Below are positions 1 to 53,058 of a DNA stretch of 53,058 bases, one piece after another. This DNA comes from an uncultured Rivibacter sp. (lineage in GTDB: Bacteria; Pseudomonadota; Gammaproteobacteria; Burkholderiales; Burkholderiaceae). The first letter of the stretch is position 1; each line of letters begins with the position of its first letter. The notes below the pieces were generated by a model. That model saw only the letters and a list, made by a program, of their open reading frames with translations. It did not search any database and was not told the origin of the DNA. The stretch covers positions 1 to 53,058 of the forward strand of contig CAMLLU010000036.1 in the NCBI GenBank assembly GCA_946480925.1, read 5' to 3'. The translations under genes and the position numbers were made by a program.

Positions 1-1
1 T

Positions 2-274
2 TTTCTTGAAGAGACGCCGGAGCTGAGATCGGCGCTGGCGACACAAGGCATCACCGTCGTGTCGATGGACGTCGGCGCCGACGACTGGCTGCCGCAGCAA
101 TCACCACGGATGCTGACCGACAGGCTTCTGCAGCGGCTCGAATCCCGCGGCGGTGGCATCGTGCTGCTGCACGATGCGCAAGATCAGACCGCTCACGCCC
201 TGCCGACGTTGCTTGCAGCCTTGAAGACCCATGGCTACCGGATCGTTCACCTGACGTGGGAGCCAGCGCAGTGA
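2..274 (+). CDS. Polysaccharide deacetylase family protein, C-terminal fragment
   Basis: The reading frame is open from base 2 and ends at a TGA at 272-274, so only the last 90 residues lie in the window. The fragment runs from a strand reading ITVVSMDVGADDW to a segment GGGIVLLHD followed by ALPTLLAALKTHGYRIVHL. This is the usual end of the NodB-type polysaccharide deacetylase fold, where the LHD aspartate/histidine segment and the final LxxxGY helix-strand close the barrel. These enzymes remove N- or O-acetyl groups from chitin, peptidoglycan or exopolysaccharide. The metal-binding motifs would be upstream of the window, so activity and substrate cannot be judged. Confidence 0.75.
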   Translation, partial: FLEETPELRSALATQGITVVSMDVGADDWLPQQSPRMLTDRLLQRLESRGGGIVLLHDAQDQTAHALPTLLAALKTHGYRIVHLTWEPAQ

Positions 275-670
275 TCTCCGAAGAAGCGCAAAAACGGCGA
301 AGCTGAGGCAGCTCATCGCCGCCCTACGGCACGCCGGCGTAGCGCATCGCGCGTTCGAAGCGCTTTTCTTTGCACGGGCCGCCGAGCACTGCCGGCGGCA
401 GGTAGTCCTCAGGCAGCGTGGCCTTGTTGCGCGCTGCGTCCTTGACGGCGACGCGCACTGCATCGTCTTCACGGTCGAGGGCACGATGAAGGTGCTGTTG
501 AGCGTGTGCGGAGTGGGGAAGGTCCAAGACCTGCAGCAGGCGCGACACGATGGTCGTTGGGCGTGCTGCACGACGGCGGAACGTGCTCGCTGTGCGGCCG
601 GGACAAAGCGTGTGCAGGCTAGGTCCCGATAGTGACTTCGTGACGCGATGCCTGAAGTGACGCGGCGCGC
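275..670. other. Gene-free stretch with possible decayed coding sequence
   Basis: No complete gene with a believable start is visible. A plus-strand frame starting near 273 stays open past 540 with GC-rich third positions and the translated piece HCIVFTVEGTMKVLLS, but it has no start codon of its own and seems to continue in another frame as a Cys-rich tail (TCSLCGRDKACAG, stop near 622). On the minus strand a 74-residue frame (548 to 324) ends EKRFERAMRYAGVP. Neither is recognised. The stretch may be a degraded gene or simply codon-biased intergenic DNA. Confidence 0.3.
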
Positions 671-1942
671 TCAGCGCCGAAAAGACACCTCGGCCGGCCG
701 CCCTGGCAAGTCCAACGCCGCCACAGCGGCCGGTGTTCTCGCGATCACGCGGCCGGCGCGCATCACCATCAGCCGCGTTGCCCGCAGCCTGATGGCCTCC
801 ACCGGGTCGCTCGCCTGCAGCATCACGAGGTCAGCCCTCTTGCCCACTTCGAGACCGTAGCCTTCGAGCCCGAGGATCCGCGCAGGCGTGGTGGTCACTG
901 CCTCGAAGCATTGCCGCATCGCGGCCTGGCTCGTCATCTGCGCCACGTGCAGGCCCATGTGTGCCACCTCCAGCATGTCGGCGCTGCCCAGGCCGTACCA
1001 GGGGTCCATCACGCAGTCGTGGCCGAAGGCCACGTCCACGCCGACGGCCAGCAGTTCGGGCACGCGGGTCATGCCGCGGCGCTTGGGGTAGGTGTCGTGG
1101 CGGCCTTGCAGCGTGATGTTGATGAGCGGGTTGGCGATGGCCGCGACGCCCGCTTCCTTGATGAGCGGCAGCAGCTTCGAGACGTAGTAGTTGTCCATCG
1201 AGTGCATGGACGTGAGGTGCGAGCCCGCCACGCGGCCCTGCAGGCCCAGGCGGTTTGTGTGGAAGGCCAGCGTCTCGATGTGGCGGCTCAGCGGGTCGTC
1301 GCTTTCGTCGCAGTGCATGTCCACCCGCAACCCGCGCTCGGCAGCCAGTTCACATAGCCACTTCACGCTCTCGGCACCTTCGCTCATCGTGCGTTCGAAG
1401 TGCGGGATGCCGCCAATCACGTCGACGCCCATGTCGAGTGCGCGCCTCAGGTTCTCTTTCGCGGCGATAGAACGCAGCACGCCGTCTTGCGGAAAAGCCA
1501 CGAGCTGCAGGTCGAGGTAGGGCTTCACACGCTCGCGCACGTGCAGCAGTGCCTCCACGGCCAGCAGGCGCGGGTCGCACACGTCCACGTGCGAGCGAAT
1601 GGCGAGCAAGCCCTTGGCCACGGCCCAGTCGCAATAGGCCAGCGCCCGCTCGACGATGGCCTCCTGCGTGAGCTGCGGCTTGAGCTCACCCCACAGCGCA
1701 ATGCCTTCGAGCAGCGTGCCGCTCTGGTTGACGCGCGGCAGGCCGTAGCTCAGCGCTGAGTCCATGTGGAAGTGCGCGTCCACGAAGGGCGGCGTCACGA
1801 GCTGGCCGCCGGCTTCGATGACCTGGGCCGCGGGCGCCTGCAATGCCGGCTGCAAGGCCGCGATGCGCCCGGCTTCGATGCCGATTTCGATGTCGCGCCG
1901 CCCATCGGGCAGCGAACAGCCTTTCAGAATGAGGTCCAGCAT
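671..1942 (-). CDS. codA: CodA-family pyrimidine deaminase, predicted 5-methylcytosine deaminase
   Basis: This 423-residue amidohydrolase aligns along its whole length with E. coli cytosine deaminase. Metal ligands are present: the HxH of FVDAHFHMD (His57, His59), His210 in VDMHCDE, and Asp309 in FGHDC; the catalytic Glu213 and His242 are also there. The CodA signature NQSGTL, LVAFPQ, YPKRRG and DPWYxLG segments are retained. The residue after the metal-binding Asp is Cys310, where E. coli CodA has Asp314. CodA homologues lacking that Asp have been shown to deaminate 5-methylcytosine to thymine, so that activity is predicted here; cytosine deamination remains possible. It is the last gene of the URC operon, starting 1 nt after the regulator stops. 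Confidence 0.9.
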   Translation of the reverse strand: MLDLILKGCSLPDGRRDIEIGIEAGRIAALQPALQAPAAQVIEAGGQLVTPPFVDAHFHMDSALSYGLPRVNQSGTLLEGIALWGELKPQLTQEAIVERALAYCDWAVAKGLLAIRSHVDVCDPRLLAVEALLHVRERVKPYLDLQLVAFPQDGVLRSIAAKENLRRALDMGVDVIGGIPHFERTMSEGAESVKWLCELAAERGLRVDMHCDESDDPLSRHIETLAFHTNRLGLQGRVAGSHLTSMHSMDNYYVSKLLPLIKEAGVAAIANPLINITLQGRHDTYPKRRGMTRVPELLAVGVDVAFGHDCVMDPWYGLGSADMLEVAHMGLHVAQMTSQAAMRQCFEAVTTTPARILGLEGYGLEVGKRADLVMLQASDPVEAIRLRATRLMVMRAGRVIARTPAAVAALDLPGRPAEVSFRR

Positions 1943-1943
1943 C

Positions 1944-2606
1944 TCAAGCTCCTTGCGCTTCGTTCAGGCCGCAGCCCCGCAGGATCAACGTCACCACGTG
2001 CTGCGTTGCACGTTCCAGCTCAGCCTTCTGCAGCCGGCGCTTGCCGAGCACCGCGCACACCTGCGGCTCGAAATCGGCATACGTCTGTGTCGCGGCCCAG
2101 ATGGTGAAGAACAGGTGCGTCGCATCCACCGGAGCCATGCGGCCTTGTGCCACCCAGTGCTCGATCACCCCTGCCTTGCGGCGCACCAGCGCACGCAGTT
2201 CGCTGCGCAGCAGGCCGCCCACTTCATGCGCGCCGTGCAGCAGCTCGTTGGCGAACACCCGCGAGGCGTCGGGCCGTTCGGCGGTCAGCGCCATCTTGGC
2301 GCGGATGTAGCGCGCCAGTGCAACGCCGGGCTCGGCGTCGGGCTCGATGTGGTCTGTACCCGCCAGCCACAGCGAGAGGATGTTGCGCAGCACCGCGCGA
2401 TAGATCTCCTGCTTGGTGCGGAAGTAGTAGTGCAGGTTGGCCTTCGGCAGGCCGGCCGCGTCGGCGATCTCGGCCATCGTGGCGCCGTTGAAGCCTTTGC
2501 GCGCGAACACCGATTCGGCCGCCCGCAGGATCCCGGCTTCGTTGGCTTGCCGTATGCGGCCTTTGCGGGTGTTCACCACCGAAGCACTTGCGTTCTCGAG
2601 GCTCAT
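1944..2606 (-). CDS. rutR: TetR family regulator, RutR-like
   Basis: A 220-residue TetR protein. Residues about 20-70 form the helix-turn-helix domain (FARKGFNGATMAEIADAAG, then LPKANLHYYFRTKQEIY). The C-terminal half matches the ligand domain of E. coli RutR: IRAKMALTAERPDASRVFANELLHGA, HWVAQGRMAPVDATHLFFTIWAATQTYADF. RutR binds uracil or thymine and releases its operator. Here it lies inside a pyrimidine operon, directly before codA, and a RutR-type palindrome lies just upstream of the first gene (5901-5916), so autoregulatory repression of the whole operon, relieved by pyrimidine bases, is the natural inference. The rut genes themselves are not in the window. Confidence 0.85.
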   Translation of the reverse strand: MSLENASASVVNTRKGRIRQANEAGILRAAESVFARKGFNGATMAEIADAAGLPKANLHYYFRTKQEIYRAVLRNILSLWLAGTDHIEPDAEPGVALARYIRAKMALTAERPDASRVFANELLHGAHEVGGLLRSELRALVRRKAGVIEHWVAQGRMAPVDATHLFFTIWAATQTYADFEPQVCAVLGKRRLQKAELERATQHVVTLILRGCGLNEAQGA

Positions 2607-2689
2607 GTCAGTGCCTCACGCGATCACCGGCAGGCTGCCGAACCAAAGGCACAGTCCCCGAGCGGACGCCGCGGATCTGGCTTTGCCAG

Positions 2690-2745
2690 TCCGCTGGGGG
2701 CGCCCCCTCGAAGGGGGAGCGCCGCAGGCGCTACGGGGGTGGTCG
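2690..2745. repeat. GC-rich stem-loop repeat downstream of upp
   Basis: Between upp and the rutR-like gene there are 139 bp. They include an inverted repeat GGCGCCCCCT / AGGGGGAGCGCC (2699-2723) followed by GCCGCAGGCGC. This composition looks like the dispersed intergenic repeat seen in many comamonad-type genomes. Its place right after the upp stop suggests it may also act as a partial transcription stop, but there is no U tract. Confidence 0.4.
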
Positions 2746-3372
<627 letters not shown>

Positions 3373-3391
3373 GCTTCTTCTCCTTGTGCTG

Positions 3392-4644
3392 TCAGAACAC
3401 CGTGCCATCGCTGTCGATGGCCACCGGCGGCGGGCCACCTTCGCGTAGCTGTGCCGCAATGCGCCGGCCGGCAGCCCAGGTGCCGCCTTCGAGCACGCGA
3501 GCGAGCGGGAACTCGGCATCGCCCTTGCCGAGCTGCGCACGCACGGCCGCGGCAATGCGGTCGAGCGCGATCACGGTGACGGCGCGCCATTCGACGATGG
3601 GCTCGTCGGCCACCGTCCAGCGCCTGGAGAAGAAGCTCGCATCGCGCGGCTGCAGCAGGCCCAGGTCGAGCAGCAGGCCGCCATTGCGGTATTCGGGCAG
3701 GCCGGTCAACGCATCCAGCCCCGTCACCACGAGGCCTGCATCCTCCAGCGGCTCGAGCAGCGAATACGTCAACCACTGGGTGAGCTTGTGGAAGGGCACG
3801 AGCCCATCGCGCGCCGCCGGGTGGCGCCAGCAGTCGCCCAGCGACACGCCTTCGAGTTCGATGCGCCCGGGCCACACCGGCCCCAGCGCCCGCAGCAGCG
3901 TGGCCAGCACGAAACCCGCTTCGATGCGGCCTTCCTGCGCATGCAGCTTGACGAAGTCGAGCAGGCGCCCCAGCCGCGCCGGCACGCCAAAGACCACCGG
4001 CGTGGCATGCGCCACTTCGCCCAGGCGGCGCAGCAGTGCGGCACGGCCTTCCACACCCACCAACGGGTTGTCGGCCCGCACCTGGAAAGCCTCGGCCACC
4101 TGCCGTGTGTGCAGATGCGCCAGCGCCGTCGCATCGCTACGGTAGGGCTCATCTGCATGCGCCGAAAAAGCACCCGCGGCAAAGAGCTCCAGGCTCGCCA
4201 CGCCCAGCCCTTCGGAGCGGGTCAGCGTCATGCCATGCCGTGCATCGAGGTAGTGCCATGCCGCGCCGGCACCTGCATCGAGCAGCACGCTGGGAATCAC
4301 CAGGTCGATGCGCGCGCGAGCCCGCTCTTGTGCGTTGGCATCAGCCAGCACATGCGAGGCCAGCCCTGCCCAGCGGTCGACCCCGCCGGCCTCGAAGTGG
4401 CGCCAACGGCTGTGATACGGCACGCGCAGCTCGGGGTACCGCTCGTGCAGCGTATCCACCACGTAGGCCGCAACGGCCTCCACACGATCGCCATGCCAGG
4501 TGAAGTGCGGCGACGCCCCTCGCTCCACATGGGCCATCACCTGCGCGCAACGTTCGCGCACGGCCTCGTCGGTCAGCAAGGCAGAAGCGGGGTGATCTTC
4601 CGGCACTGGCGTGTGCCAGCCTGGAGCGTGCGAATAAGGCAGCT

Positions 4645-4648
<4 letters not shown>
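3392..4648 (-). CDS. URC4/Urg3 family protein (DUF1688)
   Basis: A 418-residue protein of the DUF1688 family. It starts [26 protein letters not shown] and has family-typical segments such as [37 protein letters not shown] and [20 protein letters not shown]4 is needed for uracil use as nitrogen source in Lachancea kluyveri; its reaction is not settled. The start codon overlaps the URC1 stop by 4 nt (ATGA), which shows translational coupling. No signal peptide or membrane segment is seen, so it should be cytoplasmic. A long upstream extension of the same frame runs antisense-like through URC1 and is rejected. Confidence 0.88.
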
Positions 4649-5886
<1,238 letters not shown>

Positions 5887-5900
5887 GGAACCTCCAGAAC

Positions 5901-5916
5901 CTGACCGATTGGTCAA
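5901..5916. promoter_or_regulatory. RutR-type operator
   Basis: Read on the minus strand the site is TTGACCAATCGGTCAG. It matches the E. coli RutR consensus TTGACCAnnTGGTCAA at 12 of 14 defined positions, with one half-site perfect. It ends 14 bp before the URC1 start codon, where a bound repressor would block initiation. A RutR-like regulator is encoded in the same operon. Confidence 0.75.
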
Positions 5917-6045
5917 GTTTCCGCCGCCCAAGCGAGTTGCGTGCCAGCACTTACCCGAGGTCGCGCACCGGTCGCATGAAAAGCAGCACCGTCGCGCAAA
6001 GGCTCGCGGCTATCATTCGCCCGACTTCGCTTGCACGCCCATCGC

Positions 6046-6642
6046 ATGCCGCAACTCCCCCCCGTCACCCAGGCCCTGCTGCTCATCAACGTTGGCGTCT
6101 TCTGCCTGCAGCGCTTGGTAGGCGTTTTCGCGATAGACCGCCTGTTCGCGCTGTGGCCGCTGGGCGCGGGCTTCCTGCCCTGGCAGGTGGTGAGCTATGC
6201 CTTCCTGCATGGCGACTTCGGCCACCTGTTCTTCAACATGCTGGGGCTGTGGATGTTCGGCTCCGAGCTCGAGCAGGTGTGGGGGCGCAAGCGCTTCATC
6301 CAGTTCTACACGGCCAGCCTCCTGACCGGAGCACTGGTGCAGTTGCTGGTGGCGCCGCTGCTCAGCTCGGGAGCGCCCGTGGTGGGCGCCTCGGGCGCGC
6401 TGTTCGGGCTGCTGCTGGGCTACGCGCTGCTGTTCCCCAACCGCACCATCATGCTGCTCATTCCGCCCATCCCGATGAAGGCGCGCACCTTCGCCATCGT
6501 GTTCGGCGTGCTGGCCCTGCTGCTGGGCGTGAGCGGCACGATGCGCGGCGTGGCGCACTTCGCGCACCTGGGCGGCATGCTCGGCGGCTGGCTCATGATG
6601 CGCTACTGGCGCGGGCAGCCGCCTTTCGGCCGCCGCCGCTGA
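6046..6642 (+). CDS. Rhomboid family intramembrane serine protease
   Basis: A 198-residue polytopic protein with about six hydrophobic segments. The catalytic serine is in GASGALFG (Ser116) and the histidine in AHLGG (His174); the L1 loop motif HGDFGHLFFNMLGLWMFG is typical of bacterial rhomboids, which cleave membrane helices inside the bilayer. A TTG at 6031 in the same frame could add five residues; the ATG at 6046 is preferred. It is divergent from the URC operon across 159 bp and seems to be a single gene. Confidence 0.92.
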   Translation: MPQLPPVTQALLLINVGVFCLQRLVGVFAIDRLFALWPLGAGFLPWQVVSYAFLHGDFGHLFFNMLGLWMFGSELEQVWGRKRFIQFYTASLLTGALVQLLVAPLLSSGAPVVGASGALFGLLLGYALLFPNRTIMLLIPPIPMKARTFAIVFGVLALLLGVSGTMRGVAHFAHLGGMLGGWLMMRYWRGQPPFGRRR

Positions 6643-6766
6643 ACCGCCGGGCCGTGCCGGCCCGGCAAACCAACAGTGTGCATCTGCCGCGAATGCCCGC
6701 GCGCAACGCAGGGCCTCGCGCATCGATTCATGCTTGCATGCATAGCGTCTCGCGCTGGAGGACGCC

Positions 6767-7840
6767 ATGCACGCCCCGCATCCCTACCGCCATCTGGTCG
6801 TCGCGATCGTGACGGCTGTTCTACTGGGGCTGGCTTCGAGCGCACTGGCCGCACCTGCAAGCGAAGGTTCGCGCGAGCCCTCGAGTGACGAGCCGGCGAA
6901 CGAAGCGCAGGTGCAGGCACTGGCCCGCGCCAGCAATGCAGTGCTGGGTGTGAGTGCCCGCGCCACCGACGACGCGCTGTCCACCGACACGCTGGGGCGC
7001 GACCGTGTGGGCTCGGGTGTCGTCATAGAAGACGGCCTGGTGCTCACGATCGGCTACCTCATCCTCGAAGCCGAAGACATCGACCTGCACCCTGATGGTG
7101 GCAGCCCCGTGCCGGCGCGTGTGCTGGCCTACGACGTGGCCACCGGCTTCGGGCTGCTGCAGCCGCTCGTGCCGCTCAAGCTCGAACCCGTGCCGCTGGG
7201 CAATGCGCAAGGCGTGGCGGAAAGCGAGCCGCTGATGGTGGCCAGCGGTGCCAACGGCCATGGCAAGGCCGGCATCTTGAGCGTGGCCCGCCTGGCCTCG
7301 CGACGGGCGTTTTCGGGCTATTGGGAATATCACATCGAAGGCGCGCTGTTCACCGTGCCGGCCCGGCCGGACCACAGTGGCGCCGGGCTCTTCAACGCAC
7401 GCGGCGAGCTGGTGGGCATCGGCTCGTTGCTGGTGATGGACGTGCTGGGCAAGAACGAAGAGCGGCACCCGGGCAACATGTTCGTGCCGGTGGACCTGCT
7501 CAAGCCCATCCTGTCGGAGCTGCGCGAACGTGGCAGTTCGCGTGCCAGCGCACGGGCCTGGCTCGGCCTCAACTGCCAGGAAGCCGACGGCACGGTGCGC
7601 GTGATTCGCGTCAACAAGGAAAGCCCGGCCGAAGAAGCCGGGCTGGAGCCTGGCGACCTCATCCTCAAGATCGACGGCGTGGCCGTGCAGTCGCTGGAGC
7701 ACCTCTACAAGACCCTGTGGTCGAACGACACACCGGAACGTGACGTGAGCATCGAGATCGCACGCGGCGCGAACTTCCGCACGGTCAATGTGCGAGCGGT
7801 CGATCGCATGAAGGCCCTGCGCAAGGCCAAAGGGATCTGA
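6767..7840 (+). CDS. S1C/DegP-like protein with PDZ domain, catalytic triad lost
   Basis: A 357-residue exported protein: signal peptide to about residue 29 (ALAAP), chymotrypsin-like domain about 45-250, PDZ domain about 265-350 (AWLGLN, EEAGLEPGDLILKIDGVAV). Alignment by eye with DegP shows GSGVVIEDGLVLTIGYLI where DegP has the catalytic His of TNNHVV (Tyr97 here), ATGFGLL where DegP has the Asp of SDIAL (Gly127), and DHSGAGLF where DegP has GNSGGAL (Ser204 kept). Two of three triad residues are missing, so it is probably not a protease but a periplasmic binding or chaperone protein. The ATG at 6767 follows CTGGAGG by 5 nt. It is convergent with the next gene, 14 bp away. Confidence 0.85.
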   Translation: MHAPHPYRHLVVAIVTAVLLGLASSALAAPASEGSREPSSDEPANEAQVQALARASNAVLGVSARATDDALSTDTLGRDRVGSGVVIEDGLVLTIGYLILEAEDIDLHPDGGSPVPARVLAYDVATGFGLLQPLVPLKLEPVPLGNAQGVAESEPLMVASGANGHGKAGILSVARLASRRAFSGYWEYHIEGALFTVPARPDHSGAGLFNARGELVGIGSLLVMDVLGKNEERHPGNMFVPVDLLKPILSELRERGSSRASARAWLGLNCQEADGTVRVIRVNKESPAEEAGLEPGDLILKIDGVAVQSLEHLYKTLWSNDTPERDVSIEIARGANFRTVNVRAVDRMKALRKAKGI

Positions 7841-7854
7841 TATCTGACGGGCGG

Positions 7855-8748
7855 CTACGGGGCCAGCCCTTCACGCACTGTCGGATAACGCAGTCGCACG
7901 CGCAGCTCGCGCTTGAGCCGCGTGTTCACGAGGCGGCGCGACTCGCTCATGAACGACAGCATCACAGGGTTCAACTGCTGCGCGGCCTCGGCGCGGGCGA
8001 TGCGCGGCGGACGTGGCAGTCCGCCCAGGTCGGCAGCGAGGTCGAAGTAGTCGCCCATCTTCAGCTCGGTGTCGTCGCTGGCGTGGTACGCACGTTGTGG
8101 TGCGCCGCGGAACAGCGCGGCGATACAGGTGCGCGCCAGGTCGTCGGCGTGGATGTGGTTGGTGTAGACGTCATCGGGCTCGGCCAGCACGGGCGTGCCG
8201 CGCTGCAGGCGCTCGCGCGGGTGGCCACCGGGCCGGTCGGCCGCATAGATGCCGGGAATGCGCAGCAGGCTGACGCATGCGCCACCGGCACGCCCGAACC
8301 AGCGCAGCCGTGCCTCGGCCGCCACACGGCGGCGAGCACGCACGGTGCCTGGCGCCACACGGCGGGTCTCGTCGAAGCGCGCGCCCGCGGCATCGCCGTA
8401 GACCCCCGTGGTGCTGGCATACACCAGCCGCTGCACCACGCCACCGCGCATCAGCGCACGCAGCAGCGCAGCGGTGCGCGGGTCGCCGTCTCCTTCGCCC
8501 GGCGGGGGCGCGAGGTGCAGCACGGCAGGTGCCAGCGCGCCCAGCCGGCCCAGCGTGGCGGGCACATCGAGATTGCCCAGTAGTGGCAGCACGCCCGCCT
8601 GGCGCAATGCGGCGCGGCGCTCGGGCTGCGACGTGAGCGCGCGCACGCGAAACCGCCCTTGCAACTGGCGCGCGACGCGCAGGCCGACGTCACCGCAACC
8701 GACGATCAGCAAACGGGGGCGGCGAAAGACGGCGGGCAGGCTGGGCAT
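7855..8748 (-). CDS. NAD(P)-binding epimerase/dehydratase family protein (YeeZ-like)
   Basis: A 297-residue extended short-chain dehydrogenase-type protein. The N-terminal Rossmann motif is LLIVGCGDVGLRVA; a strand YASTTGVYGD and a later segment LLRIPGIYAADRPGG match the SDR a-family of atypical epimerases such as YeeZ. The usual YxxxK catalytic pair is not obvious (ARRRVAAEARL stands at its place), as in other members of this subfamily. HIHADDLARTCIAAL and YHASDDTELKMGDYF are typical of the C-terminal half. Substrate unknown. Confidence 0.82.
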   Translation of the reverse strand: MPSLPAVFRRPRLLIVGCGDVGLRVARQLQGRFRVRALTSQPERRAALRQAGVLPLLGNLDVPATLGRLGALAPAVLHLAPPPGEGDGDPRTAALLRALMRGGVVQRLVYASTTGVYGDAAGARFDETRRVAPGTVRARRRVAAEARLRWFGRAGGACVSLLRIPGIYAADRPGGHPRERLQRGTPVLAEPDDVYTNHIHADDLARTCIAALFRGAPQRAYHASDDTELKMGDYFDLAADLGGLPRPPRIARAEAAQQLNPVMLSFMSESRRLVNTRLKRELRVRLRYPTVREGLAP

Positions 8749-8880
8749 GTGTGAATTGGTAAAGGCGTTGTTTGGGATTGCACCGGAAAGGGGCTCAGGC
8801 GAGCGGGCAAAATTGCCGCTCGCGGCTCAAGTGCCGCCCTCTGTCCCAGTTTTCTTTTCTTGCCGTTCGAGGATACCCAA

Positions 8881-9912
8881 ATGACTTTCAAGGTGACGGT
8901 GCAGCCGGCCGAACGCAGCTTCGATGTCGCACGCGACGAAGCCATCCTGCCGGCCGCCATTCGCCAAGGCATCGGCCTGCCCTACGGCTGCAAGGACGGC
9001 GCCTGCGGCACCTGCAAGAGCCGCCTGCTCGAAGGCCGGGTCATCCATGGCGCCCACCAGCACAAGGCGCTGAGCGTCGAGGAAGAAGAAGCGGGTCTCA
9101 TCCTCACCTGCTGCGCCACGCCGCAGACCGACGTGGTGATCGAATCGCGCCAGGTCAGCGCCGTGGGCCAGTTCCCGGTGCAGAAGATGCCGTGCCGCGT
9201 GTCGGGCATCGAGAAGGTCGCGCCTGACGTGGCCCTCTTGAAGCTGCAGCTGCCCGCCAACGTGGTGCTGCAGTACTACGCCGGCCAGTACATCGAGTTC
9301 ATCCTGCGCGACGGCAGCCGCCGCAGCTATTCGATGGCCAACGCGCCGCATCTGGCTCAAGGCGGGCTGGAGCTGCATGTCCGCCACATGCCGGGCGGCA
9401 AGTTCACCGACCACGTGTTCACCGCGATGAAGGAAAAGGAGATCCTGCGCATGGAAGGGCCGTTCGGCAGCTTCTACCTGCGCGACGACTCCGACAAGCC
9501 CGTCGTGCTGCTTGCCTCGGGCACCGGCTTCGCGCCGATCAAGGCGCTCATCGAGCACATGCAGCACAAGGCCATCACGCGGCCCGCGGTGCTGTACTGG
9601 GGTTGCCGCAGCAAGGCCGACCTGTATCTGCACGCGTGGGCCGAAAAGGCCGCGGCCGAGATGCCCAACCTCCGCTACGTGCCGGTGCTTTCGGAGCCCA
9701 AGCCCGAAGACGGCTGGCAGGGCCGCACGGGCTTCGTGCACCAGGCCGTGATGGCCGACCTGCCGGACCTTTCGGGCCACCAGGTGTATGCCTGCGGCGC
9801 ACCGATCATGGTGGAGTCAGCACACAAGGACTTCGTGGCGAAGTGCGGGTTGCCGGACGAGGAGTTCTACGCCGACTCGTTCACCAGCGAGGCTGACAAG
9901 CACGGCGACTGA
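8881..9912 (+). CDS. 2Fe-2S ferredoxin-NAD(P)H reductase (AscD/CDP-6-deoxyglucoseen reductase-like)
   Basis: A 343-residue electron-transfer flavoprotein. An N-terminal plant-type ferredoxin domain carries the cluster cysteines Cys37, Cys42, Cys45 (YGCKDGACGTCKS) and Cys77 (LTCC). It is followed by an FAD domain with RSYSMANAP and an NAD domain with LLASGTGFAPIKA and YACGAPIMVESA. The closest named relatives are CDP-6-deoxy-delta-3,4-glucoseen reductases, but in Burkholderiales such genes usually stand outside sugar clusters, as here, and their partner is unknown. The ATG at 8881 follows GAGGATACCCAA; a TTG seven codons earlier is less likely. Confidence 0.9.
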   Translation: MTFKVTVQPAERSFDVARDEAILPAAIRQGIGLPYGCKDGACGTCKSRLLEGRVIHGAHQHKALSVEEEEAGLILTCCATPQTDVVIESRQVSAVGQFPVQKMPCRVSGIEKVAPDVALLKLQLPANVVLQYYAGQYIEFILRDGSRRSYSMANAPHLAQGGLELHVRHMPGGKFTDHVFTAMKEKEILRMEGPFGSFYLRDDSDKPVVLLASGTGFAPIKALIEHMQHKAITRPAVLYWGCRSKADLYLHAWAEKAAAEMPNLRYVPVLSEPKPEDGWQGRTGFVHQAVMADLPDLSGHQVYACGAPIMVESAHKDFVAKCGLPDEEFYADSFTSEADKHGD

Positions 9913-9941
9913 AAGCCGTTGTGCTTGCGACGCACCGGGCC

Positions 9942-10130
9942 CTGGTGTCCTGAGTTGGAAGTTTGTTGATGAATCCTGTCGAGAAACGACCGCATGCGTC
10001 GTTGCGGTGCTCGCGAGGTGTCACACCTCGCTGCGCCCCACGCCTAGCCTGCGGCCGTTTTCGTCAGGATTCGACCGCACACAGTCACCAACCAACGCTT
10101 CTTCAACGAACCTCCAACTCAGGACACCAG
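9942..10130. repeat. 189-bp imperfect palindromic element (MITE/REP-like), copy A
   Basis: The ends are CTGGTGTCCTGAGTTGGAAG and its inverted partner ending CCAACTCAGGACACCAG, with pairing continuing inward (GAATCCTGTCGAGAAACG with GTTTTCGTCAGGATTC). The centre holds CGTCGTTGC, TGCTCGC, a small hairpin AGGTGTCACACCT and CGCCTAG. No open frame lies inside. The right arm overlaps the last codons and stop of the phosphopantetheinyl transferase gene. A related core is present at 23561-23721. Confidence 0.7.
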
Positions 10131-10819
10131 CCGGTCACGCGCCACCACTGCGGTGAAGGCCAGCTCGGCGTTTCACCGCTCCATCTGAGCTCTGCATCGC
10201 CAGGCGCCAGCAGCGCGAGCGTCAATTCGCCGCAACACCACACCCCTGCATTCGCCTCGGTTGACGGGGCACGCTGCGTCTGCACCTGCATCAGCCGCCC
10301 AGGGCTCACGCCCTCTGCATGCCGCTTGAGCCACGCTTCCTTGAGCGTCCAGATGGCGTAGAAGAGTTCCGTGCGGCGGGCGGGCCCGGCCGCTGCAACG
10401 GCTGCCTGCTCGCCTTCGGTGAACACCGCACGAACCAGCCCATCGACATTGCGCCGCGGCCGCGGCGTTTCGATGTCGAGCCCGATGGGCGTTGTGGCTA
10501 CCGCGCAAGCCAGCCAGTCACCGCTGTGGCTCATGGCCAGCTGCAGGGCGCCATGCGGCGGCACCAGCACTCGTGGTGGCCCGTCGATACCTGCCGAGAG
10601 CGGCCAGTCGCGCAACGCCTCGCCGCCGAGTTCATCGGCCAGCAACTGCCGCAGCGCCAGGCGCCCCGCCAAGAACTGAGCGCGCCGGCCCGGCGCCGAC
10701 ATGGCGTCGAGTCTGGCGCGCTCCGCATCGGACAGCCAGCCTTGCCCCGCAGCTTCGGCCTCGGCGGCCGTTCGGGCCACACGGGCCAAGCGCAGCGAGA
10801 TCAAGGCGGCTGGCGTCAC
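10103..10819 (-). CDS. 4'-phosphopantetheinyl transferase superfamily protein
   Basis: A 238-residue Sfp-type enzyme, which moves phosphopantetheine from coenzyme A to the serine of carrier proteins. Key motifs are PHGALQLAMSHSGDWL, IGLDIE (magnesium aspartate and glutamate) and FYAIWTLKEAWLK. It is the last gene of the aryl polyene operon and most likely activates the two ACPs encoded at its other end. Start is a GTG at 10819, just 1 nt past the stop of the preceding gene. The final nine residues, GWCPELEVR, and the stop codon are encoded by the arm of a palindromic element (9942-10130), so the original C-terminus was probably different. Confidence 0.92.
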   Translation of the reverse strand: MTPAALISLRLARVARTAAEAEAAGQGWLSDAERARLDAMSAPGRRAQFLAGRLALRQLLADELGGEALRDWPLSAGIDGPPRVLVPPHGALQLAMSHSGDWLACAVATTPIGLDIETPRPRRNVDGLVRAVFTEGEQAAVAAAGPARRTELFYAIWTLKEAWLKRHAEGVSPGRLMQVQTQRAPSTEANAGVWCCGELTLALLAPGDAELRWSGETPSWPSPQWWRVTGWCPELEVR

Positions 10820-10820
10820 A

Positions 10821-11258
10821 TCACTTGGCGACCTTGGCGTAGGTGCCCTTGAGCGTGACGCCCACGACCATCGCGCCGGCGTGGCACTCGTAGTCGGTGG
10901 GGCTGCTGAAGGCGCCCTTCTTGTAGTAGCTCACCATGTCGACCACGGCATTAGCGCCGAGCGACTTGGCCTTTTCCTGGAAGGCCAGCAGCGCCGACAG
11001 CGCGGCCCACTTGCAGGCGGTCACGTCGTCCTTGTTGAAGCCGTTGGTCTTCTTGTTCGACGTGTCTTCGCCCTTCTTCTCGAGCACCTTCGGAGTCTTG
11101 GCGCCGGCCAGGTAGAAGGTCACCGAGCCGTCGAGCTTGCCTTGTGCTTCGGGCATGGCCAGCACTTCTGCCAGCGGCAGATGCAGTTCCGTGTCGCGCG
11201 CCATCGCGGGAGCGGCCAGCACGCCGGCGAGCAGGGCCAGCACCAGGGTCTTCTTCAT
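10821..11258 (-). CDS. Small exported APE-associated protein (often named excinuclease ATPase subunit)
   Basis: A 145-residue protein with a clear signal peptide (MKKTLVLALLAGVLAAPAMA). The mature part contains LDGSVTFYLAGAKTP, two cysteines (DDVTACKWA and DYECHAG) that could form a disulfide, and GANAVVDMVSYYKKGAFSSPTDYECHAGAMVVGVTLKG. The last segment resembles the heavy-metal-binding/YbjQ-like small fold (GANAVV..., V.GTAV). Relatives are often labelled excinuclease ATPase subunit, which the sequence does not support: there is no Walker motif. It lies between the terminal ketosynthase and the phosphopantetheinyl transferase in the operon; role unknown. Confidence 0.75.
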   Translation of the reverse strand: MKKTLVLALLAGVLAAPAMARDTELHLPLAEVLAMPEAQGKLDGSVTFYLAGAKTPKVLEKKGEDTSNKKTNGFNKDDVTACKWAALSALLAFQEKAKSLGANAVVDMVSYYKKGAFSSPTDYECHAGAMVVGVTLKGTYAKVAK

Positions 11259-11288
11259 GTGTCGTTCTCCTTCTCTCTGGTTGAAAAA

Positions 11289-12533
11289 TCAGTCGCTGCT
11301 GCCCCACCGGCGGAAGATCAACGACGTGTTGATGCCGCCGAAGGCGAAGTTGTTGCTCATCACGATGTCGGTCTGCAGCTCGCGCCCCGTACCGGTGATG
11401 TAGTCGAGCGGTGCGCAGCGCGGGTCGGGCGTTTGCAGGTTGACGTTGGGTGCGAACCAGCCCTCGCGCATCATTTCGATGGTGAGCCAGGCTTCGAGCG
11501 CGCCGCAAGCCCCTAACGTGTGGCCCATGTAGCTCTTGAGCGACGAGATCGGCACACGACTGCCCAGCACCTGCAGCGTCGCGGCGGACTCGGCGATGTC
11601 GCCCTGTTCGGTGGCCGTGCCATGGGCGTTGACGTAGCCGATGGCCTCGGGCGGCAGGTTCGCATCGGCCAGCGCCAGGCGCATGGCCTGGGCCATGGTT
11701 TCCGATTGCGGGTGCGTCACGTGCGCACCGTCGCTGTTGGTGCCCCAGCCCAGCAGCTCGGCATGGATGCGTGCACCGCGAGCCTTGGCATGCTCGAGTT
11801 CTTCGAGCACCAGCGTGCACGCGCCTTCGCCCAGCACCAGGCCGTCGCGGTCGGCATCGAAAGGCCGCGGCGTCAGTTCCGGCTGATCGTTCTTCACGCT
11901 GGTGGCGAACAAGGTGTCGAATACCGCCGCCTCGATGGCGTCGAGCTCCTCGGCGCCACCGGCCAGCATGGCGACCTGCTTGCCGCCCTGAATGGCCTCG
12001 AACGCGTAGCCGATGCCCTGGCTGCCGGAGGTGCAGGCGCTCGACGCAGTGACGATGCGCCCCGTGATGCCGAAGAACACGCCGATGTTCACCGCCGCCG
12101 TGTGCGACATCATCTTGATGTAGGTGTTGGCGGTGATGCCCTCGGTGGTCTTCTCGGTGATCATGCGGCCGAAATCGCCGATGGCCGCGGGGGTGCCCGC
12201 CGACGAACCGTAGGAGATGCCCATGCGCCCGCTCTTGACGAGCGGGTCGCCCAGAAGCCCCGCGTCGATGAGCGCGAGCTCGCTGGCGCGCGTGCCCATC
12301 AGCGCCACGCGGCCCATGCTGCGCGTGGTCTTGCGGTTGTAGTGCGCGGGCAGCTCGAACGGCCGGGCCTGCGCGCCCAGCCGCGTGTTGAGGCCGTCGT
12401 AGGCATCCCACTCGGCGATGCGCTGCACGACGTTGCGGCCGCTCTTCAACTGCTCGCGCGCCGTCGGCCAGTCGTGCCCCAGCGGGCTGATCGCGCCGAA
12501 GCCCGTGACCACCACTCGTTTCAACGACCTCAT
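11289..12533 (-). CDS. apeR: Beta-ketoacyl-ACP synthase (ApeR-type)
   Basis: A 414-residue FabF-like ketosynthase. The active-site cysteine is Cys167 in SSACTSGS; the two histidines are in NAHGTAT and MGHTLGACG, so the condensing triad is complete. In the E. coli APE pathway the equivalent enzyme works beside the ApeO/ApeC pair. It follows the ketoreductase gene with a 4-nt overlap. Full family length, no oddities. Confidence 0.92.
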   Translation of the reverse strand: MRSLKRVVVTGFGAISPLGHDWPTAREQLKSGRNVVQRIAEWDAYDGLNTRLGAQARPFELPAHYNRKTTRSMGRVALMGTRASELALIDAGLLGDPLVKSGRMGISYGSSAGTPAAIGDFGRMITEKTTEGITANTYIKMMSHTAAVNIGVFFGITGRIVTASSACTSGSQGIGYAFEAIQGGKQVAMLAGGAEELDAIEAAVFDTLFATSVKNDQPELTPRPFDADRDGLVLGEGACTLVLEELEHAKARGARIHAELLGWGTNSDGAHVTHPQSETMAQAMRLALADANLPPEAIGYVNAHGTATEQGDIAESAATLQVLGSRVPISSLKSYMGHTLGACGALEAWLTIEMMREGWFAPNVNLQTPDPRCAPLDYITGTGRELQTDIVMSNNFAFGGINTSLIFRRWGSSD

Positions 12534-13276
12534 CCGATCATTCCTCCGTTCACGGAGATGACCTGGCGCGTGATGTAGCCCGCGTCCGGCCCCATCAGGA
12601 ACGCCACCAGCGCCGCCACTTCCTCAGGTTTGCCCATGCGGCGCAACGGAATGATCTTCATGGCCTCCTCCAGCACTTCGGGAGCGACCATCTCGGTGTC
12701 GATGAGGCCCGGTGCGACGCAATTGACGGTGATCTCGCGCTTGGCCAGCTCGATGGCCAGCGCCTTGGTCGCGCCAATGATGCCAGCCTTGGCAGCGCTG
12801 TAGTTCGTCTGGCCGCGGTTGCCCATGAGCCCCGACACCGACGCCAGCGTGACGATGCGCCCCGGCTTGCGACGCCGCACCATCGGCATCACCAGCGGGT
12901 TCAGCACGTTGTAGAAGGCGTCGAGGTTGGTGTGGATGACGCTGTCCCATTCTTCGCCGGTCATCGCCGGGAAGGCGTTGTCGCGCGCGATGCCGGCGTT
13001 GCACACCACGCCGTAGTAGGCACCGTGCGCTTCCACGTCGGCCAGCAGGGTGTCGCTGGCCGCGGCGCGATCGGCCACGTCGAACATCAGCACGCGGGCT
13101 GTGCGGCCGAGCGCGCGGATCTCGGAAACCACCGCTTCGGCCTCGGCCGTGCCACGCCGGCCGTGCACGACGATGTCGTGGCCGTCATGCGCCAGGCGCA
13201 GCGCGATGGCGCGGCCGATGCCGCGGGTGGAGCCGGTGACCAGGACCGTGTGTGATGGTGGTTGGAGCGTCGTCAT
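12530..13276 (-). CDS. apeQ: 3-ketoacyl-ACP reductase (ApeQ, FabG-like)
   Basis: A 248-residue classical short-chain dehydrogenase that reduces the beta-keto group in each polyene elongation cycle with NADPH. Motifs: VTGSTRGIGRAIA (cofactor loop), CNAGIARDN, catalytic Ser in LASVSGLMG, Tyr and Lys in YSAAKAG, and the C-terminal GYITRQVISVNGGMIG. It overlaps the downstream ketosynthase by 4 nt and sits 19 nt after the dehydratase gene, in the same order as E. coli apeP-apeQ-apeR. Confidence 0.93.
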   Translation of the reverse strand: MTTLQPPSHTVLVTGSTRGIGRAIALRLAHDGHDIVVHGRRGTAEAEAVVSEIRALGRTARVLMFDVADRAAASDTLLADVEAHGAYYGVVCNAGIARDNAFPAMTGEEWDSVIHTNLDAFYNVLNPLVMPMVRRRKPGRIVTLASVSGLMGNRGQTNYSAAKAGIIGATKALAIELAKREITVNCVAPGLIDTEMVAPEVLEEAMKIIPLRRMGKPEEVAALVAFLMGPDAGYITRQVISVNGGMIG

Positions 13277-13295
13277 GTCGGTACTGCCGGAACGT

Positions 13296-13784
13296 TCATG
13301 GGGTGATGGTCATGCTGGGATTGCCACTGCCAGCCGGAGGCTCGAACACCGACACCATCGCCTCGGCGAATTGCTCCCCCGTGACCGCGTCGCTGATGCG
13401 GCAGGCGAACTGGCCCAGCCCGTTGTCGCCTATCAGCTCGCAGCGGGCGGTGATACGCAGCTTCTGCCCGAAGACGAACGCGGGTTGCGTGATGCTGTAG
13501 CGCCGGCTGCCCAGCAGGAAGCCGATGCCGGGTTCGTGGCCGGCGCGGCGTGCCCGGGCACCGGCCCAGGCCGCAATGGCCTGGGCCATGTATTCGATGC
13601 CCACCCAGGCTGGCACGCCGTCGTCGCGTGCAAACAGGGAGGCCGGCGTGATGTCCACCTCGGCCTGTGCCTCTTCGGCATTCACCGCGATGAGCCGGCT
13701 GAGCAGGCTCATCGTGCGGCGGTGGGGCACGAAATGCTCGACACCTTGCGGCGCCGGCAGCGTGGAGGGTTCGACGTTCGTCAT
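13296..13784 (-). CDS. apeP: Hotdog-fold 3-hydroxyacyl-ACP dehydratase (ApeP)
   Basis: A 162-residue hotdog protein: HFVPHRRTMSLLSRL is the strand carrying the likely catalytic histidine, and VPAWVGIEYMAQAIAAWAG is the central helix. In E. coli APE synthesis ApeP pairs with ApeI to dehydrate polyene intermediates; here the ApeI-like domain is fused to the ligase at 23721-25412. The start ATG at 13784 was chosen because an earlier in-frame start (13826) would run into the upstream ketosynthase gene. Confidence 0.87.
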   Translation of the reverse strand: MTNVEPSTLPAPQGVEHFVPHRRTMSLLSRLIAVNAEEAQAEVDITPASLFARDDGVPAWVGIEYMAQAIAAWAGARARRAGHEPGIGFLLGSRRYSITQPAFVFGQKLRITARCELIGDNGLGQFACRISDAVTGEQFAEAMVSVFEPPAGSGNPSMTITP

Positions 13785-13797
13785 GGCAGCGGCCCCT

Positions 13798-14988
13798 TCA
13801 CCCGCGCGCGAACAGCAGCGCGGCATTGCTGCCGCCGAAGGCGAACGAGTTGCTCAACACGTATTCGGGCGCACGGCCGAGCGATTCGCCCGGCGGCACC
13901 ACGCGCAGCGCCGGCATGCTTGCATCGCGCACGCCGTCCCACCAATGCGGCGGCAACTGGCCCTGGGGGTTGTCCACCAGCGTCATCCACGCGATGGCCG
14001 CCTCCACCGCACCGGCCGCTGCCAGCGCATGGCCGGTGAGCGGCTTGGTCGAGCTCACCGGCACGTCGAGCCCGAACACGTCGGCGATCGCCAGGCTTTC
14101 CATCGCGTCGTTGTGCGGCGTGGCGGTGCCGTGCAGGTTCACGTAGTCCACCACGGCGGGCGCAACACCGGCGCGCTGCAGGGCCTGCCGCATCGCGTCG
14201 ATGGCGCCTCGGCCGCTGGGCTCGGGGGCAGACATGTGGTGGGCGTCGGAGGTTTCGCCCCAGCCGGCCAGCCGCAGCGGGCCGGGCTCGCGCGTCATCA
14301 GGAACAGTGCCGCGCCTTCACCGATGTTGATGCCTTCGCGGTTCGCCGACAGCGGGTTGCAGCGCGACGCCGTCACCGCTTCGAGTGCCGAGAAGCCGGC
14401 GATGGTGAAGGCGCACAACGCGTCCACGCCGCCAGCCACCACGGCGTCGACGATGCCGGCGCGCAGCAGCCGCGCACCCGAGGCCATGGCCTTGGCGCCC
14501 GCAGAGCAGGCAGTGGAGATGGCATGGGCCGGGCCGCACACGCCCAGCTCGCGTGCCACGAAGGCGGCGCAGTTGCCCATCTCCTGCTGCGCGTAGTGAT
14601 ATTCGGGCGGGAAGTCGCCTTGCACCAGCAGGCGGCGTGCGGCCCGCTCGCCTTCTTCCACACCACCGGTGCTCGTGCCCAGCACCACGGCCACGCGCTG
14701 TGGACCGAAGCGGGCGATCGCCGCGTCCACTTGCGGCCGCATTTCGGCCAGCGCCGCGGCCAGCAGCGCGTTGTTGCGGCTGCGTTGCTGCAGCGGCGCA
14801 TGCGCCAGCGAAGGCAGTTCGCCTTCGGGCAGGCACCCCAGGTGCAGCACGCGCCCGGGCGTGTAGCGATCGGTCGGCGCCACGCCGAGCGGTTGCTGCG
14901 AGGCGAACAGCTGCTCGCGCATGGCCGCCGCGCCGTGGCCCAGCGAGCACAGCACACCCATCGCATTGAGGTAGATCGCGGCCGTCAT
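13798..14988 (-). CDS. apeO: Beta-ketoacyl-ACP synthase (ApeO-type)
   Basis: A 396-residue ketosynthase with a complete triad: Cys161 in STACSAGA, His in NLHGTAT and His in LTGHALAAAG. In E. coli the ApeO enzyme forms a heterodimer with the chain-length-factor-like ApeC, whose homologue begins this operon (27326-28087). The ATG at 14988 overlaps the stop of the DUF3261 gene by 4 nt, which fixes the start; the longer reading frame is ignored. Confidence 0.9.
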   Translation of the reverse strand: MTAAIYLNAMGVLCSLGHGAAAMREQLFASQQPLGVAPTDRYTPGRVLHLGCLPEGELPSLAHAPLQQRSRNNALLAAALAEMRPQVDAAIARFGPQRVAVVLGTSTGGVEEGERAARRLLVQGDFPPEYHYAQQEMGNCAAFVARELGVCGPAHAISTACSAGAKAMASGARLLRAGIVDAVVAGGVDALCAFTIAGFSALEAVTASRCNPLSANREGINIGEGAALFLMTREPGPLRLAGWGETSDAHHMSAPEPSGRGAIDAMRQALQRAGVAPAVVDYVNLHGTATPHNDAMESLAIADVFGLDVPVSSTKPLTGHALAAAGAVEAAIAWMTLVDNPQGQLPPHWWDGVRDASMPALRVVPPGESLGRAPEYVLSNSFAFGGSNAALLFARG

Positions 14989-15554
14989 GTAGCGCCTCCG
15001 AGGGGACGCGAGTCGATGCTGAGCCGGTAGCCGTCGCGCAGGTTCACGAGTTCGGCGTGGGTCGCGCTCGTGTAGTTCACGGTGGCCACCACGGTGTCTT
15101 GCCGGCGCAGCACGCGCTCCTTGTCGCTTGCATCGAGCGTCCAGCCGCCGGGCAATGCCGCACTGATGGCTGGCGCAGGCCACAGTACCAGCTGCAGGTC
15201 AGAGAGGATGCGCTCGCCCTTCACCGCCGCGGGCCACCACGATGCACGGCTTTCGGTGAGCTTTTGGCCGTCCCACTCGAGCCGCGCCACGGTCTGGCCG
15301 AGGTTCATGAGCGCCAGGCGCACGCTGTCGGCATCGGCTTCCAGGATCACGTCGAGCCGGTGCGTCTGCCCGCGCGCAGCCACGGTGAGCTGCTGCCGCA
15401 GCGCCAGCGTGCGGCCCAGCGATGCCGGCGCCAGCCGCAGCAGCGGCGAGTCCGGCTCGTTGGCGGTGGGCGTGGGGGCCGACGCACAACCGGTGATGAA
15501 AGGCGTGGCCGCCGCCAGCAGCAGCGCCAGCGCGCAGCGGCGCAGGAGCTTCAC
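14985..15554 (-). CDS. apeN: DUF3261 lipoprotein (ApeN-like)
   Basis: A 189-residue lipoprotein. The signal sequence ends in the lipobox ITGC (Cys23), so it should be anchored in the outer membrane after processing. The rest (LRQQLTVAARGQTHRLDVILEADADSVRLALMNLGQTVARLEWDG) has the alternating strands of a LolB-like fold, which fits a role with the LolA-like protein in moving the lipid-linked pigment across the periplasm. The start is a GTG at 15554, seven nt after GGAGG-type sequence and overlapping the previous gene by 4 nt. Confidence 0.82.
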   Translation of the reverse strand: MKLLRRCALALLLAAATPFITGCASAPTPTANEPDSPLLRLAPASLGRTLALRQQLTVAARGQTHRLDVILEADADSVRLALMNLGQTVARLEWDGQKLTESRASWWPAAVKGERILSDLQLVLWPAPAISAALPGGWTLDASDKERVLRRQDTVVATVNYTSATHAELVNLRDGYRLSIDSRPLGGAT

Positions 15555-16780
15555 GAACACAGCTCCTCCAGCACCGTCAGCCGGCGCTTGGCTTCCGCGA
15601 CGTAGGGGTTGTTGCCGTCCCAGGCGTAGCCCGCCAGGATGGAAGAGATCATGCGGCGGATCTCGGGCGTGTGGCGCTCGTGGAAGATGATCTTCTGGAA
15701 GCCGCCCGCATACCAGGCCTCGACGAAGGCGCGGAAGGTGTCCACGCCGGCCTTCAGCGGCACGGCGTAGTCCTGCTGCCAGTCCACCGTTTCGCCGGCG
15801 AATTGGCGCTCGATGCAGGCAGTGGCGAGGCTGGCTGACTTGAAGGCGATGGTCACGCCGCTGGAGAACACCGGGTCGAGGAACTCGCCTGCGTTGCCCA
15901 GCAGCGCATAGCCCTGGCCCCACAGCGATCTCACGTTGGCCGCATAGCCCACGATCTGGCGGGCCGGCGTGTCCCACACTGCGTCTTTCAGCAGCGTCGA
16001 AAGGCCCGGGTCTTCACCCACCAGCGTGCGCAGCCGGTCGGTTTCGCTGCCCTGGTACTGCGACAGGAACTCGGTGTGCGCCACCACGCCGAGCGAGCAG
16101 CGGCCGTTGGAGAATGGAATGGTCCAGTACCACACGTGCGGGAACCTGGGGTGCACCGTCACGCGGATCTTGTTGCGGTCGAAGGTGCCGGGCGGCACGT
16201 TGTCCTGCACGTGCGTGAAGATGGCGCCGCGCGCGGGGAAGTCCGACGGCGTTTCCAGCTTGAGCAGGCGCGGCAGGATGCGACCGAAGCCGCTCGCGTC
16301 GAGCAGGAAGCGGGCTTGCACCGCGTAGGTCTCGCCCTCGGGCGACTTCACCATGACGCGCGGGCACTCGCCGTCGCTCACGTCGACTTCGACCACCTCG
16401 TGGCGATAGCGCACCTGCGCACCGGCACGTTCGGCGGCGTCGGCCAGCACCTTGTCGAAGCTGGCACGCTGCACCTGGAAGGTGGTGCCCCAGCCGGGCG
16501 AGAACTTCTCGCGGAAGTCGAAATCGGTGTAACGGTCGCCCCATGCGAAGGCGGCTCCGTTCTTGTACTGGAAGCCGGCTTCGATGACGTCGCGCAGCAT
16601 GCCGGCGGCCTCGACGTATTCCATGCTCTGCGGCAGCAGGCTCTCGCCGATGGAAAAGCGAGGAAACTGCTCGCGCTCGAGGATGAGCACCTCGCGGCCC
16701 TGCTTGCGCAACAGCCCCGCAGCCACGGAGCCTGCCGGGCCCGCGCCGACGATGAGGATTTCGGTGTTTTCAGTGCGCAT
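15551..16780 (-). CDS. FAD-dependent oxidoreductase of the tryptophan halogenase-like group
   Basis: A 409-residue flavoprotein with ILIVGAGPAGSVAAGLL at the N-terminus, FSIGESLLPQSMEYV, and YALLGNAGEFLDPVFSSGVTIAFKSA for the FAD diphosphate. The segment WYWTIPFSNGRCSLGV recalls the WxWxIP motif of flavin-dependent halogenases and relatives, but the halogenase lysine cannot be confirmed by eye. Related genes occur in many aryl polyene and flexirubin clusters, where they may modify the aryl head group or the chain; it has no counterpart in the E. coli ape set. It lies between the MMPL exporter and the lipoprotein gene. Confidence 0.85.
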   Translation of the reverse strand: MRTENTEILIVGAGPAGSVAAGLLRKQGREVLILEREQFPRFSIGESLLPQSMEYVEAAGMLRDVIEAGFQYKNGAAFAWGDRYTDFDFREKFSPGWGTTFQVQRASFDKVLADAAERAGAQVRYRHEVVEVDVSDGECPRVMVKSPEGETYAVQARFLLDASGFGRILPRLLKLETPSDFPARGAIFTHVQDNVPPGTFDRNKIRVTVHPRFPHVWYWTIPFSNGRCSLGVVAHTEFLSQYQGSETDRLRTLVGEDPGLSTLLKDAVWDTPARQIVGYAANVRSLWGQGYALLGNAGEFLDPVFSSGVTIAFKSASLATACIERQFAGETVDWQQDYAVPLKAGVDTFRAFVEAWYAGGFQKIIFHERHTPEIRRMISSILAGYAWDGNNPYVAEAKRRLTVLEELCS

Positions 16781-16795
16781 GATGGAAAGCCAGGG

Positions 16796-19162
16796 TTACT
16801 GATGACGAGATGCAGGGGTGGCGGATCGCGGCACGAGGCATGGCGCGAGCAATGAAACGAAGGCCAGGCCGAACAGCAGCGTGAGCCCGAAGGCGCGCAA
16901 TGCCGGTGTGCTGGACAGGCCCAGCAGCCCGAAGGCCAGCCAGGTGCTGCCGGCACCCAGTGCCACGGCGAGCCAGGCCGAGCCGTCGCCGGCGTGTTCG
17001 AGCAGGAAGATGCCGTAGTCGGAGCCCACGCCCAGCAGCAGAAGCAGCGCCAGCACGGTGAACAGCTGCAAGGGCTGGCCGATGGCGCCCAGCACGGCCA
17101 GGGCTCCAACGGATGCCAGCGCGGTGGGCAACCAGGCGCGCCAGGCCGCACGGCCGAAGCGCCACCACAACACGGCCAGCACCACCGCATGGCCCAGCAG
17201 CAGCAGCCAGCTCATCGACACGCGGTAGCGGCCCAGCAGCGAGGAGATCTCGGCCGGCTTGTCGACCCAGCGCACGCCTTCGAGGCCTTGCGCGGCATGG
17301 GCCAGTTGCGGCAGCAGCGTTGCATCGTGCAGGCCGCGCAGCATCACGACACTGGTTTGCGCGCCCTCGACGTCGCCGAGCCACAGGGCACGCGCCGCGG
17401 TGGAGACCGGGTGCTCGAGCCAGCGCGGCACGGTGAGCGGTTCGGTGGCGAAGGCCGGGCGCGCCAGCGATTCGTGCAGCGCGGCGTTCACGCCAGCCAG
17501 CACCTCGGTTTCGACACGTGCGGTGAGCGCGGCATCGGCACGCTGGCGCTGCAGCGACGGCACCCAGTCCGACACGGCGCTGTAGCCGGCCAGCCGGCCT
17601 TCGCGCACCAACACATCGAGCCGGCTCTTGAGCGCCTCTTCACGCTGCAGCACCTCTTCGGCGCCGGCACCGCGCACCAGATAGAACTGGGCCGGGCTCG
17701 CCACACCGAGCAGGCTGCTCAGCTGGCGCTGCGAGGCCAGCAGCCCGGGCGGCGAGTTCTGCAGTTGCCGCACGTCGTCGTTGCTGCGCAGTTGCAGCAG
17801 GCCGAGGCCGCACAGCACCGCCACCGCGGCGTACGCAGCGCAGGCCTTGGGCGACATGGCCAGGCGCGGCCAACGCGCCAGGCTGGAGGCGATGGCCACC
17901 GCGAAACGGCTGCTGCCGACCGCACCCCGGTCGAGCCACGGGAACCAGCACACCACGGTCAGCATGGCGGCCAGCAGACCCACCGACGAGAACACCGCCA
18001 TCTGGCGCAGGCCAGGGAACGGCGCGATGCCCAGGGCCATGTAGGCCAGCACGCTGGTGGCCAGCGCCAGCAGCAGGCCCGGCAGCAGCTGTCGCATCAG
18101 GCTGCGAGGCTGCGCCCATGGCTGGCCCTGGCGGCTGGCGAAGTAGTGGATGCCGTAGTCTTCAGCCACCCCTACCAGGCTGGCACCGAACACCAGCGTG
18201 ATGAGGTGCACCTGGCCGAACAGCCATGCTGTGACCGACAGCGCCGCGGCACAGCCCACCAGCAGCGACAAGGCGACCAGCACGATGGGCATCGGCGAGC
18301 GGAACGCCAGCCATACGAGCAGCAGCACCGCCGCCAGCGAGCCCCAGCCGATGGTATTGATCTCGCGGCTGGCCTGCACCGCGGCCGCCTCGGCATGCAG
18401 CGGCACGCCGGCCTTCAGCAGCTGCACGGCCGGCACGGCGTTCCGGGCGGCGCTTTCGGCCGCCTGCAGTGCGCTGCCGTAGACGGCATTGCCGTCGAGG
18501 CTGAAAGCGGAGCCGGCGATCTCGTAGCGCAGCACCACCCATTCCTTGCCATCGCCTGCAAGCCACAGCTGGCCGTCGCGCGGGCGGGCACGGGTGTCGC
18601 CGGCGCGGGCGCTCCACCATGCCGTCGAAAGACCCAGCGGATCGGCCACCCAGGCCGACAGGCGGGCTTGGGCGGCCGGCTGGTACAGCGCGGCAAGGGC
18701 GGCCTGCGTGAGTTGTGCGACCTGCGTGTTCTGCAGTTGCTCGCGCTGGGCCGGCGTGAGCAGGCGGTCGCGCCAGGGCTGGTAGAAGGCCAGGGCCTCG
18801 GCGGCGCCGGCCGAGTCGCCCCAGTGGCTTTCGGACAGCGGCGCCTTCGCGGCTGCGAGGCTGGCACGCCAGGCTTCGGCGGCACGCTGCGCGTCGGCCC
18901 ACTGCGGCGCGCCGAGCATGACGACGATCTGGCGCGACGCACGATCGGCCAGCACGCGCGTGGCCACGCCGACCTCGGGCGCTTGTTCATCAGCCGGCAG
19001 CAGCGCGAGCACGTCGGCATCGAGCCGATCCTGCTGCCAGAAGCACCACTGGTGCGCACCCACCACCAGCACGAACAGCAGCCACAGCAACGCAGCGGCG
19101 GCCCACAGCCGGCCGCCGGTTTCGCGGGCAGCCTGTGCGTGCGGTGGTACTGCGAAGCTCAC
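16796..19162 (-). CDS. apeM: MMPL/RND family exporter (ApeM)
   Basis: A 788-residue membrane protein with an initial helix (residues about 20-40), a large periplasmic domain, then two repeats of membrane segments, including GWGSLAAVLLLVWLAFRSPMPIVLVALSLLVGCAAAL and, near the C-terminus, LQLFTVLALLLLLGVGSDYGIFLLEH. The GVAEDYGIHYF and GVGSDYGIFLL segments are the repeated motif of RND/MMPL proteins that couple proton flow to lipid export. In APE clusters this is taken to be the exporter of the acylated polyene. The GTG start at 19162 lies 9 nt after the LolA-like stop. It is longer than many MmpL-like hits because it is the full duplicated form. Confidence 0.88.
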   Translation of the reverse strand: MSFAVPPHAQAARETGGRLWAAAALLWLLFVLVVGAHQWCFWQQDRLDADVLALLPADEQAPEVGVATRVLADRASRQIVVMLGAPQWADAQRAAEAWRASLAAAKAPLSESHWGDSAGAAEALAFYQPWRDRLLTPAQREQLQNTQVAQLTQAALAALYQPAAQARLSAWVADPLGLSTAWWSARAGDTRARPRDGQLWLAGDGKEWVVLRYEIAGSAFSLDGNAVYGSALQAAESAARNAVPAVQLLKAGVPLHAEAAAVQASREINTIGWGSLAAVLLLVWLAFRSPMPIVLVALSLLVGCAAALSVTAWLFGQVHLITLVFGASLVGVAEDYGIHYFASRQGQPWAQPRSLMRQLLPGLLLALATSVLAYMALGIAPFPGLRQMAVFSSVGLLAAMLTVVCWFPWLDRGAVGSSRFAVAIASSLARWPRLAMSPKACAAYAAVAVLCGLGLLQLRSNDDVRQLQNSPPGLLASQRQLSSLLGVASPAQFYLVRGAGAEEVLQREEALKSRLDVLVREGRLAGYSAVSDWVPSLQRQRADAALTARVETEVLAGVNAALHESLARPAFATEPLTVPRWLEHPVSTAARALWLGDVEGAQTSVVMLRGLHDATLLPQLAHAAQGLEGVRWVDKPAEISSLLGRYRVSMSWLLLLGHAVVLAVLWWRFGRAAWRAWLPTALASVGALAVLGAIGQPLQLFTVLALLLLLGVGSDYGIFLLEHAGDGSAWLAVALGAGSTWLAFGLLGLSSTPALRAFGLTLLFGLAFVSLLAPCLVPRSATPASRHQ

Positions 19163-19171
19163 GGTCAGGGC

Positions 19172-19807
19172 CTAGTCAAAACGTGCAGCCTCTTCGCGCG
19201 TCAGCGCCTGGGCGGTGGCCTGCTCGCTGAAGCGAATGACGCTGCTGTCACCCTGCGCCTCGGTGAGCTGCACGCTGCGTACGAAACGGTCGCCTTCGAG
19301 CTCCACGCGCGTGAGCCATTGGGCAAGCGCGGCATCACGTGGCACGAGCGCCAGGCGCCAGCCGCTACTGCCCAGTAGTTCACCGTCGATGTGAAAGCGC
19401 GCGGAAAGCGTCTGCAGGTCGGCCGCCATCAGTGCGAACAGCATCTCGTTCACGGCACGCAGGCCGGGCTCGTCACGCGCTTCGACCTTGGTATCCACGC
19501 GGCCGTCGGCCTGGCGCGAGAGCAGGCGGTCGCGCGTGACCACTAGCGACGACTCGAACGGCTCGCGCGTGTGCCAGACCACGCCGCGCTCTTTGGCCAC
19601 GACAAAGTCGCCTCGCGACACCAGCGGGTTCTTGAAGCCCTTGAGCGTCTTGCGCTGCTCGAAGCGGCCGCGCATCACCGGCGCGTCGGCCAGGCGCTGG
19701 CGCACCTGCGCCACCAGCGGCGACACCGGCTCGGCGGCGCCAAGCGGCAAGGCCGCTGCCAGCAGACACCCCGCGGCAAAGCTCCGGCGCGAGAGCATCG
19801 ACGTCAC
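19172..19807 (-). CDS. apeL: LolA-like outer membrane lipoprotein carrier (ApeL)
   Basis: About 211 residues with a signal peptide (SFAAGCLLAAALPLGAAEP), then a LolA-like core: MRGRFEQRKTLKGFKNPLVSRGDFVVAKERGVVWHTREPFES. It is a diverged paralogue of the housekeeping lolA at 33872-34480 and probably carries the lipid-linked pigment through the periplasm. Start choice: a GTG at 19807 overlaps the thioesterase stop (GTGA) and is seven nt after GGGAG; an ATG three codons downstream (19798) is the alternative. Confidence 0.83.
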   Translation of the reverse strand: MTSMLSRRSFAAGCLLAAALPLGAAEPVSPLVAQVRQRLADAPVMRGRFEQRKTLKGFKNPLVSRGDFVVAKERGVVWHTREPFESSLVVTRDRLLSRQADGRVDTKVEARDEPGLRAVNEMLFALMAADLQTLSARFHIDGELLGSSGWRLALVPRDAALAQWLTRVELEGDRFVRSVQLTEAQGDSSVIRFSEQATAQALTREEAARFD

Positions 19808-20220
19808 GGCGTGACTCCCAGCTTCTGCCACAGCACTTCTGGGCAGACGAAACACATCTCCCGGGTGGCGATGTCCACCGCCACCTGGATGGTGTAGGCG
19901 GTGTTGACCTTGGCGCCGGTGGCCGCATCGCGAATGAGGTATTCGATGCGCAGCCGGTTCTCCCACTCCACGATCTGTGCACGCACCTTCAGCGGCTGGC
20001 CATAGGCGGCCGGCTTCACGTACTTGAGCCGCATGTCGACGATGGGCCAGGCATAGCCCGACGCGCGCATCTGCGGATAGTCGTAGCCGTACTTCGCCAG
20101 CAACGCGCTGCGCGCCATCTCGAGGTACTTGACGTAATGGCCGTGCCAGACAATCTCCATCACGTCGATGTCGAAGAACGCCGGCGTGACTTCGATCTCG
20201 TGGCTGAGGTCAGGCTTCAT
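19804..20220 (-). CDS. apeK: Acyl-CoA/ACP thioesterase, YbgC/4-HBT-like (ApeK)
   Basis: A 138-residue hotdog thioesterase: FFDIDVMEIVWHGHYVKYLEMARSALL corresponds to the YbgC active-site region (Asp with following HxxYxxYxExAR), and PIVDMRLKYVKPAAYGQPL to its second strand. It may release or edit the polyene thioester. The ATG at 20220 overlaps the ammonia-lyase gene by 11 nt. A longer in-frame start at 20283 lies wholly inside that gene and is not used. Confidence 0.85.
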   Translation of the reverse strand: MKPDLSHEIEVTPAFFDIDVMEIVWHGHYVKYLEMARSALLAKYGYDYPQMRASGYAWPIVDMRLKYVKPAAYGQPLKVRAQIVEWENRLRIEYLIRDAATGAKVNTAYTIQVAVDIATREMCFVCPEVLWQKLGVTP

Positions 20221-21763
20221 GCAGGCTCCAGGCACGCTCGCGCAGCGCGACGAGCAGCGACTGCAGGTCGACGTCGAGCGCACGGTCTTCGACCACCAGC
20301 GCGATGCGGTCTTCGAGGTCGGCCTGGAAGGCCGTGAGCGCAGGGCTCAGGGCCAGCTGCGCATCGAGGTTGCGGCGCAGCGCCAGGCCCTGGCGGGCGG
20401 CGATCAGCATCGCAGCCACCACCTGTTCGGTGAGCTCGAGCACGCGCAGGCAGTCGCGCGCGGCGATGGTGCCCATGCTCACCTTGTCCTGGTTGTGGCA
20501 CTCGGTGGAGCGCGAGAACACCGAGGCCGGCATCGTGAGCTTCAGCGCCTCGGCGGTCCATGCCGACACACTGATCTGCAGCGCCTTCAGGCCGTGGTTG
20601 ATGGCGCCGCGCGGGCCCGTGGCGCCCGACAGGTTGGACGGCAGGCCGTGGTTGTAGCGCGTGTCCACCAGCAGCGCGAGTTGGCGGTCCAGCAGGTCGG
20701 CCACGTTGGCCACGGCGTTCTTGAGCCCGTCCATCGCGAAGGCGATGTGGCCGCCGTAGAAGTGGCCGCCATGCAGCACCTGCTCGCGTTCGCCGTCGAT
20801 GATGGGGTTGTCGTTGGCGCTGTTGAGCTCGTTTTCGATGAGCGTGCGGAAGAACGGCAGCGTGTCTTCGAGCACGCCGATCACGTGCGGCGCGCAGCGC
20901 AACGAATAGCGGTCTTGCAGGCGCTGCTCGTTGCGGGCGGGACGCTCGCTGGCGAGGTCGGCGCGCAGGCGGGCTGCCACGCGCTGCTGGCCGGCATGCG
21001 GCTTCACGGCGAACAGCGCCTCGTCGAAGTGGTGGGCGTTGCCGGCGCTGGCCAGCACGTTGCAGGCAGTGAGGCGCGTGGCCAGGCGCGACACGTATTC
21101 GGCACGCTGCCAGGCCAGGCAGGCCAGCGCCGTCATCACGGCGGTGCCGTTCATGATGGCCAGGCCTTCCTTGGGCCGCAGCTTCAGCGGCGTGATGCCC
21201 AGTTGCGCCAGCACGTCGCGCGCGGCACGGCGTTCACCACGGAACCACACGTCGCGCTCGCCGCACAGCACGGCGGCCACGTAAGACAGCGGCGTGAGGT
21301 CGCCGCTCGCGCCGACCGAACCTTCGGCCGGAATGAGCGGCAGCACGTCGTGCACAAGGAGGTGTTCGAGCTGTTCGAGCAGGGCCACGCTCACGCCCGA
21401 CACGCCTTGCGACAGCGATGACAGCCGCGCAGCCAGCACGGCGCGCGTCTCTTCAGACGCAAGGAAGCGACCGGCACCGCAGCCGTGGTAGGTGTAGAGA
21501 TGGTGCGGCAGCTCCGTCACCAGCTCGGGCGGAATGACGACCGTGCACGAGTCGCCATAGCCGGTGGTGACGCCGTAGACCACACCGTCTTCGCGCAGCA
21601 GGCGGTCCAGAAAGTCAGCGCCGCGCGCAATGCGTTCGCGAAACGCCGGCTCGGGCGACAGCTCGGCCACGGCACGACGCTCGGCGAGCGCGGCCACGTC
21701 TTCGATCGACAGCGGGCTGCCGTCGAAACGCACGCGCGGCAGGTCAGTGTGAAGTTCTTTCAT
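20210..21763 (-). CDS. MIO-type aromatic amino acid ammonia-lyase (HAL/TAL family)
   Basis: A 517-residue lyase with the MIO-forming Ala152-Ser153-Gly154 in GSVGASGDLTPLSY, YGVTTGYG at residues 63-70, and the later NDNPII and GHFYGGHIAFAMD segments. In flexirubin and some APE clusters such a lyase makes coumarate or cinnamate as the aryl starter for the adenylating ligase. The selectivity loop reads YTYHGCGAG; aligned with Pseudomonas HAL (LSHAAGVG) its histidine is kept (His93), and the HL pair of Rhodobacter TAL is not present at that place, so histidine versus tyrosine specificity is open. Start ATG at 21763; overlaps the acyltransferase by 20 nt. Confidence 0.88.
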   Translation of the reverse strand: MKELHTDLPRVRFDGSPLSIEDVAALAERRAVAELSPEPAFRERIARGADFLDRLLREDGVVYGVTTGYGDSCTVVIPPELVTELPHHLYTYHGCGAGRFLASEETRAVLAARLSSLSQGVSGVSVALLEQLEHLLVHDVLPLIPAEGSVGASGDLTPLSYVAAVLCGERDVWFRGERRAARDVLAQLGITPLKLRPKEGLAIMNGTAVMTALACLAWQRAEYVSRLATRLTACNVLASAGNAHHFDEALFAVKPHAGQQRVAARLRADLASERPARNEQRLQDRYSLRCAPHVIGVLEDTLPFFRTLIENELNSANDNPIIDGEREQVLHGGHFYGGHIAFAMDGLKNAVANVADLLDRQLALLVDTRYNHGLPSNLSGATGPRGAINHGLKALQISVSAWTAEALKLTMPASVFSRSTECHNQDKVSMGTIAARDCLRVLELTEQVVAAMLIAARQGLALRRNLDAQLALSPALTAFQADLEDRIALVVEDRALDVDLQSLLVALRERAWSLHEA

Positions 21764-22805
21764 GGTGTGCGATCGCATTCGGGTCAGCCTCGGTGGGCCG
21801 CTCCCAGAACGAAAAGAAGTTGAACCATTCGTAAGGCGCGCGCTGCAGCAGGGCTTCGAGCCGCTGCGCGAACACCGCTGCGTACCGCTGCAACGCCGCT
21901 TCGCGCCGCCCGCGTGGCAGCTCCACGCGCTCACTCAGGCACTCGAAGTACACCGCATGTCCACGGCCCTCACGCACGCAGCCCATCAGATACACAGGGC
22001 ACTTCAGCAATGAGGCAAGCACATACGGGCCGACGGGAAACGCCGCCAGCGCACCGAGGAACTGCGCGCTGGTGGTCTTGCTGGCCACCACCGGCACGCG
22101 GTCACCTGCGATGGCGACGAACTCACCCTGGGCCACCTTCTCGGCCAGCATCACCGCGGTGGCGGCGCTGACCTCGGTGACCTGTATCAGGCGCACGCCG
22201 CAATCGGGATCGAGCCGACGCAGCACGCGATTGAATTGTTCCGCATGCGCGGTGTGCACCAGCACGTTGAGCTTGAGCCCGGGCTGGCGCTCGGCCGTGG
22301 CCTGGCACAGCTCCAGGCAACCGACGTGCGCGGTGACGAACACGCCGCCCTGCCCTTGCTCGATCCGCCGCACCACGGGCTCACGCCCCACGAAGCGCAC
22401 GTGCTCGAAGCGGTAGCGCCCGCTCAATGCGAGCGTCTTGTCGAGAATGGTTTCGGCGAACGAGAAGAAGTGCCGCAACGTGTGGCGCCAGCCCGGCTGC
22501 ACGCCGATGACGCCGTGTTGCGACTCCATGCGCCGCAGGTAGTCGAGCGACGCACGGCGCGCACGGCCCTGCGTGGCCCAGTAGTACAGCACCACGGGGT
22601 AGACGCACAGCCTGAAGGGCAGCCGGCCCAAGAGCTTGTGGATCCAGTAGAGGAGCCACATGCCCGCGACGAAGGTGCTTTCGCCGATGTGGGCCCAATG
22701 CTTCGCGTCAGCCCCCCGATCGCCGGGTACGGCGGTCGATGCTTCGCGAGGGGTTGGCCTTGCCTGGGGCGGCCCGGCGCGGCGGCCGGTGGCGTCTTGG
22801 CTCAT
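21744..22805 (-). CDS. LpxL/HtrB-type acyltransferase
   Basis: A 353-residue lysophospholipid-type acyltransferase. FSFAETILDKTLALSGRYRFEHVRF and GQGGVFVTAHVGCLELCQ give the HxxxxE motif region of the LpxL family; IAGDRVPVVASKTTSAQFLGALAAFPVGPYVLASLLKCPVYLMGC is its conserved second half. Together with the adjoining glycosyltransferase it corresponds to the GT/acyltransferase functions thought to link the aryl polyene to a lipid anchor. The ATG at 22805 overlaps the glycosyltransferase stop by 4 nt. Residues about 5-38 are Arg/Pro/Ala-rich and unlike the rest (see findings). Confidence 0.87.
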   Translation of the reverse strand: MSQDATGRRAGPPQARPTPREASTAVPGDRGADAKHWAHIGESTFVAGMWLLYWIHKLLGRLPFRLCVYPVVLYYWATQGRARRASLDYLRRMESQHGVIGVQPGWRHTLRHFFSFAETILDKTLALSGRYRFEHVRFVGREPVVRRIEQGQGGVFVTAHVGCLELCQATAERQPGLKLNVLVHTAHAEQFNRVLRRLDPDCGVRLIQVTEVSAATAVMLAEKVAQGEFVAIAGDRVPVVASKTTSAQFLGALAAFPVGPYVLASLLKCPVYLMGCVREGRGHAVYFECLSERVELPRGRREAALQRYAAVFAQRLEALLQRAPYEWFNFFSFWERPTEADPNAIAHHERTSH

Positions 22806-23551
22806 GCCGCACTCACCTTGCGCCACAGCAGCAACGGCGAACGCAGCAACATGCCGAAGAACAGCGTCGCATGCATGCGCGAGATCAGCAGGTTGTCCAG
22901 CCAGAGGCGGAAGTGCGAGATGCCGTCTTGCGGATAGGTCACGCGCGTGGGCTGGTTGACGATGGCCACGCCGCGCCAGTAAAGGCGCACCAGCACCTCG
23001 GTGTCGAAGTCCATGCGCTTGCCGATCTTCACGCTGTCGATCAGCTCGACCACGCTTTGCAGCGGGTAGACGCGAAAACCGCACATCGAATCGCGAATGG
23101 CCAGCGACAGCGTGTTGATCCACACCCACACGTGGGTGGCGTAGCGCCCGTACAGCCGACCTTTGGGCACCGAGGCGTCGTAGAGCGGGCACCCGCAGAT
23201 CACCGCCTGCGGGTACGCCTGTGCCTGCTGCAGGAAGCGCGTAATGTCGTTCGCATCGTGCTGGCCGTCGGCGTCGATCTGTACCGCATGCGTGTAGCCC
23301 TGGCGATGCGCCTCGCGCAGCCCGGCCATCAGCGCGCCACCCTTGCCTTCGTTGTGCGGCAACCTCACGAGCGACACGTCGGCTGGATGCGCCTGTGCCA
23401 ACGCATCCAGCACGGCGGCGCAGCGCGCTTCGCTGCCGTCGTCCACCAGCACGCAGCGCAGGCCCTGCGCCAGCACCCCGGCCACCATCGCGCCGATGGT
23501 GTCGGGGTGGTTGTAGACCGGGATCACGACGACGGGTTTGAGCATGGTCAT
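22802..23551 (-). CDS. Family 2 glycosyltransferase
   Basis: A 249-residue GT-A fold enzyme: VVVIPVYNHPDTIGAMV, LVDDGS, NEGKGGALMAGLREA, and the metal-binding QIDADGQHD. A C-terminal hydrophobic stretch (HATLFFGMLLRSPLLLW) may hold it at the membrane. It is similar to polyprenol-phosphate or diacylglycerol glycosyltransferases and likely glycosylates the lipid part of the aryl polyene. ATG ACC ATG gives two starts; 23551 is used. The upstream 160 bp contain a palindromic element, so this gene begins a sub-block of the operon. Confidence 0.87.
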   Translation of the reverse strand: MTMLKPVVVIPVYNHPDTIGAMVAGVLAQGLRCVLVDDGSEARCAAVLDALAQAHPADVSLVRLPHNEGKGGALMAGLREAHRQGYTHAVQIDADGQHDANDITRFLQQAQAYPQAVICGCPLYDASVPKGRLYGRYATHVWVWINTLSLAIRDSMCGFRVYPLQSVVELIDSVKIGKRMDFDTEVLVRLYWRGVAIVNQPTRVTYPQDGISHFRLWLDNLLISRMHATLFFGMLLRSPLLLWRKVSAA

Positions 23552-23560
23552 CGCCGGCTC

Positions 23561-23721
23561 AGAAGGTGTGAATGAATTCGGCGTGACCGAGCAGGGCGCC
23601 AAAACCCGGCCAATCTAGACGCAAAGCACAGTCGTAGCTCGGGCTACGGCGAGCATTTGCAACGACGAGTGGCCGGGTTTTGGTGACCTGAGCGGGCATG
23701 GTGGATTCGTTCACACCTTCT
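23561..23721. repeat. 161-bp imperfect palindromic element (MITE/REP-like), copy B
   Basis: The ends are AGAAGGTGTGA and TCACACCTTCT; further inside GCCAAAACCCGGCCA pairs with TGGCCGGGTTTTGG. Read on the minus strand, the centre has CGTCGTTGC, TGCTCGC, a small hairpin CGTAGCCCGAGCTACG and GCGTCTAG, the same order as in the element at 9942-10130. The stop codon of the ligase gene begins exactly at its right edge, and the glycosyltransferase starts 10 bp from its left edge. Confidence 0.7.
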
Positions 23722-25412
23722 CAGTCGATCGCGAAGACGATGCGCCCGCTCGCATGCGCACCGGCCTCGGAGGTGTACTGGAAGCCGAGCGTGCCGGTCT
23801 CGCCCTTCCACTGCAGCACCAGCCGCAGCTGCGTGCCGGGCGGCACGGTCTTCTGGAACTTCAATGCTTCGGCGCGCAGGAACCTGGCCGGCAGCGCGAA
23901 GCAGCCGCGGGCCAGCTCGATGGCCCAGTCGAGCTGCGCGACACCCGGCAGGATGGGCGTTTGTTCGAAGTGACCGTCGAACACCATCAGGTCCGGCGTG
24001 ATGTCGAGCACCGCCTCGGCCTCGCCTGCCTCGCGCTTGTGCCAGGTGATGGCCGGCATGGCTGGCCTGAACAGCACCGACAGCAAGGCCTCGGTGCTCT
24101 TGCCCTGTGCATTGACCGGCAGCGCCTGCACGTAGCGCCAGCTCCTGGGCAGCGCGATGCGCTCCACGCCCTGCAGCAGCACGTTGCGCAGGCGCTCGTT
24201 CAGTGCGCGCTTGCCCTGGCCGCGCAGCAGTTGCCAGCCGCTCGCGCTGGGCACCACCACCATGCCCAGGCGCTGTTGACCCTGTGTGCTCAGCAACACC
24301 GCGCGCGCCTCGGTCACTTCGTCGCAAGCCATGAGCGCCGACTCCATCGCCGTGAGCGAAACGCGCTTTTCCTCGATCTTCACGATGCGGTCGGAGCGGC
24401 CCAGCAGCACGAAGCCGCCCTCGTCGAGCGGCCGCACGCGGTCAGCCGTGCGCCACCACTGCTGCTCATCCGGCAAGTGGGCCGAGCGCACTTCGAGCAG
24501 GTCGTCGTCGATGCGCCAATCGACGCCCGGCAACAGGTTCCAGCGCTCGCCATGCTCGGCGCGCTGCCGCCAGGCGATGCCGCCGGTCTCGGAGCTGCCG
24601 AACACTTCGATGGGGGAATGCCCCATCAGCGCGAGTGCGCTGGCCGAGGCCTCGGGCGGCAGCGGCCCGCCGGACGAGAACACCGCATGCAGGCCTTGCT
24701 GCGAGGCGGCCCAGTCCAGCGTGTCGGGCAGGCGCTTCAGATGCGCCGGGCTCGTGATCAGCACGGTGGGCCCGCCGCCCAGCCGAGCGGCCATTTCTTC
24801 GGGGTAGACGATGCGTTCGGCCACGAAGGGCCGGCCGGCGGCCAGCGGCCACAGCGTGTAGAACAGCAGCCCGTAGATGTGCTGGTGCGACACGGTGGCG
24901 TGCACGCTGGCCGGCCCGTCGGCGTCGACTCGCGCGCCGAAGGTGGCCTGCTGTGTGTGGATCTCCGCATCGAGCTGGGCCAGCAGCTTGTGGATGGCCA
25001 CCGGCTCGCCGCTGGAGCCGGAGGTGTAGACCACCAGCTTCGTACCGAGCCGGTCGAGCGGCTCGCGCACGAGCAGCCCCGGCGCCGCGACCTGCACCGC
25101 CCCTGGCAGCGAACCTGCGCAGAGGTCGACCTCGGGCAGCAGGCGCTGCAGCGTGGCGGGTTGTGTGTCGCCGGGCAGGTAGACCTGCTTGCCGGCATGC
25201 CAGGCGCCATACAGCGCCGCCGCGAAGTCGTAGCCGTCATCGAAGTGCAGCGCGACGCGCTGGCCCTCGTGCGCGGCGAACGCAGCCTGCCACGCAGACA
25301 CGTCCGCCAGGAACTGCGCGCGCCGCACCAGTTCGCCGCGGCACCACGCCACCGGCCGGTCTTCGAGGCCGGGCCGGGCCGCCACCTCGGTGAGCGCCAA
25401 CCACTCAGACAT
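23721..25412 (-). CDS. Adenylating acyl/aryl ligase fused to a FabZ-like dehydratase (ApeH-ApeI)
   Basis: A 563-residue two-domain protein. Residues 1 to about 455 are an AMP-binding ligase: VVYTSGSSGEPVAIHK (P-loop), ATVSHQHIYGLLF, FGSSETGGIA, and KSTEALLS with the adenylation lysine near the end. It should activate the aromatic acid for loading onto ACP. Residues about 465-563 are a hotdog domain with FDGHFEQTPILPGVAQLDWAIELA, the FabA/FabZ-type catalytic histidine strand. In E. coli ApeH and ApeI are separate proteins. The ATG at 25412 overlaps the membrane protein gene by 8 nt. Confidence 0.9.
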   Translation of the reverse strand: MSEWLALTEVAARPGLEDRPVAWCRGELVRRAQFLADVSAWQAAFAAHEGQRVALHFDDGYDFAAALYGAWHAGKQVYLPGDTQPATLQRLLPEVDLCAGSLPGAVQVAAPGLLVREPLDRLGTKLVVYTSGSSGEPVAIHKLLAQLDAEIHTQQATFGARVDADGPASVHATVSHQHIYGLLFYTLWPLAAGRPFVAERIVYPEEMAARLGGGPTVLITSPAHLKRLPDTLDWAASQQGLHAVFSSGGPLPPEASASALALMGHSPIEVFGSSETGGIAWRQRAEHGERWNLLPGVDWRIDDDLLEVRSAHLPDEQQWWRTADRVRPLDEGGFVLLGRSDRIVKIEEKRVSLTAMESALMACDEVTEARAVLLSTQGQQRLGMVVVPSASGWQLLRGQGKRALNERLRNVLLQGVERIALPRSWRYVQALPVNAQGKSTEALLSVLFRPAMPAITWHKREAGEAEAVLDITPDLMVFDGHFEQTPILPGVAQLDWAIELARGCFALPARFLRAEALKFQKTVPPGTQLRLVLQWKGETGTLGFQYTSEAGAHASGRIVFAID

Positions 25413-25971
25413 GCGCCTCCCCGGCCGCCGCAATGCGGGCCTTCACACGCTGGCGCACCAGCCACTCACCACCGAACAGCACACCCATCAGCCCATAGGC
25501 CAGCAGGCCGTTGTAAAGAGCCCAGGCCTCATGCGAAGCCCACAGCGCGGTGCCCAGCGACACGGCACCGTTGAAGACGAAAAAGACGCACCACACCTGC
25601 GTGACCTTGCGCGTGTAAGCCACCGCGGCAGGCGGCAGATCCGGGTCGGTGAGGCGAGCCAGGCGTTCGATCGCCGAGGGCGGCCTGGCGAGGCTCACGG
25701 CAAACACCGCGAACATCACCGCGCTCACCAGCACCGGATAAAGCTTCAGCGGCAGCACGCTGTTGCCCAGCAGCGTGATGCCGCCCAGCACTGCGGCCCC
25801 CGTGGCTGCAGCCAGCCAGAACGGCTCGCGCGTGACCCAGGCGCGCGCGAGCGCCAGCACCACCAGCAGCAGGGCCATCCAGCGTGGCTCGACTCGGCCG
25901 AGCGCGAGATAGATGACCAGCGGATAAGCCACGGTCGCCAGCGCGACCAGGGCAGTCAGGAGACGGGACAA
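25405..25971 (-). CDS. apeG: COG4648 family inner membrane protein (ApeG-like)
   Basis: A 188-residue protein with about five to six hydrophobic helices (LLTALVALATVAYPLVIYLAL, WMALLLVVLALARAW, FWLAAATGAAVLGGITLLG, LYPVLVSAVMFAVFAVSLA, WCVFFVFNGAVSLGTALW, LYNGLLAYGLMGVLFGGEW). Relatives occur next to ACP genes in aryl polyene clusters and have sometimes been misnamed. Its function is unknown. No ATG or GTG is available downstream of the ACP stop, so a TTG at 25971 is the best start; an ATG at 26028 would overlap the ACP gene by 47 nt. Confidence 0.78.
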   Translation of the reverse strand: MSRLLTALVALATVAYPLVIYLALGRVEPRWMALLLVVLALARAWVTREPFWLAAATGAAVLGGITLLGNSVLPLKLYPVLVSAVMFAVFAVSLARPPSAIERLARLTDPDLPPAAVAYTRKVTQVWCVFFVFNGAVSLGTALWASHEAWALYNGLLAYGLMGVLFGGEWLVRQRVKARIAAAGEAHV

Positions 25972-25981
25972 GACGCGGACT

Positions 25982-26245
25982 TCAGGCGTGGTGGGCGGCC
26001 GTGTCGTTGACGAGGCCGAACAGCGCATCCACCACGTCCTGCACGGTGCGTACGGTCTTGAACGCCTCGGGCTGCAGGCGCTTGCCCACCAGGGGCTTGA
26101 GCTGGACGATCAGGTCGACCGCGTCGATGCTGTCGATGTCGAGGTCGTCGTAGAGCTTGGCTTCGGGTGTGATGCGCGAAGCCTCGATGTCGAAGGTCTC
26201 CTGCAGGATCGCAACGATCCGGGCAAAGATGTCGTCCTTGGTCAT
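25982..26245 (-). CDS. apeF: Acyl carrier protein (ApeF-type)
   Basis: An 87-residue carrier protein with Ser39 in DLDIDSIDAVDLIV, the site for phosphopantetheine. It starts MTKDDIFARIVAILQETFDI. This is one of two ACPs in the operon; in E. coli the two differ in which intermediates they carry. Which of apeE or apeF each one is cannot be fixed without an alignment. Confidence 0.9.
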   Translation of the reverse strand: MTKDDIFARIVAILQETFDIEASRITPEAKLYDDLDIDSIDAVDLIVQLKPLVGKRLQPEAFKTVRTVQDVVDALFGLVNDTAAHHA

Positions 26246-26309
26246 GGTGCGGCCTGTGGTGTGGTGGGTTGGGCAGAGGTGGGGCTGAGTCGACGCACGC
26301 ACGGGGGCT

Positions 26310-26570
26310 TCAGCTCTTGCGGCCGGCAGCCACGAAGGCGGCCAGGGCCCGCACGCTCTTGAAGTGGCGGCGCGTCTCTTCGGAGTCGGCCGACATGGTC
26401 ACGCCATAGCGCTTTTGCAGCGCAAGGCCCAGCTCGAGCGCGTCGATCGAATCGAGGCCCAGGCCGTCGACGAACAGCGGCGCCTCGGCGTCGATGTCCT
26501 CGGGCTTGATGTCCTCGAGCGCCAGCGACGAAATGATCAGTTCCTTGATCTCGAGCTCAAGACTCTGCAC
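26310..26570 (-). CDS. apeE: Acyl carrier protein (ApeE-type)
   Basis: An 86-residue carrier protein with Ser41 in GLGLDSIDALELGLAL. The start is a GTG at 26570, seven nt after GGAG and overlapping the end of the acyltransferase gene by 14 nt. It should be loaded by the phosphopantetheinyl transferase at the operon end. Confidence 0.88.
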   Translation of the reverse strand: MQSLELEIKELIISSLALEDIKPEDIDAEAPLFVDGLGLDSIDALELGLALQKRYGVTMSADSEETRRHFKSVRALAAFVAAGRKS

Positions 26571-27333
26571 GACGTGTCTCCAGAGAAAAATATTCGGTGA
26601 GGTAATCGGTGAGGCGCCGTGCGGCCAGTGCTTCGCTGGCACAGCTTTCGGTGAAGTCGCGCACGGCGATGTCGTCGCACACCTCGATGATGAAGTGCGC
26701 ACGGCGCTCGGGCACGCGGTACCAGGCCACGCCCTTGGTGAGCATCGGCGGGGCACAGCGAATGCGGATCGGCGTGATGTCGATGCCGCCGCGCACCGCG
26801 ATGTTGGCGGCGCCCCGCTGCAGGCGCGCTTCGCCGTTGAGCGGCGTGCGCGTGCCCTCGGGGAAGATGACGAGGTTGTTGCCGCTGTGTACCGAGGCGA
26901 TGCAGTCTTCCACCAGGCCGGCGCCGGAGTCGTTGCAGACGAAGCCGGCCGCACGGATGGGCCCGCGCGTGAAGGGATTGCGCGCCAGTGCACCTTTGAC
27001 GATGCAGTCGGCGTGGCGCACGAAGGAGACGAGGAACACCACATCGATCAGCGACGGGTGGTTGGCCAGGATCAGCAGGCCCCGGCGGCGCAGCTTTTCG
27101 AGGCCGCGCACTTCGTAGCTGATCACGCCCACCAGCGCCATCAGCGCGACGAAGATGCGGAACGAATGGTGGATCAGCCATTTGGCCAGATCGGCCCGGC
27201 GTTGCTCGTGCCACACCACCAGCGACAGCAGCGGGAAGATGGCCACGCGCAGCAACAGGCCGCCCAACCCGAAGGTCGAGAAGCAGAAGCCGGTGGCGCA
27301 GATGCGCCAGTACTGGTCGAGCCGTTCAACCAT
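26557..27333 (-). CDS. apeD: Lysophospholipid (glycerol-3-phosphate-type) acyltransferase (ApeD-like)
   Basis: A 258-residue PlsC-type acyltransferase: NHPSLIDVVF (His92, Asp97) is motif I and FPEGTRTPLNG (about 157-167) is motif III. A hydrophobic N-terminal stretch (LLLRVAIFPLLSLVVW) and another at FRIFVALMALVGVIS hold it in the inner membrane. It probably contributes to the lipid anchor of the polyene. The ATG at 27333 overlaps the preceding gene by 8 nt. Confidence 0.87.
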   Translation of the reverse strand: MVERLDQYWRICATGFCFSTFGLGGLLLRVAIFPLLSLVVWHEQRRADLAKWLIHHSFRIFVALMALVGVISYEVRGLEKLRRRGLLILANHPSLIDVVFLVSFVRHADCIVKGALARNPFTRGPIRAAGFVCNDSGAGLVEDCIASVHSGNNLVIFPEGTRTPLNGEARLQRGAANIAVRGGIDITPIRIRCAPPMLTKGVAWYRVPERRAHFIIEVCDDIAVRDFTESCASEALAARRLTDYLTEYFSLETRRAES

Positions 27334-28087
27334 GATGCGATGGGCGTTGCCAGGTCCATTGCCGGCCGTCGGCGCGACGCTGCAGTTGCGCGTCGCCGCC
27401 CACGAAGAAGCGCAGCACGTCGAGGCCGAACGGCAGCCCGGCATGGCCGCCGCACGGCTCGCCCGCAGGCGCCTGGTCGGCGCTGAGCTGTACGCGCTGT
27501 TGTTCCGCCGGCTCGGCAACAGGCTTCGCGACACGCCAGGCCCAGGCATAGCAAGCCGAGGGTTCGTCTTCGAAGCGTGCGTAGTCGCCCGGCAGCGGGG
27601 CGTCGTAGTTGACGACCAGCACCTCGTCTGCGCCGTCGGCCAGCAGGCCGCAGGCTTCGACCATGGCGGCAGCGGCACCGGCCGCACCGGCTGCGATGGA
27701 GAGGTAGTTGGCTCGATCGCCGCGGGCGATCGAGTACTGCGCACCGATGGCGTTGTGCACCGAAAGGCCGAATGCGGTGGGCGACAGAGGCTGCTCGCGC
27801 GCGAGTTCGGCCAGCAGCTCCAGCGAGCGGACCGCATCGCCATACCGCGAGGCGAGCACCACCGGCATGCCGCCAGCCGTGGCGCCCTGGCACCACCAAG
27901 CCGCCTGCACGGCCGCCCGCCCCAGCGCGCCGAGGCGCCGCCGCGCCATGGCCGGCATCTCGCGCAGTTCGGGTTGCTCGTCACCCACGGGCAAGTACGG
28001 CTGGGCGGCCCAGGCCTGCCAGTGGGCCGCAGAGTGCAGGCCAGCGGCGTAAGCGGCCCAGTCTTTGATGACGAAATCGAGGTTCAC
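27326..28087 (-). CDS. apeC: Short beta-ketoacyl synthase-like protein, chain-length factor (ApeC-like)
   Basis: A 253-residue protein with only the N-terminal half of a ketosynthase: VVLASRYGDAVRSLELLAELAREQPLSPTAFGLSVHNAIGAQYSI. Where a ketosynthase has its cysteine there is LSIAAGAAGAA, so it cannot condense. In E. coli ApeC acts as the partner of the ketosynthase ApeO. Here it starts the operon from a GTG at 28087 with a weak ribosome site. Upstream of it the APE control region begins. Confidence 0.82.
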   Translation of the reverse strand: MNLDFVIKDWAAYAAGLHSAAHWQAWAAQPYLPVGDEQPELREMPAMARRRLGALGRAAVQAAWWCQGATAGGMPVVLASRYGDAVRSLELLAELAREQPLSPTAFGLSVHNAIGAQYSIARGDRANYLSIAAGAAGAAAAMVEACGLLADGADEVLVVNYDAPLPGDYARFEDEPSACYAWAWRVAKPVAEPAEQQRVQLSADQAPAGEPCGGHAGLPFGLDVLRFFVGGDAQLQRRADGRQWTWQRPSHHG

Positions 28088-28192
28088 TGCTCTAGGGCTG
28101 GTTCGGCACGTTGACTGGCGCTGCCGAGCGAGGCGACAGCCTCTCCCTCAGAAGCCGAGGACACCTCGCGTTGGTCTCCCGTAAGGCCGTGA

Positions 28193-28215
28193 TTTTATGA
28201 AGGAAGCACTTCCTT
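28193..28215 (-). promoter_or_regulatory. Palindrome with adjoining -10-like hexamer upstream of the APE operon
   Basis: AAGGAAG-CA-CTTCCTT (28200-28215) is a perfect 7-2-7 inverted repeat. Directly downstream in the direction of the APE operon lies TAAAAT (28193-28198), similar to a -10 box; no good -35 box is seen. It lies about 110 bp before the first APE start codon, so it is a candidate operator for an activator or repressor encoded elsewhere. Confidence 0.4.
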
Positions 28216-28645
28216 TCCTGCTGCAAATTTGGCACGCCCCCTAAGTTGGGCACGTACTGAGCAGCTGTTACAGCTCTTTGCGTCGTACGAAACCGACACG
28301 CTTGGCGTCTTCGGGGGTAATGAAACTGCGCTTCGCGACGGCGCCACACCCCCAGCCAGATCATGTTGCGAGAAAACGCATCATGGTTCGCCAGCGAAAA
28401 ACGGCTTGTCGTGAGTGGTAGCGACGCCGACATAGGGTTTGTCCAGATTTTCAAGCGCGCGCTTGAGGCGCTGTACCGGAGCTGTCGCCCGGCGTGCCGG
28501 CCAAAACAAGGGAATCGCGGCAACGGCAGCACGCAGGGTCCCCGCCCCGAAAACTGCGAGGCGCGAGCGTAGGAGCGCACGAGGGGCGCGGACCTAAGAG
28601 CGGCCTAAGCCCTGGGGCTGGCCCCGATCAGCGGATCGCGCTGCC

Positions 28646-28674
28646 CAAAAACAAACGCGGCCGTGGCCGCGTTT
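28646..28674 (-). terminator. Rho-independent terminator after livF
   Basis: AAACGCGGCC-GT-GGCCGCGTTT (28653-28674) is a perfect stem followed, on the minus strand, by TGTTTTT. It lies 20 bp after the livF stop and closes the liv operon. Confidence 0.85.
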
Positions 28675-28694
28675 GCCATGAGTGCCGCGGAGGC

Positions 28695-29411
28695 TCACTC
28701 ACCCAGGTAGGCCGCGCGTACCTTCGGGTCGTTGAGCAGCATCTTGGCTTCGCCGCTCATCGTGATCTCGCCGGAATCCATGACGTAGCCACGAGCAGCC
28801 AGCTGCAGGGCGCGGCTGGCGTTCTGCTCGACCAGCAGCACGGTCACGCCCTGGCGATGGATCTCGTCGACCACTTCGAAGATCTTGTCGACCATGATCG
28901 GCGACAGGCCCATCGAGGGCTCGTCGAGCAGCAGGACCTTGGGGCGCGCCATCAGTGCGCGGCCCATTGCCAGCATCTGCTGCTCGCCGCCGGACATGGT
29001 GCCGGCCAGCTGGTTGCGACGCTCCTTCAGGCGTGGAAAGGTCGTGAAGACCTTTTCCATGTCGGCCTCGATCTCGGCCTTGTCGTTGCGCACGAAGGCG
29101 CCCATCTGCAGGTTTTCGGTGATGGTCATGCGCGTGAAGGTGCCGCGCCCCTCCGGCACCATCACGAGGCCCTGCTTCACCAGGTCCCAGGAGCCCTGCC
29201 CCTTGACGGAGCGGCCCAGGTACTCGATGTCGCCAGCAGCCACCGGCTGCGTGCCGGTGACGGCCTTCAGCGTGGTGGTCTTGCCGGCGCCGTTGGCACC
29301 AATGAGGCTCACCAACTCTCCCTTGCGGACTTCCAGCGAAACGCCCTTGACGGCCTGGATGCCGCCGTAGGCCACCTTCAGCCCGCTGACCTTGAGCATG
29401 ATGTCGGACAT
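28695..29411 (-). CDS. livF: Branched-chain amino acid ABC transporter ATP-binding protein
   Basis: A 238-residue ATPase: Walker A GANGAGKTT, signature MSGGEQQMLAMGRAL, Walker B VLLLDEPSMGLSP and the H-loop region VLLVEQNA. It powers uptake of leucine, isoleucine, valine or related compounds together with LivG, LivM and LivH. The ATG at 29411 is preferred to an in-frame start a few codons upstream. The last gene of livHMGF. Confidence 0.95.
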   Translation of the reverse strand: MSDIMLKVSGLKVAYGGIQAVKGVSLEVRKGELVSLIGANGAGKTTTLKAVTGTQPVAAGDIEYLGRSVKGQGSWDLVKQGLVMVPEGRGTFTRMTITENLQMGAFVRNDKAEIEADMEKVFTTFPRLKERRNQLAGTMSGGEQQMLAMGRALMARPKVLLLDEPSMGLSPIMVDKIFEVVDEIHRQGVTVLLVEQNASRALQLAARGYVMDSGEITMSGEAKMLLNDPKVRAAYLGE

Positions 29412-29437
29412 GCGTTGTTCTCCTGCTGTGCCCGTCA

Positions 29438-30214
<777 letters not shown>

Positions 30215-30224
30215 GGCATCGTCC

Positions 30225-31310
30225 TCATTTGGCGGTCACGGGGGTAGGCGCTGCCTTGCCGTGTTCGGGCGAAGGCCAGAGTCCACGCGGGCGCATCAGC
30301 ATGATGATGATCATGGCCAGCGCGATGAGCAGCTGGCGCAGGATGGCGGCGTCCAGACGACCGCCCGTCATGTGCTGCAGCGGATCGGCCACGTAGCGCA
30401 GCACTTCGGGCAGCGCGGCGAGCACGAAGCCGCCGAGGATCACGCCCGGGATGTGGCCCAGGCCGCCCAGCACCACCATGGCCACGACCATGACGGACTC
30501 CTGCAGGCTGAAGGACTCGGGCGAGACGAAGTTCTGGAAGGCCGCGAACATGGTGCCCGACACGCCGCCGAAGGTGGCGCCCATGCCGAAGGCCAGCAGC
30601 TTCATGTTACGGGTGTTGATGCCCATCGCCTTGGCGGCGATCTCGTCTTCACGGATGGCCATCCAGGCGCGGCCGATGCGCGACTGCTCTAGGCGGTAGC
30701 AGATCAGCACGCTGGCCACCACGAGCGCGAGGAACAGGTAGTAGTACAGCGTCACCGAGGCGATCTCGAAGCCGAATATCTCGGTGGGCCGGCCCAGGTT
30801 GACGGGGCCCAGGTGCATCGGGTCGATGCCGGCGATGCCCTTGGGGCCGTTGGTGATGTTGACCGGCGCATCCAGGTTGTTCATGAACACGCGGATGATT
30901 TCGCCGAAGCCCAGCGTCACGATGGCGAGGTAGTCGCCGCGCAGCTTGAGCGTTGGCGCCCCGAGCAGCACGCCGGCAATGCCCGCCAGCGCCGCAGCCA
31001 GCGGAATGGCGATCCAGATCGGCGTGTGCAGGCCGTTCGGGAACAACGCCTTGATGGCCGGGAAGGTGTCGGTGAGGTGCGGTGAGGCGAGCAGGCCGAA
31101 CATGTAGGCGCCCACCGCGTAGAACGCGATGTAGCCCAGGTCGAGCAGGCCAGCGTAGCCCACCACGATGTTCAGGCCGAGCGCGAGCAGCACGTACAGC
31201 AGCGCCAGGTCGATGATGCGCACCCACGCGTTGCCGAAGTACTGCGCCACCAGCGGCGTGAGCAGCAGCAGCAGGCCGCAGACGATGAAAACGACGAGCT
31301 TGTTTTTCAT
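30225..31310 (-). CDS. livM: Branched-chain amino acid ABC transporter permease
   Basis: A 361-residue permease with about nine membrane helices; NIVVGYAGLLDLGYIAFYAVGAY and LKLRGDYLAIVTLGFGEIIRV are LivM signatures, and KAMGINTRNMKLLAFGMGATFGGVSG is the cytoplasmic loop that meets the ATPases. The length and helices are complete. Confidence 0.96.
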   Translation of the reverse strand: MKNKLVVFIVCGLLLLLTPLVAQYFGNAWVRIIDLALLYVLLALGLNIVVGYAGLLDLGYIAFYAVGAYMFGLLASPHLTDTFPAIKALFPNGLHTPIWIAIPLAAALAGIAGVLLGAPTLKLRGDYLAIVTLGFGEIIRVFMNNLDAPVNITNGPKGIAGIDPMHLGPVNLGRPTEIFGFEIASVTLYYYLFLALVVASVLICYRLEQSRIGRAWMAIREDEIAAKAMGINTRNMKLLAFGMGATFGGVSGTMFAAFQNFVSPESFSLQESVMVVAMVVLGGLGHIPGVILGGFVLAALPEVLRYVADPLQHMTGGRLDAAILRQLLIALAMIIIMLMRPRGLWPSPEHGKAAPTPVTAK

Positions 31311-31331
31311 GATGTCTCGGGTCCTCGTCGG

Positions 31332-32255
31332 TCAGGCGCGGTCGGCCACACGTTCGCCGAGCAGGCCTTGCGGGCGCAGCGTCAGCACGAGGATCAGCAC
31401 GACGAAGGCGAAGATGTCCTGGTAGTGGCTGCCCAGCACGCCGCCGGTGAGGGCGCCGATGTAGCCGGCGCCCAGCGACTCGATGAGACCCAGCAGCACG
31501 CCGCCCACCATGGCGCCCGGCAGGTTGCCGATGCCGCCGAACACCGCAGCCGTGAAGGCCTTGAGGCCGGGCAGGAAGCCCATGGTGTGCTGCACCGAGC
31601 CGTAGTTGGCCGCGTACATCACGCCCGCCAGCGCGGCCAGCGCGGCGCCGATGATGAAGGTGGCGGAGATCACCATGTCGGGGCGTACGCCCATGAGGCC
31701 CGCGACACGCGGGTTCTCGGCGGTAGCACGCATCGCACGCCCCAGCTTGGTGAAGTTGACGACGTACATCAACCCGGCCAGCGTGACCGCGGTGGCCACG
31801 AGGATGAGGATCTGCGTGACGTTGATGACCGCGCCGCCGATGAAGAACGGCTCGCTGGGCAGCAGGATCGGGTACGGCTTGTAGCCCGGCTTCCAGATGA
31901 TCATGGCCAGGGTCTGCAGCAGCAGCGACATGCCCATGGCGGTGATCAGCGGCGCCAGCCGCGGCGCCTTGCGCAGCGGCCGGTAGGCGATCTTCTCGAT
32001 CGTGAAGTTGAGCGCCGCGCACACGACGATGGCGGCGATGAGCGAAATCAGCAGCAGGAGCCAGCCGGGGAGTCCGCTACCGGCCAGCACGGTCACGACC
32101 GTCCAGCTCGTCAATGCGCCCACCATCAGCACTTCGCCGTGCGCGAAATTGATGAGGTTGATGATGCCGTAGACCATCGTGTAGCCCAGCGCCACCAGCG
32201 CATACACGCTGCCGAGCACCAGACCGTTGATGATCTGCTGTATGAGGATGTCCAT
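31332..32255 (-). CDS. livH: Branched-chain amino acid ABC transporter permease
   Basis: A 307-residue permease: MDILIQQIINGLVLGSVYALVALGYTMVYGIINLINFAHGE is the standard LivH start, and GIGNLPGAMVGGVLLGLIESL its C-terminal signature. First gene of the operon; the binding protein (livJ/livK) is not in the window. Confidence 0.96.
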   Translation of the reverse strand: MDILIQQIINGLVLGSVYALVALGYTMVYGIINLINFAHGEVLMVGALTSWTVVTVLAGSGLPGWLLLLISLIAAIVVCAALNFTIEKIAYRPLRKAPRLAPLITAMGMSLLLQTLAMIIWKPGYKPYPILLPSEPFFIGGAVINVTQILILVATAVTLAGLMYVVNFTKLGRAMRATAENPRVAGLMGVRPDMVISATFIIGAALAALAGVMYAANYGSVQHTMGFLPGLKAFTAAVFGGIGNLPGAMVGGVLLGLIESLGAGYIGALTGGVLGSHYQDIFAFVVLILVLTLRPQGLLGERVADRA

Positions 32256-32556
32256 CCTGCTGTCTCCTGTGTTGACGACAAACGGCGGACTCTTGCGAGC
32301 CCGCCGCCGACGATCCCGTCCGGCCTCAGACGAAACAAGGGCTGGTGGGGGATCGTGCCGGCACTCTAACCACGCCCCACCCTGCCCAGGCCTATGGCTT
32401 GTGCGGGTAGCAAAAAGCCCGCCGTGGATGTGGCGGGCTTGCTGCTGGGCCGGCTGGGGCACCAAACGGCGCGCATTGTAGCGGCGCCAACTTCTGCATA
32501 AGACACTGACTTTTCCGCCAAACCCATGAATTTTTCGCCATGGGTTATGCGTTTCG
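32256..32556. other. Intergenic region between rarA and livH
   Basis: 301 bp without a gene. It holds the rarA terminator (32412-32440), an AACCCATG...CATGGGTT inverted repeat (32521-32546) right after rarA, and presumably the liv promoter. Confidence 0.6.
32412..32440 (-). terminator. Rho-independent terminator downstream of rarA
   Basis: AAGCCCGCC (32415-32423) pairs with GGCGGGCTT (32432-32440); on the minus strand the stem is followed by TTTTT. It separates the ftsK-lolA-rarA operon from liv. Confidence 0.75.
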
Positions 32557-33864
32557 TCAGCTTTTGTTCGATTCTTCGTTCAAACGGCGAAGCTCTTGAA
32601 GGCGCTCGCCGATGCGGATCTCGAGCCCGCGCGCCACGGGCTCGTAGAAGCGCTGCGGGTTCATGTCGTCGGGGAAGTAGTTCTCCCCCGCAGCGAAGCC
32701 GCCCGCCTCGTCGTGTGCATAGCGATAGCCCTTGCCGTAGTCGAGCTGCTTCATCAGCTTGGTGGGCGCGTTGCGCAGCCGCAGCGGCACGGGCCGCGTG
32801 ACGTCGTGCTTCACGAAGGCGCGCGCGGCGTTGTAGGCCCCGTAGACCGCGTTGCTCTTCGGCGCCACGGCGAGGTAGACCAGGGCTTGCGCCAGCGCCA
32901 GCTCGCCTTCGGGCGACCCGAGGCGCTCGTAGGTCTCGGCGGCATCGAGCGTGAGGCGCAGCGCACGCGGGTCGGCCAAGCCAATGTCTTCACTGGCCAT
33001 GCGAACCATGCGGCGAGCGATGTAGCGCGGGTCCACGCCGCCGTCGATCATGCGCACGAACCAGTACAGCGCTGCATCGGGATCGGAGCCGCGCACGCTC
33101 TTGTGCAGCGCCGAGATGGTGTCGTAGAACTGCTCGCCCCCCTTGTCGTAGCGACGCAGTTGCTCGCCCAGCGAGCGCTCCAGCAAGGCCTCGTCAATCT
33201 CATCGACCTCGCCCACCATGCGGGCGATGTTCTCGAAGGTGTTGAGCAGGCGGCGAGCGTCGCCGTCGGCATAGCCGATGAGGCGCTTGGCCGCGGCCTC
33301 GGAAAGCGGCGGTGCCTCGAGCAGCTTGCGCCCGCGCTCGAGCATCACGCGCAGGTCGTCGCCCGACAGCGGCTGCAGCACGTGCACGGTAGCGCGTGAC
33401 AGCAGCGCCGAATTCACCTCGAACGACGGGTTCTCCGTCGTGGCGCCGATGAAAGTGAAGAGACCGGACTCCACGTGCGGCAGGAAGGCGTCCTGCTGCG
33501 CCTTGTTGAAGCGGTGCACCTCATCGACGAACACAATGGTGCGCTGCGCACCGCCCAGCAGCCCGCCGCGATGGCGTGCCTGCTGCGCCTGCTCGACGGC
33601 GTCGCGGATGTCCTTCACCCCGCCCAGCACCGCCGAGATCGGGATGAACAACGCGTCGAAGGCATCGGCCATCAGTCGCGCCAGCGTGGTTTTGCCCACG
33701 CCGGGCGGCCCCCACAGGATCATCGAGTGCGGCTGGCCCGATTCGAAGGCCGCACGCAGCGGCTTGCCCTGGCCCAGCAGGTGCTGCTGGCCGATCACTT
33801 CGTCGAGCGTGCGGGGGCGCAGCCGTTCGGCGAGCGGCGCCTCCAGCGTGTCGGCCGCCTTCAT
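32557..33864 (-). CDS. rarA: Replication-associated recombination protein A (MgsA/RarA)
   Basis: A 435-residue AAA+ ATPase related to the clamp loader, acting at stalled forks. RLRPRTLDEVIGQQHLLG, Walker A GPPGVGKTT (residues 52-60), Walker B IVFVDEVHRFNKAQQDAFLPHVE, sensor region IGATTENPSFEVNSALLSR. The C-terminal tetramerisation part is present. In the usual betaproteobacterial order after ftsK and lolA. Confidence 0.96.
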   Translation of the reverse strand: MKAADTLEAPLAERLRPRTLDEVIGQQHLLGQGKPLRAAFESGQPHSMILWGPPGVGKTTLARLMADAFDALFIPISAVLGGVKDIRDAVEQAQQARHRGGLLGGAQRTIVFVDEVHRFNKAQQDAFLPHVESGLFTFIGATTENPSFEVNSALLSRATVHVLQPLSGDDLRVMLERGRKLLEAPPLSEAAAKRLIGYADGDARRLLNTFENIARMVGEVDEIDEALLERSLGEQLRRYDKGGEQFYDTISALHKSVRGSDPDAALYWFVRMIDGGVDPRYIARRMVRMASEDIGLADPRALRLTLDAAETYERLGSPEGELALAQALVYLAVAPKSNAVYGAYNAARAFVKHDVTRPVPLRLRNAPTKLMKQLDYGKGYRYAHDEAGGFAAGENYFPDDMNPQRFYEPVARGLEIRIGERLQELRRLNEESNKS

Positions 33865-33871
33865 CGACGCG

Positions 33872-34480
33872 TCATTGCGTCAACACGTCGGCCCCTGCGG
33901 GCGGCGTGAAGCGGAAGTGATCGGCCGGCAGAGCGGCATTGGCCTCGACCTGCGTGAAGTCGAGCCGGGAACGCTGGCCGAAGCTGTCGACGATCTCGAC
34001 CGCCGCCAGTTGCTTGGCCCTGAAGCCGACCTTCACCGACTGGAACCCGCTGTCCTTCTGCTTCGGCGTGGCCAGCACCCATTGCAGGCCGGCCTCGTCG
34101 GGCAGCGCCTTCAGCACGAAGTCCTTGTCCAGGTTGGAGCCGGCGAGCAAGGCGGCCGGCGTGGAACCCAGGGCTTCGCCCATCGGCCGCACGGTCACCT
34201 GATTCAGGTCCGGGTCGTGCAGCCAGATCTTCTGGCCGTCGCCCACGATCAACTGTTCGTAAGGCTTGGCATAGGCAAAGCGGAAGCGATTCGGGCGCGC
34301 GAACTCGAAGCTGCCGTTCGAGTTTTTCTTCTTGGCGCCATCGGGTGAGGTCACCACCTGCGTGAAGCTGGCGCGGCCGGTCTTCACGTCGCTCACGAAA
34401 GCCTTGAGCGTGTCGATTGCATCGGCATGGGCTGCGACGCCGGCGAGCAGCAGCGCGCCGGCAAGAAGCACTCGTTTCAT
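33872..34480 (-). CDS. lolA: Outer membrane lipoprotein carrier protein LolA
   Basis: A 202-residue periplasmic chaperone that takes lipoproteins from LolCDE to LolB. Signal peptide MKRVLLAGALLLAGVAAHADA, then RASFTQVV, NGSFEFARPNRFRFAYAKPYEQLIVGDGQKIWLHDPDLNQVTVR, the usual LolA core. ATG at 34480 lies 8 nt after ftsK; an in-frame start four codons earlier overlaps the ftsK stop. Compare the diverged LolA-like APE protein at 19172-19807. Confidence 0.95.
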   Translation of the reverse strand: MKRVLLAGALLLAGVAAHADAIDTLKAFVSDVKTGRASFTQVVTSPDGAKKKNSNGSFEFARPNRFRFAYAKPYEQLIVGDGQKIWLHDPDLNQVTVRPMGEALGSTPAALLAGSNLDKDFVLKALPDEAGLQWVLATPKQKDSGFQSVKVGFRAKQLAAVEIVDSFGQRSRLDFTQVEANAALPADHFRFTPPAGADVLTQ

Positions 34481-34488
34481 GGACGGGA

Positions 34489-36879
<2,391 letters not shown>

Positions 36880-36958
36880 GCCGCGATTGTGGCCGAACGG
36901 CCCGGGGCGGCAGCCCAGACGAACGGCGCGCTTGTCACCGCTCGTTTCGCTTTCGCGC

Positions 36959-37627
36959 TCACTGGGCCGTGAGTCGCTCCTTCAGCACCACGGAACCGTT
37001 TTCCTGCGTCTCGACGTAGCCGCGCTCCTCGAGATCCTTCATCACACGGCTGACCATCTCGCGCGAGGCGCCGACGATCTTGGCCAGATCCTGGCGGGAG
37101 ACCTTGTTGCGGATGATCTTGATCTCGCCGTCCTGCTCGGACATGTCGAGCAGCGTGCGCGCCACGCGGCCGTACACGTCGAGCAACGCCAGTGACTCGA
37201 TCTGGCGATCGGCATTACGCAACCGCGCGACCAAGCCGCGCATGATGGCGTAGGAGAGGCTGGAGTTTTCGGGCAGGCAGCGCGCGAATTCGGTACGACC
37301 GAGCACCAGCACGTCGGTCTGCACCTCGGCGCGCACCGTGGCGGAGTGAGGCTCGTTGTCGATCAGGCTCATCTCGCCGACGTAGTCACCCGGCTGCAGC
37401 ACCGCCAGGATGACTTCGCGGCCGCGAGAGTCGGCCGTCAGCACGCGGGCCCGGCCGGTGAGCAGGATGAACAGCGCATTCGACTTGCGCCCCTGCTCGA
37501 CGATGATCTCGCCGCGGCGGAAGCGGCGCTTGACCACCCCCTCGGCAACTGCCTCGGCCTGGTCGCTCGTGAGCATGGAAAACAGCGGCACGCGACGGAT
37601 CAGGTCAAGGTTGGACAACATCGCCAT
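36959..37627 (-). CDS. Crp/Fnr family transcriptional regulator
   Basis: A 222-residue regulator. Residues about 15-130 form a cyclic-nucleotide-type beta barrel ([46 protein letters not shown]), and 170-215 a winged helix-turn-helix ([30 protein letters not shown]). No Fnr-type N-terminal cysteine cluster is present, so it is not an oxygen sensor of that kind; cyclic AMP binding is possible. The ATG at 37627 is seven nt after AGGAG. Divergent from trxB. Confidence 0.92.
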
Positions 37628-37811
37628 GGGCACGCTCCTCTGAAAAATGCGTTCTCTTCTCTATCGATGCGATTGCCTGCGCCGTGAATGAGGGCGCAAG
37701 CGCCATTCCTACAATGCGGGCCTCTTGATTCCTCGGCGGAGGCATCCAGTTGACACTAGCAAGTGGTGCACCGCCAATGAATCGTGACATCGGTCACGCG
37801 CCGAACTCTAA

Positions 37812-38843
<1,032 letters not shown>

Positions 38844-38850
38844 CGCTGGC

Positions 38851-38880
38851 TTTACCGTATGAGGTAAATACCGCTACAAT
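38851..38880 (+). promoter_or_regulatory. Promoter of rpmB-rpmG with palindrome over the -35 region
   Basis: TTTACC (38851-38856) and TACAAT (38875-38880) are separated by 18 bp and match sigma-70 -35 and -10 elements. The -35 hexamer is also the left arm of TTTACC-GTATGA-GGTAAA, a perfect 6-bp inverted repeat (38851-38868), which could be an operator. The start codon of rpmB is 160 bp downstream, leaving a long leader. Confidence 0.55.
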
Positions 38881-39040
38881 CGCCCTCTTTGCCAAACCAG
38901 CCCCGGTGCGCCTGAGCGACTTTCGCAGCACGCGTCCGGAAGGGCAGCCACCAAGCCCCGTACCAACAACCCGTCATCGGTCAGTTGGTGAAAGGCCTGC
39001 TCTGGCCGCCGCATCGAAACACATCGTACGGAGAAGCGTC

Positions 39041-39274
39041 ATGGCACGCGTCTGTCAAGTCACGGGCAAGGGCCCGATGGTGGGGAACAATGTTTCCCAC
39101 GCCAACAACAAGACCAAGCGTCGTTTCCTGCCCAACCTGCAGTACCGCCGTTTCTGGCTCGAAACCGAAAACCGTTGGGTGCGCCTGCGTGTGAGCAACG
39201 CTGCTCTGCGCCTGATCGACAAGGTGGGCATCGACCAAGTGGTCGCTGACCTGCGCGCCAAGGGCGAACTCTGA
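39041..39274 (+). CDS. rpmB: 50S ribosomal protein L28
   Basis: A 77-residue protein: [34 protein letters not shown] is the family signature, followed by [28 protein letters not shown]. It has a single N-terminal cysteine rather than zinc-ribbon pairs, so it is the zinc-free type. Followed by rpmG after 25 bp. Confidence 0.98.
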
Positions 39275-39299
39275 TTCACCGCTGATCTAGGAGCACATC

Positions 39300-39467
39300 A
39301 TGGCCAAAGGCGCACGCGAAAAGATCAAGCTGGAATCCACTGCCGGCACCGGTCACTTCTACACGACCACCAAGAACAAGAAGACCACGCCCGAGAAGAT
39401 GGAACTGATGAAGTTCGATCCCAAGGCTCGCAAGCACGTGGCTTACAAGGAAGTGAAGCTGAAGTAA
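39300..39467 (+). CDS. rpmG: 50S ribosomal protein L33
   Basis: A 55-residue protein, [55 protein letters not shown] in pieces as [39 protein letters not shown]. It has no cysteine, so it is the zinc-independent form. The ATG at 39300 follows AGGAG by seven nt. Shorter than typical ORF-finder limits but certain. Confidence 0.97.
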
Positions 39468-39486
39468 GCATCAGCTCTCGTTCATC

Positions 39487-39524
39487 CAAAAAACCGCCCG
39501 GCGTTATGCCCGGCGGTTTTTTTA
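39487..39524 (+). terminator. Rho-independent terminator after rpmG
   Basis: AACCGCCCGGC and GCCCGGCGGTT pair (one mismatch) around a short loop and are followed by a run of seven T. A run of A on the left side makes it usable on both strands. Confidence 0.88.
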
Positions 39525-39644
39525 CTTGCGGATTTGCTGGCCTTTGCTGTGTCACGCTGCAAGCCTGCAGCCCCACAGGGCGGCGGCAACGCAGGCCAGT
39601 TCTGCTTCGCGGCCGATGGACTCGGTGGATTGGATCTAATCCGC

Positions 39645-39676
39645 AAAAAGAAAAGCGCCTCAATCGAGGCGCTTTG
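39645..39676 (-). terminator. Rho-independent terminator after the desaturase gene
   Basis: AAAGCGCCTC (39653-39662) pairs with GAGGCGCTTT (39667-39676); on the minus strand the stem is followed by TCTTTTTG. It lies 23 bp after the desaturase stop. Confidence 0.85.
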
Positions 39677-39698
39677 TGCTTTGCTGCAGTGACTGACT

Positions 39699-40922
39699 TC
39701 AGGCGTGAGCCGCGCGCAGCTTGAGTGCGAACTCCTGCAGTGCCGCAATGCCGCTCTCTTCGGCCTTCTTGCACCAGGCCTGCAGGTCGCTCACCAGTTG
39801 CTCAGCCGACACGTTGGTGCGAGTCCAGAGCTGGCGCAGCTCTTCGCGCATGGTCACCAGCTTGTCGAGCACTGGGTGCTCGGCACGGGTGGCCGCGATC
39901 TGCGCCTTGAATTCCTGCGGAATCTTGTCGTCGTCGCGGTGCAGCCAGCGACGTGCCAACCGCATCTGGGCCCACTTGGCACCGTTTTTGGCGCCTTGCG
40001 CCTTGAGGCGATCAAGTTCGGCGCCGCAGGCTCGTTTGAGCTCCTTGGCGTACTTGGCCATCACTTCGTAGCGGTTGGCAATGATGGCCTCGAGCGTCTT
40101 GGAATCGGCCACAGGCTTCACTGCACCCAGCTTCAGCTCGGGAGGCGTCTTGCGGACCTTGGCCAAACCCAGCATCTCGAGCCCGCGAATGTAGACCCAG
40201 CCGATGTCGAACTCACCCTTCTTGACCGACAGCTTGGCCGAGGTCGGGTAGGTGTGGTGGTTGTTGTGCAGCTCTTCGCCGCCGATGATGATGCCCCACG
40301 GCGAAATGTTCGTCGAAGCGTCGGCCGCCTCGAAGTTGCGGTAGCCCCACCAGTGGCCCAGGCCGTTGATGATGCCGGCTGCGGTGATCGGGATCCACAG
40401 CATCTGCACCGCCCACACCGCAGCGCCGATAGCGCCGAACAGCAGCAGGTCGATGATCAGCGTGAGACCCACACCCTGCCAGCTGTAGCGGCTGTACAGG
40501 TTGCGCTCGATCCAGTCATCAGGCGTGCCGTGGCCGAATTTGGCCAGGGTTTCCTTGTTCTTGGCTTCGGTGCGGTACAGCTCGCTTCCTTCGAACAGCA
40601 CCTTCTTGATACCGTGGGTCTGCGGGCTGTGCGGGTCGTCAACGGTTTCGCACTTGGCGTGGTGCTTGCGGTGGATGGCCACCCATTCCTTGGTCACCAT
40701 GCCGGTGCCCAGCCACAGCCAGAGACGGAAGAAATGCATCACCGCAGGGTGCAAGTCCAGCGCGCGGTGAGCTTGGGAGCGGTGCAGGAAGATCGTGACC
40801 GAAGCGATGGTCACGTGCGTGAAAGCCAGCGTGTACAGCACGATTTGCCACCACGAGGCGTCAAGCAGGCCGTGGGCCAGCCAGTTCACGGTGCCGTCGA
40901 ACAACGACATCAAAACGTCCAT
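39699..40922 (-). CDS. Fatty acid desaturase with C-terminal extension
   Basis: A 407-residue membrane desaturase. The three histidine boxes are HRSQAH (47-52), HRKHH (84-88) and HNNHH, as in delta-9 acyl-lipid/acyl-CoA desaturases; four hydrophobic helices surround them. The catalytic part ends near residue 255. The remaining about 150 residues are charged and helical, ending LRQLWTRTNVSAEQLVSDLQ then AWCKKAEESGIAALQEFALKLR, a pattern like the C-terminal part of ISL3-type transposases. It places double bonds in membrane fatty acids. A terminator follows. Confidence 0.93.
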   Translation of the reverse strand: MDVLMSLFDGTVNWLAHGLLDASWWQIVLYTLAFTHVTIASVTIFLHRSQAHRALDLHPAVMHFFRLWLWLGTGMVTKEWVAIHRKHHAKCETVDDPHSPQTHGIKKVLFEGSELYRTEAKNKETLAKFGHGTPDDWIERNLYSRYSWQGVGLTLIIDLLLFGAIGAAVWAVQMLWIPITAAGIINGLGHWWGYRNFEAADASTNISPWGIIIGGEELHNNHHTYPTSAKLSVKKGEFDIGWVYIRGLEMLGLAKVRKTPPELKLGAVKPVADSKTLEAIIANRYEVMAKYAKELKRACGAELDRLKAQGAKNGAKWAQMRLARRWLHRDDDKIPQEFKAQIAATRAEHPVLDKLVTMREELRQLWTRTNVSAEQLVSDLQAWCKKAEESGIAALQEFALKLRAAHA

Positions 40923-41086
40923 TCTGTAGAGCCTTTTCCGAAGGGTGCGGAATTGTAGGTGCCGAGGGGTGCCAAGCAGCGCGTGGAACTACGCACTTTT
41001 GACGACGCAGTTGTGAAGAGTAGGGGTGGTTTGAGCCAGCTCAAGCCATGCGCCACCATCTCTCCATAGCGAATGACTATTTATGG

Positions 41087-42346
41087 CTATTTGCGTTCCC
41101 AGACCGCCGCGAAAAAGCCGTCGGTCTGGTGACGATGAGGCCACAGCCGCAAATGGCCGTCGTCGTTGACGAGTTCCTCGGCCTTTGCAACCTTGGCCCG
41201 CTCCAGCACCTCGCGCGCCTGCAACGGCACGAAATCCTTGTGTTCGCTGGTGAATGCGGCGGCGATGTCTTCGTTTTCGACCTGCAGCAGGCTGCAGGTC
41301 GCGTAGACGAGTCGGCCACCCGGTTTGAGCAGACGCGCGGCGCTGGACAGGATGGCCCCTTGCTTGGCTTTCAGTTCGTCCAGTCCCTGCGGCGACTGGC
41401 GCCATTTCAGGTCGGGATTGCGGCGCAGCGTGCCAAGGCCTGAGCACGGTGCGTCGACCAGCACGCGATCGATCTTGCCGGCCAGGCGCTTGATGCGTTC
41501 GTCGCGCTCATGCGCAATCTGCGCCGGGTAGACGTTGGACAGGCCGCTGCGCGCCAGCCGCGGCTTCAGCGCGTCGAGCCGGTGGCCGGACACGTCGAAG
41601 GCGTACAGCCGGCCGGTGTTGCGCATCATCGCGCCCAGCGCCAGCGTCTTGCCCCCGGCGCCGGCACAAAAGTCCACCACCATCTCGCCGCGCCTGGCTT
41701 CGGTCAACAAGGCCAGCAACTGACTGCCTTCGTCCTGCACTTCGACGCCGCCTTGCGTGAACAACTCGAGCTTGTTGAGCGCAGGTTTGCCTTCCACGCG
41801 CACACCCCAGGGCGAATAGGGCGTGGGCGTGGCGGCGATGCCAGCCTGCTGCAGCACCGGCAGCACGTCTTCGCGCTTGGCCTTCAGCAGGTTGACGCGC
41901 AAGTCCAGCGGCGCGCTTTGATTGAGGCTGTTCACCAGCGGCCAGAACTCGTCGCTCAGCGTGGCTTGCAGTGGCGTGGCCAACCAGTCGGGCAGGTTGT
42001 GGCGCAGCTTTTCGGGCAGGGTCTTCACGTCCACGCCACGCGCGCGCCCCACCCAATCGGCTTCGTGAGAGCCCAGCCCGCCGCGCAGGAAGGTGTCGCT
42101 GCCCTGCCAGCCGAGGATGGCCAGGCGGCGCTCCATGGCGCCGCTGCCCGACTGGGCCAGGTGCTGATACAGCAGGCGATGCCGCAGTACGTTGTAGGCC
42201 GTTTCGGCCAGCGTGTGGCGCTCGCGCGGGCCAAGCTCCTTGTGCTGGCGGAAGAAAGCCGACACCACGGAGTCGGCGGGTGAATCGAGCCGCAGCACGT
42301 TGCGCAGCAGTTCGGTGGTGAGGTCGAGCAGGTGGCCGGGATGCAT
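41087..42346 (-). CDS. RsmB-like RNA (cytosine-5-)-methyltransferase
   Basis: A 419-residue Rossmann methyltransferase of the RsmB/NOP2/Sun group. An N-terminal helical part precedes the core: VVDFCAGAGGKTLALGAMM (SAM binding), LVDAPCSGLGTLRRNPD with the releasing cysteine, and YATCSLLQVENE with the nucleophilic cysteine. The FTQGGVEVQDEGSQLL segment is typical. It methylates C5 of a cytosine in RNA. The ATG at 42346 (MHPGHLLDLTTELL) is used; the longer frame to 42412 would run into purN. Follows purN by 13 nt. Confidence 0.93.
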   Translation of the reverse strand: MHPGHLLDLTTELLRNVLRLDSPADSVVSAFFRQHKELGPRERHTLAETAYNVLRHRLLYQHLAQSGSGAMERRLAILGWQGSDTFLRGGLGSHEADWVGRARGVDVKTLPEKLRHNLPDWLATPLQATLSDEFWPLVNSLNQSAPLDLRVNLLKAKREDVLPVLQQAGIAATPTPYSPWGVRVEGKPALNKLELFTQGGVEVQDEGSQLLALLTEARRGEMVVDFCAGAGGKTLALGAMMRNTGRLYAFDVSGHRLDALKPRLARSGLSNVYPAQIAHERDERIKRLAGKIDRVLVDAPCSGLGTLRRNPDLKWRQSPQGLDELKAKQGAILSSAARLLKPGGRLVYATCSLLQVENEDIAAAFTSEHKDFVPLQAREVLERAKVAKAEELVNDDGHLRLWPHRHQTDGFFAAVWERK

Positions 42347-42359
42347 GGCAGTCGATCGA

Positions 42360-42989
42360 TCAGAGTTCGAGCTGGGTCGCCCCAGCCTTGTGGCACACGA
42401 TGCCGGCGGCATCGACCTGCAGTTGGTCTTCGACCATCCAGCGTACGGCGCGCGGGTAGATCACATGCTCCTTGGTCAGCACGCGGGCTGCCAGCGTCTG
42501 CGGTGTGTCGTCGGCCAGCACCGGCACCGCCGCCTGGGCAATGATGGGGCCGTGATCCAGCTCCGGTGTCACGAGATGCACGGTCGCTCCGGCCACCTTG
42601 CAGCCGGCCTCGAGCGCGCGTTCATGCGTGTGCAGGCCGGGGAAAGCCGGCAGCAGCGAGGGGTGGATGTTGACGAGCCGGCCCTGATAACGCTGCACGA
42701 AACCTGACGTGAGGATGCGCATGAAGCCTGCGAGCACCACGACGTCGGGCGCAAAGCCGTCGATGCATTGCGCCAGCGCTGCATCGAAATCCTCGCGCGA
42801 GGGATAGTCGCGGTGGTTCACCACCGCGGTGGCAATCCCACGAGAAGCTGCAAAGGACAAGCCGGCCGCATCGGCCTTGTTGCTGATGACCGCGGCCACA
42901 CGCGCCGGCCACTTCTCACGCTCGTTCGCGTGGACGATGGCTTCCATATTGGAGCCTCGCCCCGAGATCAGGATCACGATGTTCTTCAT
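42360..42989 (-). CDS. purN: Phosphoribosylglycinamide formyltransferase
   Basis: A 209-residue folate-dependent enzyme of purine synthesis. MKNIVILISGRGSNMEAIV, LAGFMRIL, NIHPSLLPAFPGLHTHERALEAG with the catalytic Asn and His, and GATVHLVTPELDHGPII with the catalytic Asp. Full length. Divergent from the site-2 protease gene across 47 bp. Confidence 0.97.
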   Translation of the reverse strand: MKNIVILISGRGSNMEAIVHANEREKWPARVAAVISNKADAAGLSFAASRGIATAVVNHRDYPSREDFDAALAQCIDGFAPDVVVLAGFMRILTSGFVQRYQGRLVNIHPSLLPAFPGLHTHERALEAGCKVAGATVHLVTPELDHGPIIAQAAVPVLADDTPQTLAARVLTKEHVIYPRAVRWMVEDQLQVDAAGIVCHKAGATQLEL

Positions 42990-43036
42990 CGGGCGGCAGT
43001 TTAGTCGCCGCCCTGCCTCCTAGAATCCGCCCCCAC

Positions 43037-43708
43037 ATGGAATCCGACGTCATCCGCACCGTCCTGGTGTATGCATTGCCCGTGCTGTTTGCGATCACGC
43101 TGCACGAGGCGGCTCATGGTTATGTGGCGCGCCACTACGGCGACCCGACGGCCGAACAGGCCGGCCGCATCTCGCTCAACCCGATGCGCCACATCGACCC
43201 CATCGGCACGGTGCTGATGCCCCTGCTGCTCTACGTGGCCACGGCCGGCGCCTTCGTGTTCGGGTATGCGAAGCCGGTGCCGGTGGACTGGCGGCAGCTG
43301 CGCCGTCCGAAGAGAGACATGGTGTGGGTCGCGTTCGCCGGGCCCGGCTCGAACCTGCTGCAAGCCATCGGCTGGGCAGTGTTCGGCGCGGTGCTGCTGG
43401 GCATGGGCGCCGACGAGGAGTTCTTCCTGCTGATGGCCCGCGCCGGCGTGCTGGTGAACCTGGTGATGTTTGCGTTCAACCTGGTGCCGGTGCCGCCGCT
43501 GGATGGCGGGCGTATCCTCGTGGGCCTGCTGCCGGTGCGCTATGCGCTGCCGGTGGCGCGGCTGGAGCCTTACGGCTTCTTCATCGTCATGGGGCTGGTG
43601 CTGGTGGGTGTCGTGAGCGCTTACTGGATGCTGCCGATCATCCGTGTGCTGCTGGAGCTGCTGAGCGCCGTCCTGCCCTCGCTTCCCACGCTGATGAGCA
43701 TGCAATGA
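43037..43708 (+). CDS. Site-2 protease family (M50) membrane metalloprotease
   Basis: A 223-residue polytopic protein. The zinc motif HEAAH (His23-His27) lies in the first helix, and the third ligand is in VPPLDGGRI. GRISLNPMRHIDPIGTVLMPLLL is the family signature. It is the short form without a PDZ or CBS domain. Its stop overlaps the trpS start (ATGA). Confidence 0.93.
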   Translation: MESDVIRTVLVYALPVLFAITLHEAAHGYVARHYGDPTAEQAGRISLNPMRHIDPIGTVLMPLLLYVATAGAFVFGYAKPVPVDWRQLRRPKRDMVWVAFAGPGSNLLQAIGWAVFGAVLLGMGADEEFFLLMARAGVLVNLVMFAFNLVPVPPLDGGRILVGLLPVRYALPVARLEPYGFFIVMGLVLVGVVSAYWMLPIIRVLLELLSAVLPSLPTLMSMQ

Positions 43709-44703
43709 TGAAGCCCCGTGTGCTTTCCGGCATGCGCCCCACGGGCGCATTGCACCTCGGCCATTACCACGGCGCGCTGAAGAACTGGGTGAGGCTGCAG
43801 CACGAGTACGACTGCTACTACTTCGTGGCCGACTGGCACGCGATGACGACGCACTACGAGAACCACGCCGACCTCGAGCGCAACGTCTACGACATGGTGG
43901 TCGACTGGCTCGCGGCCGGCATCGAACCCGAGCGCGCCACGCTGTTCATCCAGAGCCGCATGCCCGAGCATGCGGAGCTGTTCACGCTGCTGGCCATGGG
44001 CACGCCGCTGTCGTGGCTGCAGCGCCTGCCGACCTACCGCGACCAGATGGCGCAGGCCACGGACCGTCACCTGGCCACCTACGGCTTTCTCGGCTACCCG
44101 CTGCTGCAGTCGGCCGACATCCTGATCTACAAGGCCGCCTTCGTGCCGGTGGGCGAAGACCAGGCACCGCACATCGAAGTGACGCGCGAAGTGGCGCGGC
44201 GTTTCAACCACCTCTACGCCGGCGGCCAGACGGTGCTGATCGAGCCGCAGGCACTGTTCACTGAGGTGGGCCGCATGCCGGGGCTCGACGGCGCCCGCAT
44301 GAGCAAGACCGTGGGCAACACCATCGCGATGCGCGACGAGCCGGCCGTGGTGGAAGAAAAGATCCGCCGCATGCCGACCGATCCGCAGCGTGTGCGGCGC
44401 AGCGACAAGGGTGACCCCGAACGCTGCCCGGTGTGGAAGCTGCACCAGGTCTATTCGAATGCCGACGTGAAGGACTGGGTGGCCAAGGGCTGTACCAGCG
44501 CCGGCATCGGCTGCCTGGACTGCAAGCAGCCGGTGATCGAAGCCATCCAGAAGGAACAACAGCCCTGGCGCGAGCGCGCCGAGGCTTACCTCAGCAACCC
44601 GAAGCAGGTGCACTGGATCGTCGAGGTCGGCACCGAGCGCGCCCGCCGCGTGGCCCGCGAGACGATGAAAGAAGTCCGCACCGCAATGGGCCTCGTCTAC
44701 TAG
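43705..44703 (+). CDS. trpS: Tryptophan--tRNA ligase
   Basis: A 332-residue class I synthetase. The HIGH motif is HLGH in RPTGALHLGHYHGALKNW; the KMSKS motif is RMSKT in GARMSKTVGN. The C-terminal region contains CTSAGIGCLDCKQPV, with three cysteines as in several proteobacterial TrpRS. Start ATG at 43705 overlaps the protease stop by 4 nt, so the two are co-translated. Confidence 0.97.
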   Translation: MMKPRVLSGMRPTGALHLGHYHGALKNWVRLQHEYDCYYFVADWHAMTTHYENHADLERNVYDMVVDWLAAGIEPERATLFIQSRMPEHAELFTLLAMGTPLSWLQRLPTYRDQMAQATDRHLATYGFLGYPLLQSADILIYKAAFVPVGEDQAPHIEVTREVARRFNHLYAGGQTVLIEPQALFTEVGRMPGLDGARMSKTVGNTIAMRDEPAVVEEKIRRMPTDPQRVRRSDKGDPERCPVWKLHQVYSNADVKDWVAKGCTSAGIGCLDCKQPVIEAIQKEQQPWRERAEAYLSNPKQVHWIVEVGTERARRVARETMKEVRTAMGLVY

Positions 44704-44781
44704 TGACCAGTGACCCGTGACGGGTGACCGGTCAATGCATACTGGCTGTTCCCTGCTCACGGCTCACAAGTCACCAGTCAC
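44703..44781. repeat. Facing heptad repeats: four GTGANNN, spacer, four TCACNNN
   Basis: GTGA occurs at 44703, 44710, 44717 and 44724, exactly every 7 bp. TCAC occurs at 44757, 44764, 44771 and 44778, again every 7 bp. The two blocks are inverted copies of each other around a 29-bp spacer and could fold into a hairpin. The first repeat overlaps the trpS stop; the last ends 6 bp before the next start codon. Confidence 0.75.
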
Positions 44782-44787
44782 AAAAAA

Positions 44788-45267
44788 ATGGCTGGCATCC
44801 ACATCACCGACATCGAATCCGCCATCAACTGGTGGCGGGAACGCTCCCCTTCGCCTGATGGCATCACCGCGTGCAAGGAAGTACGCGCGCTAGGCGAGGT
44901 GTACGCGCTGATGGTCTATTACCACGAGCAGTACTGCGACGACGGCTCGATGCCGCCCAAGGCCAAGGCGGCCTGGCTCAAGTGGTACGAGTCCACGCCG
45001 GACACGCCCTGCATCGCCATCTGCTCGACCAGCCAGGGCGACGACATCTGCAAGGGGTGCGGACGCACTTTCCATGAAGTGCAGCACTGGCCGCAGATGA
45101 CGCCTGTCGAAAAGCGCGCCACCTGGCGGCGCATCGTGATGGAAGACACCGCCTGGCGCTTCAACCGCTATGCCGAACGTGCACTCGATGCGGGCAAGGA
45201 AGGCTCGCGCAAGGCGGCTGGCGCTGAAGCGGGCGCCGACGCCGGCACTGCGGGCGCGGGCACCTGA
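44788..45267 (+). CDS. DUF3717 and DUF1289 domain protein
   Basis: A 159-residue protein. Residues 4-70 (ITDIESAINWWRERSP, YALMVYYHEQYCDDG) match DUF3717. Residues 73-125 match DUF1289: CIAIC, DDICKGCGRT, WPQMTPVEKRATW, with Cys75, Cys79, Cys88 and Cys91 as a probable small metal site. The last 25 residues are Ala/Gly-rich and lie in DNA shared with the tail of the convergent transglycosylase gene. Function unknown. Confidence 0.85.
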   Translation: MAGIHITDIESAINWWRERSPSPDGITACKEVRALGEVYALMVYYHEQYCDDGSMPPKAKAAWLKWYESTPDTPCIAICSTSQGDDICKGCGRTFHEVQHWPQMTPVEKRATWRRIVMEDTAWRFNRYAERALDAGKEGSRKAAGAEAGADAGTAGAGT

Positions 45268-46709
45268 GGCGCTGGCACTTCCGGCGCTGAGGCCGGTGGT
45301 GCAGGCACTGGCGCAAAGGCAGGCACCGCTGCCTCCGGCGCGGAAGCCGGCAGCGCTGGCTGTGGCACCGAAGCGGGTGCCGCGGGTTCGCAAACACCCG
45401 CCGCTGGTGCCGCCTCGGCCTTCAGCATCCGCAGGATCTTCGCGCCTGCCCTGCCCGATTCCGGCAAGCCCAGCCGCGTCTCTTCGGTGCGGATGGCAGC
45501 ACCAGTGAGAGGTCCTTCCGAGCCATCGACGCTCACGCCGCAATGTCCGCGTTGCCGCAGCAGTGACTGCAGCTCGCGGAACTCGGCGCGTGAGATGCCC
45601 GCGTCGTCCGCGGGCCAGGCCACGCGTTGCGGCGGCGTGCTGCGCAGCGCATCGGCCAGCAGGCCGATCGCCAGGCCGTAAGCGTCGGCCCGGTTGTAGC
45701 GCCAGATGGCCTGGTAGTTCGGCGTCACCAGCCAAGCCGGGCCGTCAGGCCCCGCGGGCGCCAGCAGCGCGGCGGTAGTGGCGCCGTTCCAGCGCGGCCA
45801 CACCGAAGTGAAGTCCGCCAGCTCCTGCCCGTCCACGCCACGCACGGCGAATCTCGTCCACTCGTCCACGCTGCGGCACTTCGCCGCGGCCGGCGCAACG
45901 GCCAGGCAACCGTGTTCGCCCTCGGGAGCATTCAAGGCCTCCACCACGGCCCGCGGCGCACGCACCTCCACGCCCCACGGCAGCCCGTCCTGCCAGCCCA
46001 GGCCGGCCAGGTAGCGCGCCGTGGTGGCCAATGCATCGGGCACGCTGTTGACGATGTCGGGCGCGCCCGAGCCATCGCCGTCGTCCATGTAGCGCGTGAA
46101 GGTGCCGGGCATGAACTGCGTCTTGCCGAAGGCGCCGGCCCACGACCCGCGGAACTCCTCGGGCTTGACCAGCCCTTCCTGCAGCAGCCATAGCGCGGCG
46201 AAGAAGTGGTTCTTGCGTTCGTTGCTGGCAAGGTTCAGGCATGCGCGGCTCAGCGTGGCGTCGACCACCGGGTAGCGCCCGCGCACACGGCCGTAGTCCG
46301 TTTCGATGCCGAACACCGCCACCACCGTGGCGCCATCGACGCCATGCCGCGTGTGGATGGACGCCAGCGCCGCCGCCTCGCGCGAGCGCATCTCGCGGCC
46401 TTCTTCGATGCGCTGGGCATCGACGCGGCGCATCAGGTAGTCCCAGATGAAGAGCTTGAACTCCGGCTGCGTGGCGGTGAACTTCTCGATGTCCGCGCGC
46501 AAGTCCTGCGCGGCGCGGGTGTAAGTGTCGAAAGTCTCGGCCCGCACTTCGGGGTGGCGCTTGAGTTCGCCGCGCAGGTTGCCCACGCAACGGCCGAAAT
46601 CGCCCCCCGCCTGGGGCAGTACGGGCGGCGGCAACGCCAGCAACGAGGCGGCGGTGCAAGCGGTCAACCAGCGGCGCAACGGAGGTTGCAAGGAAGCGGC
46701 ACGAAACAT
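45168..46709 (-). CDS. Lytic murein transglycosylase (MltB family) with Pro/Ala-rich tail
   Basis: A 513-residue exported enzyme cutting peptidoglycan between MurNAc and GlcNAc. Signal peptide to about residue 33; SLT fold with catalytic Glu136 in FGIETDYGRVRG; GSWAGAFGKTQFMPGTFTRYMDDGDGSG; peptidoglycan-binding domain about 380-435 (LQSLLRQRGHCGVSVDGSEGPLTGAAI). The last about 75 residues are a Pro/Ala/Ser tail that overlaps the 3' end of the convergent gene by 100 bp. No lipobox is evident, so it is likely periplasmic. Confidence 0.9.
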   Translation of the reverse strand: MFRAASLQPPLRRWLTACTAASLLALPPPVLPQAGGDFGRCVGNLRGELKRHPEVRAETFDTYTRAAQDLRADIEKFTATQPEFKLFIWDYLMRRVDAQRIEEGREMRSREAAALASIHTRHGVDGATVVAVFGIETDYGRVRGRYPVVDATLSRACLNLASNERKNHFFAALWLLQEGLVKPEEFRGSWAGAFGKTQFMPGTFTRYMDDGDGSGAPDIVNSVPDALATTARYLAGLGWQDGLPWGVEVRAPRAVVEALNAPEGEHGCLAVAPAAAKCRSVDEWTRFAVRGVDGQELADFTSVWPRWNGATTAALLAPAGPDGPAWLVTPNYQAIWRYNRADAYGLAIGLLADALRSTPPQRVAWPADDAGISRAEFRELQSLLRQRGHCGVSVDGSEGPLTGAAIRTEETRLGLPESGRAGAKILRMLKAEAAPAAGVCEPAAPASVPQPALPASAPEAAVPAFAPVPAPPASAPEVPAPQVPAPAVPASAPASAPAALREPSLPASSARSA

Positions 46710-46805
46710 GGCTGGCCAGTTTAGGAGCGCTTCGCGGATTACCTAAGTCACGCGGGAGAAGCCCCCCGGCTAGCTATTCTTTGGAACGAGCCTAGGAGAG
46801 ACCCT

Positions 46806-47285
46806 GTGAGCAACGTCCCGATGCAGCGGGCGCGCTGCGCTGCCGTGCTGGCAGCAGCCGTGGTGCTGTTGTTGAGCGCGTGCGGCGGCCCGCCGAAGCC
46901 GGCTCAGGTGAGCGGCACGATCGAGGCTTCCACCAGCGTGAACCCCAGCATCAGCAAACGGCCTTCGCCGGTGCTGGTGCGCGTGTACGAACTCAAGACG
47001 GCCACCGCCTTCAACAACGCCGACTTCGTGTCGCTGTACCAGCGCGACCAGGCCGAACTCGGCGCCGACATGCTGGGCCGCGACGAATTCACGCTGGGCC
47101 CGGGTGAATCGAAGCCTTACGCCAAGACCCTGTCGCCCGAAACGCGCTTCATCGGCGTGTTCGCGGCCTACCGCGACCTCGAACGCTCGAAGTGGCGCAC
47201 CGTGCTGCCGGTGCAGCCGGGCAAGAAGCAGCAGATCGTCATCCGGGCCGAGGAGTTGTCGGTTTCCGCCACCCCGAAGAAGTAG
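46806..47285 (+). CDS. tssJ: Type VI secretion lipoprotein TssJ
   Basis: A 159-residue outer membrane lipoprotein of the T6SS membrane complex. Signal sequence with lipobox LLSAC; core SPVLVRVYELKTATAFNNADFVSLYQRDQAELGADMLGRDEF is the TssJ transthyretin fold signature. The GTG start at 46806 is seven nt after AGGAGA; an ATG five codons later is less well placed. It starts the T6SS operon, divergent from the transglycosylase. Confidence 0.93.
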   Translation: MSNVPMQRARCAAVLAAAVVLLLSACGGPPKPAQVSGTIEASTSVNPSISKRPSPVLVRVYELKTATAFNNADFVSLYQRDQAELGADMLGRDEFTLGPGESKPYAKTLSPETRFIGVFAAYRDLERSKWRTVLPVQPGKKQQIVIRAEELSVSATPKK

Positions 47286-47302
47286 CCGAGAGTAGACAAC
47301 CG

Positions 47303-48637
47303 ATGAGTCTGCAAAGCCGAGTCGTGTGGTCGCAGGGCATGTTCCTGCTGCCGCATCACTTCCAGCAGGAAGCGCGGCACGTCGAATACCAGATCGACAT
47401 GCGGCTGCGTGCGACCGGCCCTTATGCCTGGGGCTTCTTCGAGCTGGCGCTCGACGAGGGCCAGCTCGCATTGGGCCGCGTGGGGCTGCTGCGCGCCAAC
47501 GGCGTGCTGCCCGACGGCACGCCGTTTTCGATTCCGCAAAACGACGCGGTGCCGGTGCCGCTGGACGTGCCGGTCGACATGAAAGGCGAGCTGGTCTACC
47601 TCGCCATTCCGCTGGCACGCGAAGGCATCACCGAAGTGGCCTTCGACGGCGAGGCACAGCAGGAGATGTACCGCTACCGCGTGGCCGACCATGACCTGCG
47701 CGACCACACCAGCGCGAGCGACGACCCCGAGCCCGTGCAGACAGGTGCGCTGCAGCTGCGCCTGCTGCGCGGCCGCGACGCCAGCGACGCCTACGCGCTG
47801 CTCGGCGTGGCGCGGGTGGTCGAGCGCCGCAGCGACAACCAGGTGGTGCTCGACCGTTCCTACATCGCCCCGCACACGCGCATCGAAGCGACCTCGCAGC
47901 TCTCGGCCACCGCGTCGCTGCTGCACGGCCTGATGCAGCAGCGCGCGCGCCTGCTGGCCTCGCGCATGGGGCAGCTCAGCCATGGTGTTTCAGAGATGGC
48001 GGACTTCCTCATGCTGCAGGCGCTCAACCGCGCCGAGCCGGTGTTCCGCCAGCATGCCGGCGTGCCGCAGGTGCACCCGCACGGCTTCTATCTCGCCTGC
48101 CTGCAGCTGGCCGGCGACCTGGCCACCTTCACCAGCGAGCAGCGGCACCCGCCCGACTACCCGCTCTACAAGCACGACGACCTGCAGGCGACCTTCATGC
48201 CGGTGGTGGAAGACCTGCGCCGCATGCTGTCCACCGTGCTGGAGCGCAATGCGCTGCAGATCGACCTGGTGGACCGCAGCCACGGCGTGCGCACCGCCAT
48301 GATCCCGGACCCGGAGCTCGCGCGCACCGCCAACTTCGTGCTCGCCGTCAATGCACAGATGCCGGCCGACCAGCTGCGCCAGCGCTTCCCGCTGCAGTCC
48401 AAGCTCGGGCCGGTGGACCGCATCCGCGACCTCGTGAACCTGCAGCTGCCCGGTGTCACGCTGCGCTCGCTGCCGGTGGCGCCACGCCAGCTGCCCTTCC
48501 ATGCCGGCTGCCACTACTTCGAGCTCGACCGCCATGGCGACCTGTGGAAGCAGCTCGAGCGCAGCGGCAGCCTGGCACTGCACGTGGCGGGCGACTTCCC
48601 CGGCATCGAACTCGAGCTGTGGGCCATTCGGCAGTGA
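47303..48637 (+). CDS. tssK: Type VI secretion baseplate protein TssK
   Basis: A 444-residue baseplate adaptor linking baseplate and membrane complex. The start VVWSQGMFLLPHHFQQEARH is the TssK hallmark; later SKLGPVDRIRDLVNLQLPGVTLRSLP and HAGCHYFELDR are also typical. 17 bp after tssJ. Complete. Confidence 0.96.
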   Translation: MSLQSRVVWSQGMFLLPHHFQQEARHVEYQIDMRLRATGPYAWGFFELALDEGQLALGRVGLLRANGVLPDGTPFSIPQNDAVPVPLDVPVDMKGELVYLAIPLAREGITEVAFDGEAQQEMYRYRVADHDLRDHTSASDDPEPVQTGALQLRLLRGRDASDAYALLGVARVVERRSDNQVVLDRSYIAPHTRIEATSQLSATASLLHGLMQQRARLLASRMGQLSHGVSEMADFLMLQALNRAEPVFRQHAGVPQVHPHGFYLACLQLAGDLATFTSEQRHPPDYPLYKHDDLQATFMPVVEDLRRMLSTVLERNALQIDLVDRSHGVRTAMIPDPELARTANFVLAVNAQMPADQLRQRFPLQSKLGPVDRIRDLVNLQLPGVTLRSLPVAPRQLPFHAGCHYFELDRHGDLWKQLERSGSLALHVAGDFPGIELELWAIRQ

Positions 48638-48652
48638 CGGTGAAGGCCCGCC

Positions 48653-49987
48653 ATGGAACCCTCCGCCATCAACGACCCCTTCGCGCAGTTCGACGAACAG
48701 CAGCGCACCTTCATCAAGCCCAACCCAGGCGGGCGCTCCAGCACGCGCAGCGTTGAAGGCGGTACCGGTACTGGCGAGTTCGCCACCGCGCCTGAGCTCG
48801 CCGCCGCGCCCGACCAGGGCCTGAACCCGCTGGTGGCGCTGGCCAACAAGCTGCTGCTGGCCGTGCCGCAGTTGCGCACCACGCGCCACGTGGACGACCC
48901 GACCGCGCTGCGCAATGCGCTGGCGCAAGGCATTCGCGATTTCGCCACGCAGGCCACGCAACAAGGCATCGCGCCCGAACGCGTGATGGCCGCGCGCTAC
49001 GTGCTGTGCACCATGCTCGACGAAGCCGCCGCCGACACGCCCTGGGGCGGCTCGGGCGTGTGGGCTCGGCACAGCCTTCTGGCCATGTTCCACAACGAGA
49101 CCTGGGGCGGAGAAAAGGTGTTCCAGCTCATGGCGCGGCTGGCCGAAAAGCCCGAGGCCAACCGCGACCTGCTCGAACTCATCTATTGCGCGCTCACGCT
49201 CGGCTTCGAGGGCCGCTACCGCGTCATCGACAACGGCCGCGCGCAGCTCGAAGCGGTGCGCGACAAGCTCGCGCAGATCCTGAAGCAGCAGCGCGGCGAT
49301 TACCCGCACGCGCTGGCGCAGCACTGGCAGGGCCAGCCCGTCACGCGCAAGCGCGCCTACAGCTGGCTGCCGCTGGCCGCCACGGCCGCGGTGGCCGCGT
49401 TGCTGCTCACCGGCATGTACCTGGGCCTCGCGCTGTCGCTGGGCGGCCATTCCGACCCGGTGTACGGGCAGATCCAGAGCCTGCGCCTCTCGCCCCCCGT
49501 GGTGGCGCAGCCGCAGCCGGCGCCCAAGCCGCGGCTCGCGCAATTCCTGCAGCCCGACATCAAGGCCGGCCTCGTGGCCGTGCGCGACGAGATCGACCGC
49601 AGCGTGGTCACCATCCGCGGTGACGGCTCGTTCGCACCCGGCAGCGCCACGCTGCTGCCCGAGCGCGAAGCGCTGATGCAGCGCATCGCCGACGCCCTGG
49701 CGCAAGTGAACGGCGCCGTGCTCGTGACCGGACACACCGACAGCCAGCCCATCCGCTCGGCGCGCTTCCCGTCGAACTGGCACCTCTCGGAAGAGCGCGC
49801 CCGCACGGTGCGCGACCTGCTGGTCGCTCGCAAGGTGGCGGCCGACCGCATCACATCAGAAGGCCGCGCCGACGGCGAGCCGGTGGTGCCCAACGACACC
49901 GCCGGCAACCGCGCGCTGAACCGGCGCGTCGAGGTCACGCTGTTCGTGGGCCGAGCCAATGCGGCGCCGAAGGCGGCCAAATCATGA
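48653..49987 (+). CDS. tssL: Type VI secretion protein TssL with OmpA-like peptidoglycan-binding domain
   Basis: A 444-residue inner membrane protein. Residues about 55-235 are the DotU-type cytoplasmic domain (LCTMLDEAAADTPWG, LMARLAEKPEANRDLLELIYCALTLGFEGRYR); 238-262 is the membrane helix; 320-437 is an OmpA-like domain (VLVTGHTDSQPIRSARFPSN, GRADGEPVVPNDTAGNRALNRRVEV) that binds peptidoglycan. This is the evolved long form which needs no separate TagL anchor. 15 bp after tssK. Confidence 0.96.
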   Translation: MEPSAINDPFAQFDEQQRTFIKPNPGGRSSTRSVEGGTGTGEFATAPELAAAPDQGLNPLVALANKLLLAVPQLRTTRHVDDPTALRNALAQGIRDFATQATQQGIAPERVMAARYVLCTMLDEAAADTPWGGSGVWARHSLLAMFHNETWGGEKVFQLMARLAEKPEANRDLLELIYCALTLGFEGRYRVIDNGRAQLEAVRDKLAQILKQQRGDYPHALAQHWQGQPVTRKRAYSWLPLAATAAVAALLLTGMYLGLALSLGGHSDPVYGQIQSLRLSPPVVAQPQPAPKPRLAQFLQPDIKAGLVAVRDEIDRSVVTIRGDGSFAPGSATLLPEREALMQRIADALAQVNGAVLVTGHTDSQPIRSARFPSNWHLSEERARTVRDLLVARKVAADRITSEGRADGEPVVPNDTAGNRALNRRVEVTLFVGRANAAPKAAKS

Positions 49988-49997
49988 TCAGGAAGCC

Positions 49998-52900
49998 ATG
50001 ATCAAGAAGCTCCTCGGCCTCGTCTTCAACCGCTGGGTGCTGCTCGCGGTGCTGTTGCTGGCCCTCGCGCTGGTGATCTGGATCGTCGGCCCGCTGGTGG
50101 CCGTTGCCGACGTGCGGCCGCTCGAAGGCACCGGAGCCCGCTGGATCACCATCGGCGTGGTCGTGCTGATCGCCGTGCTGTTGATGGCGTGGAACTCATG
50201 GCGCGCGCGCCGCGGCAACGCGCAGGTGGTCAACCAGCTGATGGCCGCGCCGGCCGCTGCCAAGGAGACGGAAAGCGCCGACATGAAGGCGGTGCGCGAG
50301 CGCTTCGAGAAAGCGCTGGTCACCCTCAAGCGTGCGCGCTTCGGCGGGGGCGGCGTGCTCTCGGGCTGGTCGGCCAAGCTGGGCGGGCAATACCTCTACG
50401 AGCTGCCGTGGTACCTGATCATCGGCGCGCCCGGCTCGGGCAAGACCACGGCGCTGCACAACTGCGGCCTGAAGTTCCCGCTGGCCGAAGCGGTGGGCGA
50501 CCATGCCGTGAAGGGCGTGGGCGGCACGCGCAACTGCGACTGGTGGTTCACCGACCGCGCCGTGCTCGTCGACACCGCCGGCCGCTTCACCACGCAAGAC
50601 AGCGACCGCGAGAACGACCGCGCCACCTGGAGCGGCTTTCTCGGCATGCTCAAGAAGTCGCGCCCGCGCCAGCCGGTCAACGGCGTGCTGGTCACCGTGT
50701 CGGTGGCCGACCTGCTGACCCGCGGCCCCGCCGAGCGCGCGCAGCATGCGGCCACCGTGCGCCAGCGCGTGCAGGAGCTGCACCAGGACCTGGGCATCCG
50801 CTTCCCGATCTACCTGCTGGTCACCAAGTGCGACCTGCTGGCCGGGTTCATGGACTACTTCGCCACCGTCGACAAGGACCAGCGCGCCTCGCCCTGGGGC
50901 TTCACCTTCCCGCTCGACCCGGCGGCACTGAAGGGTGAATCGGCCCCGCTGTCTCGCTTTGGCCCCGAGTTCGACGCGCTTCACCAGCGGCTGAACGACG
51001 GCCTCATCGACCGCCTGCAGGTCGATCGCGATGCACAGCGCCGTGCACGCATCTACGGCTTCCCGGGCCAGTTCGCGGGTCTGCGCGGCATGCTGCAGGA
51101 GTTCGTGGAGACGGTGTTCTCGCCCTCGCCCTACGAAGCCAACCCGCTGCTGCGGGGCGTCTACTTCGTGAGCGGCACGCAGGAAGGCACGCCCATCGAC
51201 CGCGTGCTCGGTGCCGTGGCCCGGGCCTACCGGCTGGAGCGGGCCATCGTGGCGCCCAACCAGTCCAGCGGCAAGAGCTACTTCCTGAACCGGCTGCTGG
51301 GCGAAGTGGTGTTCGCCGAAAGCGGCATCGCCGGCACCAACCTCAAGTGGGAGCGCCGCCGCACGGCCCTGGCGCTGGCCGGCTATGCCGCGGTGGGGCT
51401 GCTCACGGTGGGCACCGTCGTCGCGTGGAGCACCAGCTACATCAACAACCGCCGCTACATCACCGACGTGGCCGAGCGCGTGGAAGAAGTGCGCAAGCTC
51501 GTGCAGGCCACGCCCAACCGGGCCTCGCCCGAGTTGCAGCCCATCGTGCCGGCGCTCGACGCCACCCGCACGCTGGCCACCGCCGGGCGCAACAGCGACG
51601 AGGTGCCCTGGTCGCTGGGCTTCGGGCTCTACCAGGGCCGCAAGCTCGACAGCGCGGCCAACACGGCCTACGAACGCATGCTGGTCGATGCCGTGCTGCC
51701 ACGGCTGGCGCTGCGCATCGAAGAGCAACTGCGCCAGGGCGGCGAAGCACCCGAGATGCAGTACGAGGCGCTCAAGGCCTACCTCATGCTGCACGACCCC
51801 GACCACTTCGACGCCGAGTCGCTGAAGATCTACGTCGAAGCCGACTGGGACGCGCAGTTCGGCCGCGAGCTGGCCCTCGAAGACCGCGAGCAGCTCAGCC
51901 ACCACCTCGATGCCTTGCTCGCGCAAGGTGCGGCCGTGTCGCCCCTGCCGGAAGACAAGCCCCTCATCGAGCAGCACCGCACCCGCCTGGCCACCGTGAC
52001 GCTGCCGCAGCGGGTCTACAACCGCATGCGCCACCAGGGCCTGGGCGGCGAGTTCCCCGAGTTCACCGTGGTGCGCGCGGCGGGCAACAACGCCGCGCTG
52101 GTGTTCACCCGGCGCAGCGGCCAGCCGCTCACCAAGGGCGTGCCGGGGTTGTTCTCCTACGACGGCTACCACCGCGGCTTCCAGCGCGAGGTGTCTCGCG
52201 TGGCCCAGCAGCTGGCCGACGAGCAGGGCTGGGTGCTGGGCATCACTGACCCCGCCAAGAGCCCCGTTGCCGCCGTGCGCGGCAACGAGCCGCTGGTGGA
52301 CGACGTGCGGCGCATCTACCTCAACGAATACGCCACCATCTGGGAAGCCTTCATCGCCGACGTGCGCCTGCTGCCGATGACGAGCCTCGCGCAGTCGGTG
52401 CAGATGGCGCGGCTGCTGTCGGGCCCCGACACGCCGCTGGTGCCGCTCATGAAAGCCATGTCGCGCGAGACCACGCTGCTGGCCGGCGGGGGTGTGGTCG
52501 ACAAGGCCGAAAAGCGCGCCACCGAAGTGCTGGGCAAGTCGCGCGAGGCCATCGCCAGCATCCTCACGCCCGGCGGCAAGCCGGCGGCTGCCGGCCCGCG
52601 CATCGAAAGCCTCGTCGACGACCGCTTCGCCGCGCTGCGCCAGTTCGTCTTCAAGCCCGAAGGCGGCAAGGCGCCCATGGACGACACCGTGGCACTCATC
52701 GGTGAAGTGCACGTGCTGCTCAACGCGGTGGACACCGCCATCAAGGGCGGCTCTGCACCGCCGCCCTCACCGCTGCCCAACCGCGTGAAGGCCGAGGCCG
52801 CGCGCATGCCGGAGCCGGTGCGCTCCATGCTCGACAACCTCTCGGCCAGCAGCGCGCAGGTCTCGCAGATCATGGTGCGGCAGAACCTCGGGCAGGAGGT

Positions 52901-53058
52901 TAAGTCGCAAGTCGGCGAGTTCTGCCAGCAGGCCATTGCCGGCCGCTACCCGCTCAACCGCGCCTCCAAGCGCGACGTGACGCAAGCCGACTTCGCGATG
53001 CTCTTCGCCCCCGGCGGCAAGATCGACCAGCTGTTCCAGCAGAAGCTCGCGCAGTACG
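49998..53058 (+). CDS. tssM: Type VI secretion membrane protein TssM (IcmF), cut by the window end
   Basis: The frame is open from the ATG at 49998 to the window edge, giving 1020 residues of a family that usually reaches about 1150-1300. Two N-terminal helices (about 12-33 and 49-65), then a GTPase/ATPase-like domain with Walker A GAPGSGKTT (143-151) and Walker B VLVDTAGRF. A third membrane helix (LALAGYAAVGLLTVGTVVAW) leads into the large periplasmic domain that meets TssJ. The C-terminal TssJ-binding part is mostly off the window. Confidence 0.95.
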   Translation, partial: MIKKLLGLVFNRWVLLAVLLLALALVIWIVGPLVAVADVRPLEGTGARWITIGVVVLIAVLLMAWNSWRARRGNAQVVNQLMAAPAAAKETESADMKAVRERFEKALVTLKRARFGGGGVLSGWSAKLGGQYLYELPWYLIIGAPGSGKTTALHNCGLKFPLAEAVGDHAVKGVGGTRNCDWWFTDRAVLVDTAGRFTTQDSDRENDRATWSGFLGMLKKSRPRQPVNGVLVTVSVADLLTRGPAERAQHAATVRQRVQELHQDLGIRFPIYLLVTKCDLLAGFMDYFATVDKDQRASPWGFTFPLDPAALKGESAPLSRFGPEFDALHQRLNDGLIDRLQVDRDAQRRARIYGFPGQFAGLRGMLQEFVETVFSPSPYEANPLLRGVYFVSGTQEGTPIDRVLGAVARAYRLERAIVAPNQSSGKSYFLNRLLGEVVFAESGIAGTNLKWERRRTALALAGYAAVGLLTVGTVVAWSTSYINNRRYITDVAERVEEVRKLVQATPNRASPELQPIVPALDATRTLATAGRNSDEVPWSLGFGLYQGRKLDSAANTAYERMLVDAVLPRLALRIEEQLRQGGEAPEMQYEALKAYLMLHDPDHFDAESLKIYVEADWDAQFGRELALEDREQLSHHLDALLAQGAAVSPLPEDKPLIEQHRTRLATVTLPQRVYNRMRHQGLGGEFPEFTVVRAAGNNAALVFTRRSGQPLTKGVPGLFSYDGYHRGFQREVSRVAQQLADEQGWVLGITDPAKSPVAAVRGNEPLVDDVRRIYLNEYATIWEAFIADVRLLPMTSLAQSVQMARLLSGPDTPLVPLMKAMSRETTLLAGGGVVDKAEKRATEVLGKSREAIASILTPGGKPAAAGPRIESLVDDRFAALRQFVFKPEGGKAPMDDTVALIGEVHVLLNAVDTAIKGGSAPPPSPLPNRVKAEAARMPEPVRSMLDNLSASSAQVSQIMVRQNLGQEVKSQVGEFCQQAIAGRYPLNRASKRDVTQADFAMLFAPGGKIDQLFQQKLAQY

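Follow-up and report, generated by a model that had tools for sequence, protein, structure and literature searches.

A CodA-type deaminase gene closes a run of uracil-catabolism genes

The window, by which we mean the whole 53,058-nucleotide stretch of DNA that was analyzed, carries a co-directional run of five genes, read from 5931 to 671 in the order URC1-URC4-upp-rutR-like-deaminase (Table 1). These genes are separated by gaps of 71, 19, 139, and 1 bases, the last of which lies between the stop codon of the rutR-like gene and the deaminase start. URC1, URC4, and a uracil phosphoribosyltransferase (UPRT) are encoded together as a URC cluster, and a relative of the URC4 product in Azospirillum is annotated URC4/urg3. 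The regulator scored below the RutR equivalog cut-off of 368 bits and is designated RutR-like only. The adjoining URC1, URC4, and UPRT homologues resemble the URC pathway of Lachancea kluyveri (URC1, URC4, and URC6; PMC7530994), whereas the bacterial cluster of the window adds the RutR-like regulator and the deaminase. URC1, URC4, and URC6 are described in the main text of PMC7530994, where the word thymine is absent.

Profile searches with NCBIfam placed the deaminase in the family NF005748 with 814.7 bits, over the threshold for membership, and gave it 430.2 bits on the E. coli CodA family NF006685, below the cut-off of 483. The protein has the Pfam domains Amidohydro_3 and Amidohydro_1 and is 42-43% identical to E. 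coli CodA.

Table 1. Coordinates of the genes and the residue considered here (window positions, except for the last row)
Feature	Position	Strand	Profile match or remark
CodA-type deaminase, 423 aa	671..1942	-	Best NCBIfam family NF005748 (PRK07572, cytosine deaminase)
Cys310 codon, TGC	1013..1015	-	Counterpart of E. coli CodA Asp314
RutR-like TetR regulator, 220 aa	1944..2606	-	TIGR03613 (RutR), 193 bits; Pfam TetR_C_3
upp, uracil phosphoribosyltransferase (URC6 equivalent), 208 aa, counted from the chosen ATG	2746..3372	-	NF001097, 285.3 bits, and TIGR01091, 272.7 bits, both over cut-off; Pfam UPRTase
URC4 (DUF1688), 393 aa, counted from the chosen start	3392..4573	-	PF07958, 482 bits
URC1-type GTP cyclohydrolase II homologue, 428 aa from the listed TTG; a later ATG is the likelier start	4645..5931	-	NF005536, 775.7 bits (cut-off 403); Pfam GTP_CH_N, GTP_cyclohydro2
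CodA homologue of C. sphaeroides	L104:8236-9504	-	NF005748, 753.9 bits

Cysteine replaces Asp314 of CodA in an otherwise intact active site

To examine the status of the active site, the window deaminase, whose motif is AFGHDCVMDPWYGL, was aligned to the solved E. coli CodA; Cys310 falls opposite Asp314 with no gap. The same alignment listing contains the CodA entries PDB 1r9x, 1r9y, and 1r9z, which carry Gly, Ala, and Ser, respectively, at position 314. Twenty metal, catalytic, or pocket positions of CodA, including H61, H63, L81, F154, Q156, H214, E217, H246, D313, and W319, were then compared, and the window enzyme was identical to CodA at 19 of the 20, position 314 being the sole mismatch. 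Retained in it are the metal ligands His61, His63, His214, and Asp313 and the catalytic residues Gln156, Glu217, and His246 (CodA numbering). The roles of these residues are in part described in PMC12828455 and PMC6186785. An earlier note on this DNA had placed a Cys at the CodA Asp314 position within 1009-1020 and had stated that all metal and catalytic residues remain, and both statements were borne out, the Cys codon lying inside that interval. The note had written the motif as FGHDC-VMDPWY; its Cys is correct, but the hyphen corresponds to no gap in the alignment. Thus, as judged by its family, Cys310, the intact catalytic set, and the clade described below, the window protein is a predicted metal-dependent CodA-type cytosine deaminase. 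It shares with E. coli CodA (PDB 1K6W) all compared catalytic and metal residues; CodA differs from it in having Asp314, and the CodA gene has codB as its partner and lacks URC genes.

The residue that precedes the metal-binding Asp, at CodA position 312 (residue 308 of the window enzyme), was also read. Both CodA and the window enzyme have His here, and the Cereibacter sphaeroides and Klebsiella enzymes have Gln. Among alignment rows with more than 300 aligned residues, with one distant Asn row left out and duplicates kept, this position held Gln in 72, His in 57, Ser in 2, and Ala in 1 of 132 Cys-type rows; Gln in 13, Glu in 2, and His in 1 of 16 Ser-type rows; and His in 13 and Glu in 1 of 14 Asp-type rows, none of which had Gln. 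Gln at 312 and loss of Asp314 thus often coincide, whereas the window enzyme shows only the loss of Asp314, and this is the main reason in the sequence for caution about 5-methylcytosine (5mC). The Klebsiella enzyme Kpn00632 (PDB 4R7W, 4R85, and 4R88) likewise belongs to the CodA family, keeps the catalytic set, and has lost Asp314, but it has Gln-Asp-Ser where the window enzyme has His-Asp-Cys; its Ser is counted as residue 315 in PMC6186785.

Cysteine is the commonest residue at this position in a Pseudomonadota sample

A protein search listed 120 homologues from at least 8000 scored candidates. All 120, the window's own protein (P0001) among them, carry the Cys: 112 match the Cys motif and the remaining 8 were read as Cys by eye. 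Cys310 being common to the other 119 listed homologues, a recent substitution in the window genome was rejected. At 133 loci of 64-85% identity, some of which represent the same gene twice, the Cys codon was TGC in 122 and TGT in 11, indicating that the amino acid is held while its codon varies.

To sample the family independently of similarity to the window, 299 evenly drawn Pseudomonadota genomes were searched with the E. coli CodA family. Fifty-seven of them gave matches at E <= 1e-90, and all 57 sequences were read. Position 314 was Cys in 32, Ser in 14, and Asp in 11; leaving out the centre genome G002, which had been picked as a carrier and is one of the 32, Cys still accounted for 31 of 56. 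Asp, the residue of the textbook enzyme, is therefore in the minority in this Pseudomonadota sample, and Cys is the commonest state. A large clade normally carries Cys, which is no local oddity.

Furthermore, NF005748 matches over the cut-off occurred in 58 of 149 genomes of the family that contains Sinirhodobacter ferrireducens (G001, itself a carrier). Among the matches listed for these 149 genomes none scored between 215 and 569 bits, and the Cys group therefore looks like the only CodA-type enzyme in that family. E. coli CodA itself exceeds the NF005748 cut-off of 438 bits, with 490.9 bits; the cut-off was accordingly rejected as a means of sorting Cys from Asp enzymes, because it is the best family, and not the cut-off, that separates the two groups. 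Cys and Asp enzymes were sorted by best tblastn match together with the residue. E. coli also accounts for the single control genome over this cut-off, for which C. glutamicum had been considered and was rejected.

The window enzyme groups with the Cereibacter sphaeroides enzyme

Two trees were built, each rooted at the midpoint only. The first was a quick maximum-likelihood tree of 159 rows, from which 5 identical rows had been dropped, with the Cys column included and long rows flagged. All 128 Cys rows, including that of the window, formed one clade (SH-aLRT 93) with one label change, and the Ser and Asp rows, some of them on long branches, lay on the other side. For the second tree, of 155 rows, columns 312-314 and the four longest rows (L100, L135, L136, and L098) were removed; the Cys rows again fell on one side of one branch, with support of 100. 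Row L100, from Hymenobacter, is a distant amidohydrolase (32% identity) that has Asn at the position and gave a better score with the window enzyme than with CodA; it was left out of the Cys clade count, and in the first tree it was the only outgroup row. By path, the row closest to the window deaminase was Caldimonas caldifontis; by identity, it was an Achromobacter enzyme (85%). A close plasmid relative of Klebsiella Kpn00632 (L001), 39-41% identical to the window enzyme, lay on the CodA side of the tree.

The genome of the CHARACTERISED (Cereibacter / Rhodobacter sphaeroides) relative, G054, was identified by a DNA match of 100% over 2974 bases to a plasmid named as that of C. sphaeroides, the runner-up among 394 genomes giving 75% over part. 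Searching G054 with E. coli CodA yielded exactly one CodA homologue, a Cys enzyme with the motif GWGQDCVLDPWY. Since it is the sole CodA homologue in a genome identified as C. sphaeroides, this gene is almost certainly that of Rsp0341. Its product is 67% identical to the window enzyme, has the same best NCBIfam family and Cys at CodA 314, and matches at 18 of the 20 positions compared with CodA. The two differ in that the C. sphaeroides enzyme has Gln at position 312 and falls in another part of the Cys clade, a sub-clade of 91 rows drawn mainly from Alphaproteobacteria (support 98, first tree), whereas the window deaminase is among the other 37 Cys rows (support 99, second tree).

Hitchcock et al. 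reportedly described in 2014 three 5mC deaminases, Kpn00632, Rsp0341, and NCgl0075, with values of about 1.4e5, 2.9e4, and 1.1e3 per M per s, respectively, on 5mC. Because the Cys clade includes the C. sphaeroides enzyme, almost certainly this Rsp0341, the window enzyme likely accepts 5mC and 5-fluorocytosine (5FC). The prediction in the earlier note withstands the clade test that it had set, since the window deaminase groups with the C. sphaeroides enzyme and away from the Asp enzymes. The note's further statement that homologues without the Asp deaminate 5mC efficiently goes too far if taken generally, the three published enzymes reportedly being about 100-fold apart on 5mC.

Conversely, Cys might take over the role of Asp in the sub-clade of the window, which would make the enzyme specific for cytosine and leave 5mC unused. 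The His at position 312, the separation of the window enzyme from the C. sphaeroides sub-clade, and the fact that the titles and abstract openings of a limited literature search reported no assay of a Betaproteobacterial Cys enzyme agree with such a specificity. It is nevertheless quite improbable, given that both trees group the window enzyme with Cys and not Asp enzymes and that the other compared positions are identical to those of CodA. In addition, according to PMC6186785, E. coli CodA is essentially unable to use 5mC, and its Asp-to-Ala variant, which lacks the Asp, gains 5mC activity.

Genes beside the deaminase in related genomes

The neighbourhood was scanned at the best 80 of 593 confirmed genome loci. 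The full set of URC1, URC4, upp, and a RutR-like gene stood beside the deaminase at 9 of the 80 (five Cupriavidus, one Zoogloea, one Caldimonas, one Thiomonas, and one proteobacterial MAG), and no such set was present in the fetched flank of the other 71. At three of the nine (L042, L046, and L084), the deaminase directly follows the regulator, as it does in the window. In Azospirillum, URC4 and upp are followed in one consecutive series by a BMP-type ABC transporter and the deaminase gene.

Another arrangement was more frequent. At least three of the four genes of a BMP-family ABC transporter (substrate-binding protein, ATPase, and two permeases) were present at 52 of 71 loci (L013-L087; flank of at least 6.5 kb), and also at the C. 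sphaeroides locus, where a four-gene transporter of this type precedes the deaminase gene and where the window has URC genes instead. The transporter that accompanies the Cys deaminase is a candidate importer of cytosine or other pyrimidines. The transporter-deaminase operons of Sinorhizobium meliloti and Rhizobium sp. BT04 contain an inserted "amidase" gene (L095:3061-4476 and L096:3054-4466).

As 46 of these 52 transporter loci were without URC genes in the fetched stretch, and as some homologues are named cytosine/creatinine deaminase in one source, the main substrate might instead be another N-heterocycle, such as creatinine, isocytosine, or a modified pyrimidine, imported by the BMP-type transporter. 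Such a substrate is, however, highly improbable for the window enzyme. Its CodA catalytic set is intact, including Q156 and E217; several Betaproteobacteria have the deaminase gene in one cluster with URC1, URC4, and upp, and Azospirillum has it together with URC4 and upp; and no BMP-type transporter was found beside the window deaminase gene.

The Cys enzyme accompanies either of two routes of pyrimidine breakdown

Among 120 Burkholderiales genomes, the deaminase was found in 7 (one by a partial match), URC4 in 5, and both in 3, and in all three genomes holding both the two genes lay within 6 kb of each other (hypergeometric p 0.0012 for the overlap). Without the centre genome G002, a chosen carrier, the counts became 6, 4, and 2 of 119 genomes, with p 0.012.

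URC4 and PreA, the dihydropyrimidine dehydrogenase of the reductive pathway, were then searched for in 38 genomes. Thirty-six of these have the Cys enzyme (the 32 Cys genomes of the Pseudomonadota sample, another three from Burkholderiales, and G054), and two had been included as URC4-only. URC4 was present in 8 of the 36 and PreA in 24, leaving 4 with neither and none with both (Fisher p 1.6e-5; 6e-5 without G002 and G054); these co-occurrence p-values and those for Burkholderiales overstate independence, because many of the Cys genomes are close kin. C. sphaeroides is on the PreA side, with URC4 absent. None of the 8 URC4-bearing Cys-enzyme genomes had a PreA match at E 1e-30, and reductive degradation of thymine was therefore not seen there. 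Of the 8, 4 had URC4 within 7 kb of the deaminase, 1 had it 17 kb away, and 3 had it on a separate contig; PreA was within 10 kb of the deaminase in 2 of 24 genomes. One of the two URC4-only genomes was without a PreA match and the other had one below the cut-off (213.9 versus 335 bits). Across all 38 genomes, 10 had URC4 without PreA over the cut-off, 24 had PreA without URC4, and 4 had neither. Since 32 of the 36 Cys-enzyme genomes carry URC4 or PreA and none carries both, these two alternative routes each link the Cys enzyme to uracil catabolism.

These data bear on whether the window enzyme is a dedicated 5mC deaminase, in which Cys would have been selected for the use of 5mC derived from methylated DNA or RNA, with thymine as the main product. 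The presence of Cys in each listed homologue and each clade row counted, the efficient use of 5mC reported for the C. sphaeroides relative (presumed to be Rsp0341), and the sensing of both uracil and thymine by E. coli RutR would all fit such a function. We consider it unlikely. The gene cluster leads to uracil breakdown via UPRT, and UPRT, the entry enzyme of the URC route, takes uracil and is not known to take thymine. The reductive route can degrade thymine too, but PreA was not found in the URC4-bearing genomes at the threshold used. Moreover, because the same Cys is kept in URC4 and PreA settings alike, thymine breakdown is unlikely to be what keeps it.

The prediction of a 5mC deaminase in the earlier note therefore stands in part: the enzyme is without the Asp that bars 5mC in CodA and belongs to the Cys clade of the C. 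sphaeroides enzyme, but a specific 5mC enzyme is not what the evidence favors. Recycling of 5mC as the function, which the note had proposed, is not supported, given the frequency of the Cys, the uracil-catabolism neighbours, and retention of the Cys with either route. As for the thymine that the note expected beside a uracil gene set, the chemistry holds, and the setting argues against 5mC as the main substrate and not for it.

Predicted role of the window deaminase

With a probability of roughly three in four, the window gene encodes a cytosine deaminase that feeds uracil catabolism and is permissive at C5, rather than a dedicated 5mC recycler. Database names alone do not establish that function: in PMC12828455, two CodA-cluster proteins annotated as cytosine deaminase behaved unlike CodA in assays, one being AtzC-like and the other converting a single compound. 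In the scheme that we propose from the gene content, the deaminase would convert cytosine to uracil, Upp would convert uracil to UMP, and URC1 and URC4 would break down UMP with release of nitrogen. Cys in place of Asp beside the metal-binding Asp would give a pocket that tolerates a substituent at C5, so that 5mC and 5FC would also be deaminated, as in the C. sphaeroides relative; this would represent a broadened range of a catabolic cytosine deaminase.

If such activity holds clade-wide, over half of the sampled Pseudomonadota CodA-family deaminases (32 of 57) could make thymine from 5mC and activate 5FC, and E. coli CodA would be an unrepresentative model of the bacterial "cytosine deaminase". 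The exclusive pairing with URC or reductive pyrimidine breakdown offers a simple test of the purpose of the Cys enzyme. A further extension, which we regard as doubtful, is that the Cys-clade enzymes act on both cytosine and 5mC and that, in organisms with the URC route, the deaminase together with the RutR-like regulator makes up a branch salvaging thymine from 5mC while uracil is burnt.

Elsewhere in the window, ten ORFs were scanned at 10103-21934, two of which were without a Pfam match. This region is a probable aryl-polyene or related pigment cluster, with genes for a phosphopantetheinyl transferase, two ketosynthases, a ketoreductase, an ApeP-like dehydratase, an FAD/halogenase-like protein, and an aromatic amino acid lyase.
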